From a virus: a stretch of 64,000 nt of DNA. Positions 1 through 64,000 of this stretch are shown here, piece after piece. The stretch is taken from positions 124,001 to 188,000 of the IMG/VR virus record IMGVR_UViG_3300011934_000017; one strand, written 5' to 3'. How positions within the stretch are numbered: the first letter of the stretch is position 1; each line of letters starts with the position of its first letter. The position numbers and the translations under genes are program-made. Below the pieces are notes generated by a model. That model was not told the origin of the DNA and ran no database searches. It saw nothing but the letters and a program-made list of their open reading frames with translations.

Positions 1-487
1 CGGGCAATACTGTATTATCAGGCCACCAATCAGGAGGTGGTCGCCTCGTCCACTTGGCAAACGTCTTATCACACAGGTAAAACACATGATATGCTTGAAC
101 GGCATCATCGCATTTATAGGCTTCAGGCATTGCTTGTGCGAAGTCAGTAAGGCCAATATCAGAAAGATTCTTTGGAGGATTCTCTAAGGCTTCTCTACGT
201 TCAAGGTACGTGTTGTGAACTTTGCCGTATCGATACTCGTACTCTGCACAAAGCTCCTCAAACAACTCAAACAACCAAATATAGTTAGACCGTGAAGCAT
301 ACGACCAGAGAGAACAAGGATGCTTTGGATTAAACGACTTGCAAAGGCCATCATGCGTAGCGTTATCTAACAGCAGATGACCTTCGCTCAACATCTGTGC
401 CGTCTCAATAGGCATCTTGATGATATGTTGGTCGCATTGCATTCGTGCGGCTACTTTAGGATTTCGATCCAGCACGAAGATGTTCAC
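1..487 (-). CDS. Conserved phage protein, MNIFVLD family (3' end outside window)
   Basis: The reading frame is open from a GTG at 487 to the window edge, about 162 codons, so the C-terminus is missing. I chose the GTG because AGAGGA lies 7 bases upstream and the N-terminus MNIFVLDRNP matches a widespread phage family of unknown function. Conserved-looking features are CDQHIIKMPIETAQML (about residues 18-33), HPCSLW and SRSNYIWL near residues 60-75, and a YRYGK motif. I know of no firmly established activity for this family. It overlaps the next upstream gene by 32 bases, which suggests cotranscription and translational coupling. Confidence 0.7.
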   Translation of the reverse strand, partial: MNIFVLDRNPKVAARMQCDQHIIKMPIETAQMLSEGHLLLDNATHDGLCKSFNPKHPCSLWSYASRSNYIWLFELFEELCAEYEYRYGKVHNTYLERREALENPPKNLSDIGLTDFAQAMPEAYKCDDAVQAYHVFYLCDKTFAKWTRRPPPDWWPDNTVLP

Positions 488-644
488 GATGCGTTCCTCT
501 AAAGAATCTTGAGTCAGGCTTCTTAGGTGTTTCAACTAAAGCGTTAAGCTGTGCACCTAAGTCTTTGGACTGTTTCTGACCTGCCAGAAGTTCTTTGAGA
601 AAATCGTCGTCGCTCATTGTCATAATGCGCTTGTTATTCGTCAT
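456..644 (-). CDS. Small hypothetical protein
   Basis: A 62-residue protein, mostly charged and without recognisable domains. AAGGAAG lies 6 bases before the ATG. The gene overlaps the 3' end of the MgtC-like gene and the 5' end of the following GTG-started gene, so all three are probably one transcript. The N-terminal half (MSDDDFLKELLAGQKQ) should be helical. No function can be assigned. Confidence 0.55.
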   Translation of the reverse strand: MTNNKRIMTMSDDDFLKELLAGQKQSKDLGAQLNALVETPKKPDSRFFRGTHREHLRAGSKS

Positions 645-1305
645 ACTTTTCTTCCTTTCGTTCGCGTAAAAGAGTACGGCGTTTTTTAGCCATGCGGATC
701 AAATCACCATCATACCGAGACTTATGGTAGAAAATAAGTTTGGTCGCATCGGCTAGAACATCGTCAAATGAATCTACAACAATCAAGATAATCGCACCGA
801 GAGTTGAAACTTTTATAGCCGTAGCGATAGCACCTACACCAATACATACACCGATCGAGGCTAACAGCCAAACTGTCGCTGCGCTAGTCACACCGTTAAC
901 GCTGCCTTTCTTCGTGAACATCACACCAGCACCAAGAAAGCCAATACCTGAAACGATCTGTCCAATTATGCGGCTTGGATCAGTAACGATAGTAGCATCG
1001 GACATAGGCATATTGTTAGCCATGTGAATTGATACAGCCACAAAGATGTACGAACCTAAAGAAATGAGCATTGACGTTCTCATGCCTATAGGCTTCTTGC
1101 GTAGCTGTCTTTCCCAACCTAAAATGCCGCCACAGAAGAGGGCAGCGAATACGCTTTTCCAGCTTAAAAGACCAAGCTCGGTTATTTGACTCCACACCTC
1201 TTCAATAGATTGACCTGATAAAAGAACCAGAGCAATCGAACCTAGAGCTAGAGGAATGACAGACAAAAAGATTGACGGCATTTTACGCCGTTTGAATATA
1301 ATCAT
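634..1305 (-). CDS. MgtC/SapB family inner-membrane protein
   Basis: A 223-residue protein with at least four hydrophobic segments (about residues 10-30, 47-66, 82-97 and 115-175) and the family hallmarks GGILGWERQLRKKPIGMRT, GQIVSGIGFLGAGV and SAATVWLLASIGV. MgtC proteins sit in the inner membrane. In bacteria they are linked to virulence and low-Mg growth, including modulation of the F1Fo ATP synthase. The soluble C-terminal domain of full-length MgtC is replaced by a short Lys/Arg/Glu-rich tail. A phage copy could alter host membrane energetics or Mg handling during infection; that is inference. Confidence 0.85.
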   Translation of the reverse strand: MIIFKRRKMPSIFLSVIPLALGSIALVLLSGQSIEEVWSQITELGLLSWKSVFAALFCGGILGWERQLRKKPIGMRTSMLISLGSYIFVAVSIHMANNMPMSDATIVTDPSRIIGQIVSGIGFLGAGVMFTKKGSVNGVTSAATVWLLASIGVCIGVGAIATAIKVSTLGAIILIVVDSFDDVLADATKLIFYHKSRYDGDLIRMAKKRRTLLRERKEEKYDE

Positions 1306-1317
1306 ACAAGATTGCCT

Positions 1318-1818
1318 TTAAGGAGTAGGAAAATCAATATCAAGAAGTTCAGCCGCCTCGATCAAGGTTGCTTCAACTCCTACTATAGTAAAGCGTTTAG
1401 CGCCTTTACCGTATAGAGGTGAGAGTAGAACATTGCTTTTCTCTTCTAAGGCGTTTTCAGTTATCACGCTTTTCTGTTTGCCGTCTAACCAATCAGTTAT
1501 CTGTCGGAATACAGGATAAGATATGCGGCATATTGTCGTTTCTTCCTCCTCTACAAAGTAGTCAACGGTCAACAAAACTCTGCTAATCTTTTCAGACTGA
1601 ACTATCCACGAGTACGTCTTAGGTTCACCTGTTTGTTTGTCAAACGTTTTAGGTGTTCTACGTGTAACGGCAGGGCAACCAAACAATTTAGGAACTTCGT
1701 CGAGTATGCCTATCACCGTGTCTTTCTTGGCTATCTGCTCTTTGATGTTTCGTGTGACGGACGGTGTTTTAACTTCATGACCGTTACGAAATCGAGGACC
1801 ATCTATAAGTCTAAGCAT
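1318..1818 (-). CDS. Hypothetical protein
   Basis: 166 residues, soluble, no signal peptide and no motif I recognise. The start has GGAG about 9 bases upstream. It lies between the MgtC-like gene and the gene at 1832-2347 with short gaps (12 and 13 bases), so it is probably in the same minus-strand operon driven by the promoter at 2439-2467. Confidence 0.6.
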   Translation of the reverse strand: MLRLIDGPRFRNGHEVKTPSVTRNIKEQIAKKDTVIGILDEVPKLFGCPAVTRRTPKTFDKQTGEPKTYSWIVQSEKISRVLLTVDYFVEEEETTICRISYPVFRQITDWLDGKQKSVITENALEEKSNVLLSPLYGKGAKRFTIVGVEATLIEAAELLDIDFPTP

Positions 1819-1831
1819 TACAAGGACTCCG

Positions 1832-2347
1832 TTATAAAATAACTTGGGGAAACTGTTGCAATCTTTTCAGATTAACGGCTTTTTGTTGGGGTGTATATTT
1901 CTTAGTGGAATTCCAAGCCCACTGAAGTAAGGCTTGTCGCTGTCTCATTCTTTTGCTTTCATCTTTTAAATTTCCGGACTTGGTAATCTGGCCTTGGTGA
2001 CGCGCAACAAAAGAACACCAGCGATTGATCTGCCACTCGTCTTCTTCGCCAAGTCTTCTACCGTGAAAATAGTTGCAGTACCATTCGAACCAACCGCCGG
2101 GGTCTGTTCGAATCCAACCATTCTTTTTCCACTTGTAAAGAGGCAGACGGGAAGCTACTTCAAACTTGTTGATTGAAACGTCACCCGGCACACCGCGCGG
2201 CAACACGTTCTTATGTTTGTACCACTTCTTGGGCAAACCTTCAATCGCTCTGACATAAGTGCCTTCAAACACACCAAGCTCGATCATCTGTAAAGGCGTA
2301 TAGGAAGGCGTAAACTTTTCAGACCACTCTGGATACTTTCTAGGCAT
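1832..2347 (-). CDS. Conserved protein of a family shared by phages, large viruses and algae
   Basis: 171 residues, very rich in Trp, Tyr and Arg. It shows the pattern I recall from an uncharacterised family in tailed phages, giant viruses and algae: YPEWSEKFTP, an L-x-x-GVFEGTY segment, DPGGWFEWYCNYFHGRR, and QINRWCSFVARHQGQI. The dense aromatic and basic residues suggest nucleic-acid or nucleotide binding, but no catalytic motif is evident and I assign no function. It is the first gene behind early-type promoter copy 1. Confidence 0.65.
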   Translation of the reverse strand: MPRKYPEWSEKFTPSYTPLQMIELGVFEGTYVRAIEGLPKKWYKHKNVLPRGVPGDVSINKFEVASRLPLYKWKKNGWIRTDPGGWFEWYCNYFHGRRLGEEDEWQINRWCSFVARHQGQITKSGNLKDESKRMRQRQALLQWAWNSTKKYTPQQKAVNLKRLQQFPQVIL

Positions 2348-2374
2348 AATTGATCACTCTGAGTAAGAATACGC

Positions 2375-2467
2375 GAACGTTAACAAGCGCCGTAACCAAA
2401 TTAACAAGCGCTCTAAGCTCTTGACTAGACGCACTTTCATTATATCATACTCATATATAGAAAGCAA
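2375..2467 (-). promoter_or_regulatory. Early-type promoter and leader hairpin, copy 1
   Basis: Read on the minus strand: -35 TTGCTT (2462-2467), 17-base spacer, extended -10 TGATATAAT (2439-2447). The leader then contains the conserved TTTGGTTACG (about 2392-2401) flanked by AGCGC and GCGCT, which can pair and place the conserved sequence in the loop, followed by GTTAACGTTC. It drives the gene at 1832-2347 and probably the genes downstream of it. It is one of seven related modules in this window. Confidence 0.8.
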
Positions 2468-2470
2468 ACA

Positions 2471-2495
2471 AAGCAAAAAGGCCCCGTAGGGCCTT
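2471..2495 (-). terminator. Rho-independent terminator after the RecA-like gene
   Basis: On the minus strand AAGGCCC-TACG-GGGCCTT is followed by a T run. It sits 5 bases beyond the stop of the recombinase gene and just before promoter copy 1. Confidence 0.85.
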
Positions 2496-2499
2496 AGTT

Positions 2500-3990
2500 T
2501 TATTCGTCGTCGTCTTCATCCGATACTGCCGCAGATTTTTTGTTGGTATTGGAAGCACGTTTGAAGTCTACCAAATACTCATAGCCCTTTCCAGTTGCTA
2601 CCTGTTTTCGTAGAAAGTTTCGGAACAACACAGGCTTTTTCATATTCAGTGCATCGCACAGTGTACGAATGTCGGAGCGATCACCTTCAATCATGGTTTT
2701 GAACTGCGTCCATGTCAGTGTGACACCGTCTAAAGGACTCTTGAAGTCTATGTGGTAAGTCTTTTCTTTGCCTGTAGACTTATCACGTTTCGTAACATCA
2801 AAACCACTCAGGAATTTGATCTTCTTACGGGTGCCTCCAACTTGACCTGTCATCTTCAGATATTGATACGCATCCCATGTCGCACAAAAGCCAGTAGCAT
2901 CACCTTCAGCATTCTCAACAACAAGGCGCATCGTGATGGTCTGGTTAGGAACACCCCCAAGCTTGTTCTTGTGGCTGCGAATCTTGATATAGCGGTACGT
3001 ATCATTACCGTCTGCAATAACAGACTCTTCTTCTTCCAACATACCTTTACCGTGCGGAATGCTGACAGAAGACATACGTAGGCGAACGTCTGAGTAAAAC
3101 TTCAGTGCGTCACCGCAAGGCTCAGTCTCGGAAGGACCATACATTGCCATAGGTACTTTACGAAGCTGATTAACGCCGAGTACCACGATACGCTTGGAGC
3201 GCATCATGCCTTTCACACGCTTTAGGCCGTCGGAGAACATACGTGCTTGAAGCGCCAGCGACTTATCGCCTTCTTCTTTCTCGTCTGCAATACCAGGAAG
3301 CATGGCAGGATAAGAGTCAGTAAGAACGATAGCCTGAATACCTCCATCTTCAGCAGGAACACGAAAGCGATTGGTCTTGGTGAAGTATTTCTTGTCGTAT
3401 AAACCTTTAAGCGCTTTCTGATTCTCTTTGGTGTTATCGTAAATGAAATACCATTTGCCGTTCATTCGCACTTTGTCAGGCAAGACTTTACCCATCTTAG
3501 ACAGGTAGTTAAAGAATTTCTCGCCTGTGTCAGGAGCGTAGTAACGAACACGTGGTGCTACTACCCATTCTCCTGTCACGTCATCACGAACACCGAAAAC
3601 TTTCTCTACATCGCCGCTAACACCCATAGAGTGCATGATGTTTTCAATGTAGTCAGCTTGCGAACTACCTTCATAGTCAAAGTAGCTTGCAAAGCCTTTG
3701 AAAGCTTTCTGACCCATGATAGACGCAAGAATGGTCATGGCTGTTGTAGACTTACAGGACTGCTCGCCGCCGAAGCATGTATACCAACCACCACCTAACA
3801 TGCCTCCAGCTAACGCAACATCTAGCGATAGCAGGCCGGTACTGAATCGAGGTTCGTCTTTATCAATAGCCATAGAAGAGAGTCGAAACTTCTTTTCCAT
3901 GCTATCAATTTCAGCATCAATATGGGAGTAGGGATTAAACGCAGGAACCTCAGCTTCTTCAACACTTGTGCTTTTCTTACGCTTTGCCAT
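2500..3990 (-). CDS. RecA/UvsX-like recombinase
   Basis: 496 residues. The Walker A loop is GGEQSCKST (about residues 74-82), where RecA usually has GPESSGKTT. A Walker-B-like strand AIVLTDSYPA lies near residue 220. The region around 275-310, NQLRKVP...GPSETEPCGDALKFY, matches the RecA L2/NQ(I/L)R...GG(N)ALKFYxSxRL segment that binds DNA. The enzyme should coat ssDNA and catalyse ATP-dependent strand exchange in recombination-dependent replication and repair. The C-terminus ends in SDEDDDE, an acidic tail like that of bacterial RecA. It is longer than RecA (about 350) or UvsX (about 390); the extra residues lie mainly between Walker A and B. The ATG has AGG upstream. The ssDNA-binding protein gene follows upstream, as expected for partners. 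Confidence 0.92.
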   Translation of the reverse strand: MAKRKKSTSVEEAEVPAFNPYSHIDAEIDSMEKKFRLSSMAIDKDEPRFSTGLLSLDVALAGGMLGGGWYTCFGGEQSCKSTTAMTILASIMGQKAFKGFASYFDYEGSSQADYIENIMHSMGVSGDVEKVFGVRDDVTGEWVVAPRVRYYAPDTGEKFFNYLSKMGKVLPDKVRMNGKWYFIYDNTKENQKALKGLYDKKYFTKTNRFRVPAEDGGIQAIVLTDSYPAMLPGIADEKEEGDKSLALQARMFSDGLKRVKGMMRSKRIVVLGVNQLRKVPMAMYGPSETEPCGDALKFYSDVRLRMSSVSIPHGKGMLEEEESVIADGNDTYRYIKIRSHKNKLGGVPNQTITMRLVVENAEGDATGFCATWDAYQYLKMTGQVGGTRKKIKFLSGFDVTKRDKSTGKEKTYHIDFKSPLDGVTLTWTQFKTMIEGDRSDIRTLCDALNMKKPVLFRNFLRKQVATGKGYEYLVDFKRASNTNKKSAAVSDEDDDE

Positions 3991-4377
3991 TCTATAACCT
4001 CACAAAAACTGGCCGAAAGGGCCTTACGAAAAAGGATACATATCTAATAGTATCGTCTTTTAGATATGTATCCTACTCGCCGAAACTGAACGAGTAGGAT
4101 ATTCGTGCCATCTCTATATGTCATCTATACGTTCGGTATTTCTGTCATTGCGCCCGTCTGCAAACTGTTACCACAAAAACAGCGGTTGCGGCGCTCACAT
4201 ACTGCCTACTTCTCGGGGCGGCATCAACCTTGAGCAATCTTGATCGTGTTTATAAACGACCTCAGCTACACTACACAGGTTCACGATAATCGGCAGTTGT
4301 GGTACTGCCACCCAAAGCAGTAGGAGAAACAATATGTATAGCATAAGGATCTCCTATTGTGCTTTGCTCTTTAGGGA
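3991..4377 (-). promoter_or_regulatory. 387-base non-coding region with several perfect inverted repeats
   Basis: No convincing gene is present. Three structured blocks stand out. First, a 14-bp perfect inverted repeat (4034-4047 with 4060-4073) whose right arm overlaps a 10-bp inverted repeat (4070-4079 with 4091-4100), so the two hairpins are mutually exclusive. Second, GGCAGT/ACTGCC (4292-4297 with 4304-4309). Third, a long nested repeat AAAGCA/TGCTTT plus TAGGAG/CTCCTA (4314-4365) just after the SSB-like gene, probably its mRNA 3' structure or terminator. The overlapping pair lies in the 5' leader of the RecA-like gene and could act as an attenuator or protein-binding switch; that is inference. 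Confidence 0.7.
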
Positions 4378-5481
4378 TTATTCATCCCAGTCGTCTTCAT
4401 CATCATCAAAGGATACTTTCTTCTTCGATGATTTCTTTTTCTTTACAGGCTTTTTCTTCTTCTTCTTAGGTGCTGGCTCGTCTTCATCTTCATCGTCGTC
4501 CAGATCAACCTTCTTTTTCTTTACAGGCTTTTTCTTTTTCTTTACAGGCTTTTTCTTTTTCTTCTTAGGTGCTGGCTCGTCCTCGTCTTCATCTTCATCG
4601 TCGTCCAGATCAACCTTCTTTTTCTTCTTGGTTGACGCGGAAGAACCTAGATCAACATCGTCGTCCAAATCTTCATCCTCGTCATCACCGCCTTCAGACG
4701 TGGATTCGTCGCCAAGAATTTCCATGCGCTTGAAGTCTTCGGCAGCTTGCTTTTCAGACATACGACCTGCAATATCCAAAAGCTCTGGCGTTAGCTGCCA
4801 TACGAGGTACTCGCCTTCTTCATCGCTGAGTGGTGTGCGACCATCGACCTTGTCTGCACTGTACTTGTCAGAACCAGAAGCTTTCGGCTTGTACTTGATA
4901 TTCACGTCAACACCGTACTTCGGATGTGATATATCAAAAGCTTTCTTTTTACCTGTCTTCTTGTTCTTAACGATGTTGGTCTCACCGAGTTCTTGCATAC
5001 GGGAAACCATAGTATTGGTCAGACGGATAACGCGAACAGGAGTCCAAGACTTAGACTTGATATCTTTAAAGCCAGTCTTCTTTTCTTGCTTCGCCAATTC
5101 TGCTTTTCGAGCAGGTTCGTCTTCTTGTAGATCGCGGACGATAGCGTTCACAAGATAAAAGTGCTCGCTACGCATGGTTGCTTCTTGACCACCTTCGGTA
5201 GACAAGTCACAATACGGGCAATGCGCATCAAGCGGCTCTTCTTCGTTTTCTGGATTAAAGCTTACACAGAAACGCGGAATGTTAACCAGCTTCTTTTCTT
5301 TGCCTGCGTAAATCTTGATCCAGTGACGGCGAACAGGTAGAATGTCGGCCTCTAAGAAACGCAGTTGTACCCACTCGTCGGGATGATCGGTAAACTTATA
5401 GATATCTATAAGCTCTTCAAGACGCAACGAATCACGGTTGCCTGTCTTGGGTTTCATTTTACTAAAGCCTTTACCAGACAT
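4378..5481 (-). CDS. gp32-like single-stranded DNA-binding protein with long K/D tail
   Basis: 367 residues. The N-terminal two-thirds resembles T4 gp32-type SSB: a Cys in RFCVSF followed by AHCPYCDLS and a nearby His give a plausible zinc site like the one in the gp32 core. The last 100 or so residues are striking: alternating blocks of lysine (KKKKKPVKKKKK) and aspartate (DLDDDEDEDE), ending DDDEDDWDE. Acidic SSB tails normally recruit partner proteins and regulate cooperativity; the inserted poly-Lys blocks are unusual. The protein should coat ssDNA at forks and hand it to the neighbouring RecA-like recombinase. Start supported by GGAG 7 bases upstream. A late-type promoter lies 44 bases upstream. 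Confidence 0.7.
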   Translation of the reverse strand: MSGKGFSKMKPKTGNRDSLRLEELIDIYKFTDHPDEWVQLRFLEADILPVRRHWIKIYAGKEKKLVNIPRFCVSFNPENEEEPLDAHCPYCDLSTEGGQEATMRSEHFYLVNAIVRDLQEDEPARKAELAKQEKKTGFKDIKSKSWTPVRVIRLTNTMVSRMQELGETNIVKNKKTGKKKAFDISHPKYGVDVNIKYKPKASGSDKYSADKVDGRTPLSDEEGEYLVWQLTPELLDIAGRMSEKQAAEDFKRMEILGDESTSEGGDDEDEDLDDDVDLGSSASTKKKKKVDLDDDEDEDEDEPAPKKKKKKPVKKKKKPVKKKKVDLDDDEDEDEPAPKKKKKKPVKKKKSSKKKVSFDDDEDDWDE

Positions 5482-5524
5482 AGTAATCTCCTGTCAATGA
5501 AATGAAATGAATGTGTTCGAGCAC

Positions 5525-5533
5525 TATTTACAG
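5525..5533 (-). promoter_or_regulatory. Late-type promoter variant CTGTAAATA
   Basis: Minus-strand CTGTAAATA lies 44 bases before the SSB-like gene start. It differs by one base from the exact GTGTAAATA consensus seen nine times in the window. Confidence 0.45.
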
Positions 5534-5534
5534 T

Positions 5535-6551
5535 TTAAGAAATGCCTTCTTCTCGCATCTGGTTTTGCATCAAGGCCAATTCGTCGGCGGTAAAATATTC
5601 ACCTATGTCAAGGTAAAGCCTAGCACACCCAGAAATATCAGCATGTTTAGCTAAGTACATAACGATAGAGTCCGTTTCACCTCGTTCAAAATCGTGGTGT
5701 ATATCTTGGCCGTCACCTAAGACATTGTGCAAGCTTTTGGAGTCGTCTTCACCTGCAAGTTCATCTAGGCTGACGCTGTGATTCATAAAGCCGGTGTTTT
5801 TCTCTGCAATCTTTTTACGGTGGGATTGAGGAACGACATAGGCAATACCGTATTCGTGCTCTACCGTATTGCAGGTCTGAGCATTGAGAATCCACCAATT
5901 TAGATAGGAAGTCAAGGCACCCTTGTTACTATCATACTTATCAATCGCCAGCAAAATGCTTTTAAGAATAGACTGCCGAACATCATGAAAATCAAAATTA
6001 CTTCCGTTTGCATCTATGTGGATTTTGGCTTGCTTGGAAGAAAGCTTTAGATAGTGGTCTAACACTTTGGATCGACATTCATAAAATTTGGCTAAATAGG
6101 AAGCACTGATAGACATAATGCGATAAAAGCCTTGTCTGTCTGTGCGAAGCTGTGAAGCCTGTTTGTCCAATCTTTGCTTTAACTGGAGCCTGTGATTTCT
6201 ATCTGTCGTCATCATAGTGCTGTAGTCAGACAGGTAGTTAGGAAACATACGAAGAACTCTGCCTACGAAAACGTGCAGGAAGGAGCGTTCAAGCCTAGCT
6301 TCTCGTAGGAGTTCGAATTTCTCTGAACGATCCTCAGATACAAGAAACCTACATAGAATTTCTACAGTACGCTCTCTAGGCAAAGAACTGGGTTTTCTTT
6401 TCCTGTTAGCAGACACCAGCACTAAAATATAGGAGACCTGTTCATCAAAAACATCAGAGTTTAATATTATGGGCTCTAAAGCTTTATACAAGAACAGGTC
6501 CATCACTTGCTGGATCTGCTCACCTGTCAAATTTTTAGCAAGCAGAGTCAT
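5535..6551 (-). CDS. Sigma-70-like transcription factor (candidate late sigma, gp55-like role)
   Basis: 338 residues. Residues about 202-225 read DKYDSNKGALTSYLNWWILNA, which lines up with sigma region 2.2-2.4 (F-D-x-x-K-G-x-x-F-x-T-Y-x-x-W-W-I-x-x-A). Residues about 236-265 (VVPQSHRKK...SVSLDEL) resemble the start of region 3, which in sigma factors contains a basic V-P-x-H-x-R segment and an SLD motif. No clear region 4 is seen, so it could not read a standard -35. That fits a promoter made only of a -10-type box, as in T4 late genes, and the window has such a box, GTGTAAATA. The N-terminal 190 residues are unlike any domain I know. Assignment to the sigma family is likely; the link to the box is inference. 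Confidence 0.7.
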   Translation of the reverse strand: MTLLAKNLTGEQIQQVMDLFLYKALEPIILNSDVFDEQVSYILVLVSANRKRKPSSLPRERTVEILCRFLVSEDRSEKFELLREARLERSFLHVFVGRVLRMFPNYLSDYSTMMTTDRNHRLQLKQRLDKQASQLRTDRQGFYRIMSISASYLAKFYECRSKVLDHYLKLSSKQAKIHIDANGSNFDFHDVRQSILKSILLAIDKYDSNKGALTSYLNWWILNAQTCNTVEHEYGIAYVVPQSHRKKIAEKNTGFMNHSVSLDELAGEDDSKSLHNVLGDGQDIHHDFERGETDSIVMYLAKHADISGCARLYLDIGEYFTADELALMQNQMREEGIS

Positions 6552-6559
6552 CGTGTTTC

Positions 6560-7261
6560 CTACTTTTTGAAGTGTTTGCGTACCGCGCGAATGATAAAGC
6601 TGTCGATATTAGTTTTGCTAGGCATGGTACCTGTTTCGGATACGTCCGAAGTGCTTCGGTATGCAATTAAAATATGTTTGGCATTAAGTTCTTCGCCGAC
6701 GATCTTAAAGAAACGATTGGGAATGGAGAATCGAACACCTGCCGTAGCATTGATATACCAGTTCAAGGCTTCTTTGTATTGCTCCAAGTCTTCTTGAAGA
6801 CTTACCTTGTATTCATCCTGCCCTTCTATATAGCGGAGAAGTTCCTTTTGTTCGTGTTTGGCCTCACCAAATTTGTTACGTACTTCATCTAGCGCAGTAA
6901 CGGCTTGTTGGAGCTTAGCCCGTAAAGGTTGTACTTCTTTGTCTTTCGCTTCAAGGTCGGAATTGTGCTGAGCTTCATCCTTATTTTTCTGGGCTTGAAG
7001 CATTTCCACATCGACCAAAGAATCTGCTTCACGCTCAATGAACAGGTCACGTTGAGTACGCAACGCTTTTAGGTTGGCTTCCAACTGCTGACCACGAACC
7101 TGGGACAGATTTAAAGCCTGTTCTGTACGGACAGCCCGTTGATAAAGCTCGTTGTTTTTTGTCGTAACATCGGTCAGTTGAGAACGTAGTTGGCGAATTG
7201 TTTCTTCCAAAGTGAACGGTTCTACGTTTTCAACGACTTCGGTATCTATATTATCAGACAT
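6560..7261 (-). CDS. Coiled-coil protein
   Basis: 233 residues. Residues about 15-165 are a nearly continuous heptad-type coiled coil (Leu/Gln/Glu/Arg rich), followed by a compact C-terminal domain (about 170-233) with NWYINATAGVRFSIPNRFFKIV. No catalytic motif. It lies directly upstream of the sigma-like gene, 8 bases apart, and so may be a structural or scaffolding partner or simply part of the same operon. Function unknown. Confidence 0.6.
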   Translation of the reverse strand: MSDNIDTEVVENVEPFTLEETIRQLRSQLTDVTTKNNELYQRAVRTEQALNLSQVRGQQLEANLKALRTQRDLFIEREADSLVDVEMLQAQKNKDEAQHNSDLEAKDKEVQPLRAKLQQAVTALDEVRNKFGEAKHEQKELLRYIEGQDEYKVSLQEDLEQYKEALNWYINATAGVRFSIPNRFFKIVGEELNAKHILIAYRSTSDVSETGTMPSKTNIDSFIIRAVRKHFKK

Positions 7262-7262
7262 T

Positions 7263-7931
7263 TCATTTCTCTTTTCGAATTAGCTCACGAGCGGCCGCTA
7301 CAAGATGTTTGCAAAGACCTGGCGCCATGGACGGGTTTGTTACTACGGGTGGTTCGCCGTTGCCGTACACAATACGACTAGCGCCATGTGCAGCATTGGC
7401 ATACTCAAACGTGAATACATAGGATTCACAACTGCAGGAGCATATAATCTTTCTATGTCGATTAATAGGCTTCTTAGCAGGATTGTTTTCTTTATCCAGC
7501 TCAGCACCTATGATGAAAGTGTTGTGCTTCCGTCGAACTTTGTTCGGTCTAAAAGGGTCGTTCGTTATTGCTACTGCTTTTAACGCAGGCAGTCCAGAAC
7601 GTGTTTTGGTGATCTTCTTTTCGTAAAGCTCAACGTCTTGCGAGTTGTTCACCATGAGTCTTGGTGTGCCACGCACAAGCTGGCGCAACGTCATACCTTT
7701 GCGAGACAAATCCGTTTCAGGTAACTGCTTTGGTGTCTTCGGATTCAGTCCTGATAGCTTGTAAGAATAGTTTGGACGACTCACTTTTGCTTTCTTTGGT
7801 TTTCTCGCTTTAGTCTTGCGTTCCATGTCAGAAGATTTAGACTTTCGCTTTGATGCTTCTACCTTTGCTTTGCTTGGTCGTCTGCTTTTGTTATTTTTGG
7901 ACAAAGGAAGCGCTTTGTGTTTCTTTTTCAT
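7263..7931 (-). CDS. SWIM-type zinc-finger protein
   Basis: 222 residues. The first 55 residues are extremely basic (Lys/Arg/Ser), suggesting a disordered nucleic-acid-binding arm. The C-terminal part carries a SWIM-like signature: CSCSCESYVF, then about 35 residues on, LCKHLVAAA, which is C-x-C...C-x-H with the usual hydrophobic helix after it. SWIM domains bind DNA or proteins. Similar proteins in large phages have been annotated as virion-associated, but I see nothing here that proves that. Good GGAGG before the ATG; stop and next start are 1 base apart. Confidence 0.65.
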   Translation of the reverse strand: MKKKHKALPLSKNNKSRRPSKAKVEASKRKSKSSDMERKTKARKPKKAKVSRPNYSYKLSGLNPKTPKQLPETDLSRKGMTLRQLVRGTPRLMVNNSQDVELYEKKITKTRSGLPALKAVAITNDPFRPNKVRRKHNTFIIGAELDKENNPAKKPINRHRKIICSCSCESYVFTFEYANAAHGASRIVYGNGEPPVVTNPSMAPGLCKHLVAAARELIRKEK

Positions 7932-7997
7932 ATAAAACCTCCAGGTTGTCTCTCAAATTACAGAAGCAAAACGCCCTTAAAGTCGAGACATACTAGC

Positions 7998-8006
7998 TAT
8001 TTACGC
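7998..8006 (-). promoter_or_regulatory. Late-type promoter variant GCGTAAATA
   Basis: Minus-strand GCGTAAATA, 67 bases before the SWIM-protein gene. It is a one-base variant of GTGTAAATA and overlaps the stop of the upstream gene. Confidence 0.35.
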
Positions 8007-8668
8007 TATTTGGTTTCAGATTCTTTTTCCACCAAACTGAGAAATTGTAGAATAGAGTCTCTGGACCAGTTGTCAAATGTTTTTCCTACGACCGTTCCAT
8101 CGTACTTGGTTTTTGGATCTAACTTGAACCAGAGAACTTCAATAAGCTCGTCCGTTTCTAAAAGGTCTTCATCTTCTCCTAGAAATTTCGAAGAAGGTCT
8201 TGTGTCTGATCTAACAGTTTCTTCGTGGAAGAGATTGCGCCAGCTTTTAGGTTCTGACTCTTCGAACACCATTTGCTGGCCGGTGTGTTCTACAAGCTTA
8301 GCTTTCGGTCCAATGATGTTACTCATATTTTCCATGATACGGGAAAACACCAGTAAATCCATAGAACTGAAATCATCATCTTTGATGCTGAGTGTGAAAG
8401 TTGCTAGCTTTGCAGTTTCCATCTTGCTCTCCTTAGAATATGGGGATTCTGGTTCAGGAATAGGAGTCTCAACAACATCGAGAATTTTAGACATAAAAAG
8501 CTCGTCCTGTTCACCGTGCAACCAAAGGTGAGAGTCTTCCTCTAGTTCCTCATGAAACGGCTCATAGAACCACTCTAATAAAACCCACTTCTTGAAAGGC
8601 TTTCTATGATTCATAGAGGTCAGTACCCAGTACCAACCTGGCTTTCTATTTTTGTCGTTTGTGTTCAT
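8006..8668 (-). CDS. Hypothetical protein
   Basis: 220 residues, acidic in the middle, beginning with an aromatic-rich segment (NRKPGWYWVL, KKWVLLEWFYEP). No known motif. GAGGTT lies before the ATG. It overlaps the stop of the NADAR gene by 23 bases, so the two are translationally linked. No function assigned. Confidence 0.6.
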   Translation of the reverse strand: MNTNDKNRKPGWYWVLTSMNHRKPFKKWVLLEWFYEPFHEELEEDSHLWLHGEQDELFMSKILDVVETPIPEPESPYSKESKMETAKLATFTLSIKDDDFSSMDLLVFSRIMENMSNIIGPKAKLVEHTGQQMVFEESEPKSWRNLFHEETVRSDTRPSSKFLGEDEDLLETDELIEVLWFKLDPKTKYDGTVVGKTFDNWSRDSILQFLSLVEKESETK

Positions 8669-9137
8669 TGATAACCTCGAAGGAGCGCTTAGTTATTTCT
8701 TGATGATGTTCCATCAACTCTTTTCGAACTTCTGTCAAAATGCGACCAAGATGATTTTGACCAGTGCCTTCTACTTTACCCCAGAATCTATCGCCATGAT
8801 TGTTTCCTTCTTCTAACACAGCAGGGTACGTACCGATCAGTGAAATAGATAGATCAGGATTCTGTTTAAATTTCATGCGTACAATATTTTTCATCACGCG
8901 AAGCTTAACGTCTTCCCAGTCTTCACGCATAACAACCTTGTATCCAAAATGCTTTGCTTGCTTGGGCGAAGTAGCTTCAGCGATCTTTCGTTTCATCTGC
9001 CTATCACCAGTCTTGGCTGCCTGATAGGCGTGTTCAGAAGTCGGATAAGTAATGCCCCTACGTTCAATAGGGGCTGCATAGAAGTTGCTGAGGAAAAAAT
9101 ACTTTCCTCGAAAGCGATCAATTAGAGTGACGGTCAT
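8646..9137 (-). CDS. NADAR (YbiA-like) ADP-ribose glycosidase
   Basis: 163 residues, full family length. Clear family marks: YFFLSNFYAAPIERRGITYPTSEH (read in two parts, LSNFYAAP and YPTSEHAYQAAK), then PKQAKHFGY, DWEDVKLRVM, FWG and GQNHLGRIL. NADAR proteins cleave N-glycosidic bonds of ADP-riboside-type substrates; some remove ADP-ribose from guanine in DNA and so counter DarT-type antiphage toxins. In a phage the likely role is to undo host DNA ADP-ribosylation, or to act in NAD metabolism. AGGAG precedes the ATG, which overlaps the upstream stop. Confidence 0.88.
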   Translation of the reverse strand: MTVTLIDRFRGKYFFLSNFYAAPIERRGITYPTSEHAYQAAKTGDRQMKRKIAEATSPKQAKHFGYKVVMREDWEDVKLRVMKNIVRMKFKQNPDLSISLIGTYPAVLEEGNNHGDRFWGKVEGTGQNHLGRILTEVRKELMEHHQEITKRSFEVINEHKRQK

Positions 9138-9540
9138 CTTCTAGCTCCTCTTTCAATAAATCTCTTTCGTCAGGACGTATATTGTGTAGAATTTCAATGG
9201 CACTCTGGATGCGATCTTCTGCCGTCATGATACGACCCTGCACCGAGGAATTACCAAAACGCTTGCTACTTCTAAGTCCTTGGCAGACTGCTACTTGGTC
9301 GGACAGTTTATCTAGCAGGTCATAAAACTCTTTTTCAGGATTTTGCTGGGCTTCGTGCCCAATCTTACGTGCTTTCCACTGAACAACACGCTCTTCAGTG
9401 CTTCTTGGTTCTACGTGCGAATACATAGCATCTTCCGCGTTTTCGAATGCGTTTTTAGGACGCACAACACCTAAAGAAAACAAAGACGGATGCAGGTTGC
9501 GAAAGAAAGAGGTAAATGAGGCTTTACGAAGGATTGACAT
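9118..9540 (-). CDS. Hypothetical protein
   Basis: 140 residues from the ATG at 9540, chosen because AAGGAAG lies 4-10 bases upstream; a longer frame to 9783 overlaps the Tad2-like gene and lacks a good site. The protein is charged and helical toward the C-terminus (EDRIQSAIEILHNI) with no recognisable domain. It overlaps the NADAR start by 20 bases, which makes coupled expression with NADAR likely. Confidence 0.55.
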   Translation of the reverse strand: MSILRKASFTSFFRNLHPSLFSLGVVRPKNAFENAEDAMYSHVEPRSTEERVVQWKARKIGHEAQQNPEKEFYDLLDKLSDQVAVCQGLRSSKRFGNSSVQGRIMTAEDRIQSAIEILHNIRPDERDLLKEELEDDRHSN

Positions 9541-9589
9541 GGTGCTTCCTTGTTTTGAACGCGCAACGCGCATTATGTAGAGGTAGAAG

Positions 9590-9835
9590 TTAGATGTTAA
9601 ACGATTGTGATTTTCTGGGATCTGGATCACCGTTGTAGAAATCCCATTCATCACTATTGATAAACCCGAACGTGAAGTCCCAATCAGGAGTGTCTTTAAG
9701 ACGAATAGATTCATTGTTTTTCGTGACGATAATAATCTCCTTGGTTTGGTTATCCCAATACCAGTAGCCAAGAAAGCCAGCACAGGTCATTTTCTTACCG
9801 TGCTTCATCCAGTTAAAAGCTGTTTGGAATCTCAT
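9590..9835 (-). CDS. DUF2829 / Tad2-like small protein (candidate Thoeris counter-defence)
   Basis: 81 residues. The pattern F-x-x-A-x-x-x-M-K-x-G-K-K at the N-terminus, GFLGYWYW in the middle and a terminal NSDEWDFYNG match the DUF2829 layout (F-x-E-A-L-x-x-L-K-x-G-K-K-V...GW.G...DW). Some DUF2829 proteins (Tad2) bind the signalling molecule made by Thoeris defence TIR proteins and keep the effector off. Size fits. Sequence similarity is moderate and not all DUF2829 proteins are Tad2, so the counter-defence role is a hypothesis. Its neighbours, NADAR and a degenerate methyltransferase, are also plausible counter-defence genes. Confidence 0.5.
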   Translation of the reverse strand: MRFQTAFNWMKHGKKMTCAGFLGYWYWDNQTKEIIIVTKNNESIRLKDTPDWDFTFGFINSDEWDFYNGDPDPRKSQSFNI

Positions 9836-9845
9836 AGTATAATCT

Positions 9846-10046
9846 CTAGCCTTCTAATGGTCCGTATTTATGCTTCTTAGCGAATTTGTAACACCACGTT
9901 TCAGAAACCATAGTCGCACAGGTCTGACAGAGAGGCATCACACCGCCTCGCCACCAATACAGCGTTTGCTTTTTACATTTAACGCAATCTTCTATGCCGT
10001 ATTTGAGGAGTTCAGGATCATTTTCTTTGATTACAGGTACAGGCAT
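9846..10046 (-). CDS. Small zinc-ribbon protein
   Basis: 66 residues with two CxxC knuckles: CVKCKKQ and, 18 residues on, CQTCATM. This is a typical zinc ribbon, usually nucleic-acid or protein binding. Strong AGGAGA before the ATG. Function unknown. Confidence 0.65.
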   Translation of the reverse strand: MPVPVIKENDPELLKYGIEDCVKCKKQTLYWWRGGVMPLCQTCATMVSETWCYKFAKKHKYGPLEG

Positions 10047-10061
10047 CTGGTATCTCCTATG

Positions 10062-10397
10062 CTATAAGCGAAGACTTCTTGCCGACGTAGATCGTGTAGG
10101 CGAGGATTTGACATCAAGGCGATCCGCAATGTTTTGAATTTCTTCCAGTTTAGGAATGTCTTCAGACTCTATTGCTTCTATTTTGCCCAACAGTCGATTG
10201 ATATCCTCTTCACGAGAGCTTGCGTATTTCAAAGCCTCGTCTACCGTATCAAAATCAGGACAAATTTCAGGTGTTTTAGGTTGGGCACCAGAGACCGTAG
10301 AATACTTGGCGTAGACAGCATCATACTTCGCGTTTATACGTGCAACCAGTTCTTTAGCTTTCTTTAGATAGGAAGTTGTTTCTTCAAAGGTACGCAT
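10062..10397 (-). CDS. Hypothetical helical protein
   Basis: 111 residues, mostly helical with coiled-coil potential at both ends (FEETTSYLKKAKELVARINAK and a Glu/Ile-rich segment near 75-95) and a basic Ser/Arg C-terminus. AAGGAAG precedes the ATG. A weak late-type box (AATGTAAATA) lies 44 bases upstream inside the next gene. Function unknown. Confidence 0.55.
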   Translation of the reverse strand: MRTFEETTSYLKKAKELVARINAKYDAVYAKYSTVSGAQPKTPEICPDFDTVDEALKYASSREEDINRLLGKIEAIESEDIPKLEEIQNIADRLDVKSSPTRSTSARSLRL

Positions 10398-10406
10398 GAG
10401 GCTTCC

Positions 10407-11078
10407 TTAGTTTTGTTTGAGAATTTTCTTTAGCTTACTATATTTACATTCTTTCGTGACGATACCGACGGTCTTTGCTTTTGTCCTAGAGTGCTGTATA
10501 AACTTGGAGTGTAAGCATGACGTGTCTAAGATTAGACCTGAACTAAAGGCGTCCAAAGCTGCCTTCTCAAAAGATTTTACGTCTACTATGTTTGTGGAAA
10601 GTGCAGGACCGTTGGAGAAGACAAGCGCAAACTTGAAACCATCAGATACAGGCAACAGCTTTAAAAAACTCAGATCGAAGCCTGACTGAAAGGCCGAAAA
10701 CAAAACGCAGTGCAATACGTTAGGTTCTATCAGAATAAAAATCTTTCCGTCGTCTTTAAGAACCCTGCTACAAAAAGTGAAGAAAGGGTCCACGTAGAAA
10801 GCCCATGCTTTAGGATGTAGCAAAGCTCGCACATTGAAGTGATAGTGGTCTGGATATGTCAACACAAGACCAACGGATTTATCACTCAGCTTCCTCATGC
10901 CTTCAGACAGATTGGTATAAAATAAAATGGCAGAGCCGTCATCCGTTTGAAAAGCTTTTTGATCACTGCGCTTAACGCGATCATACGCCGACAGTACGTG
11001 GCCTCCATGTACGTCGCATTCCGAAATAATGGAAACATCTATTGCCGTACAACCACAACTATAGACGTTGATCTTCAC
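10407..11078 (-). CDS. Degenerate DNA methyltransferase-like protein (beta-class order)
   Basis: 223 residues. The N-terminal part AILFYTNLSEGMRKLSDKSV followed by GLVLTYPDHYHFN has the layout of an N6-adenine/N4-cytosine methyltransferase (G-D-x-x-x-x-L-x-x-L-x-D-x-S-V-D-L-x-x-x-D-P-P-Y), but the catalytic D/S-P-P-Y has become YPDHY. The C-terminal LDTSCLHSKFIQHSRTKAK with VGIVTKECKYSKL mirrors motif I and what follows (LDPFxGSGTT...G-I-E/N-x-x-x-x-Y). The FxGxG loop is lost too. So the fold is probably kept but methylation is not. It may bind DNA or AdoMet, or occupy host restriction or methylase sites. GTG start with AAGGA about 8 bases upstream. Confidence 0.6.
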   Translation of the reverse strand: MKINVYSCGCTAIDVSIISECDVHGGHVLSAYDRVKRSDQKAFQTDDGSAILFYTNLSEGMRKLSDKSVGLVLTYPDHYHFNVRALLHPKAWAFYVDPFFTFCSRVLKDDGKIFILIEPNVLHCVLFSAFQSGFDLSFLKLLPVSDGFKFALVFSNGPALSTNIVDVKSFEKAALDAFSSGLILDTSCLHSKFIQHSRTKAKTVGIVTKECKYSKLKKILKQN

Positions 11079-11449
11079 GACAGCTTTCCTTCGTCTCCGT
11101 CCATAGAGTTATCAGGCGGCACATAGTCGAATTGGCTTTTCATTTCAAAAGACGGACCTACGTAGTCTACAAAAGGAAAGTCTTCTATGTCACCTGACTG
11201 CCAACGTTCAATCGCTTCAACGAATTTGCCAAAAGAAACAAGCACCGCTACTGGTAGATCGGACAGCAGCTTTATCTCCATCATATCAGAGTTAACGACG
11301 GTGAAGCCCATAGCTTTAACGTCCATATCAAAGTAGGATATTAGTCGGTAATCCTCTTCGACAGGCAACACAACATAGGCAGAGCTTTGTACTTCTTGCA
11401 GTTGAGAGTTTAAGTCAAGAATCTCGGACTTTAGATCAGAAAATAACAT
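11075..11449 (-). CDS. Hypothetical protein
   Basis: 124 residues, acidic, beginning with a short amphipathic helix (LKSEILDLNSQLQEV) and continuing as a mixed alpha/beta domain. AGGAG 5 bases before ATG; its stop overlaps the GTG start of the degenerate methyltransferase, so the two are coupled. No recognised domain. Confidence 0.55.
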   Translation of the reverse strand: MLFSDLKSEILDLNSQLQEVQSSAYVVLPVEEDYRLISYFDMDVKAMGFTVVNSDMMEIKLLSDLPVAVLVSFGKFVEAIERWQSGDIEDFPFVDYVGPSFEMKSQFDYVPPDNSMDGDEGKLS

Positions 11450-11450
11450 A

Positions 11451-12155
11451 CTAGCTCCTGTCTATCGAAAACTCCAAAGAGGAAGAAACTAAGTCTTTGG
11501 CGAGGAGTGGTTTATCATGAATGATGCGGCTATCAAACAACGCCATGTATTCATCGTTATCACACACTATGGAAAGAACACGGTTTTTAGCCATCATAAA
11601 GAATGTTTCTGCACCGTTCGCTTCTATGATATCCTGAAGTCTTTTAACTCCTTTCAAAAGGGCTTCTGTGTCAGGATGGGTCTTTAGCAGAATCAAGTGA
11701 TCATACGGAATGGAGCCGGTAGCGGCAAGGTAGTTGTATGTCTTCCAGTGCAAGTCTAGCTTCCACTCCAGTCGTTGGCAAAGCTGGTGCGCATCATGAT
11801 CTTCATACGTAGCAAACCAACGTTGTGGTTCTACCTTTTTCTTCAAGTGACGTATGAACGCAAGCTCTCTGCGGGCTTCGTCAAGGCAAGGCTGTGCGGT
11901 CACCTTACGCGCTTTCTGCTCGTCAATGTTACACTGCGCCAGCATCTTTCCGCTCTTAGACTCTGTATCATCTGAGAGGATAACCTTCGAAGCCAATACT
12001 TTTGCCTGTGCTCGCAAACTTTCAGCCATAGAAGATTGAATGGCAAAGTCTCGATCCTCTTCCAATTCACACAGCACACGGTAGGCTTCATCGCACGTAT
12101 GGCAATTACTCAGAATAAGGTGAGCAATTTCAAACCTTGAATGTTTCCAATGCAT
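11451..12155 (-). CDS. Hypothetical protein
   Basis: 234 residues from the ATG at 12155, chosen because GGAGAG lies 6 bases upstream; a longer frame to 12197 has no good site. The protein is helical with many His, Cys and Glu residues (FEIAHLILSNCHTCDEAYRVLCELEED) and resembles no family I can name. Confidence 0.55.
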   Translation of the reverse strand: MHWKHSRFEIAHLILSNCHTCDEAYRVLCELEEDRDFAIQSSMAESLRAQAKVLASKVILSDDTESKSGKMLAQCNIDEQKARKVTAQPCLDEARRELAFIRHLKKKVEPQRWFATYEDHDAHQLCQRLEWKLDLHWKTYNYLAATGSIPYDHLILLKTHPDTEALLKGVKRLQDIIEANGAETFFMMAKNRVLSIVCDNDEYMALFDSRIIHDKPLLAKDLVSSSLEFSIDRS

Positions 12156-12251
12156 AGTTCTCTCCAAAGCAAAATACCCGTGATGAAAGCAATTCAAAAG
12201 CTAAACTCGAAAGTTCGTTTTGATATTGACTCCCAAACACGGGTATTTATT

Positions 12252-12280
12252 AACAAGCACCAACATGGTCAGTGCTTGTT
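12252..12280 (-). terminator. Hairpin after the H1-like gene
   Basis: AACAAGCAC paired with GTGCTTGTT around an 11-base loop, 40 bases beyond the stop at 12320. There is no strong T run on the minus strand, so it may be a weak terminator or an RNA-stabilising 3' hairpin. Confidence 0.45.
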
Positions 12281-12319
12281 GTACCGGCAACGATTTTTAA
12301 TTAGTTTGAAGCGGCAAGC

Positions 12320-12796
12320 TTATAGCTCGTCGTCAAAATCATCGAAGTCGTCAGACTTTGCAGCTTTCTTGGCTTTCTTAGTCTTCTTGCCTTTGGCAGG
12401 AGCAGCTTCATCGGCAGCTTTCTTGGCTTTCTTAGTCTTCTTGCCTTTGGCGGGTGCTTCTTCTTCAGCAGCAGCTTTCTTACCTTTCTTGCCTTTCTTG
12501 CCTTTGGCGGGTGCTTCTTCTTCAGCAGCAGCTTTCTTGCCTTTACCTTTCTTGCCTTTGGCAGGCTTTTCTTCGGCAGCAGCTTTCTTGCCTTTACCTT
12601 TCTTGCCTTTGGCAGGAGCGGCGGCAGCTTCTTCGCCATTTTCTACGACTTCAAGTTGAGCCTGCACGTTTACGATTGCTTCATCGATTTTATTAGCCGC
12701 TTGGCCTAGACTCTTTTCTGAAGCTTGCAAGGCGCGAAGTTCTTTCTTGAGACGTGAAGCTTCGGCGCGCTGTTGAAGTTCTACTGTTTTAGCCAT
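12320..12796 (-). CDS. Histone-H1-like Lys/Ala-rich repeat protein
   Basis: 158 residues. A short coiled coil (about residues 1-50) is followed by five or six repeats of the form AAAEE-x-PAKGKKGKGKK and a final acidic DDFDDFDDEL. The tail composition is that of eukaryotic H1 C-termini and bacterial H1-like proteins, which neutralise DNA charge. It is the first of a cluster of probable DNA-packaging or chromatin-like proteins (12.3-19.6 kb). A late-type promoter lies 84 bases upstream. Function in DNA condensation is inferred from composition. Confidence 0.6.
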   Translation of the reverse strand: MAKTVELQQRAEASRLKKELRALQASEKSLGQAANKIDEAIVNVQAQLEVVENGEEAAAAPAKGKKGKGKKAAAEEKPAKGKKGKGKKAAAEEEAPAKGKKGKKGKKAAAEEEAPAKGKKTKKAKKAADEAAPAKGKKTKKAKKAAKSDDFDDFDDEL

Positions 12797-12854
12797 TTTC
12801 TACTCTCCGAGATTTACTGCAAAAATACAACGTATGTTGTAAGAAGGGATCAAA

Positions 12855-12875
12855 GAACGGAAACAACTTCCGTTC
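12855..12875. terminator. Hairpin GAACGGAA/TTCCGTTC
   Basis: Perfect 8-bp inverted repeat with a 5-base loop. On the plus strand it is followed by TTTTT. On the minus strand it lies just downstream of the late-type promoter at 12880-12888, so it would form the 5' end of the H1-like mRNA or end transcripts from the gene at 12922-13314. Confidence 0.5.
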
Positions 12876-12879
12876 TTTT

Positions 12880-12888
12880 TATTTACAC
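12880..12888 (-). promoter_or_regulatory. Late-type promoter GTGTAAATA
   Basis: Exact consensus on the minus strand, 84 bases before the H1-like gene. Confidence 0.65.
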
Positions 12889-12921
12889 TTTACCAGGTTT
12901 CTAAAATTAGACGATTAGGAA

Positions 12922-13314
12922 TTATTCGTCCCAGTCATCGTCATCGTCTTCATCTTCATCATCTTCATCATCTTCATCATCTTCATCATCTTCATCATCT
13001 TCATCTTCATCATCTTCATCGTCGTCGAGGTCTTCATCGTCGTCGAGGTCTTCGTCCTCGTCTTCGTCCTCGTCCTCTTCGTCAGCTTCATCTTCATCTT
13101 CATCTTCATCGTCATCGCCGAAGTCATCATCCTCTTCATCATCACCGGAATCATCTTCACCGTCTGGAACGGATTCGGCAACAGCGTCGGTAAGCGTGTC
13201 TAGCGTATAACCAGCAGCCTGGGCTTCGGACAATAGAGTAAGAATTGCGGAAGCAAGCAGTTCTTCCAAGTTCAGTTTTGGAGCTTTTGCTGCGGTTTTC
13301 TTTGACTTCGCCAT
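12922..13314 (-). CDS. Small protein with giant Asp/Glu tail
   Basis: 130 residues. Residues 1-50 form a small helical domain after a basic MAKSKKTAAKAPK start. Residues 52-130 are almost only Asp and Glu, ending DDDDDWDE, the same end as the SSB-like protein. The coding DNA is a long GAT/GAA/GAC triplet repeat (see 12935-13105). Such a tail could mimic DNA, buffer basic proteins such as the neighbouring H1- and HU-like proteins, or dock the replisome. No family recognised. Confidence 0.6.
   Translation of the reverse strand: MAKSKKTAAKAPKLNLEELLASAILTLLSEAQAAGYTLDTLTDAVAESVPDGEDDSGDDEEDDDFGDDDEDEDEDEADEEDEDEDEDEDLDDDEDLDDDEDDEDEDDEDDEDDEDDEDDEDEDDDDDWDE
12935..13105. repeat. Triplet microsatellite coding for poly-Asp/Glu
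   Basis: Tandem 9-mers (tcatcatct and close variants) run in register across about 170 bases on the plus strand, with cleaner units at 12955-13015. The run is in frame, so slippage by whole units would change only tail length. Confidence 0.8.
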
Positions 13315-13364
13315 TTTTAATTCCTCAATACTGATAAGATTTAGTCGAGCATATCGACAGATAG

Positions 13365-13373
13365 TTTTTACAC
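13365..13373 (-). promoter_or_regulatory. Late-type promoter variant GTGTAAAAA
   Basis: Minus-strand one-base variant of GTGTAAATA, 51 bases before the acidic-tail gene. Confidence 0.35.
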
Positions 13374-13390
13374 TTTTACTTCAACTTACT

Positions 13391-14059
13391 TCAGAGGTCT
13401 TCGTCATCTAAGTCGTCGTCTTCTTCCTCGTCGTCGTCTTCATCTTCCTCGTCGTCGAGGTCTTCATCTTCCTCGTCGTCGAGGTCTTCATCTTCCTCGT
13501 CGTCCTCGTCCTCCTCTTCATCTTCGAGGTCTTCATCTTCTTCATCAAAATCTTCTTCTACAGGCTTTTTCTTCTTAGCCTTTCGTGAGGACTTTTCGTT
13601 ATCTTCTTCGTCCGCAAAGACTTCGATGTGGACGTTATCGTTTGAAAAGATTGTAGTAATCTCTCCAGTAACGGAATCTTTTACCGTCAAGGTACCTGTA
13701 GCAGCATCGCGGCGAACAAGACCTTTCACCGTGTACATAAGCTCAGACTTGATAAGGGTGATGCTTGACGGCTCACCTGGCTTACCGAAAACTTTGACAA
13801 CATCGCGGATTAAAAATGTTGAAATGCGAGTCTTTTTTGAGGCGTTAGTTTTCTTATGACGAAACACAACGCCTGTTTCATCGTAGGAGACTAGAAAACC
13901 ATTTAGCGTTACAGGTACGCGCATAGCATAGACGTTTACGGTATGTACCGCTTTCTTCGCGTCTAAGCCTACACCAGCTTTGATGCCGCGTAGACGTTTT
14001 GAAATCTTTTCAGACTGTGATAGGCGACCACGAGGTGCGCGTGTTGCTGACTTAGCCAT
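13391..14059 (-). CDS. Beta-rich domain protein with long acidic tail
   Basis: 222 residues. A basic start (MAKSATRAPRGRLSQ) leads into a globular domain (about 35-150) of short beta strands (NGFLVSYDETGVVFRHKK, VFGKPGEPSSITLI) that looks like an SH3- or Sm-like barrel. Residues about 150-222 are Lys then almost pure Glu/Asp. The layout, with a basic arm, small barrel and acidic tail, recalls nucleic-acid chaperones. GAAGGAAG precedes the ATG and a late-type promoter lies 47 bases upstream. Family not recognised. Confidence 0.6.
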   Translation of the reverse strand: MAKSATRAPRGRLSQSEKISKRLRGIKAGVGLDAKKAVHTVNVYAMRVPVTLNGFLVSYDETGVVFRHKKTNASKKTRISTFLIRDVVKVFGKPGEPSSITLIKSELMYTVKGLVRRDAATGTLTVKDSVTGEITTIFSNDNVHIEVFADEEDNEKSSRKAKKKKPVEEDFDEEDEDLEDEEEDEDDEEDEDLDDEEDEDLDDEEDEDDDEEEDDDLDDEDL

Positions 14060-14105
14060 TTGAGCTTCCTTCAGATTAAAGAAAATTGCTTGTCTTACGA
14101 ATTAG

Positions 14106-14114
14106 TATTTACAC
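14106..14114 (-). promoter_or_regulatory. Late-type promoter GTGTAAATA
   Basis: Exact consensus on the minus strand, 47 bases before the gene at 13391-14059. Confidence 0.65.
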
Positions 14115-14124
14115 TTTATTGCAG

Positions 14125-14142
14125 AAGGGGCAGATGCCCCTT
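14125..14142 (-). terminator. Hairpin after the gene at 14146
   Basis: AAGGGGCA/TGCCCCTT, 3 bases beyond the stop of the preceding minus-strand gene; the T run is weak, so termination efficiency is uncertain. Confidence 0.5.
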
Positions 14143-14145
14143 CGA

Positions 14146-15291
14146 TCATACCATCAAAAGAATGTCGGAATTTTCAGGCATCAGCAGTGCGGCTGCTTGC
14201 TGTGCAGTGTTGCCAGCAGGGAACAAACGGTAGATATCGTTATCCAGATCAACCGCACAGTGATGCAAGTAATTCGTGGAGATAATAACCGCTTCGCTTC
14301 CTTCTTCTACTGAGTAATGCTGTAGAAGTTCTACCACAGCAGAATCCAGCAGGTCTTCAGAACTAAAGGCGAAAGTCAGACGGAAGTCATCTTCTTCCAT
14401 GCTTGCGGCTTTAGCGTAGTTAGAAATGATACGCTGAATTGTAGCGAACGGTTTGATCAGCGAAGAGGAGCCTACAAGCAACGGCATCTTCACATTAACA
14501 GCGATGGTCGGACGAATTACGATAGTGCCGTCTTCATCGGTGTCAAACACTGCCCAGGTACCAAAGTGGTAAGATTCTTCGGCAGGAACTGTGTGCGTAG
14601 TAGGAGAAGCCGTAGCATTTACTTCTGTTACGCCAACAGAATCAAGGCCGTCTTCGTCGTCCTCTTCTGTGTCTTCAGTCTCTTCTTCCTGATGGAGTTC
14701 AATGAACTTGAATACAGGGTTCGAAGGATCAGGAAAGGCACCGTACATGATATTGTTGATATCCGCATTCATGTGATCCATCATGGCAGTAACACGATCT
14801 TCTGTGTTAGAGGCAGGACCAAAGAACACAACACTACGGTCAGACATACGGTCAACGTAACGCGCTAGCTCTGCAAGGTTGTCACGAATAAGACCGTACG
14901 GGTTATTCTTTTTACCAATGCCTTTGCGCATCGGGCTGTTCACGCTGTAGAACGCATCACCGATACGAACAACATCAGGAACATCGGCAGTTTCGCGTGA
15001 AACGTTGAGCATGATACGCGGAGCGATTCGCAGGCGCACAGAATCATTGCCTGCAAACAGTTGATTCAAAGTAGGTGCTGTTTCTTCTTCTGCTTCGCCT
15101 TGTTCTGGTTCTTCATCAACTACCATTTGAGTTGATTCGAGTTCAATCTCTGGAACCGATTCAACAGGCTCGCGATCACCTTCTGCGAAAGAACGTGCGG
15201 ACATGGATACGCCGTTATTATCGCGCTTAGCCATAAGCTCTGAAATTTCGGCATCAACATCGCTGTTTTGGGTACGGTTTTGATCAGTCAT
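14146..15291 (-). CDS. Hypothetical acidic protein
   Basis: 381 residues from the ATG at 15291, preceded by GAGG 8 bases upstream; a longer frame exists but lacks a good site. Two folded regions (about 85-190 and 235-381) are separated by an acidic linker (EEETEDTEEDDEDG). The C-terminal half has regular strand-helix alternation (EEGSEAVIISTNYLHHCAVDLD). No motif I recognise. An exact late-type box lies 127 bases upstream inside the next gene, consistent with late, possibly virion, expression. Confidence 0.6.
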   Translation of the reverse strand: MTDQNRTQNSDVDAEISELMAKRDNNGVSMSARSFAEGDREPVESVPEIELESTQMVVDEEPEQGEAEEETAPTLNQLFAGNDSVRLRIAPRIMLNVSRETADVPDVVRIGDAFYSVNSPMRKGIGKKNNPYGLIRDNLAELARYVDRMSDRSVVFFGPASNTEDRVTAMMDHMNADINNIMYGAFPDPSNPVFKFIELHQEEETEDTEEDDEDGLDSVGVTEVNATASPTTHTVPAEESYHFGTWAVFDTDEDGTIVIRPTIAVNVKMPLLVGSSSLIKPFATIQRIISNYAKAASMEEDDFRLTFAFSSEDLLDSAVVELLQHYSVEEGSEAVIISTNYLHHCAVDLDNDIYRLFPAGNTAQQAAALLMPENSDILLMV

Positions 15292-15376
15292 TTTCTTTAC
15301 CTCTTTTTCGTTTTGGGATACCATCTGCTGGTGAAGCTGGGAGCGTCTACTGCTCACTCTGTCCATGTAATGTCTC

Positions 15377-16870
15377 TCACTCGGAAGTAATGATATACAC
15401 TGGAAGCTTCTGTTCTTTATTTACACTTCCCAGTTCTACAGGTCGTGCAATGATTCCAGTGACCTTTTGATCGGGCATACGTTCTGCAAACTTCTCAACG
15501 TATTTACAGTAGGCTTTTTCTGTAAGCGGACCTCCTTTCGTTCTAAGAACCGAGTAGTCGTCAAACAAATTGTCGTTGGTCACAGCAAAACCGTTCGATT
15601 GCAAATGTCGATTAACGTGCTGACCGACAGGTATAGGACGAACGTTACCGCGACTGCCGTAGTAAATGTCAGAAGCGACAAACCTGAAGTAGTTTTCAGG
15701 GCTACGAATGAACTGGTCAATGCGATACTTTGCATTGGCGTCCCGCAGCGAATCGAGGGACCTCTTGAGCTTTTCAATTTTGCTCTGAAGCAGAGGGACA
15801 GCTTTGCCTTGCTTGATTATCTCAGCATTCTTTTTGATAGAAGAGGCGGCAGCTTTAAGTTCGGCTGCCTCTTCGTAATTCTTTTTACGCTTTGCGCGGC
15901 TGTGTTTCTTGCGCGCCTCTTCAAACAGGTCTTTCAGACGTTCTAATTCGGAACCGTCTTTGATTCTTTTAATCTTCTCTTTCTTCTGGTCAATGTCATC
16001 CAATAGATCAACTACTTCAGGGCAGTCTACTATGGGTCTACGTTCTTCGTTCAGAGTACCTAGAAAATAATCGAACAAGGCAGAGACGGACTTAACTTCA
16101 GGTAGATGCGACTTGATGCTGTCTTTCATCGAGTCTGGAACAGTCAGTGTACCAGCCACAACAAAATAGTTTGCAGGACCAGAAAGCAATTCTGATACGT
16201 TACCGTGATAATCAGGATTGATCAGACGTTTGCCGTTAGAGCCAATGTAATTCGGTATGTCTAACTTGATAGCAACATCAAGACTAACGCGCTCACCGTC
16301 TAGGCCACCGATACGCACGTCATACAGGTAACTGTAGCTTCGCTTTTCGGTCTTGTGAATACGATAAACCACAAACATGCGCAGACCTGCGAGAAGTGGT
16401 GATATCAAATAACTGCCTTCAGGCACACCTCGAACAGGCTCTTTTTTGTACTGAGGTAACATCGAGGTATAGATATCATCCAACATCGCAGGATAAGCGT
16501 ATTCTTCAAGATTCGAAATGTGTTTTTTCAAATCACTCTGGCATTCTTCAAACTCAAGAGGACCAGAACCAAGTAGCGCGAAGTTTGCCCACGACATACC
16601 GTGAGCGTCGCTTTCTGGAACACCAAGACCTACAGAATACATCATGGACAGCGTGTACATGTCATCAGTATTACCTGACGTGGCACCTTTAGCAATCTTT
16701 TCGACTACCGTCTTCGCAAGATTAGGCATAATATTTGCGGTCTCTTCATCGGTTAAGTAAAGAGGGAAGTCCAAGATAGAGCCAGGATACGGAGTATGAA
16801 CAACGCAGCGCTCGACCATGAACAAACGGTAAAAAAGATCGCTCAAAGGCTCATGTAACTGATCCATCAT
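15377..16870 (-). CDS. Large protein with Sel1-like repeat and coiled coil
   Basis: 497 residues (the first two codons are both ATG; GGAG lies just upstream). Near residues 70-105, MYTLSMMYSVGLGVPESD with MSWANFALLG looks like one or two Sel1-type repeats (M-Y-x-x-G-x-G-V...A). Residues about 285-375 are a Lys/Glu coiled coil, containing a UVR-like N-Y-E-E-A-A-E-L segment. The rest is unrecognised. A virion or scaffold role is possible, but nothing proves it. Confidence 0.6.
   Translation of the reverse strand: MMDQLHEPLSDLFYRLFMVERCVVHTPYPGSILDFPLYLTDEETANIMPNLAKTVVEKIAKGATSGNTDDMYTLSMMYSVGLGVPESDAHGMSWANFALLGSGPLEFEECQSDLKKHISNLEEYAYPAMLDDIYTSMLPQYKKEPVRGVPEGSYLISPLLAGLRMFVVYRIHKTEKRSYSYLYDVRIGGLDGERVSLDVAIKLDIPNYIGSNGKRLINPDYHGNVSELLSGPANYFVVAGTLTVPDSMKDSIKSHLPEVKSVSALFDYFLGTLNEERRPIVDCPEVVDLLDDIDQKKEKIKRIKDGSELERLKDLFEEARKKHSRAKRKKNYEEAAELKAAASSIKKNAEIIKQGKAVPLLQSKIEKLKRSLDSLRDANAKYRIDQFIRSPENYFRFVASDIYYGSRGNVRPIPVGQHVNRHLQSNGFAVTNDNLFDDYSVLRTKGGPLTEKAYCKYVEKFAERMPDQKVTGIIARPVELGSVNKEQKLPVYIITSE
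15418..15426 (-). promoter_or_regulatory. Late-type promoter GTGTAAATA inside the 3' end of a gene
   Basis: Exact consensus on the minus strand, inside codons near the end of the gene at 15377-16870 and 127 bases before the next gene's start. Confidence 0.5.
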
Positions 16871-17228
16871 TTTTCTCCACCTGTTTTCGTATTCCGTTTA
16901 CATTGTCTGCAAACTCCAGAATAACATTAATCTCTTCGTCTTCTACTTGGTTATTTACAGCATTGAGAAACAGCTTTCTTTGCATGACACAAATGGCCTC
17001 GTCCGTAATGTGCGTACGGAACGCAACGAGGTCTTCATTAGCATGGATAAAAACATCATTCACCTGCTCTATGAATTTAGGTGAAAGATTGCGTTCACTC
17101 TTTTCAGTCGAGACAAATTCAGGAGAAAACAACACAGGTAAGGGATTGCCTGCTTGTGTTGTACCAGACTCTGATTCCATTATAGCAAAATAACGCTGTA
17201 GAAAAGTTCTTACACTAGGTGTACTCAT
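16851..17228 (-). CDS. Hypothetical protein
   Basis: 125 residues from the ATG at 17228 (GGAG 7 bases upstream; a TTG two codons earlier is less likely). Helical C-terminal half, no known domain. It overlaps the start of the 497-residue protein by 20 bases, suggesting translational coupling. Confidence 0.55.
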   Translation of the reverse strand: MSTPSVRTFLQRYFAIMESESGTTQAGNPLPVLFSPEFVSTEKSERNLSPKFIEQVNDVFIHANEDLVAFRTHITDEAICVMQRKLFLNAVNNQVEDEEINVILEFADNVNGIRKQVEKNDGSVT

Positions 17229-17239
17229 TTTCAAACTCC

Positions 17240-17259
17240 AAAAGAGGCCGAAGCCCCTT
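17240..17259 (-). terminator. UUCG-loop terminator after the HU-like gene
   Basis: AGGGGC-TTCG-GCCTCT followed by TTT on the minus strand, just beyond the HU-like gene's stop and just before the next gene's ribosome site. Confidence 0.6.
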
Positions 17260-17268
17260 GAACGTGTT

Positions 17269-17640
17269 TTACATTTTTGATGCGTCTTTCAGCTTTTTCA
17301 GCGGTGTAATCTTCAGCTTGATAGATGCAGGCTTGGCTTTGAACGTTGTCTCTTCACCGGTGAACGGGCTGATACCTTTACGCGCTTTCTTTGCAGGCAC
17401 TTTCTTGCTGGTAATCTTGAACAGACCGGACAGCATGAACTCACCGATACCACGCTTGCGCACATGACCAAGCATTGTTTCTTCTAGTGCATCCATGACC
17501 TTCTTAACATCTTTCTTGTCCAGCTCAGTCTTCTCTGCCAGATGCTCCAGAAGCTGAGTCTTAGTCATCTTTTCTTTGATGGCCTTGGGAGCAGTTGCTT
17601 TGGTAGCTGCTTTGGCAGTTGCTTTTGGCTTAGTAGTCAT
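17269..17640 (-). CDS. HU/IHF-family DNA-bending protein
   Basis: 123 residues. After a 24-residue Lys/Ala-rich N-terminal arm comes the HU core: MTKTQLLEHLAEKTELDKKDVKKVMDAL (two helices, read as MTKTQLLEHLAEKT and LDKKDVKKVMDALEE), GIGEFMLSGLFKI, and the strand and tip region with KKARKGISPFTGEETTFKAK, where HU has R-x-G-x-N-P-x-T-G-x-x-x. The Pro at the tip that intercalates DNA is kept. It should bend and compact DNA or help replication initiation. Full length plus extension. AAGGAA before the ATG. Confidence 0.9.
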   Translation of the reverse strand: MTTKPKATAKAATKATAPKAIKEKMTKTQLLEHLAEKTELDKKDVKKVMDALEETMLGHVRKRGIGEFMLSGLFKITSKKVPAKKARKGISPFTGEETTFKAKPASIKLKITPLKKLKDASKM

Positions 17641-17671
17641 TTTGAATTCCTTAATAAAATATAAAAGTTGC

Positions 17672-17947
17672 TTAGTGTTGCAGGTCGTTCAGGAGTTTCA
17701 CAATCTTTTCTAGGATGTCACTGCCGTAGCTCTCTACAATATGCGTCTTAGGTGGGTCGCACCGATTAGCGTGAAGCATATCCTCCAGACGCGACACCTC
17801 AGGCTTCAAACTTTTTTGCACCCGTGCCTTGACGCGATGCATGTCATCAGCATGGTGCACTTCGTTTATTTGGAGTTGGTCTTTCAAACTTTTTACCTCA
17901 CGCTCCAATTCCTCGATACGCGCTTGGGCTTCAGCTAATCTACTCAT
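17672..17947 (-). CDS. Short coiled-coil protein
   Basis: 91 residues from the ATG at 17947. Residues 1-65 are a leucine-spaced coiled coil (MSRLAEAQARIEELEREV then KSLKDQLQ). The ribosome site is weak. It lies between the HU-like and SAP-repeat genes. Function unknown. Confidence 0.5.
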   Translation of the reverse strand: MSRLAEAQARIEELEREVKSLKDQLQINEVHHADDMHRVKARVQKSLKPEVSRLEDMLHANRCDPPKTHIVESYGSDILEKIVKLLNDLQH

Positions 17948-17974
17948 GACAGTTTCTTGAAAAGTTTGCAGATG

Positions 17975-17994
17975 GGCGGGGCATCTGCCCCGCC
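17975..17994 (-). terminator. GC-rich hairpin after the SAP-repeat gene
   Basis: GGCGGGGCA/TGCCCCGCC, 10 bases beyond the stop at 18005 on the minus strand. No strong T run follows. Confidence 0.55.
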
Positions 17995-18004
17995 GTGTCA
18001 CTAC

Positions 18005-19582
18005 TTACAGGGCGTCGTCAAAATCATCGAAGTCGTCTTCGTCTTCGTCTTCGTCTTCGTCTTCGTCTTCGTCTTCAAACTCTTCCTCGTCTTCTTCTAG
18101 GTCATCTTCGTCCTCGTCTTCAAATTCTTCTTCATCGTCTTCATCTTCAAACTCTTCCTCGTCGTCTGCTTCGTCCTCGTCTTCGTCCTCCTCTAGGTCA
18201 TCTTCAAATTCTTCTTCATCGTCGAGGTCCAGATCATCTTCTACCTCTTCTACCGTGTCTTCGATAATCTCCATGCGTACAACTTTTGCTAGATCAACCA
18301 GCTTGACCTCTTCAGTGTCGAGCACGAACAGAACAACTTTTGACTTGGCGTCGGAGAAGCCGATAACGAGGGCTTCACTGCCACGGTACTCAAGCTTGGT
18401 ACCAATGTCAACTTCATCGCCAAGCTTCGGCTCGATCACATCGTCAAAGTTTGCATCCCAGCCTTCGATGGCGCGCGCAATCTTTTTGGTGTCTAACGCA
18501 TCACCTACGATAGCTGCAATCTTTTCTAGGCGAGTATCGTCTTCAGTAGACGATTCTTCGGCTTCAGTCATTGCGGCCGCGTATGCCTCAATATCTTCTT
18601 CAGAGGCGTTGGTGGGCAACAGACCGATTTGAAGGGTCAGGCGTTCTTCGTTGTACATGCCGCCGGTAGTCGCTACGGTCAGGTCAAGACCTGTCAGGTC
18701 TTTCAAGATGTTGCCAATGTTGTCACGCACCGCGTCTTCAATCTTTTTAGTCATCGCATCGTTGAAAGTTGACACAGGCTTCAGCTTCTTGGTGTCACCG
18801 CTTGCGCCACGCTTGCGGCGCTTGATGCCAGAGCTTTCTTTATCTTCGGCAGCGGGCTGCTTGGGCTGCTTGGGTGCTTTCTTTTTGCTGTTCAAAAGTT
18901 CACGCAGCTCGGCGACTTTGACACCACGTGCTTCAGTGCGATCTTCGATCTTACCAGCATCGACCAGTGCTGTGATAAGCTCCTTGCGTGTCATCTTTTT
19001 CTCAGAAGACGCTGCAGGCTGCTTCGGCTGCTTAGGTGCTTTCTTTTTCGCGTGAAGTTCACGCAGTTCCTCGATGGACACGCCTTTGGCTACGCGACGG
19101 TTGCTAATCTTGCCAGCATCTACCAGCGCTGTAATCAGTTCTGTACGTGTCATCTTTTTCTCAGAAGAGGCAGCAGGCTGCTTCGGCTGACGTGGCTGCT
19201 TGGGCTTCTTCTTAGACAACTTTTCTACCATGCTGCGAAGTTCTGTGATGAGAATGCCTTTGGAGTCGGAGCGCTTTTCAAACTTCTTGGCTTCAACGAG
19301 GGCGGTGATGCAATCGCGGCGAGTCATCTTGCTTGCGTCATTTTTCATATCTTTATCTCCGGTTGTCTTGGGTGTAGTTGTCTTGGGTGCATCTTTTGCA
19401 GGGCTGTCGCCAAGCTGCACAAGACCACGTCCTTTCTTTTTCACGTCAGCGGCTTGCACAACGATGCCGCCTTTGGTCTTGTAAGATACGCGACCGACCT
19501 TTGCGATGCGATCTTTTGAATCGTCTGCCAGGGTGATGCTCATGCCTTCGAATGACTGGTCTGCTTTTTGACGTGTAGCCAT
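18005..19582 (-). CDS. Triple SAP-like repeat protein with acidic tail
   Basis: 525 residues from the ATG at 19582. Residues about 85-245 hold three near-identical units, each KMTR-x-x-x-ITALV-x-A-x-K, a short turn with R, then KG-x-x-I-x-ELR-x-L, separated by PKQPKQPAA linkers. Two helices joined by a G-containing turn is the SAP/LEM-like layout used for DNA binding. A middle domain (about 265-440) is unrecognised. The last 85 residues are Glu/Asp repeats ending DDFDDFDDAL, nearly the same end as the H1-like protein. It is driven by early-type promoter copy 2. Likely a multivalent DNA-binding, chromatin-organising protein; the role is inferred. Confidence 0.6.
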   Translation of the reverse strand: MATRQKADQSFEGMSITLADDSKDRIAKVGRVSYKTKGGIVVQAADVKKKGRGLVQLGDSPAKDAPKTTTPKTTGDKDMKNDASKMTRRDCITALVEAKKFEKRSDSKGILITELRSMVEKLSKKKPKQPRQPKQPAASSEKKMTRTELITALVDAGKISNRRVAKGVSIEELRELHAKKKAPKQPKQPAASSEKKMTRKELITALVDAGKIEDRTEARGVKVAELRELLNSKKKAPKQPKQPAAEDKESSGIKRRKRGASGDTKKLKPVSTFNDAMTKKIEDAVRDNIGNILKDLTGLDLTVATTGGMYNEERLTLQIGLLPTNASEEDIEAYAAAMTEAEESSTEDDTRLEKIAAIVGDALDTKKIARAIEGWDANFDDVIEPKLGDEVDIGTKLEYRGSEALVIGFSDAKSKVVLFVLDTEEVKLVDLAKVVRMEIIEDTVEEVEDDLDLDDEEEFEDDLEEDEDEDEADDEEEFEDEDDEEEFEDEDEDDLEEDEEEFEDEDEDEDEDEDEDDFDDFDDAL

Positions 19583-19617
19583 GATGATATCTCTCTCTGT
19601 ATTTGCTTGCTTAAATT

Positions 19618-19709
19618 GAACGTTAACTAGCACCGTAACCAAATTTCTATCTGCTCGTTTTGGCTCGCTGCTACATCTTCATTATATCACATCTACAACC
19701 GCTCTGCAA
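19618..19709 (-). promoter_or_regulatory. Early-type promoter and leader, copy 2
   Basis: Minus strand: -35 TTGCAG (19704-19709), 17-base spacer, TGATATAAT (19681-19689), then the leader with TTTGGTTACGG and GTTAACGTTC. The stem here is weaker (AGCA/TGCT). Drives the SAP-repeat gene. Confidence 0.8.
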
Positions 19710-19770
19710 CAACTTTCTGCTGTGGTGGTGTGAGGTGTGCTGTGGTGCAGTCGAATCAAAGATTGCACGG

Positions 19771-19790
19771 TGAGGGGGCGCTGCCCCCTC
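19771..19790 (-). terminator. GC-rich hairpin after the gene at 19798
   Basis: GAGGGGGC-AGC-GCCCCCTC, about 8 bases beyond the stop at 19798 on the minus strand. Strong stem without a T run. Confidence 0.5.
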
Positions 19791-19797
19791 TGGTATA

Positions 19798-20169
19798 TCA
19801 GCTTTCTAGTTCGCGTACGGTCTGTGCCACGTAGCTGTCTTCTCCGAGCAAGGTCGCTAATCTTTTCGCCAGCGCTACATGACCAGGAAAATCTTTCCAG
19901 GACTTGGTGCGACCCTCAAAGACCACATCAACGTAGGATGCCAGCGCTGAAAAGTTCTTGCGCTTGTGGCCATGCAGAGAAAAGACTTGCAGGTACGGAC
20001 CAGATACTTGGCTGTGGTTTTCGATCATTTCGAAAATGTAGCCTCGGTCCTCAACGATGATAACGTGGGTGTGCTCACCCTGATCATCAACGTCTTCCAG
20101 TTCAAACTTTTCACCGCCCTGTGCTACCAGTGCTTCTTCCATTGCTAAGATGTCGGCTAGCTGAGTCAT
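19798..20169 (-). CDS. Small early-type protein, tandem family member A
   Basis: 123 residues, acidic. It shares a layout with the genes at 20320 and 20826: GGEKFELE near the start, two or three strands, then N-F-x-A-L-x-x-Y-V-D-x-x-F, a Trp, H-V-A-L-A-x-R-L-A. It sits directly behind promoter copy 3 and has its own hairpin, so it is a single-gene early unit. No family known; such strongly expressed small phage proteins often target host machinery. Confidence 0.6.
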   Translation of the reverse strand: MTQLADILAMEEALVAQGGEKFELEDVDDQGEHTHVIIVEDRGYIFEMIENHSQVSGPYLQVFSLHGHKRKNFSALASYVDVVFEGRTKSWKDFPGHVALAKRLATLLGEDSYVAQTVRELES

Positions 20170-20200
20170 GATGTTGCCTCTTCAATTTACAGTTTAGGTT

Positions 20201-20292
20201 GAACGTTAACAAGCGCCGTAACCAAATTGCGCTGCTCTCGTTTTTGCTTGGTCTTACATCTTCATTATATCACATCTGAGACCACACCACAA
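20201..20292 (-). promoter_or_regulatory. Early-type promoter and leader, copy 3
   Basis: Minus strand: -35 TTGTGG (20287-20292), 17-base spacer, TGATATAAT (20264-20272). Leader hairpin AGCGC/GCGCT holds AATTTGGTTACG in its loop, followed by GTTAACGTTC. Confidence 0.85.
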
Positions 20293-20314
20293 CGACTTTC
20301 TGCTGTGGTGTGGT
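20280..20314 (-). terminator. Hairpin between the gene at 20320 and promoter copy 3
   Basis: ACCACACCACA pairs with TGTGGTGTGGT around a 12-base loop. It overlaps the -35 of promoter copy 3; a related sequence (actttctgctgtggtg) recurs upstream of promoter copy 2 at about 19711-19726. Confidence 0.5.
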
Positions 20315-20319
20315 GCGTA

Positions 20320-20694
20320 TTAGCGCATGTGGAGCGCTTCTTTTGCCTCGGGTACAAAATTCGCATCAGGAGCAAACTCTACCAGGCGTACAACTAGAGC
20401 CACGTGGGTGCTAGATTCTACCCACGACTTGATGCCGGGTAGCTGTGCTGGTGAGGCCCAGAGAAGATCAAGTGCCGACACCAATGAGTCAATATCATCA
20501 TAGGCATCCGTCAGTTTAAAAGTTCGTATTCTCTGGCTGTCACCGTCTGCGGACGATTCGAACAACACCGCACTGCCGTCTTTCGGAAGCAGGATCACGG
20601 CAGTATAATCACCGGTCTGATCTGGGCATTCTAGTTCGAACCGCTCACCGCCGATCTGAAGCAGTGCGTTTTCCATAGCTGTCATGAAATGCAT
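20320..20694 (-). CDS. Small early-type protein, tandem family member B
   Basis: 124 residues. Paralogue of the genes at 19798 and 20826 by shared pattern GGERFELE, DSLVSALDLLW, IKSW and THVALVVRLVE. Starts with ATG after GAGGTGA, which belongs to the duplicated 97-base leader (promoter copy 4). Function unknown. Confidence 0.6.
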   Translation of the reverse strand: MHFMTAMENALLQIGGERFELECPDQTGDYTAVILLPKDGSAVLFESSADGDSQRIRTFKLTDAYDDIDSLVSALDLLWASPAQLPGIKSWVESSTHVALVVRLVEFAPDANFVPEAKEALHMR

Positions 20695-20701
20695 GTTGTC
20701 A

Positions 20702-20798
20702 CCTCTACAAACTTTACAAGGCAGCGAACATCAACAAACGCCGTAACCAAGTTCTGCTGTGCTCGCTGAGGGGTTGGTACTACATCTTCATTATATCA
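20702..20798 (-). repeat. 97-base perfect direct repeat (unit 1): leader plus -10
   Basis: Identical to 23922-24018. It covers the ribosome site, leader hairpin and extended -10 TGATATAAT of the downstream gene. Sequence outside the unit differs, including the -35 side. Confidence 0.9.
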
Positions 20799-20820
20799 CG
20801 TCAGGAGTCAAAAGAACAGC
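20721..20820 (-). promoter_or_regulatory. Early-type promoter and leader, copy 4
   Basis: Minus strand TGATATAAT at 20790-20798, no good -35 at 17 bases (extended -10 type). The leader has TTGGTTACGG and a longer G-U-containing stem (CAGCAGA with TTTGTTG), plus CAGCGA/TCGCTG outside it. Confidence 0.8.
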
Positions 20821-20825
20821 ATTTT

Positions 20826-21155
20826 CTATGAGGCGGTCTTTACAATGCTTGGTATGCTCGATTCGGGTACGATTTCTGCTAGACGTTGGGCTAACTTGAC
20901 GTGGATGGGACAGTCTAACCAGCAGCGCTTACCACTGTTTTTTGACCCCCAGAAAAGATCGACGTGCCAGGCCAGTGCTTCGAAATTGCTTCGGGATGTG
21001 GCTGCATCTTTTAAAAAGATCACCTCTTGAACGCTACAATCATCAAAATAGGTACAAGCTGTAGCTCTACCTTGACTGGCTTCTAACATGACCACGATGC
21101 AAAAATCGGAATCAATCTGCTCAAGGGCGAATCTTTCAAGGTGGTTAACGGGCAT
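20826..21155 (-). CDS. Small early-type protein, tandem family member C
   Basis: 109 residues, shorter than its paralogues at 19798 and 20320 because the N-terminal helix is reduced. Shared pattern: ERFALE, N-F-E-A-L-A-W-H-V-D-L-F-W, W-L-D-C-P-I-H-V-K-L-A-Q-R-L-A. It lies 10 bases after the next gene and has no module of its own, so it is read from further upstream. Confidence 0.6.
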   Translation of the reverse strand: MPVNHLERFALEQIDSDFCIVVMLEASQGRATACTYFDDCSVQEVIFLKDAATSRSNFEALAWHVDLFWGSKNSGKRCWLDCPIHVKLAQRLAEIVPESSIPSIVKTAS

Positions 21156-21165
21156 AATGGTTCTC

Positions 21166-21489
21166 CTAGTAGAGTAGTTTGCGAAGCGCTTTGGCGCCAG
21201 AACAAGAGGCAGTACCTAAGCCTGCCTCTAAGTGCAGGTAATGATAGAGTGCATCCCAATGAAAGGTACCTCTATCCGTTTCGGGATAGAACGCTTTAGT
21301 CGATAGAAAAGTCTGGCCGTTACTCTGAAGGTCTCCGTGAAGTACAACGACCGTACATTCTTCACTGTAGAAAACGTCTGTCTTGGGATACAAAAGCGGA
21401 CCTTCAATCGCGCTGTTTCGGAAGAGAAAGTGTGTGAAGTCAGTATCGGACTTCAAAGACTGGACTAACCTATCAATATGTTTTTGCAT
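21166..21489 (-). CDS. Hypothetical protein
   Basis: 107 residues, mixed alpha/beta, GAGGA before the ATG. A weak echo of the neighbouring family is the W-D-A-L-x-x-Y-L-x-L segment, but the rest differs. Function unknown. Confidence 0.55.
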   Translation of the reverse strand: MQKHIDRLVQSLKSDTDFTHFLFRNSAIEGPLLYPKTDVFYSEECTVVVLHGDLQSNGQTFLSTKAFYPETDRGTFHWDALYHYLHLEAGLGTASCSGAKALRKLLY

Positions 21490-21499
21490 CTTTACATCC

Positions 21500-22255
21500 T
21501 CAGTTTTTATGTATCATGTAGTCGGCAACGATCTTGGCAGCGTCACGTCCTACAGAGTCATCATTAGCCAGATGTATATTCAGGCGTAGCATATCTTCAT
21601 GCTGTCCAAAATGTCCCCACATGTTTTCATACTCGTCTTTGGTAGGTGCACCTCGATCCAAAAAGCTTGATTGACCTCCGCTTTTCGTCAACTGACACCA
21701 GCGACCGAAAACACCTGTCTGTGACTCCAGAATAATCTCAAAGACGATCAGGCTAACGCGAATATAACGCATAGCAGGATCATTATGAAACATGACAGGT
21801 ATATCCACGTACATTCTTGAAGTGGGATGATCTTGACCTAACAGGTAAGAGTTTAGTCGCAGAGGCAGCTTCGTTCCTGGGCGCAGCGGGTGGTCAAACC
21901 AGCGTAGTGAGTGTGCGAAGTATTTATCCAGGTGTGTCTTATCGATCAGTGGGTAGAAAGGGGCACCAACTGCTTTTACAGGACGGGGCCATTCGCGGTT
22001 CTCCAAAGAGAACATCGAAGGTGCGCAAATAACATCAGGTGAATCCAGTGAGGCGACGGAATACCCGTGTGTAGAAAAGGCAGGCTTCAACCGAAGCTCG
22101 TTATACATGAAATCCAAGATCAACTTTCCACCTTCTTCGATAGTCTCACCTGCGTCTTCGAACACATACTCCATGTAGAAATAAGGAATCGAATGGCCTT
22201 CTTTACTGAGTGAGGCACCTTGAATCAAATTTTCTAAATACAAGCGGTCGTTCAT
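21500..22255 (-). CDS. Hypothetical protein
   Basis: 251 residues, no signal peptide or known motif, aromatic-rich in the middle (YFAHSLRWFDHPLRPG). GAGG before the ATG, 10-base spacing to neighbours on both sides. Function unknown. Confidence 0.55.
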   Translation of the reverse strand: MNDRLYLENLIQGASLSKEGHSIPYFYMEYVFEDAGETIEEGGKLILDFMYNELRLKPAFSTHGYSVASLDSPDVICAPSMFSLENREWPRPVKAVGAPFYPLIDKTHLDKYFAHSLRWFDHPLRPGTKLPLRLNSYLLGQDHPTSRMYVDIPVMFHNDPAMRYIRVSLIVFEIILESQTGVFGRWCQLTKSGGQSSFLDRGAPTKDEYENMWGHFGQHEDMLRLNIHLANDDSVGRDAAKIVADYMIHKN

Positions 22256-22265
22256 AATTAGTACC

Positions 22266-22532
22266 TCATTTACGGTTAGTTCTTAGGTGAACGCTGCGAT
22301 CTGGAAACGGCGGTGAAACACGTCCCAGAATCTTCACAACATAGGACATTCGTATGTTGAAAGTTCTTGACGACATAGGACACCAAACAGTAAGCTCGGC
22401 CATTCCAGAACGTGCTCCGTTTAGATTTAACATGCCAGGCGAAAGCAACAACACAGTATAATCGGGATCACCGTTGTTCCCAAGAATCTGTAGCCACGTA
22501 CCGCTCATTAAATTGTCAGTGCCTAGTTTCAT
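22266..22532 (-). CDS. Hypothetical protein
   Basis: 88 residues from the ATG at 22532, which overlaps the upstream TGA (ATGA arrangement) and has GGAG 9 bases upstream; the longer open frame to 22610 lies inside the upstream gene. Beta-rich, no known family. Confidence 0.55.
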   Translation of the reverse strand: MKLGTDNLMSGTWLQILGNNGDPDYTVLLLSPGMLNLNGARSGMAELTVWCPMSSRTFNIRMSYVVKILGRVSPPFPDRSVHLRTNRK

Positions 22533-23080
22533 TTCTTTGCTCCAAGTTGTTTTTCCAACGACCGATAAAGCTCTTCTTTTCGCTGCTGTATTGTCAGTTC
22601 CATCTGGCAAAGTTCGTGATACTCCATAAGCGCTACAGCCTTTTCACCTATATTCAACGCGGTAGGTGACTCTCTCTCTTCGACGCGAGGTTGAGAAGCA
22701 ATCTCTTTGTGCTCGGCCAGGTGTTCTGGATTAATCACTCTACGTCCGTGTGCCAAACCGATACGATAACCATACGACGCTCTGCCGTGCATGTACTTTG
22801 GTTGAATACGACGATTGGTGCGATATACATCGGAAAGTCCTTTTCTATGTGCTTGACTCAATACCGAAGAAATGGCAGAAATAAAAGAACGTACATCGTG
22901 GCTTTCTAGGCTTTCAATCTTTATGCATTGCCGATCGAGAATGCAGAAAGCAATGTCAACCGAGGTGTAGAAAACGGACGAGTCAACATTTACCATAGCA
23001 CCGAGAGTGCCAATCACACGGGTTCTAAAACCGTAATCAAGGATATTTGAGACGCGCTTATCTGAGAATGTTTGAAACAT
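22529..23080 (-). CDS. Hypothetical protein
   Basis: 183 residues, basic, ending in a Lys/Glu/Gln helix (LTIQQRKEELYRSLEKQL). GGAG before the ATG; overlaps the next start by 4 bases. No recognised domain. Confidence 0.55.
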   Translation of the reverse strand: MFQTFSDKRVSNILDYGFRTRVIGTLGAMVNVDSSVFYTSVDIAFCILDRQCIKIESLESHDVRSFISAISSVLSQAHRKGLSDVYRTNRRIQPKYMHGRASYGYRIGLAHGRRVINPEHLAEHKEIASQPRVEERESPTALNIGEKAVALMEYHELCQMELTIQQRKEELYRSLEKQLGAKK

Positions 23081-23105
23081 GATACAACTCCAAGAATAAA
23101 AGAAG

Positions 23106-23126
23106 TGAGGGACATCGCGCCCCTCT
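23106..23126 (-). terminator. Hairpin after the interrupted gene
   Basis: GAGGGG...CCCTC around a short loop, then a T-rich stretch on the minus strand, 5 bases past the stop at 23131. Confidence 0.4.
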
Positions 23127-23130
23127 AGGT

Positions 23131-23421
23131 TTAACCGTACGTGAAAAGAAACGACTCGCCGTCTTTCTTGAGACGAATGGCTCGAATCAGTGGACCGAAC
23201 GAATCGCTTTCAAGATCATACCACTTACCTGCGGCAAACCCTTTGGCCTTAAAAAGATTTGTCGCTGTCTCCTCTCACGACTCAAAACTTTTTGCTATAC
23301 AAGGTAAACCATGTTCCACTCTGTGCTTGTTAGCGTGGCGGATAACGTCATGCGTCATACAGAAGCCTGACTCGTCGGACGTATCAAGCTCCGGGAAATC
23401 ATCAATCGTTAAATGAGGCAT
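23131..23421 (-). pseudogene. Small gene interrupted by an in-frame TGA
   Basis: From the ATG at 23421 (GGAG 9 bases upstream) 48 codons are read to a TGA at 23275-23277, after which the same frame stays open for 47 more codons to TAA at 23131-23133. The second half (LFKAKGFAAGKWYDLES then PLIRAIRLKKDGESFLFTYG) looks like real protein and has no ATG, GTG or TTG start of its own. So this is a nonsense-mutated gene, a readthrough gene, or a sequencing error. Other genes here use TGA as a normal stop (for example at 22529), so TGA is not reassigned. Without this gene the stretch would be a 380-base gap. Confidence 0.6.
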
Positions 23422-23434
23422 AGTCTTTCTCCAG

Positions 23435-23455
23435 AAAAGCGGGGCCTAGCCCCGC
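23435..23455 (-). terminator. Terminator after the gene at 23465
   Basis: GCGGGGC-TAG-GCCCCGC followed by TTTTC on the minus strand, 10 bases past the stop. It overlaps the ribosome-site region of the interrupted gene. Confidence 0.75.
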
Positions 23456-23464
23456 GAGTAGAAG

Positions 23465-23914
23465 TTAGAAACAGTTCTTGATTGCGCCCATCACTTCAGG
23501 CAAGCGACCAGTAACAAGCGAACTTTCGTACATGAATTTCGGCTGAGCACCGTTGAACACATCGTGCTCGGTGTTTTCATCTTCAATGAAGGCTAGGTAC
23601 ATATCGCTGTTGACAGAACTCTGGCCAACAGGCAAGCGACCGTGCTTGATGTTGAAGGTACCAGGCTCAACTTCTGCACCGAGCATGACAACGACTCGGC
23701 GACGATCAATAAGACCAATACTGAATCCTTCTGCAAACTCTGTATCGTGTAGTTTCACCGAAGCCACGTCCTGTTCAGACACACCAGAAAGGTCATGTGC
23801 AAACTTCGCAAGCTCGCGGCAGGCAGAAATCGAACCGGCTTTCATATCTTCACCGAGGCGTGAAATAACAGACCAGATAATACCGAGACCAGAAATTTTA
23901 TCGTATGCGTACAT
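23465..23914 (-). CDS. Hypothetical early-type protein
   Basis: 149 residues, driven by promoter copy 5 and closed by its own terminator, so it is a single-gene early unit. AGAGGA precedes the ATG. Helical N-terminus and beta-rich middle (RRRVVVMLGAEVEPGTF); no known domain. Confidence 0.6.
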   Translation of the reverse strand: MYAYDKISGLGIIWSVISRLGEDMKAGSISACRELAKFAHDLSGVSEQDVASVKLHDTEFAEGFSIGLIDRRRVVVMLGAEVEPGTFNIKHGRLPVGQSSVNSDMYLAFIEDENTEHDVFNGAQPKFMYESSLVTGRLPEVMGAIKNCF

Positions 23915-23921
23915 GATATAT

Positions 23922-24018
23922 CCTCTACAAACTTTACAAGGCAGCGAACATCAACAAACGCCGTAACCAAGTTCTGCTGTGCTCGCTGAGGGGTTGGTAC
24001 TACATCTTCATTATATCA
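23922..24018 (-). repeat. 97-base perfect direct repeat (unit 2): leader plus -10
   Basis: Identical base for base to 20702-20798. Confidence 0.9.
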
Positions 24019-24040
24019 TACCCAGCACCTGAATACAACT
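23941..24040 (-). promoter_or_regulatory. Early-type promoter and leader, copy 5
   Basis: Minus strand: -35 TTGTAT, 17-base spacer, TGATATAAT (24010-24018), then the same leader as copy 4. Here the -35 side is better than in copy 4. Confidence 0.85.
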
Positions 24041-24314
24041 ACTGAAGCAGGAGCTCAAGATCAGCTAGGCTGGTACCTAGAATAGCATCCTCAGAGAAAG
24101 TTGAAATAAGCCGTGCGTTATACCAATGAGCGCTGGGATGCTCGTTAGGTATCTTACGACACATCTGCGCCATTACGTACATGGCAAAGTGCGGGTATTC
24201 GTATGCTGAATAGCTTTCAGGATTATCCGGCATCTTCATACCCGAGTTGGAAGCTGCTTGAGCCAGACTGCGAATATCCATGAGGGCGTTGAAGTCTTCG
24301 GTACGCTTATTCAT
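24039..24314 (-). CDS. Hypothetical protein
   Basis: 91 residues from the ATG at 24314 (GGAG upstream; a TTG four codons earlier is less likely). Helical, with a Met/Tyr/His-rich centre (YEYPHFAMYVMAQMC). Overlaps the PC4-like gene's 3' end by 8 bases, so the two are coupled. Confidence 0.55.
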   Translation of the reverse strand: MNKRTEDFNALMDIRSLAQAASNSGMKMPDNPESYSAYEYPHFAMYVMAQMCRKIPNEHPSAHWYNARLISTFSEDAILGTSLADLELLLQ

Positions 24315-24582
24315 CTTCTTCTCCAATTAGTTCTTCACGTTTAGCAACACGAATGGCTTTCTTGACGGCAGCCAGCAGATCGTACAGGTCTTCGACAGGT
24401 ACTGACAAGCCTTTCGAGGTAGGTGCAAACTTTTCCATCTTCTCCGTCTTGTAGTAGCGACGAAGATCAACCATAGACTTCTCTTCAAACTCGTTTATGA
24501 CCATTCGCACCTCTGAACCTTTAGCGCTGTTCAGGCGAGCGATACGATGAACGGAGTTAGGCTTAACGTAGTTCTTAGGCAT
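24307..24582 (-). CDS. PC4/YdbC-like ssDNA-binding protein
   Basis: 91 residues. Residues about 24-80 match the PC4 (p15) domain: EVRMVINEFEEKSMVDLRRYY, a turn, KFAPTSKGLSVPVEDLYDLLAAVKKA, where PC4 has V-R-x-F-x-G-K-x-x-x-D-I-R-x-Y-x...KP-G-x-KGISL-x-x-x-x-W-x-x-L. These proteins form dimers that bind ssDNA and often act in transcription or replication. Size is normal for phage and bacterial members. It gives the phage a second ssDNA-binding protein. GGAT before the ATG. Confidence 0.75.
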   Translation of the reverse strand: MPKNYVKPNSVHRIARLNSAKGSEVRMVINEFEEKSMVDLRRYYKTEKMEKFAPTSKGLSVPVEDLYDLLAAVKKAIRVAKREELIGEEDE

Positions 24583-24605
24583 GATAAAAATCCTTTGCAG
24601 AATAG

Positions 24606-24619
24606 CCCCGGACTGTCCG
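24606..24619 (-). terminator. Hairpin between the genes at 24632 and 24582
   Basis: CCGGA/TCCGG stem just past the stop at 24632 on the minus strand; no T run, so a weak terminator or spacer structure. Confidence 0.35.
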
Positions 24620-24631
24620 GAGCATGAGAGT

Positions 24632-24967
24632 TTATACGGAAAAGATTACGTCGTACTTGGAGAGGAGAACAGGTCCCAATTCCCAGACGTAAGCATCATA
24701 CAGGAAGTCATTGTCTTCCTGCTTGCTCCAAGTTTCTTGCTTCTCGATCCAGTCGATCATCTGATCCACAGTATCAAAGAAGGCAGCGTGAATATTCCCC
24801 CAGCCACAAGGCCACGCTTTCTTGCGATACACGCAGGCATACACAGCGGTGTCTGGCCAGATATGCCCATGAAGATCGTGGTCTTCAATGTGCGACTGAA
24901 GGGCCGATACAAACTTTTCAGGTGCAGTTGAAAATACGGTACCGGGCTGCTGAATGATGTAGGGCAT
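24632..24967 (-). CDS. Hypothetical early-type protein
   Basis: 111 residues, Trp-rich (HIWPDTAVYACVY, WPCGWGNIH). First gene behind promoter copy 6; GGAG before the ATG. No known family. Confidence 0.6.
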   Translation of the reverse strand: MPYIIQQPGTVFSTAPEKFVSALQSHIEDHDLHGHIWPDTAVYACVYRKKAWPCGWGNIHAAFFDTVDQMIDWIEKQETWSKQEDNDFLYDAYVWELGPVLLSKYDVIFSV

Positions 24968-24988
24968 GATGTTTCTCCAAGATACAAG

Positions 24989-25080
24989 GAACGTTAACTA
25001 ACGCCGTAACCAAATTGCGTTACGCTCGTTAGGGGCAGGTGCTACATCTTCATTATATCACAATTTAAGCTGTCCTACAA
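24989..25080 (-). promoter_or_regulatory. Early-type promoter and leader, copy 6
   Basis: Minus strand: -35 TTGTAG (25075-25080), 17-base spacer, TGATATAAT (25052-25060). The leader stem is TAACGC/GCGTTA, a compensatory change relative to AGCGC/GCGCT in copies 1 and 3, around the same loop AATTTGGTTACG. Confidence 0.88.
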
Positions 25081-25106
25081 GGACTCTAATTGCTGAGGAG
25101 AATACT

Positions 25107-25583
25107 ATGCATTTCTACGATGAAATTCAAAAGAACAAACCACGCAAGGTCGAGGTAGAAAAAGCACCGACCGACGTTTTGATTCTGAAGCGGGAGTACA
25201 TGCGCGAAGGCACACACGGTACGTTTATCTTTCCCGACGGCAGCAAGCTAGACACTCTGGAGCTTCCGTGGAACGATAACAAGCAACGGGTGTCCTGCAT
25301 TCCCGAAGGAAAGTATAAGCTGAGAAAGCGTTACTCTCCTGTCGTGAAGCGATCTTCTGGAAATGAGTTCGCTAACGGGTGGGAAGTAACAAACGTAGAG
25401 AACAGGACCTACATCATGATTCACCCTGGAAACTACGTGCGCAACTTCTTAGGTTGTATTGGTGTTGGGTTGAGTAAAGGTTTCCAAGGCAACTCACCTG
25501 TCATCTGGAACAGCCGTGCAGCTTTTCGCAAGTTCATGGCTAAGATGAAAGTTCACGAAGAGTGGACGCTTATCGTAGAGTAA
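25107..25583 (+). CDS. DUF5675-like protein
   Basis: 158 residues, the only convincing plus-strand gene in the first 34 kb. Family pattern: GTHGTFIFPDG, LDTLELPWNDNKQRVSCIPEGKY (in parts), SP, VTNVENRTYIMIHPGNY, and LGCIGVG. The I-H-x-G-N...G-C-I arrangement of His and Cys recalls L,D-transpeptidase active sites, so a role on cell-wall peptides is possible, but the family function is not settled to my knowledge. GAGGAGA before the ATG. It faces the gene at 25623 across a shared terminator. Confidence 0.7.
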   Translation: MHFYDEIQKNKPRKVEVEKAPTDVLILKREYMREGTHGTFIFPDGSKLDTLELPWNDNKQRVSCIPEGKYKLRKRYSPVVKRSSGNEFANGWEVTNVENRTYIMIHPGNYVRNFLGCIGVGLSKGFQGNSPVIWNSRAAFRKFMAKMKVHEEWTLIVE

Positions 25584-25584
25584 C

Positions 25585-25624
25585 AAAAAGCCCCGCTATC
25601 CTTAATTGGACGCGGGGCTTTTTT
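25585..25624. terminator. Bidirectional terminator between convergent genes
   Basis: AAAAAGCCCCGC and GCGGGGCTTTTTT form a stem with T runs on both strands, between the plus gene ending at 25583 and the minus gene ending at 25623. Confidence 0.9.
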
Positions 25625-26147
25625 ATCGGTGACGCACTCTGTTTTTGCCGCAGCGACGACAAGGTCTTGGAGCTATTGACCTGCGAATGATGTTGAGATT
25701 CTTGTTCTGTGGTGTGATGCTTGCTGTAGACTGACCGAACTTGGCAGCGTGTCTCTCCATGACTAGACTCTCATTAAACATATCCTTGTACGACCATGCT
25801 TTTTGGTGTGCAAGCTCCCATGCGGGAATATCAATAGCTTCGTCTAGTAGAGACAGTACCATTCCCCGTGGTATTACTTTCTGCGGCTTTCCCTGACCTA
25901 CCTTGAGCACTGTGCAATCATCTTCGGCAATAACAATCGGGGAATGATGCTCGATGTTATTGTTGATGATAAGGTAGTGATCTTTGCCTTCTGTGCCGGG
26001 AGAACGAAAAGCAGGAACGCGCAACCAAGAGTCTTCCCACGGTTCTTCAGTCTTTGGGTCCCAAGGCAAATTCCAAGAACGCAGAAAGACCAAGACGTAA
26101 GCGTTGAAAGTGATATTGCTGGGATTGTTGTGAACGTAGACTTCCAT
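25623..26147 (-). CDS. Hypothetical protein
   Basis: 174 residues, beta-rich N-terminus (EVYVHNNPSNITFNAYVLVF), basic C-terminus with a CRRCGKNR knuckle. AGGTTT before the ATG, 8 bases after the topoisomerase subunit's stop, so probably the last gene of the topoisomerase operon. Function unknown. Confidence 0.6.
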   Translation of the reverse strand: MEVYVHNNPSNITFNAYVLVFLRSWNLPWDPKTEEPWEDSWLRVPAFRSPGTEGKDHYLIINNNIEHHSPIVIAEDDCTVLKVGQGKPQKVIPRGMVLSLLDEAIDIPAWELAHQKAWSYKDMFNESLVMERHAAKFGQSTASITPQNKNLNIIRRSIAPRPCRRCGKNRVRHR

Positions 26148-26155
26148 ATAAACCT

Positions 26156-27715
26156 CTACAATGTAAGACCCGACTTCACTTTGTCCGGATTCTTCAGATA
26201 AGCCGCAACACGCTTCTGTGTGTCTTTAGCTGCGCGAGCACCAGGGTCTTTCAAGTCTTTAGTCAGACCTTCAATTTCTTTTCGTAAGGCTGCAATCTTT
26301 GTTTTCAGATCGGCTGCTTCCAACTTAGCCAGCTTACGCACCTGACGATTCAGAATGATAGTGGCGTCTGCTTCGGGCATCTTCATTGCCTTGGCCAGTG
26401 TCGCGTCAGGATTATCTGCTACCAGCACTTTAGGCAGCACCTTCAACAACTTCTCCATATTCTCAACAGCGAACAGGTAGACCTCTTGTAAGTGAAGCTC
26501 TTTCTTGGCTTTCTCAAGCAGGTTCTCAACCAACCGTAGCTCCAGAGCAATGCGATACTTGATCCAAGCACTAAAGAACTTGTCGTATCCAAGATAGTGG
26601 AAAGCATTGCGGTCATCTTCTTTTCGAACCGTGATACCAAGACGATAGCTTACTTTACTGGTAGTCTGCTTTTCTACCTTCTCTACAATATCGTAGAAGT
26701 CTTCAGTGCCGAGACCTTTCTGGCACTCAATGATAAACAAGGCGCCGTACGGGCCACTGCCTTTAGACTTCTTGCCTTGCTTGCTGTAACACTTGCGAAC
26801 ACCGTCAATGTTGCTAATCTTTTCCAGTGTCTTATCAATCTGGACAGTAGATGACAAACCAGAAGGAACGAAAGAACGGATGTATAGGGTCTTCTTATCG
26901 TAGTCCTCTTCAAACAGCGGAGCATACGTAACACTGCCTTTGCCTGTCTTTACCATTTCCTCCATGTCGGCTCTTTCAATAGACGCATCGCATCCCCAAG
27001 CGTGTTGCACCTCTAGCATAGATGCTAACTTCTTGGAGCTAATCGTCTTGCCTTTGAGCAGTGCAATAACTACCTTGGCTACGCTGCGAAACGAGAAGCT
27101 TGGGTTACCTGCGCGAACGCCGTATGCTGGCGCTGGTATGTTACCATTAAACAATGCATACGGTAGTAGTGATGGAAGAAACAGGGGAATCGTATCGTCA
27201 CCACTGAAGTTGGGAACCTTCGGCACAACCTCTAAGTAGTCACGGTCTAGCATGAAGCTATTCGTAAACTTACTCATACGTGCTTCAGTGTAACGCTGAG
27301 CAGCAGGAGGATTGATCGGTGTACCCCAGTTACCTTGACCGTCTACCGCAGGTGGCATTGTGTTTGCAATCGTAACCATCGCACCGTAAGCAGCGCTATC
27401 ACCATGCGGGTGATATTTACCGATGGTGTCACCAACAGTACGTGCAGACTTTTTATACGAGCTGGACGGACGCAAGTTAAGACCAGCTAATGACCAAAGT
27501 AATGCGCGGTGCACAGGCTTCAGACCGTCACGATAATCGGGTACCGCACGATCTTCTACAACGTAGGCACCGTAGATGCTAAGTGCTTCGGCTGTGAACT
27601 TGTCTAAGCCTTGGTCCCGTAATGTGGTGTCAGTGATACCAGGCATCGGGAAAATAGACAGGTCATCAGTCTTTGCAACTTGAGTGGTCTTTGCTTTGCG
27701 TGTTTGCTTTACCAT
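26156..27715 (-). CDS. Type II DNA topoisomerase, GyrA/ParC-like (gp52-like) subunit
   Basis: 519 residues. Core motifs in order: SIYGAYVVEDRAVPDYRDGLKPVHRALL (in parts near 47-73), the helix-turn-helix GKYHPHGDSAAYGAMV (about 99-114), and AAQRYTEARMS with the active-site Tyr at about 142, which forms the covalent link to DNA. A tower and coiled-coil region (about 370-490) follows. The GyrA C-terminal beta-pinwheel is absent, as in T4 gp52 (442 residues). With the subunit at 27727 it should cut and pass duplex DNA to relax and decatenate replicating phage DNA. 11 bases separate the two genes. Confidence 0.95.
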   Translation of the reverse strand: MVKQTRKAKTTQVAKTDDLSIFPMPGITDTTLRDQGLDKFTAEALSIYGAYVVEDRAVPDYRDGLKPVHRALLWSLAGLNLRPSSSYKKSARTVGDTIGKYHPHGDSAAYGAMVTIANTMPPAVDGQGNWGTPINPPAAQRYTEARMSKFTNSFMLDRDYLEVVPKVPNFSGDDTIPLFLPSLLPYALFNGNIPAPAYGVRAGNPSFSFRSVAKVVIALLKGKTISSKKLASMLEVQHAWGCDASIERADMEEMVKTGKGSVTYAPLFEEDYDKKTLYIRSFVPSGLSSTVQIDKTLEKISNIDGVRKCYSKQGKKSKGSGPYGALFIIECQKGLGTEDFYDIVEKVEKQTTSKVSYRLGITVRKEDDRNAFHYLGYDKFFSAWIKYRIALELRLVENLLEKAKKELHLQEVYLFAVENMEKLLKVLPKVLVADNPDATLAKAMKMPEADATIILNRQVRKLAKLEAADLKTKIAALRKEIEGLTKDLKDPGARAAKDTQKRVAAYLKNPDKVKSGLTL

Positions 27716-27726
27716 AACAACCCCTT

Positions 27727-29772
27727 TTAATCTTTAAGACCGAGTAAGCGACGACGATAAACAGCATCTTCAGCCACAACACCGCGGAAGAAACGCTCCT
27801 GCTCTTTGTCAGCAAACGGATTGATTCGAATCATCTTACGTGTACCAGGATTGAATGCGATCGGTTCAAGGTATGTTTCATCAACTTCACCCCAACCTTT
27901 GATACGTACAATATCTTTATCTTTCACTGAGGCTGGCGCTTGTGCTCGTGCTTCTGCAAACGTCATACCGCCGTAAAGTTTGTTATTCTTTACAACTGCG
28001 TAAAGCGGAGCTTCGATACACCACACGCGGCCTTCTTTGAACATATCTGGCAACAGGCGATAGATAGCAGCTAGATACAGGACAGCAATGTGACCACCAT
28101 CTGGATCAGGGTCAACCAAAAGAATGACGTTCGCTGTGCGCAACTTTGCCGTGGACAGCGTTGGGTTCTCTGCTTTAGGGTCAAGTGTCTTTACATCAGC
28201 ACCAAGGGCCGTAAGCATCTGCTGAATTTCAGAGTGTGCCAGCACTTTAGACAACGGTGCTTTGAGAGCATTCAGCGGCTTACCACCAGCGGGAAGCACC
28301 TCTTGGTAGTCAGAGTTGCGAGCATCAATCGCGGTTCCAGCCGCGCTGTCACCCTCCACAATATAGAGTTCACGTTCACTGGGCTTGGCACGATCAGCGA
28401 CAGCAAGACCTGCAGGAAGCGCAGAGCCTTTAGTCTTCTTTTTCACATCAGCCATAGAACGCACAACAGCCGCAAGATCGGTACGACCTTTACCCATAGC
28501 CTGTGCGCGTTTAACGATGGCTTTAGCGGTCTTCTTATTTTTATCAAAATACTCTTCAATCGCAGGAAGCAAAGCATCGTAAACTTCACGGTCTACTTTC
28601 GACGCCAGCTTATCTTTTACCTGAGACGTATACTGTGCCCCATGCATTCGAAAGTCAAACAGACCTGTAAGGCCAATCAGCAGGTCAGAGCCTTTGAAGC
28701 CGAGCGCACGACCTTTACCTTTGGTAGTAGGTGTGAAGGGCTTGATTGCTTGTACGACAGCATCCGTAAAGCCTTTAACGTGCCAACCACCGTCGGCCGT
28801 GGGACTTGTATTGACAAAGCTCAAAAAGTTGTCGATATCAGGATGATCTGCCCATGTCACTGCGCAGCTAATGTAGTCGGACTTGAATGTGAATGGTTTG
28901 CCAAGCGGCGTAAGCTCTCGGCTATCACACATGGTCTTGGGAATCCATGAAAGGTCTTTCTTATTCTGAAAGACAGCACTCTTAACTTTTTCTTTGCGCA
29001 CGACTGTAAGGCGAATGACCAGACCTGGATTAAGATTAGCCATGTACTTCAACCAATCAGCAACTTTCTTTGCGTCAGGTTCTGCCTTAACAAAATTCTT
29101 GGGCAGCTTCTTTCCACGTCGTGCGGATTCTGACACTACATCTTGGTCAAGGCGACACGCGATAATAGTGCCGTACTTCTGGACTTTCTTGTCTTTCAAA
29201 AGCGCCATAACATCAGCGTCAACTTTCTTTACTTTGACAGGATGATCGCCTTTGGTGGTAATCTCACCTTGCTCGAAGCTTTGATAGACCAGATTGCCGT
29301 TGTAAGTAGACCATGCGCGTAGACTTGAACTGATAGCATTCACGGCAGCTACACCTATACCGTGTGTGCCCGCACTGGTCTTGTAGGCTTTGTCGTTGAA
29401 CTTACCGCCTGCGTGTGTGCGTGTCAGTGCAGCGGTCATGATTGTAATCTTTTCACCGCTTTTCAATTTCTTAAAGTCGGTTGGAATACCACCTGCACCA
29501 TCGGCAACAACTAACAGGTCATTATCATAGTCGATGACCACTTCGATCAGATTGTTACGACCGCTGATATGTTCGTCGTAGGAGTTGTCAACTTTTTCTT
29601 TCAGAGCACGGCGAGCCATTTCTTCACCAAGCTCACCTAGGTACATGGTAGGGTTGGCGCGGATACCTGAAAGTCCCTCCATTATTTCGAAGCCTTCTTG
29701 TGAAGCTGACTTCTTTTTAGTTTTCGAAGAGCCTGTCACGTCTACCTCTTGAACACCTTTCTTTCTGGCCAT
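27727..29772 (-). CDS. Type II DNA topoisomerase, GyrB/ParE-like (gp39/60-like) subunit
   Basis: 681 residues, a single intact chain (T4 splits this subunit into gp39 and gp60). GHKL ATPase: EKVDNSYDEH (about 59-68), DGAGGIP (91-97), GTHGIGVAAVNA. TOPRIM: ELYIVEGDSAAGTA (about 466-479) and LLVDPDPDGGHI, where bacterial enzymes have D-A-D-V-D-G-x-H-I; the Asp residues for Mg are kept. The C-terminus RRRLLGLKD is typical. The N-terminus MARKKGVQEVDVTGS precedes the ATPase and is nearly repeated in the gene at 63743. A late-type box lies 31 bases upstream. Confidence 0.95.
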   Translation of the reverse strand: MARKKGVQEVDVTGSSKTKKKSASQEGFEIMEGLSGIRANPTMYLGELGEEMARRALKEKVDNSYDEHISGRNNLIEVVIDYDNDLLVVADGAGGIPTDFKKLKSGEKITIMTAALTRTHAGGKFNDKAYKTSAGTHGIGVAAVNAISSSLRAWSTYNGNLVYQSFEQGEITTKGDHPVKVKKVDADVMALLKDKKVQKYGTIIACRLDQDVVSESARRGKKLPKNFVKAEPDAKKVADWLKYMANLNPGLVIRLTVVRKEKVKSAVFQNKKDLSWIPKTMCDSRELTPLGKPFTFKSDYISCAVTWADHPDIDNFLSFVNTSPTADGGWHVKGFTDAVVQAIKPFTPTTKGKGRALGFKGSDLLIGLTGLFDFRMHGAQYTSQVKDKLASKVDREVYDALLPAIEEYFDKNKKTAKAIVKRAQAMGKGRTDLAAVVRSMADVKKKTKGSALPAGLAVADRAKPSERELYIVEGDSAAGTAIDARNSDYQEVLPAGGKPLNALKAPLSKVLAHSEIQQMLTALGADVKTLDPKAENPTLSTAKLRTANVILLVDPDPDGGHIAVLYLAAIYRLLPDMFKEGRVWCIEAPLYAVVKNNKLYGGMTFAEARAQAPASVKDKDIVRIKGWGEVDETYLEPIAFNPGTRKMIRINPFADKEQERFFRGVVAEDAVYRRRLLGLKD

Positions 29773-29802
29773 AATACAATTCCTGATATCGATTGTCTTC
29801 TA

Positions 29803-29811
29803 TATTTACAC
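29803..29811 (-). promoter_or_regulatory. Late-type promoter GTGTAAATA before the topoisomerase genes
   Basis: Exact consensus on the minus strand, 31 bases before the ATG. Confidence 0.65.
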
Positions 29812-29824
29812 TAATCTCAGAAAC

Positions 29825-29855
29825 AAAAAGACCTCACAATTAAGGAGGTCTTTTT
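29825..29855. terminator. Bidirectional terminator
   Basis: AAAAAGACCTC/GAGGTCTTTTT with T runs on both strands, 20 bases past the stop at 29876. Confidence 0.9.
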
Positions 29856-29875
29856 GATATTGCTTTAGCGATTGA

Positions 29876-30244
29876 TCACGGTGCATAGTCCATCAGCATT
29901 TCTGCTAATGTTTCACAGTTTCGGCGAGTAAACTTCATACGCGCTTTTTTCATGTAATCCGCACAAAGATCAATAATCTCGCCTTCATCTTCTACATCTT
30001 CCATGTCTGGAAGTTCTTCACCAGTGGTCGTCTGAATACGATCCCGAACGTAGTCGTCAAGAAAGTTTGCAAACTTTTGGCGCTTACTCATTCCCATCAT
30101 CCGAGAAGAACCATAGTCTGTCTGGTTGCTGATTTCCAAAATCATTGCATCTTGTTTCTTCACGTCTCTAGGAACATTACCATCAATAGCGTTTTTGATA
30201 CATTCAGGAATATCGGAAGCGGCGGTGCTGATATAAACTTTCAT
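29876..30244 (-). CDS. Hypothetical protein
   Basis: 122 residues, helical, acidic middle (ELPDMEDVEDEGEIIDL). GAGGTT before the ATG. Closed by a strong terminator. No known domain. Confidence 0.6.
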   Translation of the reverse strand: MKVYISTAASDIPECIKNAIDGNVPRDVKKQDAMILEISNQTDYGSSRMMGMSKRQKFANFLDDYVRDRIQTTTGEELPDMEDVEDEGEIIDLCADYMKKARMKFTRRNCETLAEMLMDYAP

Positions 30245-30260
30245 AGTATAAACCTCTGAG

Positions 30261-30695
30261 TTAAGACTTTATTGAGCTAAGTAACGAAAACACATCAAGA
30301 CCGCGAAACAGATAATCAACAGGTGCTTCCCACAATATGACTCTATTGCCTCGCGTATCAATGCGCACCACGTTGAAATAAATTATGTTGTTTTCCGCAC
30401 TTAACACGATGTTGGCTATGGCGGACAACGGCCCTACAATGTCCAACTGAAGTTCAGCACCGTCTCGAAAAGAAAATCGAATACGGTATTGAGGAAACAC
30501 TGTGCGAAGATAGTCTATAAGATCAGAAGCATTTTTCTGAAACATAGGATCAACAAGAGGATTGTATTGTACGTCCGCACGATTGCGAAAGTCTTCCCGT
30601 GCGGACATATTTAAAAGAACGAGCTTATGGACGATAAACGCGCCATCTACAATGACGTTCCGCGTGTCTGGAGCTAAGCTATAAGCGCTGGTCAT
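30261..30695 (-). CDS. Hypothetical early-type protein
   Basis: 144 residues, alternating strands and helices (YRIRFSFRDGAELQLDIVG). First gene behind promoter copy 7; GAGGT before the ATG. Function unknown. Confidence 0.6.
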   Translation of the reverse strand: MTSAYSLAPDTRNVIVDGAFIVHKLVLLNMSAREDFRNRADVQYNPLVDPMFQKNASDLIDYLRTVFPQYRIRFSFRDGAELQLDIVGPLSAIANIVLSAENNIIYFNVVRIDTRGNRVILWEAPVDYLFRGLDVFSLLSSIKS

Positions 30696-30710
30696 AATTC
30701 ACCTCAATCT

Positions 30711-30790
30711 AAACGTTAACTAAGTCCGTAACCAAGTTTAAAAGTTCTCTATAATGGAGCTGTCTTGCTTTTACAGTATATCACGTTTAG
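30711..30790 (-). promoter_or_regulatory. Early-type promoter and leader, copy 7 (divergent)
   Basis: Minus strand TGATATACT (30775-30783), one base off the other -10 boxes, weak -35. The leader keeps CTTGGTTACGG and GTTAACGTT; the closing stem is TAAAC/GTTTA. Confidence 0.7.
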
Positions 30791-30804
30791 AAAGAAAAAG
30801 ATAG

Positions 30805-31617
30805 TTAAATCGACCGTGCGTTTTCTCGCTGCCAGAACGTAGCGATGGTCTTCACACCCCCAATCACTGGAGTGCCCCCATGCAGACTGTTTGGGTCTAT
30901 AGAGCCTGTATCATTAATGTTGGCGAAGAACACAGCATCACCTTTCTGAGGAGATACTTCGAAGCCAGCTTTCGGAAAAGAAGTTTTACCTCCAGAATTA
31001 GCTGCGTGTAGATAGACCACGGTAGTACCTACTCTTTGACCACCTCCGTTTAAATGCTTTTTAGAGCCTTCGATATTGGGATTAAACCAGTCATAGTGCG
31101 GCTTGTATTGTTGTCCTATTTCATATCGTAGAATCTGAAACAGTTCTGAATTTTCTACAGGCCATTGGGTCATTGTGGATATGCGATTAGCCACATCATT
31201 CAATACAGGGCATTCCTCATACGTAAGATGGCAACCAGAAGAGGTACGTGCGTCATGCTTCACACTACCTCCACCTTCATAGTCCACAACACCAGAAGGC
31301 TTCAGTCCTTTTTGTTCTGTTGCCTCTAGTATTGTATCGGCTTCTTGTTCTGAAATAAGTCCACGAATTAAAACGGCATGTGGGTTGTTTAAACGGCACA
31401 GAACATGGATATCGTGACCGCCAATAGAAAAATGATCTTCAACGATGCGAGGTCGTGACACTTCAAAGCCAAAAGCTTCGGCTAACGCTTCTGAAGCATC
31501 TGAAGGAGACCAACAAATTCTTACCATTTCTAGTTTCAGTTGCGTTCTGTCACAGCCACGAGAAACGCTTTCCTCGAGCCAGTTACGCCAATCAGTACCA
31601 TGCATATCCATCTTCAT
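30805..31617 (-). CDS. 2OG-Fe(II) oxygenase, prolyl-4-hydroxylase type
   Basis: 270 residues. The C-terminal half (about 85-268) is a P4H-like double-stranded beta helix. Iron ligands are His174 and Asp176 (PHYDWF) and His246 (SLHGGTPV); the 2-oxoglutarate-binding Lys is 256 (GVKTIATFW). VVYLHAANSGGKTSFP and PQKGDAVFF are also typical. These enzymes hydroxylate protein side chains or, in some phages, nucleic-acid bases. The first 80 residues are not from this family. Substrate unknown. AGGT before the ATG. Confidence 0.9.
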   Translation of the reverse strand: MKMDMHGTDWRNWLEESVSRGCDRTQLKLEMVRICWSPSDASEALAEAFGFEVSRPRIVEDHFSIGGHDIHVLCRLNNPHAVLIRGLISEQEADTILEATEQKGLKPSGVVDYEGGGSVKHDARTSSGCHLTYEECPVLNDVANRISTMTQWPVENSELFQILRYEIGQQYKPHYDWFNPNIEGSKKHLNGGGQRVGTTVVYLHAANSGGKTSFPKAGFEVSPQKGDAVFFANINDTGSIDPNSLHGGTPVIGGVKTIATFWQRENARSI

Positions 31618-31625
31618 AGAAATAC

Positions 31626-32201
31626 CTAATCCAAAGAAAATTCTGAAAATGCGGAGTAGTCATCAAACTTATGCATATTGTGGTCGCTTAGAAAGTCCGT
31701 CAGCAACACAGGATTTTTCTTAGAGCCACCGAGAATTACATTAGCTATCCAACGTCCGTATTTACCTGACTTTTTAGTTCGTATAACGTAGCTTTTGTTC
31801 AGCAGTAGGTCTTCCGCCATTTGAGAAGCTAAGATACCGTGTGCAAGTTCCGCAGCGTTAGCTGACCGCCACGTAGGTTCAGGAGTATCGAAGTCTTCAA
31901 GACGGAAAGTCTCTTGTACGGATACGTTGAAACCAAGATCGACGTTGGCCTCAAACGTATCACCGTCGATGATACGTGTTATGGTAGCACGATAATAAAA
32001 TAAGTCTTGGCCTTCGAAGATCAACGTGGCTTCTATAGCATCTGCCTTTTCCTTGTACTCTTTGTTCCAAGCGTGAAGCACAACATCTTGATGATGAAAG
32101 GCACCGCACTTAGGACATTCAGTAACGAAGTATGGCACAGGGAACCACGAAAGCGTTCCATCACAATCCTCACTAGGACAAGGTGAAGTAATTGCATTCA
32201 T
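31626..32201 (-). CDS. Lar-like zinc domain fused to staphylococcal-nuclease-like domain
   Basis: 191 residues. The N-terminus has CPSEDCDG...TECPKCGAFHH, a zinc ribbon like restriction-alleviation (Lar) proteins. Residues about 72-175 are an SNase fold: ITRIIDGDTFEANVDLG (Ca-binding Asp), FRLEDFDTPEP (catalytic Arg and Glu), and KKSGKYGRWIANVI (second Arg). All catalytic residues seem present, so it should cut DNA or RNA. It may degrade host DNA or act in repair. The ribosome site is weak. Confidence 0.85.
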   Translation of the reverse strand: MNAITSPCPSEDCDGTLSWFPVPYFVTECPKCGAFHHQDVVLHAWNKEYKEKADAIEATLIFEGQDLFYYRATITRIIDGDTFEANVDLGFNVSVQETFRLEDFDTPEPTWRSANAAELAHGILASQMAEDLLLNKSYVIRTKKSGKYGRWIANVILGGSKKNPVLLTDFLSDHNMHKFDDYSAFSEFSLD

Positions 32202-32206
32202 AAAGG

Positions 32207-32632
32207 TTATTTACCTAACATCTTAACATGAGAAACAAGAAAGTTTTGGACATTGTTCACATACTGAGGAACAGTAGGGAGCTTAGCTACCTGTAAAAAC
32301 GCTCTCACATGTTGAGGCTCAATAGGCACATCGACGCCAACAGTACCCTTGTCACTCCATACGACTTTTTGAAAACGTTTCCAGATAACGTCTCGGAAGA
32401 ATTGATGTACCATAGCTTGAAAGCGTTTATCTTTGGCCACCAAGCTGTATGTACGTCCTATAAAGTCGAGCACATCAGGCGCTTGCTTGGGCTTTATGGT
32501 GCCGTTTCTAAGATCGAGGAGGGTATCTTTATCTTTTGCGGAGGAACACTCTGCAATAAAGTCAAGGGAGCCGTCAATATTGTTGCTCGCCTGAATTGTT
32601 CTAGTTTTAGCCATGCTAAGTTCAATCTGCAT
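32207..32632 (-). CDS. Hypothetical protein
   Basis: 141 residues. The ATG at 32632 is favoured because GGAG lies 7 bases upstream and it overlaps the upstream stop; an internal ATG at 32614 lacks a site. Helical, basic (FFRDVIWKRFQKVVW). No known family. Confidence 0.55.
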   Translation of the reverse strand: MQIELSMAKTRTIQASNNIDGSLDFIAECSSAKDKDTLLDLRNGTIKPKQAPDVLDFIGRTYSLVAKDKRFQAMVHQFFRDVIWKRFQKVVWSDKGTVGVDVPIEPQHVRAFLQVAKLPTVPQYVNNVQNFLVSHVKMLGK

Positions 32633-33116
32633 CTTCTTCTCCTTCGTCTTCTGAGTCTTCTTCTAGGTCTGCATCCTCGTCTTCCTCTTCTCCTAGGTCT
32701 GCATCCTCGTCAGCATCTTCGTCTGGCTCGTCATCATCTGCATCGTCATCTGACTCGCCATCATCGTCCCCATCATTGGCATCGCCGCCATCAGCATCAT
32801 CGGCATCATCGTCGGCATCATCATCACCAGCATCGTCATCACCTTTTTCTTTGGAATCATCGTCATCAAGATCAAGACCTTTAGTAAGATCGTCACCTTC
32901 TTCTTCGGGCTTCTCTTCACCATCTTTCTTTTCTTCACCTTTTTCTTTTTGCTCTTTCTTAGCTTCTTCTTTCTTCTGCTCTCGGTCTTCTTTCTTTTCT
33001 TCTGCCTCTTCTTCTTCGGAAGGCTCAGTTTGAATAGCCGTTCCAGGATCGGTAGGTCCATAAGAAGCTAACACTTCGCGCATGGAGTTTTCATCAAATG
33101 ATATGGAAATAAACAT
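32622..33116 (-). CDS. Acidic low-complexity protein
   Basis: 164 residues from the ATG at 33116 (AGGTGA 6 bases upstream; a GTG three codons earlier is possible). About 30 ordinary residues are followed by Glu/Lys then Asp/Ala/Glu repeats to the end (DDDADDDADDADG type). A DNA-mimic or charge-shielding role is possible. It lies directly downstream of the Cas4-like nuclease gene. Confidence 0.6.
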   Translation of the reverse strand: MFISISFDENSMREVLASYGPTDPGTAIQTEPSEEEEAEEKKEDREQKKEEAKKEQKEKGEEKKDGEEKPEEEGDDLTKGLDLDDDDSKEKGDDDAGDDDADDDADDADGGDANDGDDDGESDDDADDDEPDEDADEDADLGEEEDEDADLEEDSEDEGEEDAD

Positions 33117-33128
33117 GTTCTTCACCTG

Positions 33129-34166
33129 CTATTCGATATTTATGGCTGAAATAAGCTCTTGCTTATCTTCCTCGTCGGAAGGGTGTTCAGACATAAAATC
33201 TTTGAGTGTTTTTCGGAGTTTCTTATCGTTAAAGCAGACACCTAACATAGGACATTCCTTATAGTAGGCAATCTCTTTCTCATAAAACGCCAACGTCTTG
33301 CAAGGTTTATGCTTTATTGCCTTATCTGGATTTTGTTGTTTGAAGCTTTCTACTCCAGCCTTAAACTTCAATCTTTCGTTCTTTATGAGCGCCGCGCATT
33401 CTTCGTCCCACTTGTCTGTCCAGGTTTCTGAGTATTCGAAGAAATTAAACGGGTTGTCGCGGCTAAAATAAATCAGACTAAATCCTGCAATATCCATGTT
33501 GTACTTCTTCTTCAGAACCCAACAGTATGTAGGAAGCTGCTTTAAGTGACCTCTCTGAGGAAGCTTACCGCTGTCCATTTTATTCTTGGTGGTAGTCTTA
33601 TAATCCGCTACCCAGTATCTTCCATCTTGCATCTTTATGATACAGTCAATATGACCCTTTAAACCGCGGTAATTGATTTCTTTCTCAACGTACTCCATAC
33701 CGCTTTTGCATATAGGGCACTTATTATTTGTACTATTCTTCCGTGTGAGCTTTCCTTTACGCACTATTTGACCGTGTTTGTCGTAAAGATCGAGTCCTCT
33801 GGCACCTTTTTTGCATTTATGATTAATGCACTTCCAGTCACCAAAAATCTTTCCAGAAAAACCCATGTGAAATTGAATGTTCTCGTGGGCTTTTGTGCCT
33901 ATAGAGGTGAAGTAGTCCCCTGAGGCGGAACACTCGCTCTCGAAATAACCTATAGAGGCTCCTTTTGTAAGCTTCATGAAAACTAATATGCTACACAAAG
34001 GAAAAGCAGAGGGTCTATACTCAGGTCTTCTTCCTTCTTTTGTAGAGTATACGTTTTCCATAGCGTTCTCGTAGAGCTTGCCCGCTATAGATGTGGCTTT
34101 TGATCGTCTCGGAGGAAAACCACCTTTGGTAAACGTTTTCTTCTTAGGGATACGTGAATTAAACAC
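33129..34166 (-). CDS. Cas4/RecB-like PD-(D/E)XK nuclease
   Basis: 345 residues. Core motif near 180-200: GHIDCIIKMQDG...WVADYKTTTK (Asp, then D-x-K), followed by the Gln motif HLKQLPTY. Cysteines CINHKC, KCPICKSG and, near the C-terminus, CPMLGVC could hold zinc or an iron-sulphur cluster as in Cas4/AddB. Expected to be an exonuclease acting on DNA ends in recombination or host DNA breakdown. GTG start with GAGG 9 bases upstream. Divergent from the primase across a double late-type promoter. Confidence 0.85.
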   Translation of the reverse strand: MFNSRIPKKKTFTKGGFPPRRSKATSIAGKLYENAMENVYSTKEGRRPEYRPSAFPLCSILVFMKLTKGASIGYFESECSASGDYFTSIGTKAHENIQFHMGFSGKIFGDWKCINHKCKKGARGLDLYDKHGQIVRKGKLTRKNSTNNKCPICKSGMEYVEKEINYRGLKGHIDCIIKMQDGRYWVADYKTTTKNKMDSGKLPQRGHLKQLPTYCWVLKKKYNMDIAGFSLIYFSRDNPFNFFEYSETWTDKWDEECAALIKNERLKFKAGVESFKQQNPDKAIKHKPCKTLAFYEKEIAYYKECPMLGVCFNDKKLRKTLKDFMSEHPSDEEDKQELISAINIE

Positions 34167-34178
34167 AAGTGAATCCTC

Positions 34179-34187
34179 GTGTAAATA
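34179..34187 (+). promoter_or_regulatory. Late-type promoter GTGTAAATA (plus, primase side)
   Basis: Exact consensus, 62 bases before the primase ATG; a second variant (ATGTAAATA, 34208-34216) lies 33 bases before it. Confidence 0.65.
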
Positions 34188-34194
34188 TAGTCAT

Positions 34195-34203
34195 TATTTA
34201 CAC
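34195..34203 (-). promoter_or_regulatory. Late-type promoter GTGTAAATA (minus, nuclease side)
   Basis: Exact consensus on the minus strand, 28 bases before the GTG start of the Cas4-like gene, lying between the two plus-strand boxes. Confidence 0.65.
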
Positions 34204-34207
34204 ATAA

Positions 34208-34216
34208 ATGTAAATA
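34208..34216 (+). promoter_or_regulatory. Late-type promoter variant ATGTAAATA
   Basis: One-base variant, 33 bases before the primase start, the spacing most common for this box. Confidence 0.5.
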
Positions 34217-34249
34217 GCATCTATATAAATTACAGCTTGGGATGTTTGC

Positions 34250-35230
34250 ATGAGCGATGCCCGTCAAATAATATTCGATGAAATAACGTCCAAGATAGGT
34301 GGTAGCAAAAAGCTGGCTGGCGACACCTATATGATATGTTGCCCTTACCACAGCGACAGCACACCGTCTGGAGGTATCAACCTGGCGGTAGAGTCGAACA
34401 TACCACTAGGCTACTATCACTGCTTTGGTTGTGGAGAGAAACGTCATTGGAACTCATTGGCTGAGACGCTAGGTCTTCACCAGTTCAAAGATTGGGAATT
34501 GTCTTTCAAAGGAAATGGAGGCACAGAAAAGAGAAAATCAAAGACGGTAACCTATGAGACACATAAACAAGAATTGCGTCGGTCACTCAACACGTATGAA
34601 AGCATCGACTGGCCTGCGAATATGTCATGGCGAGGCTATAACGGTACCCTACTGCGTAAGCTTGGTGGCGTCTTTTATAATGATCCGATGACAGATCAAG
34701 TAATGCTGTTCTTTCCTGTGTACATAAATAAAAAGTACAAAGGTGGCGTAAGAGCTTACCTAGAAAAACAAACAAACGGCCTTAGCTATCTGACAACGAA
34801 AGGAGAGTGGGTAAAAGACTACGGTCTTCTTGGTTACGAGTACATAAAACGTATTATGCGAAAGCGACAGTATACTGCGGTCGTGCTTGTTGAAGGACCA
34901 AGAGATATGCTTCGACTGATAGACAACAAGATACCTGCATTGGCTGTACTAGGTTCCGAAAACTTCTCAGAGAAAAAGCTTTTACGTGTGCTGGCGCTTA
35001 ATTCTTATATAGAAACAATATACGTGATGCCAGATAACGATAAAGCAGGAACCAAGATGTACTCAATCGTTAAACGAGTAGCCAAAGATATGGTAAAAGT
35101 GAAAAGACTGAAGCTGCCTCGTGAGAAAGACATGGAAGGCAATCTGATTAAAATGGATCCAGATGATGCACCGATCGGTCTTATTCAGCAAGTGAAAAAG
35201 ATTATAGAAGCAAGCCGAAAAGCCGCGTAA
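34250..35230 (+). CDS. DNA primase (CHC2 zinc finger plus TOPRIM; gp61/DnaG-like)
   Basis: 326 residues. Zinc site C31-x2-H34...C58-x2-C61 (CPYH and CFGC). TOPRIM near 210-290: VVLVEGPRDMLRL, ALAVLGSENFS, IYVMPDNDKAG, which keep the acidic residues that bind Mg. Length is like T4 gp61 (342). It makes RNA primers for the lagging strand. No helicase domain is fused. First gene of the plus-strand half; ends in a perfect terminator. Confidence 0.92.
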   Translation: MSDARQIIFDEITSKIGGSKKLAGDTYMICCPYHSDSTPSGGINLAVESNIPLGYYHCFGCGEKRHWNSLAETLGLHQFKDWELSFKGNGGTEKRKSKTVTYETHKQELRRSLNTYESIDWPANMSWRGYNGTLLRKLGGVFYNDPMTDQVMLFFPVYINKKYKGGVRAYLEKQTNGLSYLTTKGEWVKDYGLLGYEYIKRIMRKRQYTAVVLVEGPRDMLRLIDNKIPALAVLGSENFSEKKLLRVLALNSYIETIYVMPDNDKAGTKMYSIVKRVAKDMVKVKRLKLPREKDMEGNLIKMDPDDAPIGLIQQVKKIIEASRKAA

Positions 35231-35246
35231 TAAAAACACACAGTTC

Positions 35247-35286
35247 AGACACAAAAAAGGCCGCATTTGCGGCCTTTTTTGTGTCT
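35247..35286. terminator. Perfect 18-bp bidirectional terminator
   Basis: AGACACAAAAAAGGCCGC-ATTT-GCGGCCTTTTTTGTGTCT in two perfect arms with T runs both ways, between the primase (plus) and the gene at 35307 (minus). Confidence 0.95.
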
Positions 35287-35306
35287 ATGGTAAATGCTTA
35301 GAAGAT

Positions 35307-35909
35307 TTATTCGTCTTCCATTACATCCATAGCTTCGACACACCATGCTTTCAGCTCGGCACTGGATGTGTTATCCATGAGGTACTGGACGTCTTTTGCG
35401 TTCATTGTATCAAGCTTAGTCTCAAGCTCTACAATCAAGTCCTCAACGCCTTCTTCTGAAGCGCGTAGCAGAATGTTTTGTACAAACTGGCTAACGTCAT
35501 CTTTGGCTTTCGGAGGCTCTGCGTTAACGCTTTCTTCGACAGGTGCTTGGAAGCTCAGGTCGTTGTCTTCTTGCAGAACGTCGAAGATGCGGTCGTATTC
35601 TTTCTGGGCACGAGGATCTTGTAGAAATTCCTCTGCGCTTTCGCTGCTAACGATATGTACGAAACCGCGAGCAACCAAACGACGGAAGTTAGGGTTGCGA
35701 AGAACGTCTTCTTTGGTAGCAAAGGTAGATAGATCGACCGGAATGAAAGTAACCGGTACCTGTACAGAAATTTTCTGTTGACCAGAATCTACCACAACAA
35801 AGTTTACGTTGCCGCGCGGATTGCTTTTGTTCAGCACGTAAATTTGTGAAGAGTCAGACTTTTCAGCCTGTGCTACGTTTTGACGATCCATTTTTACTTT
35901 AATAGGCAT
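35307..35909 (-). CDS. Hypothetical protein
   Basis: 200 residues from the ATG at 35909 (AGGAGA 6 bases upstream). N-terminal beta-rich part (NVNFVVVDSGQQKISVQVPV), then an acidic helical C-terminus (EEGVEDLIVELETKLDTM). The pattern of a beta domain with 'K-x-D-V-L-x-N-P-x-F-x-R-L-V-x-R-G' is reminiscent of small virion or tail-associated proteins, but I cannot name a family. Confidence 0.6.
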   Translation of the reverse strand: MPIKVKMDRQNVAQAEKSDSSQIYVLNKSNPRGNVNFVVVDSGQQKISVQVPVTFIPVDLSTFATKEDVLRNPNFRRLVARGFVHIVSSESAEEFLQDPRAQKEYDRIFDVLQEDNDLSFQAPVEESVNAEPPKAKDDVSQFVQNILLRASEEGVEDLIVELETKLDTMNAKDVQYLMDNTSSAELKAWCVEAMDVMEDE

Positions 35910-35919
35910 TATTGTCTCC

Positions 35920-36474
35920 TCAGACAACGTTATTGAAAAGGGTGTTTCCAGAGTCCAGAATCTTCAAAGCTTTTTGTGCAGCTAGAAAATCCTTATTGCT
36001 AAGTTGAAGGGCGTCTTTGAGTTTGAATTTGGCTCCTACTATTGAGGTTGTAAGGCTTTCATCAAATATCAGAGTAAGCATCCAAGTTTCGAAATGAAGC
36101 TTTTTCAGAGTCAAAGGTTCAGAGGTTATCAGGTCGTCGATTATATTGGATTTGCCTTCTACATAATTGAAACCATCTGTCTCTGTTTTTGTTTCAGTCA
36201 GAACAGAAATAATCCGCTGTAACATAATCAAATGTTTAACCTGCTCAACAGCCCTTTTTCTCAGTTTAGTAACGTCTTTTACCGAAAGCTCCTTGTGCGG
36301 AAACTTGTAGTGTAAGAGTTCATGGTCCGAAAAAGGCTTGTCTTCAGAACTAAACGTTATGTCTAGCCCTAAACAGTTATTCCGTGTTCGTGTTGAGTGG
36401 AACTTGCACGTAGTAACGCAACACTTGGTCTTAAACTTGTAACCTGAATGCAAAGGGCACGTCTTTATTTCCAT
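35920..36474 (-). CDS. Cys-rich N-terminal domain protein
   Basis: 184 residues. The first 35 residues hold five or six Cys and two His (CPLHSGYK, KCCVTTCKFHS, NNCLG), a likely zinc site; the rest is helical. GGAGG before the ATG, late-type variant 26 bases upstream. Function unknown; lies next to the RuvC-like gene, stop and box overlapping. Confidence 0.6.
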   Translation of the reverse strand: MEIKTCPLHSGYKFKTKCCVTTCKFHSTRTRNNCLGLDITFSSEDKPFSDHELLHYKFPHKELSVKDVTKLRKRAVEQVKHLIMLQRIISVLTETKTETDGFNYVEGKSNIIDDLITSEPLTLKKLHFETWMLTLIFDESLTTSIVGAKFKLKDALQLSNKDFLAAQKALKILDSGNTLFNNVV

Positions 36475-36499
36475 GAAACCTCCAGTCCGCGTAGTAGTG

Positions 36500-36508
36500 T
36501 ATTTACAA
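36500..36508 (-). promoter_or_regulatory. Late-type promoter variant TTGTAAATA
   Basis: Minus-strand one-base variant, 26 bases before the Cys-rich gene and overlapping the RuvC-like gene's stop. Confidence 0.45.
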
Positions 36509-37087
36509 CTTTGGACTAGATTCGAAGTGGTTTAGGAAAGAGTTTAGTCTGTTAGGTCCTTCCAAACATTCAAATGGTTCTAAGTCAAAATGCTTGCAAG
36601 CATGATAGATTCCCATAAGCGAACAGTCCAGTTCGTGCACCGTTTTTCTTTCAGCTTTTGGCAGAGGTTTTACCAGCTCTTTGAGTTCATCGTAAAGCTC
36701 ATTCAGAGGTTTAACGTCTTCCTCTTTGAACCTTCGGTTGAAGCTGTTCTTCCAGGTCGATGCGGTGTACAGATGGAGTTGCGGGTACAAAGTCACAAGA
36801 ATACCGAGCATCATGTTGATGGACTCTATGGTAATTCCTTTGAGACCTCTTGATTGAAAGCGTTCAGCAACAACCAAATCAAAAGGACCGAACTCGCTTT
36901 CCAGACTAAGAATTTCTGCCATGAAGCTGCGATACTCGTTACGAATCGTAGCAGGGTTTTTAATCGTGTCGTAAACAAGCTTGGTTCCCATAACGCGAAT
37001 TTTTAAGCGGGAGCTTGATGCGAGTTTAATAACGGATGCGGCGTAGTTTGTGGTGCCGGGGTCCATTGAGAGTACAGTTATTGTCAT
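36503..37087 (-). CDS. RuvC-like resolvase/nuclease
   Basis: 194 residues from the ATG at 37087 (GGAGGG 5 bases upstream; a longer frame to 37144 has no good site). RNase H fold: SMDPGTTNYA (first Asp), LVVAERFQSRG (Glu), and HELDCSLMGIYHA (final acidic helix). Likely resolves branched DNA such as Holliday junctions before packaging. Confidence 0.85.
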   Translation of the reverse strand: MTITVLSMDPGTTNYAASVIKLASSSRLKIRVMGTKLVYDTIKNPATIRNEYRSFMAEILSLESEFGPFDLVVAERFQSRGLKGITIESINMMLGILVTLYPQLHLYTASTWKNSFNRRFKEEDVKPLNELYDELKELVKPLPKAERKTVHELDCSLMGIYHACKHFDLEPFECLEGPNRLNSFLNHFESSPKL

Positions 37088-37172
37088 GGGGACCCTCCAT
37101 AGGTATATAGCGCAAATTACTAAACGAAGGTCTGATAATTTCAATTACATGCTAGAGTCTCAGGAGAATGAC

Positions 37173-38327
37173 ATGGCTAGAATACGCAGAGGTACGGGAG
37201 GCAAGCTCCGTAAAAATGCAAAGAACTTTACGCACAAACAAGCGCAAGCACGTTTGCAAGAAACGGTAGCACCCTTTAACAAACAGGTAGATAACTCGCT
37301 ACGAGTAAATGCTGTAGAGATTGATTATTACCAGACACAAAACAAAATAGGCAGACCATGTACTTGCGACAAGATACAAATATATGATGAACAAAAGACG
37401 CGAGACGGTGGCAGCAATTCAAATCATATAGAACCAGTTGTACCTACCGTAGACGAAGACAGTAGCTCAAGATTAGATATTGAGCTTCAGGACGACAATC
37501 TGTTTGGTGATGGGCCTGCTGAAAAGCTGTACGGTGAAAACGTATATGATGTTAGTGGTTCCGACAATCTGAAAGACGACGATATTCCTGACGAAATATA
37601 TCGAAACATGTTGGCAGGCGAAGGCGACGTAGCCATGTCTGAAACCTCCATGTTCGGTTCAAATGCTAACTGTGGAATATGCTATCGTGTAGGTTTCCAG
37701 CCGGGGTACAAGTCATACGGCAAACAGCGTACATTGTTGACCACGTGGGACATTAAAGACATAAGCAGTTATAATGTTGTCACGACCGAGACACCTAATA
37801 AGATGCGGCGTCAAGGCCCCAAAACAGACTACACGTTTGTTGAGTTCACCTTGTTCGTTCCGAAGTATTTCAAGTCTTGTATTTTCAGCATTCGAAACAA
37901 CACACAGATTCTACAAGGTGAGCGGATTCGAGCGTTTAACCAACCGCTGACTTTGAAAACGTTGAAAGACAATGCAGGCAAAGAAATTGTGGTTCGAGTG
38001 GATGCGTTGGAGTTCACGCATATTGTTGTCGAGTTTGATCTAGGTGTTCAAAAGACATATGCCAATCTAGGACCAGAAAGCCAAGCGCTTGACTATTCCA
38101 AGATGGATGCGCTTTCAAACTTTCCTTTAGTTCTTCCTCCTTCTATTCACGAGGTCAATACAGGTGATGTTATAGTCATCAAAGACCGAAAACTGGTACT
38201 AAAAATCATAGACCTGGAGAGAAAGATAACAGCAGATAAGAGGCAATTAGAATGGACAGTTCAAACTCGACTAATCCAAAAAACAGAACCCTTGAGAGAC
38301 ATTGCGAAGGGCATGAAGATTCTGTAG
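37173..38327 (+). CDS. Probable virion protein
   Basis: 384 residues from the ATG at 37173 (CAGGAG upstream). A very basic N-terminus (MARIRRGTGGKLRKNAK), a linker with CTCDK, an acidic Asn/Asp stretch (about 95-150), then a beta-rich domain starting at NCGICYRVGFQPGY. This order with the neighbouring protease and the gene at 39739 looks like a structural block, but no family is certain. Overlaps the protease gene by 76 bases. Confidence 0.55.
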   Translation: MARIRRGTGGKLRKNAKNFTHKQAQARLQETVAPFNKQVDNSLRVNAVEIDYYQTQNKIGRPCTCDKIQIYDEQKTRDGGSNSNHIEPVVPTVDEDSSSRLDIELQDDNLFGDGPAEKLYGENVYDVSGSDNLKDDDIPDEIYRNMLAGEGDVAMSETSMFGSNANCGICYRVGFQPGYKSYGKQRTLLTTWDIKDISSYNVVTTETPNKMRRQGPKTDYTFVEFTLFVPKYFKSCIFSIRNNTQILQGERIRAFNQPLTLKTLKDNAGKEIVVRVDALEFTHIVVEFDLGVQKTYANLGPESQALDYSKMDALSNFPLVLPPSIHEVNTGDVIVIKDRKLVLKIIDLERKITADKRQLEWTVQTRLIQKTEPLRDIAKGMKIL

Positions 38328-39742
38328 GAAGAAAGAATTACATTGTCACCGTAAAAAGAAATGTCGTCAAAGAAGACGTGCTGGATGAATTACAGCGCCC
38401 AGAATGCGGATGCGTCCATCGAAGCGTCGAAGTAACCGACTTCCAATCGTTGAGCAGAAGGAATTTCACAGTAGCTTTGACTGTGGAAGAGCGGGATATC
38501 CTGAGAGAAAGCGACAATGTGGTTGATGTTGTTTTGGAAGAAGGCTTCAATAGAATGAAGCCTGTGCTTGAAGAGCAACTGATTAATCCTGCTTTTGAGA
38601 ATAGCGCTTCAAGCACCCACGACAACTGGGCTCTGGATCATTGTGCGTTTCGAAACGGATACAAGTACATTTACTCGCACACCGGAAAGAACGTAGACAT
38701 AATCTTCATTGACTCAGGTGTGGACCCTAATCACTCTGAGTTCGAACAGAACGGTGTATCCAGAGTCCGCGTTATTGAATGGGAAGCTGGACAGTTCAGC
38801 ACTAAGCCAGATCAATACGTAGACACGGAGGGTCATGGGACTGGTGTGTCTAGCTGTGGTGTAGGCAAAAGACAAGGCTTCGCAAAAGACAGTGACATAT
38901 ATAGCATAAAGATTTTTGATAATGATGCCTACAGCCCGTTAAAAGCGTTGCAGCTTGCGCGTACTTGGCACAATCAAAAGACGAACGGTCGTCCTACCAT
39001 AGTGAACAATAGCTGGGGATATTCAGCGGAGTATCCACCTGGGCATCCTAAAGCAGGACAAAAGCATCCTGTTCAAGTAGCTGTGATAGATGCTGAAATC
39101 GAATCCATGATAGACGCGGGCATTATAGTAGTAAGCGCAGCAGGAAATGAAAATCACCACGTAGCCGCAGAAGGCACTGCCGAATACGATGATTTTTACT
39201 ACACAGACAGCAGCGGTAACTACACCGAAATTATGGAGGATGCTGCATACTTTGATAGGAACAATCGATACACGCCGGGCGGTTCTGCCGAGACGATATG
39301 CGTTGGTTCAATAGGTGAGTTCTATCCTACTTCCAGATTCATAAGGTCATGGTTTTCTAATTTTGGAAGTAGGGTAGACATATTTGCTCCAGGACGTGTG
39401 ATTCAGTGTGCTCAGTCCTTAACAACAAACGATCTAAAGAAAACCAATGGTACTTCTTTTTCTTCCGGCATTCTGAGCGGTATAATTGCGCTTTGGTTAG
39501 AGATAAACCCGACTGCGAATCAAATGGATGTTAGAAAATGGCTGAGTAGGCATGCCTTTTCAAGCGAGGTCGTAGGCAGTTTAGAAGGTGCAGAAAATCA
39601 AACAGCCAGAGTATTGTTCAACGGTGTCAGAGCAGCTAAAGACACTCCTCATACAATACTGTTGAAGCAAGGTAATCAATGGTATCCAGTACAACATATA
39701 ACCAGCAATAAACGAGCCGTATATGGCAGGAGAATTTCATGA
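38252..39742 (+). CDS. Subtilisin-like (S8) serine protease
   Basis: 496 residues. Catalytic triad motifs: IIFIDSGVDPNHSEFE (Asp about 153), TEGHGTGVSSCG (His about 194), NGTSFSSGILSG (Ser about 400). IVNNSWGYS and VVSAAGNE (oxyanion Asn) are also present. No signal peptide, so it acts in the cytoplasm or in the virion. The first 120 residues resemble an inhibitor-like propeptide (VTVKRNVVKEDVLDELQ...LTVEERDILRESDNVVDVV). In a virion block it could be a maturation or host-cleaving protease. AGAGG before the ATG; the start overlaps the upstream gene. Confidence 0.93.
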   Translation: MDSSNSTNPKNRTLERHCEGHEDSVGRKNYIVTVKRNVVKEDVLDELQRPECGCVHRSVEVTDFQSLSRRNFTVALTVEERDILRESDNVVDVVLEEGFNRMKPVLEEQLINPAFENSASSTHDNWALDHCAFRNGYKYIYSHTGKNVDIIFIDSGVDPNHSEFEQNGVSRVRVIEWEAGQFSTKPDQYVDTEGHGTGVSSCGVGKRQGFAKDSDIYSIKIFDNDAYSPLKALQLARTWHNQKTNGRPTIVNNSWGYSAEYPPGHPKAGQKHPVQVAVIDAEIESMIDAGIIVVSAAGNENHHVAAEGTAEYDDFYYTDSSGNYTEIMEDAAYFDRNNRYTPGGSAETICVGSIGEFYPTSRFIRSWFSNFGSRVDIFAPGRVIQCAQSLTTNDLKKTNGTSFSSGILSGIIALWLEINPTANQMDVRKWLSRHAFSSEVVGSLEGAENQTARVLFNGVRAAKDTPHTILLKQGNQWYPVQHITSNKRAVYGRRIS

Positions 39743-40356
39743 ACGACAAGAGCCTAGAAATTTCAAAGAACATGGTAGTATTAGCACGTCGTCGCAAAGG
39801 TAAAGGAAAGAAGCGTGGTTCAGCGCGTAGCCAGATGCTAAAGATGGTCATGCCTATGCTTTCCCGTGAACATGGAGAGAAACTAGCAGAAGCTATCGAA
39901 CACAATAACGTAAGTCTGCTACGCCGCACATGGGATTCAATTAAACATGATCTATCGGAAAAGCTGGCGAATGAAGCTACTGCCAGCGACTTTGCTTCTG
40001 AAGTCCAAGAAATCTTTGATAAAGTCTTTAAAGACCTTGAAGAAGAGTTTCTTTCACAATCAGCGTCTAAGAACAGAGGACGTTTGTTAACAGGCACCGC
40101 GCGTATTCCCTCTTTGACTCGTGATCTAATTGCAGATGGTTATGTTGAATTTACCGATGCAAAAAATAACGTCTATACTGTGACTATCACGCAGCTTGGT
40201 GTTAAGAAAGTTGGAAATCCTCAACCAATAATCTATGCAGGCGCTTTAATTACCTCTGATTCCGGAATGAAAGAAGGTATATCTGCTTCTGGAATTTATG
40301 CTGACGTTTGTTCGGAGATTATTATTTCTGCTATGTCGCTGTCAGAAAACGATTAA
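39739..40356 (+). CDS. Hypothetical protein, probably structural
   Basis: 205 residues, ATGA overlap with the protease stop, AGGAG upstream. A basic segment (ARRRKGKGKKRGSARSQ), a helical middle and a beta C-terminus (YVEFTDAKNNVYTVTI). Unrecognised; coupled to the protease, so a substrate or partner is possible. Confidence 0.55.
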   Translation: MNDKSLEISKNMVVLARRRKGKGKKRGSARSQMLKMVMPMLSREHGEKLAEAIEHNNVSLLRRTWDSIKHDLSEKLANEATASDFASEVQEIFDKVFKDLEEEFLSQSASKNRGRLLTGTARIPSLTRDLIADGYVEFTDAKNNVYTVTITQLGVKKVGNPQPIIYAGALITSDSGMKEGISASGIYADVCSEIIISAMSLSEND

Positions 40357-40371
40357 ACCTACCGAAACCTC

Positions 40372-40400
40372 TAAAAAGGGCGGCAAATGCTGCCTTTTTT
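40372..40400 (+). terminator. Terminator closing the protease block
   Basis: GGCA-AATGC-TGCC flanked by AAAAAG and TTTTTT, 15 bases past the stop at 40356. Confidence 0.85.
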
Positions 40401-41367
40401 CGTGTCTGAAGCGTGACGCTGAAACATCAAATGTAACAGAGTGTTAACCATGCAAAAGCACTCTACAGGGCTGTTTGAAAGCATTGGGGGCGTCATCCAT
40501 GCAAAACCAATGCTTTTGCATGTCTGTAAGCAAAATACCTTGTTACAATTCGTTACAAAAAAGTTTTGTGTGGAAGAAATGCGTTTTTAGACCGTTTGGA
40601 GCCTCTGTCCTGTTAAAAAACGTCAAAATATCAACCTTGTTTTTTAGACGCCTTAAAATCAGGCTAAAAATCACTCATTTTTAACGATTTCCTCAAAACC
40701 AAAAAGTGTCAATACGCAGTATTGGCGCAGATTGCGTTGAGCAGCAAAGCGTGAAGAGCTAAGCGAGGCGCAGCCGAGCATTAGCGATGATGCTTGAGTA
40801 ATGCCTCAGCAAACAAGAGACGCTAGGCGGCGCGAACACTTAGAGCCCGTCTCGTCCAGAAGCGTTGAGCGCAGCGAATAAGCGAAGGGGTTCCAAGCGA
40901 AGCGTTAAGCGTTCCAAGCGCTGCGAGGCAGCGCGATAGCAACGAGCGTAGCGAGTTGCTTAAAAGAACCTATCCTACGCGATCCTACGACTGATTCATT
41001 TAAAGAACGTTAAGCAATTAAAAATTGCATTCTTTTGGATCATGTTAAAACAGGCCGAACTCTGTCTTTGCTAAGACCATAGCAGACCTTAAAACAAGGT
41101 GAATTAATAGGACGTGTGGAATTAAATGAGCCAGTCGTAGGACTGCGTAGTGTTGTATAATGTTAAAGGTCCAACTCGCTACGCTCGTCGTCCCTAACGC
41201 TGCTTCGCAGCGTTTCTCTAATCCTTTCCGCTTCGCGGTACCGCGGGCTAACGCCCGCTCTCGCTCACTTCGTTCGCTCACCTTAAAAAACCTAATTTGT
41301 CAGTTCAAAAATCAAAGTCTTTTCAAGACAAACTTTTTAAATGAAAAACTTTTGTTGCGCGCTTTAA
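40401..41367. other. About 1 kb hairpin-rich non-coding region
   Basis: No credible gene. 40448-40522 holds three overlapping inverted repeats (ATGCAAAAGCA/TGCTTTTGCAT, AAAGCATTGG/CCAATGCTTT, CATGCAAAA/TTTTGCATG) sharing one right arm. 40726-40960 is filled with AGCG-type words (aagcgaagcg, gcagcgcga) and hairpins such as GCAAC...GTTGC at 40939-40959. 41174-41280 has dense short hairpins: AACGCTGC-TTC-GCAGCGTT (41196-41214), CCGC-TTC-GCGG (41228-41238), GCGGGC-TAAC-GCCCGC (41243-41258), and tcgctcacttcgttcgctca. Base composition is unlike the flanks. Candidate replication origin, recombination hotspot or remains of inserted DNA; not decided by sequence alone. Confidence 0.7.
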
Positions 41368-41376
41368 GTGTAAATA
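41368..41376 (+). promoter_or_regulatory. Late-type promoter GTGTAAATA before the modification island
   Basis: Exact consensus, 33 bases before the methyltransferase-like gene's ATG. Confidence 0.65.
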
Positions 41377-41409
41377 TTGAACAGATTATATGGAAAACCG
41401 GAGATTACG

Positions 41410-42885
41410 ATGGGAAAACAGTTACCCGAAGAGCTAAGGTATCAGCTTCTTGTTTTCGACTATAAGAAAGCTAACAAGGCACGCAAGCTCTGGAAAAAAC
41501 GTAAAGGAGATAAGGATAAAGAAGCCCATAAAAAGTTTTGCTATGGATTAGGAGCAAAGCTAGACGTTTCTCCGAAAGTAGTTAGCTTCATCGTCAAAAA
41601 CAATAAATGGGCAGATCAAAAGCCCGCAGAGCATGTAAAATCATTACCAACAGGCCTTCAAGAATACGATAAACCTTCTTTGAAGCCTGAAGCCTTAGTC
41701 AGAGGAAGAGAATTATACATATCTCCTAAAAACTGGCGCAGGCTCAACGAGCATTACACCAAAGGAAAAATAAAGAAAGCTATTGTTCGCGCTGTTAGAA
41801 AGCTAGATTTACCTGCACCTGTTCAACCTATAAGCCAAGAGCAAGCAGATGATAGCTTTCGAGCACTGAAAAAGTTGCGTTCTGACAGCATGATAAAACG
41901 TATGCCTACCTGCACACGGTGGGATTATAAATACGGTATTTCCGACGTTGTTATTGACGCACCTCGAACAGGAAACGAATGCTCAAACTTTTATCATCAG
42001 GAGTCACGTTGGTGGTGCGACTATCAGAGTATTCCGTCACCGATGAAAGTATGGAATTCTGATCTTCACATGTATTCCATGATGAATGCTTTATGGACGT
42101 TGAAGTTTAAGAAGATTACAGGACCAGAGCTTCGCACAGCTATAAGTGTCCGTAAATATGTGGCTAGTCAGTTTAAACCTTCTGCCGCCAAAGCGTTTTA
42201 CGAGCTATTTGACTGCAAGCACGTTTACGATCCTTCCAGTGGCTGGGGAGACCGTCTAGCAGGCTTCATGGCAGCTAAATGCACCAAGTCCTATTGCTCT
42301 ACGGATCCCAACAGCAGACTGTACGACGACTATGAATTGCAGAAAAATCGGTACGGTGGAAAGAAAGAAATAAACATGTACTGTCACGGTAGTGAAATCA
42401 AAGGTGGTGTTCGCAAGATGTACGGACACAGAGTTGATACTGTCTTTACTTCGCCTCCTTATTTCAATGCCGAACGCTACAGCGAAGACGAAGGCCAAAG
42501 CTTTAGGCAGTTTGATGAAATAAGTGCGTGGCGTGAAAATTTCCTGTTTCCTTCTTTGAAAAATGCGTGGAATGCTTTGACTTCAGAAGGTGAACGCGGT
42601 GGCATTCTAGCAATCAATATTTCGGACATATACAACTCTTCGGATAAAACTCGCGGTGAGATATGCGACCCTATGAACGATTACATATCTTCGCTGAAAG
42701 GTGCTCGATACATCGGTTGTATTGGTTTGCGTCTAGCTAAACGTCCTGAGAGCGGTGCACTTGAAGGTAAACAAGGTGCAAGTATCGAACCTATCTGGGT
42801 CTGGGCTAAAGGTGGCTCTTGGGAGCTAGACGATTATATAGATAACGGATTTAAGACTAAGAAAGTAAAAGGTCTTTGGGGATAA
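41410..42885 (+). CDS. DNA methyltransferase-fold enzyme with SPPY motif
   Basis: 491 residues from the ATG at 41410 (GGAG 7 bases upstream). Motif I is YDPSSGWGDRLAGFMA near residue 275 and motif IV is TVFTSPPYFN near 347. The order I then IV and the S-P-P-Y sequence fit amino-methyltransferases (N4-cytosine or N6-adenine). GGILAINISDIY after it fits the next core strand. The first 230 residues have no known domain: a basic helical segment that may bind DNA. It heads an island with a TS-like, a PLP and a PP-loop enzyme (2 bases to the next gene), so it may modify the phage base itself or transfer a group other than methyl; that is inference. Confidence 0.8.
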   Translation: MGKQLPEELRYQLLVFDYKKANKARKLWKKRKGDKDKEAHKKFCYGLGAKLDVSPKVVSFIVKNNKWADQKPAEHVKSLPTGLQEYDKPSLKPEALVRGRELYISPKNWRRLNEHYTKGKIKKAIVRAVRKLDLPAPVQPISQEQADDSFRALKKLRSDSMIKRMPTCTRWDYKYGISDVVIDAPRTGNECSNFYHQESRWWCDYQSIPSPMKVWNSDLHMYSMMNALWTLKFKKITGPELRTAISVRKYVASQFKPSAAKAFYELFDCKHVYDPSSGWGDRLAGFMAAKCTKSYCSTDPNSRLYDDYELQKNRYGGKKEINMYCHGSEIKGGVRKMYGHRVDTVFTSPPYFNAERYSEDEGQSFRQFDEISAWRENFLFPSLKNAWNALTSEGERGGILAINISDIYNSSDKTRGEICDPMNDYISSLKGARYIGCIGLRLAKRPESGALEGKQGASIEPIWVWAKGGSWELDDYIDNGFKTKKVKGLWG

Positions 42886-42886
42886 T

Positions 42887-43597
42887 ATGGCACATATCAT
42901 TGAAGCAAACAGTATCGACAGTCTTTGGTATCGTACTATGAATACCTTACTGACTGAAGGCGATAAGATTAGCGGTATTCAAGAAATTCCTAATCTGATC
43001 TTGGTTCTTAAAAAGAATTTTCGATCCTCTGAGTTTTTCGATAAAGAGTTTCGTCGTATTTTTGGAGACGAACGAATAGACTTTGCATCTTCTGTAACGT
43101 TTGTTCCTCCGAAAGAAGGCATGGTAAGTCCTTCATACGAACAGAATGAGCCCAAAGCTAAGTGGACGAAAACTTACTGGGGTCGTATGATCAGTTTTGA
43201 CGGAAGTGTTAATCAGATTGAGGAAGCAATCAAAAAGCTTTCTAAAGGTAAGAATACCAAGATGATTTCTATAGGTATTTATGCGCCTTCTTCCGATCAT
43301 CGCAAAGTCATGGGTGGTGTGCCTTGTATGACTGCTATCGATATAAAGCCTAGAAATGGAAAGATTGATCTATCTGTTTTCATGAGGTCTATGCGATTCT
43401 CTAAGTCGGGTTATGGAGACGTTCATGCCTTGTGTGAACTAGGTAAATATATCTGTGAGCGCTCTAACATGGAAATGAACAGCCTCACCATGTTTGCGAC
43501 CTCTGGACACACTTTTTACTCTGGTGAAGAGTTTACAAACTGTAAAGCTCTTATGGAATCAATGAAAGAACGCAAAGCAGAGAAGGTAAGAATATGA
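42887..43597 (+). CDS. Divergent thymidylate-synthase/dCMP-hydroxymethylase-like enzyme
   Basis: 236 residues, close to T4 dCMP hydroxymethylase (246). The C-terminal 100 residues align without gaps to E. coli thymidylate synthase: GVPCMTAID (active Cys146), 20 residues to VFMRSM (Arg166, Ser167), 11 more to GYGDV, then 30 to the SGH His207. Three sites differ: Asp169 is Arg, Tyr209 is Phe, and Asn177, which reads the pyrimidine, is Asp. N177D is the change that makes hydroxymethylases prefer cytosine. The N-terminal part keeps a Q-I-E-E-A-I-x-x-L segment but loses the S-R-R phosphate loop. It may act on a cytosine nucleotide, or on DNA. Confidence 0.75.
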   Translation: MAHIIEANSIDSLWYRTMNTLLTEGDKISGIQEIPNLILVLKKNFRSSEFFDKEFRRIFGDERIDFASSVTFVPPKEGMVSPSYEQNEPKAKWTKTYWGRMISFDGSVNQIEEAIKKLSKGKNTKMISIGIYAPSSDHRKVMGGVPCMTAIDIKPRNGKIDLSVFMRSMRFSKSGYGDVHALCELGKYICERSNMEMNSLTMFATSGHTFYSGEEFTNCKALMESMKERKAEKVRI

Positions 43598-44409
43598 AGC
43601 TCAGCCTTAATAATCCAGTTGAAACCCATCGTATTGGCAAATACGAAGTCTTTGTCAAGCGTGATGATATGATGGGTGATAATAAAATTCTTCCACCTTG
43701 GGGAAAGATGGACGCCATTGATAGTATTCTTCAAAGAATGGATCTTAGCGTACCTCTTATACAACTGAATGTCTTTGGTTCTTGGAGTGGTTGGGCACTC
43801 GCACGTCTCGCTAAAAAGTATGATTGCGAAGTACATGTGGTTCATCCTAAGACGAAGAAAATCACTGACGACTATATAGGTGTGATGGAAGAAGCAGGTG
43901 CTATCATTCATCCTATTCGACATAATATGATGCGCGTTTTGTACGCTCAGACGAACAACAGGGCGAAAGAAGAAGGTATGAGAATGCTGCCGTATGCATT
44001 CAACACACCGAAATATCTAAACGCTATGGCAAGACGTTTACGCGCTACTTTAGAAGAGCTGGGTCCCATAGATAACTTGGTGGTAAGCTCTGGTAGTGGT
44101 GTGACTGTTACGGGACTGTCTAAACCTTTTCTTGATCTAAATCCTAAAGGTCAAGTCTACACTGTTTGCGTTTCGTCCGAAAATTCGATTCGTAAAACGT
44201 TTAACAGTCGTGAAGTCAGCACTGATCCTGTTCACATTATCAAGTCACCGTATGAGTTTGGTGATACGATGCCTAAAGTTGAAGTTCCTTTCTCTTGTAA
44301 TCAGTTTTGGGATAAGAAAGCTTGGCATTGGTTGACGGAGAACAAGAGCATTCTTAAAGGTAAGCGTACACTGTTCTGGAATCTAGGTGGTGAGTATACA
44401 TTTTTGTGA
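43594..44409 (+). CDS. PLP-dependent enzyme, ACC-deaminase/D-cysteine-desulfhydrase-like
   Basis: 271 residues, a little shorter than family members (about 330). Motifs: FVKRDDMMGDN near 20-30 followed by PPWGKMDAI, where the family has G-G-N-K-x-R-K; the Lys in WGKM is the likely PLP-binding one. LNVFGSWSGWALARLAKKYDC matches the S-N-H-x-x-x-x-A-A-A segment, and VVSSGSGVTVTGLS the glycine-rich PLP-phosphate loop. Fold type II enzymes deaminate or beta-replace amino acids. Here it may supply or attach an amino-acid-derived group. Overlaps the TS-like gene by 4 bases. Confidence 0.7.
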   Translation: MKLSLNNPVETHRIGKYEVFVKRDDMMGDNKILPPWGKMDAIDSILQRMDLSVPLIQLNVFGSWSGWALARLAKKYDCEVHVVHPKTKKITDDYIGVMEEAGAIIHPIRHNMMRVLYAQTNNRAKEEGMRMLPYAFNTPKYLNAMARRLRATLEELGPIDNLVVSSGSGVTVTGLSKPFLDLNPKGQVYTVCVSSENSIRKTFNSREVSTDPVHIIKSPYEFGDTMPKVEVPFSCNQFWDKKAWHWLTENKSILKGKRTLFWNLGGEYTFL

Positions 44410-44420
44410 GGATTGAATAA

Positions 44421-45263
44421 ATGGGCAAGCCGAAAGTTAAAGAATGTTTGATACGTAACCTGGAAAGATATGACGGACCTTTTGCTGTTCTTCTGTCGGG
44501 TGGTGCAGACAGTCACGCTAATCTTTTCGCATTACTTGAGATGGGCGCAGACGTACACGTATATAGCTGCACCTTAGAAGACAGGGAAAGCAGGGATTTT
44601 ATTTGTGCTCGCAGGACTGCTGAAATCTTTGATCTACCTTTCACACCTGTTATTTTACCTACAGACCTCGACCAGCTCCTTGTAGATATTCGAGAGAACA
44701 TGAGTCTTATCGGAACAAAAGGCAAGGTAGAGGTAGAAGCTTTATGGGCGTTTCGTAAAGCCGTTGATATTATAACAGAACCTAGTATCGTCAGCGGTCT
44801 GTCAGCAGGTATGTATTTTTGTTTGACCAAGAAAGGCAGCATACACTACGCACATACAGGAAGAATCGACGAATATCGTAGAGAGACATTTAAAAGAGCC
44901 TCTAATCCTAATAATCAAGGGGCCAAGATGAAACGATATTCGAAAAGCGTTGGAAAGAAGTGGATAAATCCTTGGATAACCCGAGGAATGCTAAAGACGT
45001 TCTTAGGAACTACATGGGAAGATGTAAATAAACCACGACAAAAAGAAGCGATCCGCGCAGACTTTGAAAAATACTTTGCAAAAACCAAAGTGTTTAATCA
45101 ACGAGACATGCACAAAGGTGATAGCGGTATGTCTGAGCTATTCGCTAAATTGTTGGAAGACCCTAAGGTAAATGTTAGGAATCATAAATCTGTTGTTGGT
45201 ATCTACAATATGATACGAGCAGAAGAGCTGGCCAGAGTAAATAAAGGCCCTGGCTTGTTCTAG
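44421..45263 (+). CDS. Asparagine-synthetase-like PP-loop ATP pyrophosphatase
   Basis: 280 residues. The PP-loop AVLLSGGADSHAN (about 23-35) is followed by the E-D-R-E-S-x-D-F-x-x-A-R-x-T-A-E-I-F-D-L segment typical of the asparagine synthetase C-domain, and NKPRQKEAIRADFEKYF near 220-240 fits its end. There is no glutaminase domain, so ammonia would come from elsewhere, possibly from the neighbouring PLP enzyme. Such enzymes adenylate a carboxyl or carbonyl group and replace AMP with an amine or sulphur. GAGGA before the ATG. Confidence 0.8.
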   Translation: MGKPKVKECLIRNLERYDGPFAVLLSGGADSHANLFALLEMGADVHVYSCTLEDRESRDFICARRTAEIFDLPFTPVILPTDLDQLLVDIRENMSLIGTKGKVEVEALWAFRKAVDIITEPSIVSGLSAGMYFCLTKKGSIHYAHTGRIDEYRRETFKRASNPNNQGAKMKRYSKSVGKKWINPWITRGMLKTFLGTTWEDVNKPRQKEAIRADFEKYFAKTKVFNQRDMHKGDSGMSELFAKLLEDPKVNVRNHKSVVGIYNMIRAEELARVNKGPGLF

Positions 45264-45275
45264 TCGGAGAATGCA

Positions 45276-45938
45276 ATGCTTACTTTCCAACATTTAGATA
45301 AACTCACCATAAACGAATTTTTTGAAAGCGACTTGTTTTTTGAGTTGCACTCTCTGTCTGGTATGAGCATATTTAGCGGTAGTACGGAAACAGTAAAAGA
45401 GAAATTGCTAGATTCTGTACACAACCAACAAGAAAAGGTTTCACACAACCTCGTATGTTCGAATGGAAAACCTGTTGGTTTCTTTTCTTTGAAGACGCAC
45501 AGTACCTACTTTTACTACGACACCTTTACAGATACAGTAGAAGACTTAGGTAATGCGGTAGAGTTTTCTAGTTGGTTTGTTTCTAGTAGCTATAAAAATC
45601 TAGTTTCTCCTACCGCCGCTATAATGAGAAAAAGCTTAGAAATGGCAAGTGACATTGGACGCATTGCTGTGTTTGGTGTGCGAGCACAGTATTACGAAGA
45701 CGGTACTCCAATGTTTCTTTCTGCGAATAGAGATTGTTGGAGTCACGAACCGCGACCAGACTACAATATATCTAATGGGCCTAAAAACTTGTCTGTGACG
45801 CATCCTTCTTTTCATCCTGATTCTTTTGGTATTTTAAAAGCTGCTCACCTGTTTGGCTTTAATATGTTTGGTTTAGATGCTTACGACGGGAGTCCTAAAT
45901 ATCGCAAGTTTCTTTCTTCAATGAAATCTGTTGAATGA
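45276..45938 (+). CDS. Small protein of the island, possibly acetyltransferase-like
   Basis: 220 residues. A strand NGKPVGFFSLKT, then VEFSSWFVSSSYKN, resembles the GNAT order (strand 4, then L/F-x-x-x-x-V-x-x-x-Y-R-x), and the end HLFGFNMFGLDAYDG could be the last GNAT strands, but the acetyl-CoA Q/R-x-x-G-x-G/A loop is not clear. Mom-type DNA acyltransferases are divergent in this way. I hold this as a guess. GGAG before the ATG; 12 bases after the PP-loop gene. Confidence 0.5.
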   Translation: MLTFQHLDKLTINEFFESDLFFELHSLSGMSIFSGSTETVKEKLLDSVHNQQEKVSHNLVCSNGKPVGFFSLKTHSTYFYYDTFTDTVEDLGNAVEFSSWFVSSSYKNLVSPTAAIMRKSLEMASDIGRIAVFGVRAQYYEDGTPMFLSANRDCWSHEPRPDYNISNGPKNLSVTHPSFHPDSFGILKAAHLFGFNMFGLDAYDGSPKYRKFLSSMKSVE

Positions 45939-45982
45939 GATTCTGCAATATCCACTATGTAATGGTTTGATGAGGATAAATA

Positions 45983-46963
45983 ATGTCGATTACCGTAGAA
46001 AAAGACGATTATATAATCGTTCGTTACCGCAACAAGTCCGTTCTTTGTTTTGTGTTGAATGGAAAAAGCTGTAGAGGCGTTATAGAAAAAACGCTTCATA
46101 CCGATGATCCTGAGAATATCACTTACGAAAGTGAAAACGTTCTCTGTAATCTGGGTCCCAACCCACAAAATGGCAAAATCTACGGCATTGATGTTACACC
46201 GTATCGAAGCACCATAGATACAAAGACGTTTGGCCCCATTCATCTATTCCGTGACGTTCCTAAAAAGGAGCTTAAAGCGCTTCGTTCTGCAATGAAGACG
46301 GTGCACAAGAAATTTGAGAAAGAGGCGAGCACTGCCTTTCTACCTTTGTATCAAATGCACATTCTACCGAAGAAGGGCAAGTATGCAGGGTCATATCTAG
46401 CCAAGTCTAAAGGCAGTGAAGTATGGGACCAGATTAAACTGCATCCCGACACATTCGTTGATCCTATCTATAACGAATACCTGATTGCCCACGAGTTTGC
46501 ACACGGCCTCTGGTACCGCTGTGTGCCTATGGATATCCGAGCTAAGTGGATCAATCTATATCAAAAGCGTCGTAAGCTAAACTCTATTAATCAAAAGCAT
46601 CTGGACGAGCTTTACCAAGAGCTTATGCGTTATGAAGGTGGTATTCGTGATTACATCAAAGAAGTAGCCGACGATGAAGAAAAACTGGTAATCAAGGAAG
46701 TGTTGAACTACTTCAAGCGTTACCAGAGTATGTCTTCAGATGATGTGGAGCTCTTGTTGTTACATGATAGTGGCAAGCTTGCTGATATGTGGCCGAGCCG
46801 TGCTCTACTATCAGAGACCAGTCCCGACATTTCCACCTATTCTATGGTCAAGGTAGAAGAATTTTTTGCAGAGGCTGTGGCTTATCATTTTACAGGAAGA
46901 ACGTTACCTAAAGATGTTCAGAAAGGCATTTCTATCACCTTCAAAAAGTGCAAACAAGCTTAA
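45983..46963 (+). CDS. Zinc metallopeptidase-like protein (HEFAH)
   Basis: 326 residues. IAHEFAHGLWYRC near 169-181 is an HExxH zinc motif; EVKNFFAEAVAYHF-type segment KVEEFFAEAVAYHF near 295-308 supplies a likely third ligand Glu, as in ImmA/gluzincin-type enzymes. No signal peptide. GAGGA before the ATG. It follows the island by 44 bases and ends in a strong terminator; target unknown. Confidence 0.75.
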   Translation: MSITVEKDDYIIVRYRNKSVLCFVLNGKSCRGVIEKTLHTDDPENITYESENVLCNLGPNPQNGKIYGIDVTPYRSTIDTKTFGPIHLFRDVPKKELKALRSAMKTVHKKFEKEASTAFLPLYQMHILPKKGKYAGSYLAKSKGSEVWDQIKLHPDTFVDPIYNEYLIAHEFAHGLWYRCVPMDIRAKWINLYQKRRKLNSINQKHLDELYQELMRYEGGIRDYIKEVADDEEKLVIKEVLNYFKRYQSMSSDDVELLLLHDSGKLADMWPSRALLSETSPDISTYSMVKVEEFFAEAVAYHFTGRTLPKDVQKGISITFKKCKQA

Positions 46964-46971
46964 TTCTAGCA

Positions 46972-46997
46972 GGGAAGCTTTTTAGCTTCCCTTTTTT
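46972..46997 (+). terminator. Terminator after the metallopeptidase gene
   Basis: GGGAAGCT-TTTT-AGCTTCCC followed by TTTTTT. Confidence 0.95.
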
Positions 46998-47008
46998 AGG
47001 TTCAAATA

Positions 47009-47017
47009 GTGTAAATA
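47009..47017 (+). promoter_or_regulatory. Late-type promoter GTGTAAATA before the clamp-loader block
   Basis: Exact consensus, 35 bases before the ATG at 47053. Confidence 0.65.
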
Positions 47018-47052
47018 TTACTCAATATAACGCTATACTTAAGGCAATACTC

Positions 47053-47766
47053 ATGAACCTAACTAAAATCATGGAAAACAATTCAAGGCTGTTCTCTCAC
47101 GTTATAATCCCTAGACGAAGCGCTCCTACAAAAATTCGTCCCATTTTACCTCTCAAGATTAAGTTTCTAACAAAACCTAATTCTAAGCAAATCCTTTATT
47201 CTGGTTTGTACTTTTGCATTCCAGATAATCTTCTGTTTTACGAAATGGACTTACTAGAAAAGGCAATTATAAGCAGGTTGCCTGACATTTCTCAACCTTT
47301 GAACATACCGTATAGTCTGGTTACGAAACTAGATCCGTCATTTTATGGATACATAAATGGATTTCACGTCGAAGACAATAAGGCTTATATAGAATCTGCG
47401 AATTGTCTTTTTGTTAATCCTGACTCACCTTTATTACCTACGTCGCTCGAAGACCCTGCTTATGGTGTACTGCTTCCCCTTTATGAGGCGTCTGCTTGCT
47501 TATCTTATCTGTTAGCTTCCATATCCCTATATAGAGCTGGTGACTTTGATACTCTACCTACGATGCTAGAGAAGACTTGGAGTAAAGTAGAAAAAGCTTC
47601 AGGTGTAAATATGACTAAAGCATCTTTCATCGACGGTATGTTTAGAATCGGTCCTGACTTATTTGGTAACTCTATAGAAGATGATTGTGTGGCTCCCGGA
47701 CTTGCGCATCTTCTAGGTAGCTTTTTGTCTTTAGATACTGACGTGTCGAAACATTTGGAGTGGTAA
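47053..47766 (+). CDS. Hypothetical protein, clamp-loader neighbour
   Basis: 237 residues from the ATG at 47053, mixed alpha/beta with many hydrophobic short segments. It lies in the position T4 gp62 (clamp-loader small subunit) has before gp44, and is of similar size (gp62 is 187), but I cannot match the sequence, so this is position-based only. Stop and next start are 2 bases apart. Confidence 0.55.
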   Translation: MNLTKIMENNSRLFSHVIIPRRSAPTKIRPILPLKIKFLTKPNSKQILYSGLYFCIPDNLLFYEMDLLEKAIISRLPDISQPLNIPYSLVTKLDPSFYGYINGFHVEDNKAYIESANCLFVNPDSPLLPTSLEDPAYGVLLPLYEASACLSYLLASISLYRAGDFDTLPTMLEKTWSKVEKASGVNMTKASFIDGMFRIGPDLFGNSIEDDCVAPGLAHLLGSFLSLDTDVSKHLEW

Positions 47767-47768
47767 TC

Positions 47769-48914
47769 ATGGCTAAGAAAGCAAAAGCAGCACCAATTGA
47801 GACAACTACTAGCGGTGCACTGGCTGTAAAATACAGACCTGCAAAACTGAAAGACTTGTCTGGTCAACCACATATCACTACTCAGCTAAAAGGCATGTTC
47901 AAGTCTCGAAAAGTACCTGGCGCTTTTTTGATTGAAGGTCAAACAGGCGGCGGTAAGACGACTCTAGCGCGTATCATTCATAGGTACTTGAACTGCGAGA
48001 AAGGTACGGCTTGCGGTAAATGTGAGTCATGCCGTATTGACCCTAAGAACCATCCTGATCTTGTTGCTATAAACGCAGGTACTGATGGTAAAGTAGACGA
48101 CATTCGAAAGCTTGTCAAAGGTGCGCGTGTTGCTCCTTACCACAACAAACGTATTATCCTGATCGACGAGGCACATAAGCTAACAGGTGCTGCGGCAGAA
48201 GCTTTGCTGGTACCTTTGGAAGAACCAAGTCGTGATACCATCTGGATTTTGTGTACAACGAATCCTGAAAAGATGCTACCTACGATGATCAATCGTTGTG
48301 TGCATTTCACAATGAAGCCAGTCGAGCACCAAGATATCGTTAGTCGCCTTACTTTCATTGCAGAGAAAGAGAAAGTAGATTTAAGCGGGGAAGACGGTCA
48401 AGAAGCTTTGAGCCTGATCGCTGACTTTTCCAACGGCAGTATGCGTCATGCTGTAGCGCTTCTGGAGTCTGTGCTTTATGCTGTCGCTGGCGGTGCAGAT
48501 ATCAGTAACAAAGAGGTACTGTCGGCGTTTATTCAAAACTCCGAAGTTGATTTAGACAAGGCTGCCGTCAGTCTAGTCGCTGCACTAATGAATAATGATC
48601 TTAAAGGTGCTATTCGCTTTGTACGTAAAGCAGGTAACACACGCGGTCTTGTAAGCAAGTCACGTTGGTTAATTGACTACTGTATAGGCGCTAAGACTAA
48701 GACAGCCAAGTTCAAGCCGTACTCCGGTCGATTGTTTGAGAAGCTGGTCTCCGACAAAGGTATTGACGTTCGATTGGATGCTTTGCTGTTGCTTCAGATG
48801 ACCATTGTCGATGCTGAAATGAAGATGAATAGCACGTCCATCGATGAATCCGTTATTCTCCAAACAGCTATCGCCAAATACGCCTTCGATAATGTTGAGG
48901 AAGAGGAAGAGTAA
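47769..48914 (+). CDS. DNA polymerase clamp-loader large subunit (DnaX/gp44-like)
   Basis: 381 residues from the ATG at 47769 (GGAG upstream). AAA+ motifs: VKYRPAKLKDLSGQ, Walker A GQTGGGKTT (57-65), Cys-rich zinc site at C76, C82, C85, C88 as in bacterial DnaX rather than T4 gp44, DEAH (RIILIDEAHKL), sensor 1 TTNPEKMLP and the SRC-like NRCVHF. It loads the sliding clamp onto primer ends. Coupled to the SbcC-like gene by an ATGA overlap. Confidence 0.93.
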   Translation: MAKKAKAAPIETTTSGALAVKYRPAKLKDLSGQPHITTQLKGMFKSRKVPGAFLIEGQTGGGKTTLARIIHRYLNCEKGTACGKCESCRIDPKNHPDLVAINAGTDGKVDDIRKLVKGARVAPYHNKRIILIDEAHKLTGAAAEALLVPLEEPSRDTIWILCTTNPEKMLPTMINRCVHFTMKPVEHQDIVSRLTFIAEKEKVDLSGEDGQEALSLIADFSNGSMRHAVALLESVLYAVAGGADISNKEVLSAFIQNSEVDLDKAAVSLVAALMNNDLKGAIRFVRKAGNTRGLVSKSRWLIDYCIGAKTKTAKFKPYSGRLFEKLVSDKGIDVRLDALLLLQMTIVDAEMKMNSTSIDESVILQTAIAKYAFDNVEEEEE

Positions 48915-51292
48915 TGATAGAAGTCGATTCCTTTATTCTCCGAAATATCGTCTACTTCAACGAAGCCAAAGTTCCTGTACGTAAGAATAATGGTTTCGTT
49001 ATCATTTCTGGTCTAAACAAAGACAGTCGTATTGCAGAAGATCAAAACAACGGTGCAGGTAAGTCATTGCTTTGGTCGGCGTTTCCTAACGCATTGTACG
49101 CGGCTGCTCCTTCTAGCACAGCTAAGAACACAAAGAAGGACATGCTGGACAGTTCTAAGTCTGAGATTGAAATACGTTTTAAGAACAACAGGCAGCAGAA
49201 GGTAAAGGTAGTTCAAAAGCCTTCTAAGTGGCTAGTGTACGAAGAAGAACCTGATGGTTCCCTGAAAGATATCAAGTCACACCGCGTATCTAATCAGCAA
49301 GAAAAAATAGCAGAACACTTTCCTCTTTCACAGGACGAGTTCTATGCTTACACATACCTATCCAGTATTCAAGGCCAGCGCCTGCACTTTCAAGTAGAAA
49401 AGCCTGCTGAACGCCTTAAGTTTATCACTTCTATTTTTCAGTTAGATGCTTATGACAAGCTGAAGAAATATTTTACCAACATGCTTGGTAGAATCAAGGA
49501 TGAACAGACTAGGTTCTCCGTTCTTGAGTCGAAGCTTTTAAACGCTAACGTCCAGCTTGAAAGAATCCAATGGACTGAAGAATCAGTAGAGAAAGCCAAG
49601 AGAGCCAAGGAAAGCTTTGCTGATCTAAAAGTGAGGCGTGATAGTATAGCAAGAAGCGTTTCTAAAGGTGAGACACGAGTAGGTCAAATAAAGTCTTTGG
49701 TTCGTCTGCTAGAAAAGAAAGAAGCGTTAGGTATTCCAGAAGATACCGATGTTGACGATATGAAAGCCAAGCTTTGTGTACGGATGAAAATCATTCGAGA
49801 CTATGAAGCTTACCTCAAGGAGCTAAAATCGTACCAAAAGCGTGTGTCTAAAATCGAAGAGGCTTTGGAAGAACTCAACACCAAAGACTTGACCGATAAA
49901 AAGACGTTGAACAAAAAGCTTCCTAAGCTTCACAGTAAAGCAGAAGATTTGGTTGCTGATATTGAAAGGGCGCGGGAAAGCGAACGTAAAAGAAGCAGGC
50001 TTGCCGATAAAGTAAAAGAGTGCCGTAAAGAACTCAAAAGCTTAGGCTTCTCCTCTGCTGATGACGTTGATACAGATACCGATTTGGACGATGATATTTC
50101 TATCTGTCGTACCACACTCCAGTTAAAGAAGCTTTTAGACTCCAGCTCCGACTCTACTTGTCCTACCTGTATGCAGTCAGTAGACCTGAAGTCCATCAAG
50201 ACCAGTGTTAAGAAAGCAGAAAAGCGTCTGAAGAAACTGGAGACATTGAACAAGGCACGGCGTGTTCTTACCGAGCTGCAAGACTTTGAAACAGAGCTAG
50301 AGTCTGTGGAGAAAGTTGATTCTGTCGATAGTCTAAAAGAAACATTGAATGATACCAAATCGAAAATTCAAGCTGCCGAGAAAGAACTCAAATTGCACGG
50401 TCGCTTGCAAGAATTAAAAGAACAGCTTGCGGAAGAGGAAGAACCTAAGGCACCTAAAAAGACGCCACCTAAAAACGCCTCCATAGATGACATAGATGAA
50501 AAGCTGGCGCTGTTGAATGAGTTTGCCAAGATCGACCATTCTATCGAAGTGTTGATCGACGGTAGTAGCTTTTTGCTAAAGGCTTCCAAGAGTCCTGAGA
50601 AAGCATTGTCTAAGACCAAGATACAGTTAGATGATCTTTCGGCACAACTGGCTAAGCTTGATGCCGCCTATAAGATGGTGTCTAAACTTGTTAGTGAGTA
50701 CGACCTGCGTCTCGGCGAATACAGGGTTCTTTCAAAACAGAAGATTGAGCTGGAAGCCGAGTTAGAAGAGATTAAACCTATTCTTGAAAAGAGGGACCTG
50801 TACAAAGCACTAGAAAAAGCGTATAGCGCAAAAGGCTTGAAAGTATCTAAGGCTAATGAGATTGTACGTCTATTGGAAGCCAACCTGAATCGTTACTCTA
50901 ATCTGATCTTTGCAGAACCATTTACGTTCAAAGTATACGCGACTGAGCAAGGTGTCTTTTGCGACGTAGACCGAAACTCTGGTAAAGATTCTGATGTGCG
51001 CCTGCTTTCCGGCTCCGAGTCTGATAGTTTCCGTCTGCTGTTTATGCTAAGTCTATTACTTATGGTTCCGTCAGATCGCCGTACAAACTTCGTGGTGTTA
51101 GATGAACCTGAGTCACACATGGATCCCAGAACGCGCAATCTGTTTGCAGAGCGTTACATTCCTTTTCTACGCGAAGTAGTTCCACACCTATTCTTGATTA
51201 CTCCACAAGACCATCATATCTATAGTGACTTTGATCATTGGACTGTCGAGAAAGCTAACGGTGTTTCTACTCTCAAAATCAATTCACTGTAA
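48914..51292 (+). CDS. SbcC/Rad50-like (gp46-like) recombination ATPase
   Basis: 792 residues. Walker A NNGAGKS (about 45-51), long coiled coils, zinc hook STCPTCMQS (about 415), ABC signature LLSGSESDSF (about 697), Walker B FVVLDEPESHMDP (about 725). T4 gp46 is 560, so the coiled coils are longer here. With the SbcD-like protein at 52591 it forms the end-resection nuclease that starts recombination-dependent replication. Order in the operon: SbcC first, two or three small genes, then SbcD. Confidence 0.95.
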   Translation: MIEVDSFILRNIVYFNEAKVPVRKNNGFVIISGLNKDSRIAEDQNNGAGKSLLWSAFPNALYAAAPSSTAKNTKKDMLDSSKSEIEIRFKNNRQQKVKVVQKPSKWLVYEEEPDGSLKDIKSHRVSNQQEKIAEHFPLSQDEFYAYTYLSSIQGQRLHFQVEKPAERLKFITSIFQLDAYDKLKKYFTNMLGRIKDEQTRFSVLESKLLNANVQLERIQWTEESVEKAKRAKESFADLKVRRDSIARSVSKGETRVGQIKSLVRLLEKKEALGIPEDTDVDDMKAKLCVRMKIIRDYEAYLKELKSYQKRVSKIEEALEELNTKDLTDKKTLNKKLPKLHSKAEDLVADIERARESERKRSRLADKVKECRKELKSLGFSSADDVDTDTDLDDDISICRTTLQLKKLLDSSSDSTCPTCMQSVDLKSIKTSVKKAEKRLKKLETLNKARRVLTELQDFETELESVEKVDSVDSLKETLNDTKSKIQAAEKELKLHGRLQELKEQLAEEEEPKAPKKTPPKNASIDDIDEKLALLNEFAKIDHSIEVLIDGSSFLLKASKSPEKALSKTKIQLDDLSAQLAKLDAAYKMVSKLVSEYDLRLGEYRVLSKQKIELEAELEEIKPILEKRDLYKALEKAYSAKGLKVSKANEIVRLLEANLNRYSNLIFAEPFTFKVYATEQGVFCDVDRNSGKDSDVRLLSGSESDSFRLLFMLSLLLMVPSDRRTNFVVLDEPESHMDPRTRNLFAERYIPFLREVVPHLFLITPQDHHIYSDFDHWTVEKANGVSTLKINSL

Positions 51293-51302
51293 GGGTACCA
51301 CC

Positions 51303-51635
51303 ATGTTCCGTCAGCGATTTTCTTGTCTGAATCTTCCTCAGCACCAGTTCAACGATACGTTTCGACTTTGGTTATCGGACTTGGATATCGCTAGACCCTT
51401 TTTGTTGGATGCTGATTGTGAAGAGTATTTTGTAATAGGTCAAAACGCTTTCAGCTTCATTGTACGTATGGAAGATCGAAGCTACCATTCTGTGCCTGCA
51501 CAAGGATTAGATAATTATCTAGGCTTGCTAAACAATGTAAAAGTCTACGGTAACGCATTAAGCAAATCCGATAATAAAAAAGCTTTTGACCTACACGACA
51601 ACGACATTGAATATAGGATAGAATACAAATGTTAG
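51303..51635 (+). CDS. Hypothetical protein
   Basis: 110 residues from the ATG at 51303, weak AAGG upstream. Small alpha/beta protein, no family known. Overlaps the next gene by 7 bases. Confidence 0.55.
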   Translation: MFRQRFSCLNLPQHQFNDTFRLWLSDLDIARPFLLDADCEEYFVIGQNAFSFIVRMEDRSYHSVPAQGLDNYLGLLNNVKVYGNALSKSDNKKAFDLHDNDIEYRIEYKC

Positions 51636-52387
51636 TTCTTGGTTCCGCTAACCACTCTCCCGATTTTATTTTGGTTTACCTGAAAAAGAAACTCAAAGCA
51701 GAAGAAAACAGAATAGCGCTGATAGCCTCCGAGACACGTATAGTAAACAAACGAAAGCCTTTCGACTTCTATATTTTTCTGAATCCTAAGGCGTTGCGTC
51801 GGAACCTGAAAATCGTGAATAAATTGGACAGTGTAGGTATTGTTTGCGGTCCACCTATTGAGCTAAACAACTTCGAAAATTTAATGCCTTTAGATCACGA
51901 AGAGTCTGACTCTCCACATCTGGAGGCTTTTTTGTTGGACACAATAGATAGAAACTCCTTTAAGCCGAAACAGTCACAACCTATTGTGTATCGTTCTATT
52001 GACTATGCTATGGTTGTGCAGGACAAAGTGGAGTCTTTTACAGGTATCCTCACGTCTTTTATGACGTTTGTTTATACGATGCCTAGCTCTTCGCACCAGA
52101 AACCCGTTAAAGAATTGGCGTGTAAATGGTTGGTCAGCGGAGCGTCTTTGGAGCAGCTAGAGAAAAAGCTCCAAGAGCTAACGAAAGACGTATACCTTAC
52201 AGATAAGCAGAAGGCCCGATTCCTTTCGTTGTTGAGTTCTGAATCGGCATTGGCATACAAGGACGCCTTACAAGAAGCTAAACAATACTCCATAGACAGC
52301 ATAGATTTCCGCAATATTGCAGACAAGCATTCCGTGTCAGCTTACGAAATGCGCTATATGCTGTCCGTTGTAAAAGCTCTGAAGTAG
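51629..52387 (+). CDS. Hypothetical protein
   Basis: 252 residues; N-terminal Rossmann-like strand (MLVLGSANHSPDFILVYL) and a C-terminal helical part (about 165-252). No recognised motif. In T4 the region between gp46 and gp47 also holds small genes, but no correspondence can be shown. Confidence 0.55.
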   Translation: MLVLGSANHSPDFILVYLKKKLKAEENRIALIASETRIVNKRKPFDFYIFLNPKALRRNLKIVNKLDSVGIVCGPPIELNNFENLMPLDHEESDSPHLEAFLLDTIDRNSFKPKQSQPIVYRSIDYAMVVQDKVESFTGILTSFMTFVYTMPSSSHQKPVKELACKWLVSGASLEQLEKKLQELTKDVYLTDKQKARFLSLLSSESALAYKDALQEAKQYSIDSIDFRNIADKHSVSAYEMRYMLSVVKALK

Positions 52388-52395
52388 TGTAAATA
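52387..52395 (+). promoter_or_regulatory. Late-type promoter GTGTAAATA
   Basis: Exact consensus, overlapping the previous stop, 23 bases before the ATG at 52419. Confidence 0.6.
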
Positions 52396-52418
52396 GTTTC
52401 TACACAAGGAGATTAATA

Positions 52419-52604
52419 ATGCCTAAAAATTGCTGTAACGAATCGCTTGCTCTTGTATCGGTATACGATGCTCCTGAATCGGGCTATGCGTATAATCTGT
52501 TTGTCTGCCAGTCTTGCGGCACCATAATCAAAGAAGATGTTTGGAGCAATTCAGGCACCTTGACAGTAAAGACAAACGGTGAGGTAGTACATGAGCGTTC
52601 TTGA
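52419..52604 (+). CDS. Small zinc-knuckle protein
   Basis: 61 residues with NCCNE near the start and VCQSCGTII (CxxC) in the middle, enough for a small zinc site. AAGGAG before the ATG. Overlaps the SbcD start by 14 bases. Confidence 0.6.
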   Translation: MPKNCCNESLALVSVYDAPESGYAYNLFVCQSCGTIIKEDVWSNSGTLTVKTNGEVVHERS

Positions 52605-53655
52605 GGGTATTGCAACTGCGGACTGGCATTTTGGTGGACTAGCTAAGCACTTTCCAGATCACGTTCAACGGACCATATACGAAATAGACAAGGTATATCG
52701 GTACGCTATAGAGAACGGTATTCAACACGTATTTATGCCGGGTGATGTTAGCGATACACCACACATGCCTTACGAAGTGTATATCGCGCTTGTCCTGTTC
52801 CTTAAGAAATACGACGGTCTGATTAATACCTATTACATTCCTGGCAATCACGATTTTTCAGACGTTAAGAAAACAAGCATGGACCTTCTTAACGTTCTTT
52901 ACCAAAATCAGTTCTTCGAGACATTCCATCTACATCTACAGTACAAAGAAGATGAAATTGATGGGGTGCCTATTAATTTCCTTCCTTATCCTATGAAAGA
53001 AGCGCCTGCTTCTAATATTCCTCACCTAAATTTCTCTCACATAACATATAACGGCGCCATTGGTGATAACGGACGCAAGCTTAGGGTAAACGACGAGTTT
53101 ATACAGAATCCCGGTGATTTTAATATAAGTGGGCATATTCACCAGTACCAGTATATGAAGTCTAAGCGAGCCGTTTATTGTGGTAATCCATTTCAGAAAA
53201 ACTTTGGAGAGAAACTGCCAAAAGGCTCCATTCATTTCAAAGCTTCTGGTGGAAAAGAGAAGATTGGATTTAAGCACAAATTTGTAGACAACAAACCTGA
53301 CTTCAAGCTTCTTAACATCAAGATAGAAAGCAGGGATGACTTTGCAAAACTATCTACATCCGATGCTTATCGCTACAAACTATGGATAGCTCCGGGTATC
53401 GAACTTCCCAAAGACTTGCGTGTTCGCTTCCCTAACATAACAGGTGGCATTTTCGATCTTGAGTCCAAGGTAAAAACAAAAGAGATTGAAGCCGCTAGAG
53501 ATTTGGCTACGGGTTCTGTTTCGAACAGAGTAGACCTTACTTCTGGTCTTAAAACTTATATGAAGAAATCTGGCTTCAAAAAGAGAGAATACCAAGAAGC
53601 CAAGTCTATAGTCAAGCAAGCCGCCAACGAACTCGGTTTAGATTTAGGAGAATGA
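52591..53655 (+). CDS. SbcD/Mre11-like (gp47-like) nuclease
   Basis: 354 residues, near the length of T4 gp47 (339). Metallophosphoesterase motifs: TADWHFGG (Asp, His), MPGDVSDT, IPGNHDFSD, HITYNG, and ISGHIHQYQY. Two-metal nuclease acting on DNA ends with the SbcC-like ATPase. Starts inside the previous gene. Confidence 0.95.
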   Translation: MSVLEGIATADWHFGGLAKHFPDHVQRTIYEIDKVYRYAIENGIQHVFMPGDVSDTPHMPYEVYIALVLFLKKYDGLINTYYIPGNHDFSDVKKTSMDLLNVLYQNQFFETFHLHLQYKEDEIDGVPINFLPYPMKEAPASNIPHLNFSHITYNGAIGDNGRKLRVNDEFIQNPGDFNISGHIHQYQYMKSKRAVYCGNPFQKNFGEKLPKGSIHFKASGGKEKIGFKHKFVDNKPDFKLLNIKIESRDDFAKLSTSDAYRYKLWIAPGIELPKDLRVRFPNITGGIFDLESKVKTKEIEAARDLATGSVSNRVDLTSGLKTYMKKSGFKKREYQEAKSIVKQAANELGLDLGE

Positions 53656-53656
53656 A

Positions 53657-54004
53657 ATGCCAAAACGTCTTTATTATATCTGCGATCCTAATTTACCCGT
53701 AGCGACTCCTAAACGTATTCAGCTTTCGGGTCGTTGTCTTCATTTTTTCGATCTGAAGGACCTAACGTACATAGGACAATCTTATGGAGCTTTAGCTCTA
53801 TCGCATAGAGGTATTTCTATCTGTGTAGGTCTTGAAATGGCTAAGAAACTTTCCAGCCGGAACAAAGATTACGTGTACGTGTTTGACACATTAAATATAG
53901 AAGTAAGCGATACTGAAGCCTTTTGTCGATCCATAATAGAAATGTTACGTGATAGAATGGAGGCGACTTGGTATCCGCCTGCAGGATTTGAAAGAGGAGT
54001 CTGA
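53657..54004 (+). CDS. Hypothetical protein
   Basis: 115 residues, 1 base after the SbcD stop. Alpha/beta with LYYICDPNLP at the start and a helical C-terminus; no recognised motif. Confidence 0.55.
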   Translation: MPKRLYYICDPNLPVATPKRIQLSGRCLHFFDLKDLTYIGQSYGALALSHRGISICVGLEMAKKLSSRNKDYVYVFDTLNIEVSDTEAFCRSIIEMLRDRMEATWYPPAGFERGV

Positions 54005-54106
54005 TTTATATAAATGTAGGAGTTTCTTTGGTTTTGTAATTTATCTATGAAAAGTCGCTATATACTTTTCCTACTTTATCCGACAAATAGTAATTTGTTA
54101 ATGTCA

Positions 54107-54147
54107 CTGAAGCATAGAGTGACCCGGGCGCAAGCTCTATGTTTCAG
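54107..54147 (+). promoter_or_regulatory. 13-bp hairpin in the leader of the Lys-rich gene
   Basis: CTGAAGCATAGAG pairs with CTCTATGTTTCAG (one G-U) around a 15-base GC-rich loop, 44 bases before the ATG at 54191. No T run follows, so it is more likely a leader structure than a terminator. The rest of the 54005-54190 gap holds nothing I can name. Confidence 0.5.
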
Positions 54148-54190
54148 AAGCATTGCTCATTGATAAGTTTCAAAAACTGGAGGCTCCAAC

Positions 54191-55084
54191 ATGGCCACTC
54201 GTAATAAAGTAAAAGATCCGCTTGACAAGAAAAAGCGGAAAAAGGTAGACAATAGTCCTGAAGCCAAAAAGCGTCGTAAAGACGCGAAAAAGGACTACAA
54301 CAAAAACAAGAACAAGGCCAAGCAATCGCGTAAGAAAGCTGAAGCCAAAATGACGCCTAAGCAGGAACGTCTGAAGAAAGAACGTGGTTACGTCCTACGT
54401 CTTCGGAATAAAGGCGTCAGTGAAGCTGAAGTTAAGCGCAAGCTGAAAGATTACCGTGCCAAGCTGAAAGGCGAGCCTACTTCTGCGGCCAAACGCAAAG
54501 CAGCTACAAAAGCTCTACGTGAAAAATTCGGCGCAGCCCGTAAAAAGATCATTTCCGATCGTCGGGAAGCTCGCGGTATTTACAAGAAAGCTCGTGAAGC
54601 CAACAAGAAGTTGGAGTCACCGGCCAAGCGTAAAGCCGCTAACTTGAAAGCTAAAGGTAAGTTCCAGAAAAAGCTTGCTGCTCTGACTAAGCGCCGTACT
54701 AAGCTTATCGAGTCTCGCAAGAAAGCTTCTGAGAATATTAAGGCCAAGTATCCTCGTGCCCCTCGTGCAACGGGCGGTAAGAAGCCTACTCCTACGAAGC
54801 CGAAGCCGGGACGCAAGCCTGGCAGTCGCAAGCCTGCTGATAAACTTCCGCCGAAGAAAGATGGCCGTAAAAAGCCGAAAACCGGTGATAAGAAGCCAAA
54901 AGCTGGAGGCACAGGCAAGAAAGGCGGAGACCGTAAGCCAAAAGCTGGAGGCAAGAAGCCAACTTTGAAGACTGATGGACCGAAGCCCGGCGGCAAGAAG
55001 CCGAAAGCTGGAGGCACAGGCAAGAAAGGTGGAGATCGTAAGCCGAAAGCTGGCGCTAAAGTACCACGTCGCGCCAAGAAGTAA
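54191..55084 (+). CDS. Lysine-rich histone-like repeat protein
   Basis: 297 residues, about one-third Lys. Residues 1-190 are basic helices (KKRKKVDNSPEAKKRRKDAKK). Residues 200-297 are GKKP/KPKAGG repeats in which a unit of about 17 residues (KPKAGGTGKKGGDR) appears twice. Probable DNA-condensing or capsid-internal protein; composition is the only evidence. GGAGG-type site before the ATG; strong terminator after. Confidence 0.6.
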   Translation: MATRNKVKDPLDKKKRKKVDNSPEAKKRRKDAKKDYNKNKNKAKQSRKKAEAKMTPKQERLKKERGYVLRLRNKGVSEAEVKRKLKDYRAKLKGEPTSAAKRKAATKALREKFGAARKKIISDRREARGIYKKAREANKKLESPAKRKAANLKAKGKFQKKLAALTKRRTKLIESRKKASENIKAKYPRAPRATGGKKPTPTKPKPGRKPGSRKPADKLPPKKDGRKKPKTGDKKPKAGGTGKKGGDRKPKAGGKKPTLKTDGPKPGGKKPKAGGTGKKGGDRKPKAGAKVPRRAKK

Positions 55085-55123
55085 AACGCTATCAAGCTTA
55101 GTTAAGTACGGCTAATGCCGTGA

Positions 55124-55162
55124 AACGCGCAATAAGGCCGAGCCCTGTTGCGCGTTTTTTTT
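55124..55162 (+). terminator. Terminator after the Lys-rich gene
   Basis: AACGCGCAA/TTGCGCGTT followed by eight T. Confidence 0.95.
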
Positions 55163-55180
55163 GTTTCCAAGGAATTTTTT

Positions 55181-56281
55181 ATGAGCACACCACTAAAAAT
55201 TGCAGACCAGAGTCAGAATATGGAAGACCTGCGCAATGCCCGTTCTTATAATGATATTGTGGTTGTTTTAACTCGCATAATGACAGCATCAAATTCTATT
55301 CGCTCTAAAGTATCCAAATATCTGCTAAAAGTTTCCAATACTGATCTTGATATTGATTCTGGTGAAATTCAATTTGATAGAGGTGATCTACGTAAGGTAC
55401 ATGCGGATCTAACTACACTCGAAGTGGCTGTTTATGAAGTGCGTTATGCCCGATCTATAGTCCACATTGTACCTTCCGACGAAAAGCTAAGTAAGCTGGA
55501 AACTTTATTCACTCGACTAGACAATCAGTTGGTTCGTTCGAAAAACACTTGCTTTAAATACTTGGACGAGGTAGGTAAACGTTTAGAGCCTGAAAAACTT
55601 CAAGATTTCTATACCTTTGTTACCAAGGTTCTGTCTCGCAGTCTTCCTCAAGTACGTATTTCTACGTTTTTGATTCCTACACCTGATGATAAGACTTCCA
55701 TCGTTCGTTACATAGTTCTCAGAGGCTTGACCACAAAAGGCGGTTATACTGTCCCAGAGTTTCTGATAGCGCTTCATGCCCAAAACAATTTTGATGACTC
55801 TTATTCCTATCTCATTTCTTTTCCTGTTCGTCCGCTAGATACGGAGAACAAGGTATCGATAGCTTCGAAAGGTAAACTGGAAAGTCTGTTGAGAGATAAG
55901 ATATCTAACCTATTTCAGGTGAAAAAAGTAAAGTCTATCTCCATTAAGACTCGCAGACCTATTGAATTGTTGTCCAGTGTACGTTCTGTGGAAGTTGACA
56001 GAGGGGAAGTAAGAGTGAACCTCGAATCAGGCTCAACAGGTTCTGACATAAACCAGATTCTAAGTCGTTGCCTGCCTTTACTTCATGCTGCCTTTGAGAC
56101 AAAAGACCCTAGAATTGACATTCTACACAGGGTAGAGGCCAAGTCTGACGGTTCAAAACTGATCACATTTCTTGTGGCTAATCGTAATTTTCATGATAAG
56201 AAGGCTCTTGATGCGTTTCGAGACGTTTTGAATCTTGGAAACGAATCTTACACCAATCTACTCAATTCACTGGACGACTAA
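55181..56281 (+). CDS. Probable virion protein
   Basis: 366 residues from the ATG at 55181 (AGGA upstream). N-terminal helical part with a long amphipathic stretch (about 60-135), C-terminal beta-rich half (DKTSIVRYIVLRGL and TFLVANRNFH). Same layout as the next gene, so the two may be distant paralogues. Family not recognised. Confidence 0.55.
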   Translation: MSTPLKIADQSQNMEDLRNARSYNDIVVVLTRIMTASNSIRSKVSKYLLKVSNTDLDIDSGEIQFDRGDLRKVHADLTTLEVAVYEVRYARSIVHIVPSDEKLSKLETLFTRLDNQLVRSKNTCFKYLDEVGKRLEPEKLQDFYTFVTKVLSRSLPQVRISTFLIPTPDDKTSIVRYIVLRGLTTKGGYTVPEFLIALHAQNNFDDSYSYLISFPVRPLDTENKVSIASKGKLESLLRDKISNLFQVKKVKSISIKTRRPIELLSSVRSVEVDRGEVRVNLESGSTGSDINQILSRCLPLLHAAFETKDPRIDILHRVEAKSDGSKLITFLVANRNFHDKKALDAFRDVLNLGNESYTNLLNSLDD

Positions 56282-56282
56282 T

Positions 56283-57470
56283 ATGCTACCCAATTTCATG
56301 AAAAAATTGCGGTCTTTCCGCGATGTTTTGAACTTCATTCGCACGGCTCCTGCTGCTGCTATAATGCGTCTTTTTACTTCGCGTAAAAGCAAATATGATG
56401 AACTAATGCGCAAGGTAGATGGATTCGTTACTATCCTTGAGGCCAGCGACAACGTAACTACTCTCGATGTGTCTGGAGGACCTGTAAAGAAAGGCGGAAA
56501 GACTGTAAGCTTTAAAGACCGTGCTGCCGTACCTATCGACAACTTCAAGGTACCGAATCGGAGTAAGCTTGCCGAAGACGTTCAACTGTTTGAAGGATTG
56601 GAGCAGTCCCTCGAAGAGCTTGAAGCAATGATGCTTGGTATCAGAAACCGAAAAGATCCTGCATCCCGCAAGTTTATGAAAGAAATGAAAGAATATCACG
56701 TTAACATGACCAAACAACGGGATAAACTTCACGATGCTATGGATGACCTGTCCAATAAGCATCTTCCGCCTGAAATGAAAAAGCTGATTGCGGCACTGCT
56801 TCGACACGTCGATGCCACTATTCCTAAGGATTCTTACGAAGGCATGAGTCGTGACGTGTATGTTACCTCTCACAATTCTTTAGGTAACGACAAAGACAAC
56901 GAGCCTATAGAGTTTACCTGTTATCTGTATATAGAAGGTCTGATGGAAGATGCTTTTAGAACAAAAGAGTTGATTTTGGTACTTACAGGTACTGTTCATG
57001 AAGACGTATCGAAAGCAGGTTCTTCCTTCTATCTGACATTCAACCTCACTGCTCTGACACGTTTTGCTAATCCAGGTGCTTTCAAAGAAGGCAAAGATTT
57101 AGCAGGTACCAATCTATCTAGTCTGATCAAGTCTATGGAGAAAGAAGCTACTCGCCTTATTTCTATGAACTCTATGATGCCGCATATTGGACGTAGAAAG
57201 CTGAAAGCAACACCTCAGCAGATTCAATACAGCGGCATTATGGACGTTGACGGTGTACTGGACGTTGGTGTTGAAGAGGACAATGTTGTTATCAAAGTCA
57301 TCGATATGGACGACGATGTTATCAACGAAGATCTGTGGCCCGAAATCATCGTCTATCTGCGCAAGGTACTTCGTGCGCCTCGCAAGTCCTCTTTCGTATA
57401 CACAATAGAGAAAGCAAAAGGCGTTAAGTATATTCGGGTATCCAGCGTAAACAACCCAGCGAGTGTTTAA
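56283..57470 (+). CDS. Probable virion protein, possible paralogue of the previous gene
   Basis: 395 residues. The ATG at 56283 follows the previous stop after 1 base; the ribosome site is weak, fitting translational coupling. Helical half (about 60-170) with LEQSLEELEAMMLGIRN, then LPPEMKKLIAALLRHV and a beta region with YIEGLMEDAF. Family not recognised. Confidence 0.55.
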   Translation: MLPNFMKKLRSFRDVLNFIRTAPAAAIMRLFTSRKSKYDELMRKVDGFVTILEASDNVTTLDVSGGPVKKGGKTVSFKDRAAVPIDNFKVPNRSKLAEDVQLFEGLEQSLEELEAMMLGIRNRKDPASRKFMKEMKEYHVNMTKQRDKLHDAMDDLSNKHLPPEMKKLIAALLRHVDATIPKDSYEGMSRDVYVTSHNSLGNDKDNEPIEFTCYLYIEGLMEDAFRTKELILVLTGTVHEDVSKAGSSFYLTFNLTALTRFANPGAFKEGKDLAGTNLSSLIKSMEKEATRLISMNSMMPHIGRRKLKATPQQIQYSGIMDVDGVLDVGVEEDNVVIKVIDMDDDVINEDLWPEIIVYLRKVLRAPRKSSFVYTIEKAKGVKYIRVSSVNNPASV

Positions 57471-57490
57471 GTCACCGCTCAGGAGGTGAC
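57471..57490 (+). promoter_or_regulatory. Hairpin covering a Shine-Dalgarno site
   Basis: GTCACC (57471-57476) pairs perfectly with GGTGAC (57485-57490), which contains most of the AGGAGGTGA ribosome site of the gene starting at 57494. When closed it should lower initiation; ribosomes finishing the upstream gene would open it. Confidence 0.6.
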
Positions 57491-57493
57491 ATA

Positions 57494-58498
57494 ATGTATA
57501 TTCATCAAAGAGCTGGGTTCATCCATCAAAGAACTGGCTCAAACTTTCGAGTAACACCTTGGCCGACTTCTGGCGCAGGGCATTTTCGACTATTTAACAA
57601 ACCTAAGCTAAGCACCGATCTATCTGTTATTGCGGAGTATATAGCGGAAGCCCTTTTCAATACTAACAGAGCGTTCGTTAGGCATTCCACTTTCACACTG
57701 GTCAATGTTGTGTCACCTATCGCTAATCTCAGCTATGGGTACAACAAAGAACCGTATGAATCCATACGTCGTTTTCATCCCCTGTCATTTACGTTCGCGT
57801 TTACTCGACGTGATACTTACAACGGTGTGTATCGCCCTCGTTTTATGCTGCGTCCGTATCCTCAAACTACATTCTGGGGATTCACGTTATTAGGAAATTC
57901 TGACTTTCTCACAGTCAATATTCCTAAGCGTGTTATGAGAGAAGCGGGACTACTCATTCCCAACATGCGTGAAATGGAATGGCTGTACATGGCGATAGGA
58001 GCTTTCTCTAAAGGCTTTGCACGACAGTTTGATTTCTATACGACGAAAGGAATGTTTCGACAGAAGCCTATTTCCGTAGAAGTAGCTAAAAGTAGATTCT
58101 ATCACGCTCGCTTTCAAGCCATGTTAAAGCGGGTGCCTTATAACTACTGGGGCTACAACAGGGATATGTGGCAGCTTGCTCCCAACTTCATTAGTCCTCG
58201 TGCTGCAAACGAAGACTTTCTGGACTTCTACTGCCGCTATCTGTCGGAAGAGTTTTACGAACAGTACAAGACCAACAATGTTAAACGCATTGAACGTGCA
58301 GCCCGTGATTACCTGAAGCCAGGTGTACAGCAAGCGATTAATGCTGTTAACGCACAGTCGATTCCTGATAACCCTAGTAGAAATTTCTTGACCGTTCAAC
58401 ACATGCTAGACAACAATATCAGCAGTCTAGGCAGAAAAACTGGTGTGGATAACATCGTTCAAGATTTACTATCCAACAACTTTGGAGAAGATTCATGA
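57494..58498 (+). CDS. Probable virion protein, aromatic/Arg-rich
   Basis: 334 residues. The N-terminus repeats IHQRAGF-IHQRTGS. Unusually rich in Phe, Tyr and Arg throughout (FHPLSFTFAFTRRDTY). Strong AGGAGGTGA ribosome site, partly hidden in a hairpin. ATGA overlap with the next gene. Family not recognised. Confidence 0.55.
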   Translation: MYIHQRAGFIHQRTGSNFRVTPWPTSGAGHFRLFNKPKLSTDLSVIAEYIAEALFNTNRAFVRHSTFTLVNVVSPIANLSYGYNKEPYESIRRFHPLSFTFAFTRRDTYNGVYRPRFMLRPYPQTTFWGFTLLGNSDFLTVNIPKRVMREAGLLIPNMREMEWLYMAIGAFSKGFARQFDFYTTKGMFRQKPISVEVAKSRFYHARFQAMLKRVPYNYWGYNRDMWQLAPNFISPRAANEDFLDFYCRYLSEEFYEQYKTNNVKRIERAARDYLKPGVQQAINAVNAQSIPDNPSRNFLTVQHMLDNNISSLGRKTGVDNIVQDLLSNNFGEDS

Positions 58499-59730
58499 GT
58501 AACGTTGTTTCCGTACTAGAAGGTGATACGTGTACGCTTGTTGAGCAGTTTGTGGATGACTTTGAGGATCCACTGTCGCTTGCCAACACTGAAGCGGGTC
58601 CAATGATTCGGGTGTACGATGATGATCATGACTTGATTGTAGAGCAGATTGCTGTACCAGATCATAAAGGTCAACCTGGTGATTGGTCTGTTGATATCAC
58701 AATTCCTCAGATCGGTCTGACTGAAAAGAAACAGTTCACTGTCATTTGGACGTTCAAGACTTCAGACAATGAGGTGCACCGCTCCAAGCAAGCCATCTTT
58801 GTTGAACCCGATAGCGAAACCCGTGAGTCGGATATAATCGTTGTGGTAGGGCGTGATCGTATCATGCAGGTAGCACTGCCTGTAGACTTCACACCAACCG
58901 TAGTTGAGACACCTGGTGATCCTGCAACAAAGACTCCTGCTGTTCGAGGTGTAGAAGGTGACACTCTTCGATTCTCATTATTCCGCAACAATATTCCTTT
59001 GTTCGGCGAAGAGGGTCTTATTTATGGCGCCAAAGACTCGGGTATTAAGCTTACGCAGCATATAGGTAAGACCGTTGCTACGCTGCCTGCTTCAGTAGGA
59101 AAAGCTAAGCTTGAACCTCTGATTTTGATGGTAGACTATTCAAAGCCCGGCATGATCATACCCACTACGTTGACGTACAAGGTGTGGCCTATAACGCCTC
59201 AAGTTTTGATTGCTGCTTCTCAGATGGAAGACTTCATCAACAAGGCGCGTATTCAAAACGTCATTCCAGAGCTTGATTACACTCAGCCTGATTTGATTCA
59301 ATACCTGTATCGAGGTCTAGCGTTACTTAATTCGTTTCCTCCTCACACAACGAATTTTACTGGTACCAACATGCAGGGTATTTTGTTGGATGCTTGGTTG
59401 CAGTGTAGTTCTTACTACGCATTAGCCTCACAGCTTCAGGCAGAAGGCGCAATGGCTTTTGACTTCTCAGGTCAAACCGTAAGCCTTAACATTGACCGTA
59501 CTCCTGCTATCGAAAGTGCGTTAGGTCGGGTAGAGACCGCATTAGATCAAAACGTTAAACCACTTAAAAAGCTACTTGCTAAAGCAGGCGTTCTTGATGG
59601 TGACGGTTCAGCAGGCGGTCAAGCTATAAACGGTGCGCATCATCTGGGTACTTTGGGCGTTATGAATGCTCCTACTACACGTCTTCCACATGCTGGGCAC
59701 AAAGGTTCCTGGTTCCGTCCATTCTATTAA
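58495..59730 (+). CDS. Probable virion protein with Ig-like beta domains
   Basis: 411 residues. Residues 1-230 are beta-strand rich with Ig-like spacing (GDWSVDITIPQIG, KKQFTVIWTFKT), repeated about 100 residues on (DTLRFSLFRNN); a helical C-terminal part holds LLNSFPPHTTNF. The arrangement suits a tail or baseplate decoration protein. GGAG upstream. Confidence 0.55.
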   Translation: MSNVVSVLEGDTCTLVEQFVDDFEDPLSLANTEAGPMIRVYDDDHDLIVEQIAVPDHKGQPGDWSVDITIPQIGLTEKKQFTVIWTFKTSDNEVHRSKQAIFVEPDSETRESDIIVVVGRDRIMQVALPVDFTPTVVETPGDPATKTPAVRGVEGDTLRFSLFRNNIPLFGEEGLIYGAKDSGIKLTQHIGKTVATLPASVGKAKLEPLILMVDYSKPGMIIPTTLTYKVWPITPQVLIAASQMEDFINKARIQNVIPELDYTQPDLIQYLYRGLALLNSFPPHTTNFTGTNMQGILLDAWLQCSSYYALASQLQAEGAMAFDFSGQTVSLNIDRTPAIESALGRVETALDQNVKPLKKLLAKAGVLDGDGSAGGQAINGAHHLGTLGVMNAPTTRLPHAGHKGSWFRPFY

Positions 59731-59742
59731 TAGGTATTTACT

Positions 59743-61077
59743 ATGATTATTCATCACGATAACACTGTCCTCGCTGCTGCCAATAAGGATCCGCGCAATT
59801 ATGGTTGGTACGAACTCACGGGCGCAAAAGCTACCTTCGAACATGCTCACAAGACACATGAGCTAATTCTATCTCGCGGTGAGAAATATGGCCTTAAGGA
59901 GTACCGAGGTAAAGTATTTCTAGTAGACGGCAGTGATTTGAGTATTCAATTCAGTCTTACACTGGATGAAGCTACTAAGCTTGTTAAGAAGTCTAAGCCT
60001 TGGTCAGGAAAGATCAGTCGCTACAAAGTAAATGCTGGCGCTCCTAAGCTGTCTGGACCTAAAGCTTCTGGACCTAAAACGATTGTTACAACGCCTAGTT
60101 CTGCTCCCAGCGATTCGCTAAAAGGCTTAGACATTCTAAAAGCATTAGGCAAAAGTAAACCAGAAAGTGACAAAGAAAACGGTATTTCGTTTAAGCGCGT
60201 TGTCGCTTCTGGTACTCCATCTACTGTAATGCGTAAGCTCACTAAGATGGGTTTGGCTAAAGCGCAAAAACATAATGAGGAGCCTTTTGTTGAGTGCGAT
60301 GACGGTGTTCTGCTCGTCAAACGTCACGAGTTGAAAGAATCGCTTATCATGTTCTTCAAGCCTACGACATGGAAAAAGTATAAGAACCTAGAAGCACAGC
60401 CTGTTAAGACTCCGAAGACGCCTAAGACTCCTAAAGAGCCCGTGTCCGCTCGTCCTCCAAAGCCACCTAAGACTACAACTACTAATTCAGGTCAAAAGGT
60501 ACAGCACACACCTCGTACGGAAGCTGTCAAACTGATGGATTCTGTTAACGGAGCACCTCTAAGTGCAACGTCTATGCCTGTAGAGCTAAAAGACCCTGAA
60601 GTTTATGCAGCGTCCTTGTACGGTCGTGAAGTTAGCACAGGGCGTCGAACATCTCCTAGATCCGTGACTACTGTAGGTTATGCTCACATCAAAGGCAAAT
60701 TCTGTCTTGTCGGAGTCTCCACCAGTATGAAAGGTGTCAATATTGTAGGCTTTCCCCTCACTGATGTAGAGAAACATGCTACAAAACGACTTCAGGATCC
60801 TCAGCTTTCTTATAAAGATTTCTTGTATATGAGGAATTTAGCTTCAAATGAAATAAACAACATTCATGAGCGCAGAGCCAACACCAAAGAGGAATCCCAC
60901 GAGAAGTTTGAACGTATGAATCCGCAACCGGGTATGCGAGCCACTATTAAGTTTTCCAACGGAACGCAGTCTACGACTATCGTAGATGTACGACGTTCTG
61001 ACGCTACTATTGGAATTAAGGGAAGTGGCAAGAAGCTTCGTTGGATTCCAATGAGCATGGTAAAGTTTGTTGAATAA
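59743..61077 (+). CDS. N-domain paralogue A with Pro/Lys linkers
   Basis: 444 residues. Residues 1-100 share a domain with the next gene: V-L-x-A-x-N-x-D-P-x-x-Y-x-W-Y, L-x-x-G-E-K-x-G-x-K-x-x-R-G, GKI. A Pro/Lys/Thr linker (TPKTPKTPKEP) separates it from a middle and a C-terminal domain; the C-terminus (MRATIKFSNGTQSTTIVDVR) looks like a small SH3-like barrel. Possible virion or DNA-associated protein. Confidence 0.55.
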   Translation: MIIHHDNTVLAAANKDPRNYGWYELTGAKATFEHAHKTHELILSRGEKYGLKEYRGKVFLVDGSDLSIQFSLTLDEATKLVKKSKPWSGKISRYKVNAGAPKLSGPKASGPKTIVTTPSSAPSDSLKGLDILKALGKSKPESDKENGISFKRVVASGTPSTVMRKLTKMGLAKAQKHNEEPFVECDDGVLLVKRHELKESLIMFFKPTTWKKYKNLEAQPVKTPKTPKTPKEPVSARPPKPPKTTTTNSGQKVQHTPRTEAVKLMDSVNGAPLSATSMPVELKDPEVYAASLYGREVSTGRRTSPRSVTTVGYAHIKGKFCLVGVSTSMKGVNIVGFPLTDVEKHATKRLQDPQLSYKDFLYMRNLASNEINNIHERRANTKEESHEKFERMNPQPGMRATIKFSNGTQSTTIVDVRRSDATIGIKGSGKKLRWIPMSMVKFVE

Positions 61078-61092
61078 CTCTGGGATTCCATT

Positions 61093-62721
61093 ATGATAAC
61101 GCAAATGTATAGAGAGGTTCTTTCTGCTTCTAATCGAGATCCTCTACAGTATGATTGGTACAAGGTAGTTTCTGACACAAAGACCAAGATTGATCTTGGC
61201 ACTGTCGTCATGGAGCTATCTAAGGGTGAGAAGTTTGGCATCAAGAAGACACGCGGCTCATTCTTCATTATTGACGAAGACAACCTCGCTAAGCAGTATA
61301 AGGTAGAAGAACGTCACGTCAACCGTATTTTGAAACGTTCGAATTCTTTCCGAGGTAAAATCGACGGAATTAAGGTGGGCGGAGCTTCGAGTTCTGCTAA
61401 AGAGCCTCGTGCTCCGAAGCAACCCAAAGAGCCTGTAACACCTAAAGCACCTAGTGCCCCGAAGCGACCTAAAGAGTCTGCAACACCTAAAGCACCTAGA
61501 GAGACTTCAGGTATAATACGAAGAAGGCCCAAACAGCCTAAACAACCTGAATCTTCTGATGGACCTAAGGCACCTAAACAACCTAACGCACCGAAGCAGC
61601 CTCGTGCTCCTAAGCAGCCCAAAGAACCTAAGCAGCCCAAAGAACCTAAGTCGTCTACTATAACACGTAGAGCACCTAAAGAGCCTGTTATCGACGACGA
61701 GCTGGATACGGACATTGATGACGAGCTGGACGAAGACTGGGAAGAAGAAGACCTCGATCTTGAAGGGGATGAGGACTTAGAGGATGAGGACTTAGAGGAT
61801 GAGGACTTAGAGGAAACTGTTAACGCAAAGCCTGATATCAACGACGATGACGACGCTTTGTTAGCAGCTTTTCCTAAAGCTAGAGGGCGTATAAGAAAGA
61901 AAACTCCTTATCAGAAAATGTTAGAAGAGGACGCAGCAGAAGAACAAGCGGCCCGTGAGGTTAGGAAAGAAGAAGTCAAGCCGTCTCCTGTATATGATGC
62001 TCCCGCACCTGTGAAGCGCGATATATCGAAGATTAAAGTTCCTTCTGTTTCCGAACTTCCACAACCTATTGACGATGCCGATTTTAAAAGGCTCGCAAAG
62101 GCCGCGCAAGCCCTTTCTATTGCATTGTCTCGTAAAGAAAATTCTTTGCCGAAAGAGTCTCAAGAAGTTTTAACTTGGCTCAACGCTTTGACTTCCAATA
62201 TCTCTCCGCTTGAAGAGGAATTTGCAGTCAAATTCCCTAAGAGAAGCATGTGGCCTTCCATCGAAGAGTTTAGAAACTTCCTTAACGACTGTCTGCAAAA
62301 CGCCTTAAATCGCACAGTGTCTTTGGCTGTGGGTAACATTGAAAACGAAGTTGACCTTCTTTTGGGCGAGTATGCTGAGCATAAATTCCAAGAAAGCGCT
62401 TGGCGAGCCAACATCACCAAGACAGAGTACCATATCGAAGATGTGCTAAGCAATCTAGGCTTTGAACAGAAAGACGACTCTGCCGTTCTAACTTTGGATT
62501 CGTCCTCTTTTATTCAAGCAGCGTATAACCCAGAAGGCAAAGGCATCAAATTAGAGGTTCAGAAACACAGCTTGCAGCAGGTAGAGACTCAACCCGATGA
62601 TGAAGGTCTTGTTAAGAAAACCGAGAAGATTTTACCTGACGGTCCAGCTAAAAAGCTTCTAATTCCTTTCTCAAAAACTGCTAAAGCCAATATAGAGCGC
62701 CTAGTAAACGCTGTTCGGTAA
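61093..62721 (+). CDS. N-domain paralogue B with PKQP repeats and acidic block
   Basis: 542 residues. The N-terminal domain (1-95) matches the previous gene. Residues 100-200 are PKQPKEP-type repeats, also found in the SAP-repeat protein, followed by about 40 acidic residues (DLEGDEDLEDEDLEDEDL) and a helical C-terminal domain (about 320-542). 15 bases after the previous stop. Function unknown. Confidence 0.55.
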   Translation: MITQMYREVLSASNRDPLQYDWYKVVSDTKTKIDLGTVVMELSKGEKFGIKKTRGSFFIIDEDNLAKQYKVEERHVNRILKRSNSFRGKIDGIKVGGASSSAKEPRAPKQPKEPVTPKAPSAPKRPKESATPKAPRETSGIIRRRPKQPKQPESSDGPKAPKQPNAPKQPRAPKQPKEPKQPKEPKSSTITRRAPKEPVIDDELDTDIDDELDEDWEEEDLDLEGDEDLEDEDLEDEDLEETVNAKPDINDDDDALLAAFPKARGRIRKKTPYQKMLEEDAAEEQAAREVRKEEVKPSPVYDAPAPVKRDISKIKVPSVSELPQPIDDADFKRLAKAAQALSIALSRKENSLPKESQEVLTWLNALTSNISPLEEEFAVKFPKRSMWPSIEEFRNFLNDCLQNALNRTVSLAVGNIENEVDLLLGEYAEHKFQESAWRANITKTEYHIEDVLSNLGFEQKDDSAVLTLDSSSFIQAAYNPEGKGIKLEVQKHSLQQVETQPDDEGLVKKTEKILPDGPAKKLLIPFSKTAKANIERLVNAVR

Positions 62722-62770
62722 TCCTGCCCTATGTTGTGCTGTTGAAAACCTGTCCAATATCGTAATTTAA

Positions 62771-62784
62771 CTTGCTATAGCAAG
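62771..62784. promoter_or_regulatory. 14-base perfect palindrome
   Basis: CTTGCTATAGCAAG in the 93-base gap before the gene at 62815, 30 bases from its ATG; a second small repeat (TCCTA/TAGGA) overlaps the ribosome site. Candidate protein-binding site or start of an mRNA leader. Confidence 0.4.
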
Positions 62785-62814
62785 CATTTACCTTCCTATG
62801 TAGGAGAATCAAAA

Positions 62815-63693
62815 ATGAGTAACCACTCACGTTCCGTTGTGAACACCATGGTATCCGAACTCAATCGCAGCAAGAAGCCGCGTATCAATATTGTTGATGT
62901 TCAGCGTACCGCAAACGAAGGCTACGCTCGAATCACCGCCTCCGTTACCCACACTACTGCCAGCCGAAACGACCACGATCTGGTCATGCAGGCTATCAGT
63001 GATGTTGCTGGCGCTAAAGTTCGTCCAGTCGAAGGGTCTTTTCACGCACTGGCCTCCAGCGATGTTGGTGACACCATTACAGGTATCGTTACGTCAAATC
63101 CTGAGACTGTTGCATACGATGAAGCCGACTCGCAATTCAAGGCTGTATCAAGCAACATGTTTATGGATGAAGAAGAACAGCTTTGGGCACTTCGTACTAC
63201 CGAAGCTGGTGATCTGCTGGTCAAGAGTCGCGGCAAAGAAGACGCTGATATCATTGCAGACCTAATGACCAGCCTTTCAAGCTCCGATGTTGGCACTCTG
63301 GCGTTCGAAGCAACCGCTTCTGCTAACCGTGACAAGGGTGTACGTAACAGTGTAGAAGGCGGTGACTTTCTTTCATTCGTTAATCCGCAGACTGAGCAAG
63401 TTGAGTTCGGTGCTGTTGTTGCATCCGTGTTAGATTATAACGGCTCTGAAATGAATCAACTGGTTGTCCAATCTTCGAACGGATCCTCTCCTGTTCAGAT
63501 TGACCGTGCTTTGGCTCTTGGTGTGTTCGACGACGTAGACTACGATGATTCTGGTCTGATCGACGAAAATAGTGTCGAGGCTTCTGCTCACACGTTGGAC
63601 TTCATTGCGTCTTACTACCAGAAAGTCTTTCAGCGCGATCCTTCGTACTTCGATAAGTTCATGGAACGTTGGATGAACCACAAGTTCTGCTAA
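62815..63693 (+). CDS. Probable virion protein
   Basis: 292 residues with repeating Ser/Ala/Asp-rich sequence; two segments share an S-S-D-V-G motif (LASSDVGDTITG and LSSSDVGTLAFE). Low Cys, no membrane segment. Own leader with palindrome, strong AGGAG ribosome site and strong terminator, as expected of an abundant single-gene product. Family not recognised. Confidence 0.55.
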   Translation: MSNHSRSVVNTMVSELNRSKKPRINIVDVQRTANEGYARITASVTHTTASRNDHDLVMQAISDVAGAKVRPVEGSFHALASSDVGDTITGIVTSNPETVAYDEADSQFKAVSSNMFMDEEEQLWALRTTEAGDLLVKSRGKEDADIIADLMTSLSSSDVGTLAFEATASANRDKGVRNSVEGGDFLSFVNPQTEQVEFGAVVASVLDYNGSEMNQLVVQSSNGSSPVQIDRALALGVFDDVDYDDSGLIDENSVEASAHTLDFIASYYQKVFQRDPSYFDKFMERWMNHKFC

Positions 63694-63700
63694 GTCTACT

Positions 63701-63727
63701 GGGGGAACTTTTCGTTCCCCCTCTTTT
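63701..63727 (+). terminator. Terminator after the gene at 62815
   Basis: GGGGGAAC-TTTTC-GTTCCCCC followed by TCTTTT. Confidence 0.92.
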
Positions 63728-63742
63728 GGAGGTTAGTCGCCT

Positions 63743-64000
63743 ATGGCTCGCAAAAAAGGAGCAACTGAGATAGATGTATCAGGCAGTGGGTTTATTGATG
63801 ATCGAGGTCGTCATGTTAACACTGATATACCTGAAGACGCGCGCCGTTCTAGCTCTGGTAAATCCAACTCGAAGCAACGCTTAAAGGATAAGCAAAGCAA
63901 GGCGGCTAAACGCAAAAAGGAGATTGAAGAGGAGAACGAGCAAGCTAAAGCACCTTCACAGCGTAAGAAGAAAAAGAAGAAAGAAGACACGTATTCCTTA
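63743..64000 (+). CDS. Start of a gene running out of the window
   Basis: 86 residues read, no stop. GGAGG lies upstream of the ATG. The first 15 residues, MARKKGATEIDVSGS, nearly equal the N-terminus of the GyrB-like subunit (MARKKGVQEVDVTGS). After that comes a Lys/Glu/Ser-rich disordered stretch (KSNSKQRLKDKQSKAAKRKK). The rest is unknown. Confidence 0.65.
   Translation, partial: MARKKGATEIDVSGSGFIDDRGRHVNTDIPEDARRSSSGKSNSKQRLKDKQSKAAKRKKEIEEENEQAKAPSQRKKKKKKEDTYSL

Follow-up and report, generated by a model that had tools for sequence, protein, structure and literature searches.

What is the function of a 1-kb stretch without genes in the genome of a jumbo phage? The DNA analysed here (the window, 64,000 nucleotides) is G000:C1:124001-188000 of a virus record of 220,237 bases, and this record is a jumbo phage that is kin to the Pseudomonas phages PaBG and Lu11 and the Erwinia phage Alexandra. 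The gap (40357-41409) is bounded by a stop codon at 40356 and by the start of the next gene, which is probably the ATG at 41410 rather than the listed TTG at 41377. The original prediction offered an origin of replication, a recombination-dependent start site and a scar of a modification island's arrival as explanations. Because the gap is the largest gene-free stretch, lies where gene direction flips and has counterparts in the same position in giant phages of this kin, we consider it the most likely origin; judging from sequence, it is probably the main bidirectional origin of DNA replication of this phage and its relatives.

The origins of the PaBG/Lu11/Alexandra group appear to be unmapped in the openly available literature. 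The PaBG paper mentions neither a replication origin nor skew nor any intergenic region, a 2026 jumbo-phage review does not mention replication origins, and for Aeromonas phage 332-Igor, which is also related, the positions given by Ori-Finder are of low reliability. If the proposed reading is true, an origin at the gap would be a landmark for genome orientation across the group, and the gap offers a 1-kb target that is testable in cultured relatives.

Composition and parts of the gap

The claim that this is the largest non-coding stretch holds in the window and across the whole 220-kb record. When ORFs of at least 80 aa are considered, the longest gap is again this one, with 803 nt despite trimming by a spurious ORF, and the runner-up has 412 nt. 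Its sequence is unique within the record, its own two arms excepted. Its parts are, from left to right, a terminator, a 13-nt word in three copies, an A+T-rich segment, a 405-nt imperfect palindrome and a late-type promoter (Table 1). A base composition unlike that of the flanks had also been noted, and this is true locally and not on average: the mean GC content of 44.4% equals that of the genome, and within the gap the values are 33% (40540-40705), 57% (40733-40960), 60% (41170-41285) and 29% (41286-41409). Only 0.3% of the window's 160-nt stretches have a GC content as low as that of 40540-40705, which makes this segment a candidate for the A+T-rich unwinding element expected of an origin.

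Table 1. Features in and around the gap, with positions in the window.
Feature	Position	Strand	Sequence or remark
phrog_21298 gene	37050-38327	+	conserved syntenic marker upstream of the gap
Terminator-like hairpin and T-run	40373-40402	+	GGGCGGCAAATGCTGCCTTTTTT, read directly; closes the upstream gene 39739-40356
13-nt word, two direct copies and one inverted	40448-40522		CCATGCAAAAGCA; iteron-like or protein-binding candidates
A+T-rich segment	40540-40705		33% GC; putative site of DNA unwinding
Tandem GTTACA, 10 nt apart	40542-40563		GTTACAATTCGTTACAAAAAAG; opens the A+T-rich segment
Conserved left-border block	40692-40713		CTCAAAACCAAAAAGTGTCAAT; 22 nt identical in L114
Short hairpin, left edge of the hairpin field	40705-40728		GTGTCAATACGCAGTATTGGCGC; from folds
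Long imperfect palindrome, 405 nt	40861-41265		arms 40861-41047 and 41080-41265; AGCG words left, CGCT right
Apex element (UCUG hairpin)	41052-41090	+	GGCCGAACTCT-GTCTT-TGCT-AAGAC-CAT
Late-type promoter motif	41368-41376	+	GTGTAAATA
First gene downstream of the gap	41410-42885	+	distant similarity to phage DNA methylases

The inverted repeats with a shared arm that had been noticed at 40448-40522 are present as two inverted pairs with a common arm and one direct pair. They are formed by CCATGCAAAAGCA (40448-40460), CCATGCAAAACCA (40497-40509) and the inverted copy TGCTTTTGCATG (40511-40522). With at most one mismatch, the word occurs three times in the 220-kb record, always inside the gap. The GTTACA tandem of the GTTACAATTCGTTACAAAAAAG type is the sole one of its kind in the genome and has a near copy in L114, the nearest relative. 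Among 2.9 million viral contigs, the CTCAAAACCAAAAAGTGTCAAT pattern matched a single one, which is L114.

The words AGCG and CGCT occur 27 times in the gap versus approximately 7 expected, and both the 200-nt stretch that is richest in these words genome-wide (15; mean 1.5, sd 1.3) and the next richest lie within it. The original prediction of dozens of such words forming short hairpins was correct with regard to the words; the hairpins are mainly parts of one palindrome, 40861-41265. The fold z of this palindrome is -10.1 on the plus strand and -8.2 on the minus strand, its arms include 29 nt at 86% complementarity and 17 nt at 100%, and its top symmetric helix scores 27, whereas shuffles reach at most 10. 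In most relatives' gaps the fold z is weak, about 0 to -4, compared with about -9 here. Because the palindrome is exceptional here and weak in most relatives, it is no more than a candidate for the working part. When the motif for the UCUG element at its apex is trained with this lineage left out, the element scores second in the whole genome; the corresponding leave-lineage-out ranks are 1 in Lu11 (good, as here), 88 in HRDY3 (moderate) and 350 in PaBG, for which the motif does not hold.

The gap indeed lies between a terminator and a late-type promoter, with a hairpin and T-run before it and a late-type motif after it. A similar hairpin with a T-run opens most relatives' gaps. The motif GTGTAAATA occurs 16 times in the genome versus 2.7 expected, and the clade promoter motif AACTGTAAATA is enriched outside genes and is annotated in Lu11 as a putative middle/late promoter. 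A consensus scan for sigma-70 promoters and terminators scored no higher than shuffles.

The same gap in related phages

Homologues of the phrog_21298 protein are encoded by PaBG (43% identity), HRDY3, Lu11, NCTB, Erwinia Alexandra-type phages and Dickeya JA phages, and at 35 IMG/VR loci, among which L114 is the nearest (68%). A gap follows this gene and several small genes in PaBG, Lu11, HRDY3, Alexandra, JA11, Yoloswag, NCTB and further relatives from IMG/VR. Altogether, more than 20 relatives have a gap of 0.4-1.5 kb in this position, behind the same set of genes. The gap is non-coding and conserved in position, as is expected of an origin. In PaBG it occupies 116.15-117.63 kb. Its length is 1,477 nt in both PaBG and G001, 1,436 in L116, 1,343 in L114, 1,086 in L122, 862 in JA11, 759 in G002, 748 in Lu11, 712 in NCTB, 630 in HRDY3 and 497 in Alexandra. 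Replication genes stand on both flanks, the primase gene is 6 kb away, and the gene order from the primase to the gap is mostly preserved among the relatives.

The original prediction proposed looking for the repeats in mobile or origin sequences. A DNA search with the gap against phages and plasmids gave no match, and the kinship of the gaps is visible only through synteny. In L114 and the PaBG set, short blocks of identical sequence and a hairpin field rich in AGCG are retained. The sequence CACGAAGTTAnTTCG, which marks the left edge of the hairpin field, is common to PaBG, G001, L116, L118 and L122, and when 2.9 million viral contigs were searched with a longer CACGAAGTTAnTTCG pattern, only these five matched. 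Iteron-type repeats are present in several relatives' gaps.

Several observations concern individual relatives. The syntenic gap of NCTB (L019 8003-8579, L026 7744-7878) contains CCCTTCCGGGATAT three times at a spacing of ~49 nt, and this sequence is found nowhere else in its genome. In Alcaligenes phage Afa-NA1, the syntenic gap (L030 8993-9474) holds approximately eight spaced CAACTGATACATGAG-like repeats, an array of the iteron type. In L114, a 141-aa ORF is predicted on the minus strand inside the gap (7938-8363), left of the A+T-rich part. The annotated genes of Salmonella phage Sen-NF (L028, PV359490.1) abut with zero intergenic bases, and the record resembles concatenated coding sequences.

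In this genome, JA11 and NCTB, genes lie mostly on the minus strand to the left of the gap and mostly on the plus strand to the right, for approximately 100 kb each way, and the switch itself is no more than a few kb away from the gap. The position at a gene-strand switch, as is expected of an origin, is clear in these three genomes and looser in PaBG and Lu11. The minimum of the cumulative GC skew lies 6.5-7.8 kb to the left of the gap in three genomes. For fourfold-degenerate sites, the GC skew and the TA skew were each modelled by regression on gene strand and a two-arm term, with both breakpoints scanned, 200 bootstraps over genes and two skews tried per genome. For one of the two skews, a best-fit strand-corrected breakpoint lies no more than about 5 kb from the gap in seven of the ten genomes (this genome, Lu11, HRDY3, JA11, NCTB, Alexandra and Yoloswag); a random breakpoint pair has a chance of about 8% to come as close as 5 kb. 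The median distance is 0.2 kb in HRDY3 (GC), and the distances are 2.7 kb in JA11 (TA; 10-90% range 0.6 to 4.3), -3.0 kb in Lu11 (GC), -3.8 kb in Alexandra (GC) and 0.6 to 3 kb in NCTB. In Yoloswag the best-fit TA breakpoint is at -0.4 to -0.8 kb with a wide bootstrap range.

In this phage, the best-fit TA breakpoint is at 0.8-2 kb (F 54-59) with a bootstrap range of 1.9 to 18.7 kb, and the test is fragile because gene strand and arm nearly coincide (22 minority genes), as they also do in NCTB. The GC skew alone is weak in this genome, and its term has a reversed sign here and in NCTB. An earlier one-sign fit of G and C only, which read these two genomes as reversed, was superseded by the use of both skews and both signs. 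The fit for G001, which would be an eighth genome, shifts between 4.5 and 8 kb. The breakpoint of PaBG is found only at about -9 to -9.7 kb, and in G003, the genome of L114 and thus the closest relative, the TA break is about +26-27 kb off and the GC break is nowhere clear. A skew break could also mirror the timing of transcription.

Proposed origin of replication and competing readings

Among the three explanations offered originally, an origin of replication has the strongest support: the gap is syntenic, the strand switch involves the whole genome, and strand-corrected skew breakpoints lie near in most genomes tested. At such an origin, the A+T-rich segment would melt, aided by a protein on the 13-nt words or by a transcript, and the long palindrome would extrude as a hairpin on the opened strands. 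The extruded palindrome may be the place where the helicase and primase of the phage itself are loaded or priming starts, and forks would exit both ways, co-directional with transcription on each side.

In phage T4, oriF and oriG combine a middle promoter with an A+T-rich unwinding element and use R-loop priming, and three origins are located at strand and skew switches (PMC3016281). The gap is similar to the T4 origins in its position at a switch of transcription strand and, in most genomes tested, near a possible switch of base skew, in its promoter and A+T-rich segment (as in oriF and oriG) and in its iteron-type repeats (as in oriE). However, the minimal T4 origins measure ~100 bp, no long palindrome has been described in them, and T4 has several origins. 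Moreover, the promoter precedes the A+T-rich segment in T4 and comes after it here. The only promoter-type motif found in the gap is at 41368, beyond the A+T-rich segment and the palindrome, and no middle promoter was found in the gap directly upstream of the unwinding element, the arrangement of T4-type R-loop origins. Huge phages with a GC skew of bidirectional replication share with this group a two-armed skew with one switch point (PMC7162821). That work gives skew patterns and not a conserved origin element.

The hairpin priming sites of phages G4 and phiX174 are short G+C-rich hairpins (e.g., GCGAAGC) in a non-coding origin, and the gap likewise has short G+C-rich hairpins in a non-coding setting. 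However, G4 and phiX174 are single-stranded DNA phages, whereas here the palindrome is 405 nt long and the genome is double-stranded and 220 kb in size, and the likeness is without demonstrated sequence kinship. It is conceivable, although unlikely, that the gap represents a class of jumbo-phage origin not described before: its long imperfect palindrome would be conserved in place and style and not in sequence, and the conserved apex hairpin would start replication as RNA or as single-stranded DNA.

The main alternative, although rather unlikely, is an RNA role: from a middle/late promoter of the phage, the hairpin field would be transcribed into a long structured RNA, which would be a free molecule or lead the operon downstream and would be recognised through the UCUG hairpin at its apex. 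ROOL and GOLLD are large structured RNAs of bacteria and phages that are non-coding, several hundred nucleotides long and highly folded. The gap is similar in these three respects, but a covariance-model search of it against Rfam gave no match at the gathering threshold or at a relaxed one. A promoter-type motif lies upstream of the field in Lu11, L119, L125 and L131, and also in HRDY3 and L117 when a looser motif is used, so the field would be transcribed in these phages; however, the promoter comes after the palindrome in this phage, PaBG, G001 and L114. The apex hairpin, present here and in the Lu11 set, is confined to one strand and varies with its pairing kept (GUCUU/AAGAC here; GUCUG/CAGAC, GUUUG/CAAAC and GUCCG/UGGAC), and the PaBG set has a second covarying hairpin (UUCAC/GUGAA, CUCAC/GUGAG and UUUGC/GCAAA). 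The pair counts of alignment A7 are biased because the 3′ halves were chosen by eye, 6-10% of all TCTGYY sites fit the same descriptor, and PaBG-type gaps are without that UCUG form. RNAalifold gave a weak consensus for the Lu11 group that did not recover the apex hairpin, and MAFFT aligned the apex elements of all phages poorly. The fold z is equally strong on the minus strand; by strand, 17 of 24 gaps favour the plus strand, with a small mean difference. The counts of G-T (G-U) and A-C mismatches are about equal, in an RNA/DNA test that was without power in an rRNA control. An RNA role of the hairpin field is thus possible and unproven, and it may hold together with a role as an origin.

It is quite unlikely that the gap is only a transcription divide, with a terminator, insulating hairpins and a promoter between two operons and without a role in replication. 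The terminator at one end and the late-type promoter at the other agree with such a divide, but it needs neither 1 kb nor shared blocks and repeats, and it predicts no skew breaks after correction for gene strand. A start site of DNA packaging (pac) is very improbable. Repeats and palindromes can serve as packaging signals and the gap contains both, but its neighbours are replication and repair genes and not packaging genes; searches for a terminase gene with phrog_2 and PF03237 gave no match.

The modification island starts directly after the gap in this genome, but the proposal that the gap is a scar of the island's arrival is extremely improbable and is rejected, since L114 (ParB-like gene and C5 methylase) and PaBG (unrelated genes) keep the gap with other genes downstream and the modification genes of G001 are located elsewhere without a gap in front. 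Neither repeats shared with mobile DNA, in searches of phages and plasmids, nor an absence of the gap from island-less relatives was found. The genes downstream of the gap differ among these phages, being methylase-like and modification genes here, and therefore the gap belongs to the place and not to the island.

In this phage, methylase-like, thymidylate-synthase-like, PLP-enzyme and asparagine-synthase/QueC-like genes occupy 41410-45263 and, from their sequences, likely serve DNA base modification; a Pfam search with the first of them (41410-42885) returned no family. G001 carries the same modification genes at 173.7-187.2 kb. The neighbourhood of the gap includes replication and repair genes. 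With regard to a possible recombination-dependent start site, the third explanation offered originally, SbcCD and a Holliday junction resolvase are encoded nearby. The SbcC-like and SbcD-like proteins (48914-51292 and 52591-53655) are encoded 8-12 kb from the phage's own 405-nt palindrome, which such a palindrome-specific nuclease could attack.

Follow-up and report, generated by a model that had tools for sequence, protein, structure and literature searches.

The window analysed here, 64,000 nucleotides of the virus record IMGVR_UViG_3300011934_000017 (positions 124,001–188,000), harbors five adjacent plus-strand genes, hereafter g1 to g5, and raises the question of what their products make together and on which molecule they act. 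A preliminary description had proposed a DNA base-modification cassette, and this view gains support from the CmoY lineage of g4, the clade of g3 and the DNA-methyltransferase motif of g1. DNA as the target is well supported because these three features are accompanied by a shared genomic slot in phage PaBG and by replication-gene neighbors. The best reading, to which we assign a probability of about 0.6, is a cytosine DNA hypermodification that ends in an amide and would be built by g2, g3, and g4.

Organization of the Locus

The cassette is carried by a giant (jumbo) bacterial virus, for which no DNA-level similarity to known phages was found. The five ORFs form the tight unit first described, with intergenic gaps of 1, −4, 11, and 12 nt in gene order, and the family assignments of g1–g4 were upheld by Pfam, PHROG, and NCBIfam matches. 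The unit had been placed at 41368–45938; the five genes stand, but its bounds need revision. The most likely start of g1 is the ATG at 41410, with GGAG upstream. Beyond 45938 lie a Zn-peptidase-like gene of the same unit (45983–46963, plus strand), which begins 44 nt past the end of g5 and is syntenic in PaBG and in another jumbo virus (L015, a 277.6-kb contig), and a strong intrinsic-terminator-like hairpin with a T tail (46971–46992, plus strand), which closes the unit. The Zn-peptidase-like gene is probably outside the chemistry. The single late-type promoter proposed earlier was not borne out in a search for promoters of the sigma-70 type: no sigma-70-like site was found upstream on the plus strand (40300–41400), where promoter-like sites were fewer than in shuffled sequences.

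Co-occurrence of the Genes and Exchange of a Partner

Scans of IMG/VR with single sequences of g2, g3, and g4 gave no matches and a two-sequence TS query retrieved L015 only, the peptide patterns derived from so few sequences being overly specific; with larger alignments the scans succeeded. Co-occurrence of the genes elsewhere had been set beforehand as a refutation test, and it was found: L015 carries all five genes, rearranged, and among 36 TS-anchored loci with full flanks the PLP enzyme was present in 35, the methyltransferase in 35, and the ligase in about 35. The cassette genes co-occur far beyond chance. They are not, however, the five equal partners first portrayed. The specific core consists of the TS-like enzyme, the PLP enzyme, and the ligase (g2, g3, and g4), to which g1 and g5 are not specific; g5 was found in two genomes only, this virus and L015. 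The idea of one obligate five-gene unit was dropped because, in the methyltransferase-anchored scan, 60 of 80 loci of the g1 family were devoid of any other cassette gene.

In many loci, a 2-hydroxyacid dehydrogenase stands in for the TS-like gene. Of the 37 PLP-anchored loci with full flanks, 14 contained the TS-like gene and 23 the dehydrogenase; none had both or neither, and at least five exchanges were placed on the PLP tree. The replacing dehydrogenase does not obviously share the job of g2, which counts against the best reading. The PLP enzyme with either partner was present at no fewer than 127 loci (61 once near-copies were removed), pointing to a modification that is common among uncultured viruses and as yet unexplained. 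In one locus (L178), TS and AsnB occupy a single ORF lacking the AsnB N-terminal catalytic Cys; this fusion, which may have arisen by deletion or during assembly of the sequence, is only suggestive.

The TS-Like Enzyme and the Target Base

The second gene, g2 (42887–43597, plus strand; 236 aa), encodes a TS-superfamily enzyme matching phrog_5131 (2e-9) and NCBIfam TIGR03283 (2.6e-21), its best NCBIfam family being the methanogen TS; its best sequence-profile match was the CMP hydroxymethylase MilA (6.7e-21). Residues were numbered against the E. coli TS sequence, on which C146, D169, and N177 fit and with which the phage's own canonical TS agrees. Cys147 and Asp178 of g2 are retained at the positions of TS Cys146 and Asn177. 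Asp at TS position 177 is a mark of cytosine enzymes (PMC8670742), and its presence in g2 supports cytosine as the modified base, as was originally suggested.

Hydroxymethylation by g2, also suggested originally, is disfavored. The folate determinants Glu58, Asp169, and Gly173 were lost in every cassette member tested. T4 gp42, the dCMP hydroxymethylase, shares with g2 the TS superfamily, the catalytic Cys, and the cytosine-specifying Asp177 but keeps all three, as do the TS of E. coli, the canonical TS that the phage also encodes, and the hmU enzyme of the M6 type. The same residues are lost in the enzymes of HY126, LC53, and Thanatos. The 5-hydroxy-dCMP synthase AfhB, of the arabinosyl-hydroxycytosine phages RB69, HY126, LC53, and probably Thanatos, is a member of the TS superfamily (PMC13390438) and resembles g2 in its TS fold, in Cys146, Asp177, and His207, and in the loss of the three folate residues. 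The best fold matches of the g2 model, 9iqu and 9iqc, are the FAD-containing dCMP hydroxylase (flavin-dependent AfhB), though the model is of only moderate quality, with a pLDDT of 73, two poorly predicted segments, and an rmsd of 6–8. Owing to the lost folate determinants and this closest fold, 5-hydroxycytosine appears the likelier product of g2, rather than hydroxymethylcytosine. The cassette members nevertheless form a clade apart from the known hydroxylases (support 1.0), with Arg or Ala instead of Asn at 169 and Lys at 126, and g2 may therefore carry out a third reaction. The surroundings differ as well, a PLP enzyme and a ligase lying nearby instead of sugar-transfer genes.

It is decidedly unlikely that g2 makes 5-hydroxymethyl-dCMP with methylene-tetrahydrofolate, on which the PLP enzyme, the ligase, and the others would then build in DNA. 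The MilA match, the kept Asp177 and Cys146 of this TS-superfamily member, and Enterococcus phage relatives adjoining a beta-glucosyltransferase fit such a start; the loss of the folate residues argues against it, as does the short C-terminal segment of g2, although that of T4 gp42 is short too. The methanogen TS uses another pterin as cofactor, and since this is the best NCBIfam family, an unusual one-carbon donor for g2 is possible.

The PLP Enzyme

A fold-type-II PLP enzyme of 271 aa is encoded by g3 (43594–44409, plus strand), with matches to PALP (5.8e-11) and phrog_7093 (3e-25), an invariant Lys38, and an SGSG loop. No g3-type relatives were found in the scan of bacterial genomes. The protein shares a clade with the PLP enzyme of M6/YuA-type thymidine-hypermodification phages, whose cassettes contain such an enzyme (PMC9476957). 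The two have in common the C-terminal signature PFPCNxFWDxKAWxWL...FWNxG, and a cassette relative matched the M6 PLP enzyme at 27% over 99% of its length. Because of this grouping, g3 more likely acts on the side chain of the base, and the idea of a mere ammonia donor loses ground. The M6/YuA-type 5-(2-aminoethyl)-dU pathway also includes a TS-superfamily enzyme; the cassette differs from it in having Asp177 (cytosine) instead of Asn177 (uracil) and an additional amide ligase.

Lee et al. are reported to have identified the M6-pathway PLP enzyme as a decarboxylase in 2021. Decarboxylation of this type would count against the best route, as it would strip the carboxylate needed by g4. In an M6-like scheme, an unrecognised enzyme would put an amino acid on the cytosine handle, g3 would decarboxylate it to an amine, and g4 would ligate a free acid. 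The PLP clade with its signature agrees with this, and GNAT-type caps, which g5 might provide, suit amines. We consider it unlikely, as the amino acid:DNA transferase/aGPT-PPlase (PF18724) was absent from ten carriers including G000, no M6-type radical SAM enzyme was matched in the G000 ORFs (phmmer, single MP1412 protein query), and the CmoY that has been tested activates a carboxylate on DNA rather than a free acid (PMC12783734).

The Amide Ligase and Its Relation to CmoY

The product of g4 (44421–45263, plus strand; 280 aa) matched Asn_synthase (3e-5) and phrog_26038 (5e-53) and contains the PP-loop SGGADS but no glutaminase domain. In tblastn, it showed 27.5% to the CmoY of Synechococcus phage S-B43 (7e-18) and 39% to PaBG, and it grouped with the CmoY lineage in the ligase tree, with modest support (81/62). 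The proposed ATP-dependent coupling by a PP-loop enzyme is supported. CmoY amidates 5-carboxymethylcytosine in phage DNA, activating the DNA carboxylate (PMC12783734). In the CmoA-CmoX-CmoY system (5-carboxymethylcytosine/glycyl-amide in S-B43), the likeness to g4 extends to position: in the same slot, ahead of the peptidase, clamp loader, and SbcC that both genomes share, PaBG has ParB-CmoX-CmoA-CmoY. An amide on a cytosine side chain would be expected for g4, too. The systems differ in that the Cx-SAM synthase CmoA (TIGR00740; present in PaBG, SNUABM_5, Yen9-02, and S-B43) was absent from G000, G001, and ten other carriers, and the C5-methyltransferase CmoX (PF00145; present in PaBG) from G000 and G001, the TS-fold and PLP enzymes taking their place.

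Nucleoside-antibiotic pathways also use TS-like enzymes (MilA), PLP enzymes, dehydrogenases, and AsnB. These shared enzyme types and the MilA match of g2 would accommodate genes that leave DNA untouched and whose product is a small nucleoside or amino-acid compound, e.g., an inhibitor or metabolite. This is very unlikely given the CmoY lineage and PaBG synteny, the M6-type PLP clade, the DNA-methyltransferase companion, the replication-gene location, and the absence of export genes alongside.

Proposed Route and Its Significance

For the cytosine hypermodification favored here, the exact sequence of 5-hydroxylation, PLP-dependent side-chain step, and amidation is tentative and considered less likely than not. 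As residues and fold suggest, g2 would bind cytosine via Asp178, with Cys147 attacking C6 and no folate taking part, and flavin-dependent C5 hydroxylation of dCMP, as in AfhB, would yield a 5-hydroxycytosine handle. In what is the weakest step, g3, with its cysteine-synthase fold, would attach or reshape an amino-acid unit on this handle; β-replacement of a serine derivative, for example, would give base-O-CH2-CH(NH2)-COOH. Judging from its lineage and synteny, g4 would then adenylate the side-chain carboxylate and form an amide with either ammonia or an amino acid, in the manner of CmoY acting on 5-carboxymethylcytosine. Hiding the DNA from bacterial defences and host nucleases is a plausible purpose.

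The route was not found described in the literature; our coverage of it is incomplete, so that the gene set may have been predicted earlier. Known handles of phage DNA hypermodification are few (hydroxymethyl, hydroxyl, carboxymethyl, and deazaguanine), and the cassette unites parts of three pathways: a hydroxylase-like TS fold, an M6-type PLP enzyme, and a CmoY ligase. It may conceivably represent a new class of hypermodified cytosine, 5-hydroxycytosine with a PLP-added, amino-acid-derived side chain closed as an amide, with two chemotypes (TS-fold and 2-hydroxyacid dehydrogenase) and three ligase types interchangeable across uncultured viruses, a possibility well short of even odds. Through the TS/dehydrogenase swap, the diversification of modification pathways under host restriction can be tested directly, and reconstitution would need three enzymes only (g2, g3, and g4).

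Companion Genes of the Core

The DNA amino-methyltransferase-fold protein g1 (41410–42885, plus strand; 491 aa) is a frequent, non-exclusive companion of the core. It matched phrog_12517 (1e-8) and, below cut-off, Pfam N6_N4_Mtase (0.0023). It contains the SAM-binding motif I (DPSSGWGDR) and the (S/T)SPPY motif IV (TSPPYF) of DNA amino-methyltransferases (N4-C/N6-A); TSPPYF or SSPPYF occurred in 78 of 90 cluster proteins and was invariant in alignment A10. One g1 relative adjoins Mom (PF25680), the product of which is N6-carbamoylmethyladenine. This neighbor, together with a CmoY-lineage ligase in the absence of a phage CmoA, would suit g1 as an N4-cytosine or N6-adenine carboxymethyltransferase supplied with carboxy-SAM by host CmoA, with g4 amidating its product and g2 and g3 otherwise employed. 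Host CmoA is indeed enough for CmoX in E. coli; the same study found no N4/N6 carboxymethyltransferase candidates (PMC12783734). Most loci of the g1 family are without a ligase nearby (the 60 of 80 above), and the constant company of the ligase with g2 and g3 would be left unexplained, so that we give this arrangement little chance.

The accessory g5 (45276–45938, plus strand; 220 aa) had no family match in profile searches, and its model had a pLDDT of 49. Neither g5 nor its L015 homologue matched Mom in Pfam, and assignment to the Mom type was rejected, as was PaBG_00181 as a counterpart. As a speculative last step of the g2–g3–g4 route, g5 might acylate an amine left free, and g1 might add a methyl group to the base or to its side chain. 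The earlier label of possible acyltransferase is reasonable for g5 because the L015 homologue belongs to the GNAT family (PF00583, 1e-8).

Organization of the gene cluster

The five ORFs claimed in the preliminary description were found to be present in the window as stated, with corrections. They encode a DNA amino-methyltransferase-fold protein (g1, 41410–42885), a thymidylate synthase (TS)-superfamily enzyme (g2, 42887–43597), a fold-type-II PLP enzyme (g3, 43594–44409), a CmoY-lineage amide ligase (g4, 44421–45263), and a GNAT-like protein (g5, 45276–45938), all on the plus strand with intergenic gaps of 1, −4, 11, and 12 nt. After another 44 nt comes the sixth gene of the unit, coding for a Zn-peptidase-like protein, and a strong terminator-like hairpin (46971–46992) closes the unit. 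The source record of this jumbo phage is 220,237 bp long (window, 124001–188000), and no DNA-level relative of the window region was found among 50,697 phage records. Upstream of g1, ∼1 kb without clear genes (40357–41409) carries a 29-nt inverted repeat (40975–41003/41122–41150, 86%) and a perfect 17-nt one (40942–40958/41172–41188); the region may have a regulatory role or be what is left of a small mobile element. A Subtilase-family peptidase (38252–39742, plus strand; PF00082, 5.7e-27) is unusual beside a phage replication region.

Conserved core of the cassette

Scanning IMG/VR with g1 identified L015, a locus in a 277.6-kb contig, harboring all five genes in a different order (TS, PLP, methyltransferase, hypothetical, peptidase, CmoY-like, and GNAT), with identities of 61–64% for g1–g3, 52% for g4, and 29% for g5. 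The TS-alignment scan retrieved 72 loci; among the 36 with full flanks, the PLP enzyme and the methyltransferase were each present in 35, accompanied by an AsnB-type ligase with a glutaminase domain (25 loci) or a short ligase (10 loci), usually in the order methyltransferase-TS-ligase-PLP. Co-occurrence of all five genes was limited: 60 of 80 methyltransferase-anchored loci lacked any other cassette gene nearby, and g5 occurred only in the present genome and that of L015. Hence, the specific core is limited to the TS-like enzyme, the PLP enzyme, and the ligase, with g1 as a frequent companion. No description of a set of TS-fold, PLP, and CmoY/AsnB ligase genes was found in the partly covered literature, and the cassette is probably a previously undescribed variant of phage DNA hypermodification.

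The PLP-alignment scan yielded 80 loci; in the 37 with >4.5 kb on both sides, a TS-like enzyme was present in 14 and a D-2-hydroxyacid dehydrogenase (PF02826, 9e-15) in 23, never both and never neither. Across all 127 classified loci the two were mutually exclusive (TS in 79, dehydrogenase in 48, overlap 0). In a tree built from 61 dereplicated PLP proteins and one M6-type relative, these labels changed six times, at least five changes being forced by well-supported branches, and L061 and L070 differ by such a swap within one flanking context. Such swapping points either to one job done by both enzymes or to two alternative side-chain chemotypes. Dehydrogenase-type loci L069, L077–L079, and L086–L088 have neither methyltransferase nor ligase nearby; their dehydrogenase and PLP genes are preceded by a gene for a conserved 282-aa protein that contains Cys and belongs to no Pfam family.

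Relationship of g4 to CmoY

The firmest functional link of the cassette is provided by g4, showing 39% identity to a Pseudomonas phage PaBG protein and 27.5% (7e-18) to a Synechococcus phage S-B43 protein (tblastn). The S-B43 match is CmoY, which joins glycine to 5-carboxymethylcytosine in DNA, the carboxymethyl group being placed on cytosine by CmoX using carboxy-SAM from CmoA (PMC12783734). In the ligase tree, g4 and its L015 homologue grouped with CmoY proteins and not with other cassette ligases, with modest support. The PaBG order is ParB, CmoX, CmoA, small protein, CmoY, 204-aa protein, Zn-endopeptidase, two small proteins, clamp loader, and SbcC; the window shares the downstream peptidase (43%), clamp loader (53%), and SbcC-like gene, whereas g1, g2, and g3 take the slot of ParB, CmoX, and CmoA. 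The CmoA and C5-methyltransferase families, both found in PaBG, were absent from the present genome and its relative G001.

A 2OG-Fe(II) oxygenase (30805–31617, minus strand; PF13640, 4.5e-14), homologous to a Salmonella phage Sen-NF oxygenase adjoining a CmoY-like ligase (phmmer, 3e-20), may act as an additional hydroxylase on the side chain. Erwinia phage SNUABM_5 (L003) and Yersinia phage fHe-Yen9-02 (L006) carry a D12-class (PF02086) adenine methyltransferase near CmoA and CmoY and, farther off, a large C5-methyltransferase ORF (about 700 aa), an arrangement that makes N6-carboxymethyladenine chemistry conceivable.

Predicted reactions of g2 and g3

The phage encodes a canonical TS separately (G000, the phage genome: 95233–96351; Asn177 and Asp169 kept), and g2 is therefore a second, specialised TS-superfamily enzyme. 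Its family profile matched CMP hydroxymethylase MilA first and a phage HY126 protein second, followed by thymidylate synthases and T4 dCMP hydroxymethylase. Foldseek with a moderate g2 model (pLDDT 73) ranked 9iqu and 9iqc at the top, described as a dCMP-containing structure of the phage HY126 dCMP hydroxylase AfhB and one of a riboflavin-dependent monooxygenase containing dCMP and FAD. In E. coli TS numbering, Cys146, Arg166, Ser167, Asp177, and His207 were kept in every cassette member tested; Asp at position 177 marks cytosine enzymes (PMC8670742). E. coli TS, the phage's canonical TS, T4 gp42, and the M6-type enzyme retain Glu58, Asp169, and Gly173, which are missing from HY126, LC53, and Thanatos and from every cassette member tested. 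Given the fold matches and these residues, and the TS-superfamily 5-hydroxy-dCMP synthase described in Mosigvirus (PMC13390438), a hydroxylase-like reaction on cytosine appears more likely for g2 than the hydroxymethylation proposed initially, as T4 gp42 keeps the three lost residues. The cassette proteins nevertheless group in a clade separate from the known hydroxylases and have Arg or Ala at position 169, so they may catalyze a third reaction.

The g3 protein, a fold-type-II PLP enzyme, retains Lys38 and the SGSG loop. Its candidate reactions are beta-replacement, which is usual for this fold, and decarboxylation, which the M6-type PLP enzyme reportedly carries out. Among named proteins, g3 is closest to the PLP enzymes of M6/YuA-type phages, which are encoded in a thymidine-hypermodification cassette alongside a pyrimidine hydroxymethylase, a kinase, a radical SAM enzyme, and aGPT-PPlases (PMC9476957). 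Transferases of the latter type were not found in the present genome or nine other carriers.

The target of the cassette is very probably DNA, and cytosine is probably the modified base. Gene content and its conservation, the mutual exclusivity of TS and dehydrogenase, the lineages, and the residues are observed, and the reactions are predicted. In the proposed pathway, g2 would hydroxylate cytosine at C5, a step of moderate likelihood, and g4 would, with moderate to good likelihood, close the side chain as an amide; more tentatively, g3 might attach an amino acid, g5 might acylate, and g1 might methylate.

A link between the g1 family and Mom is possible. In L016, a g1-family methyltransferase (1–1596) is directly followed by a Mom gene (1593–2381; PF25680, 1e-52), and in L178 a Mom-like gene (3199–3999) lies about 4 kb from the cassette.
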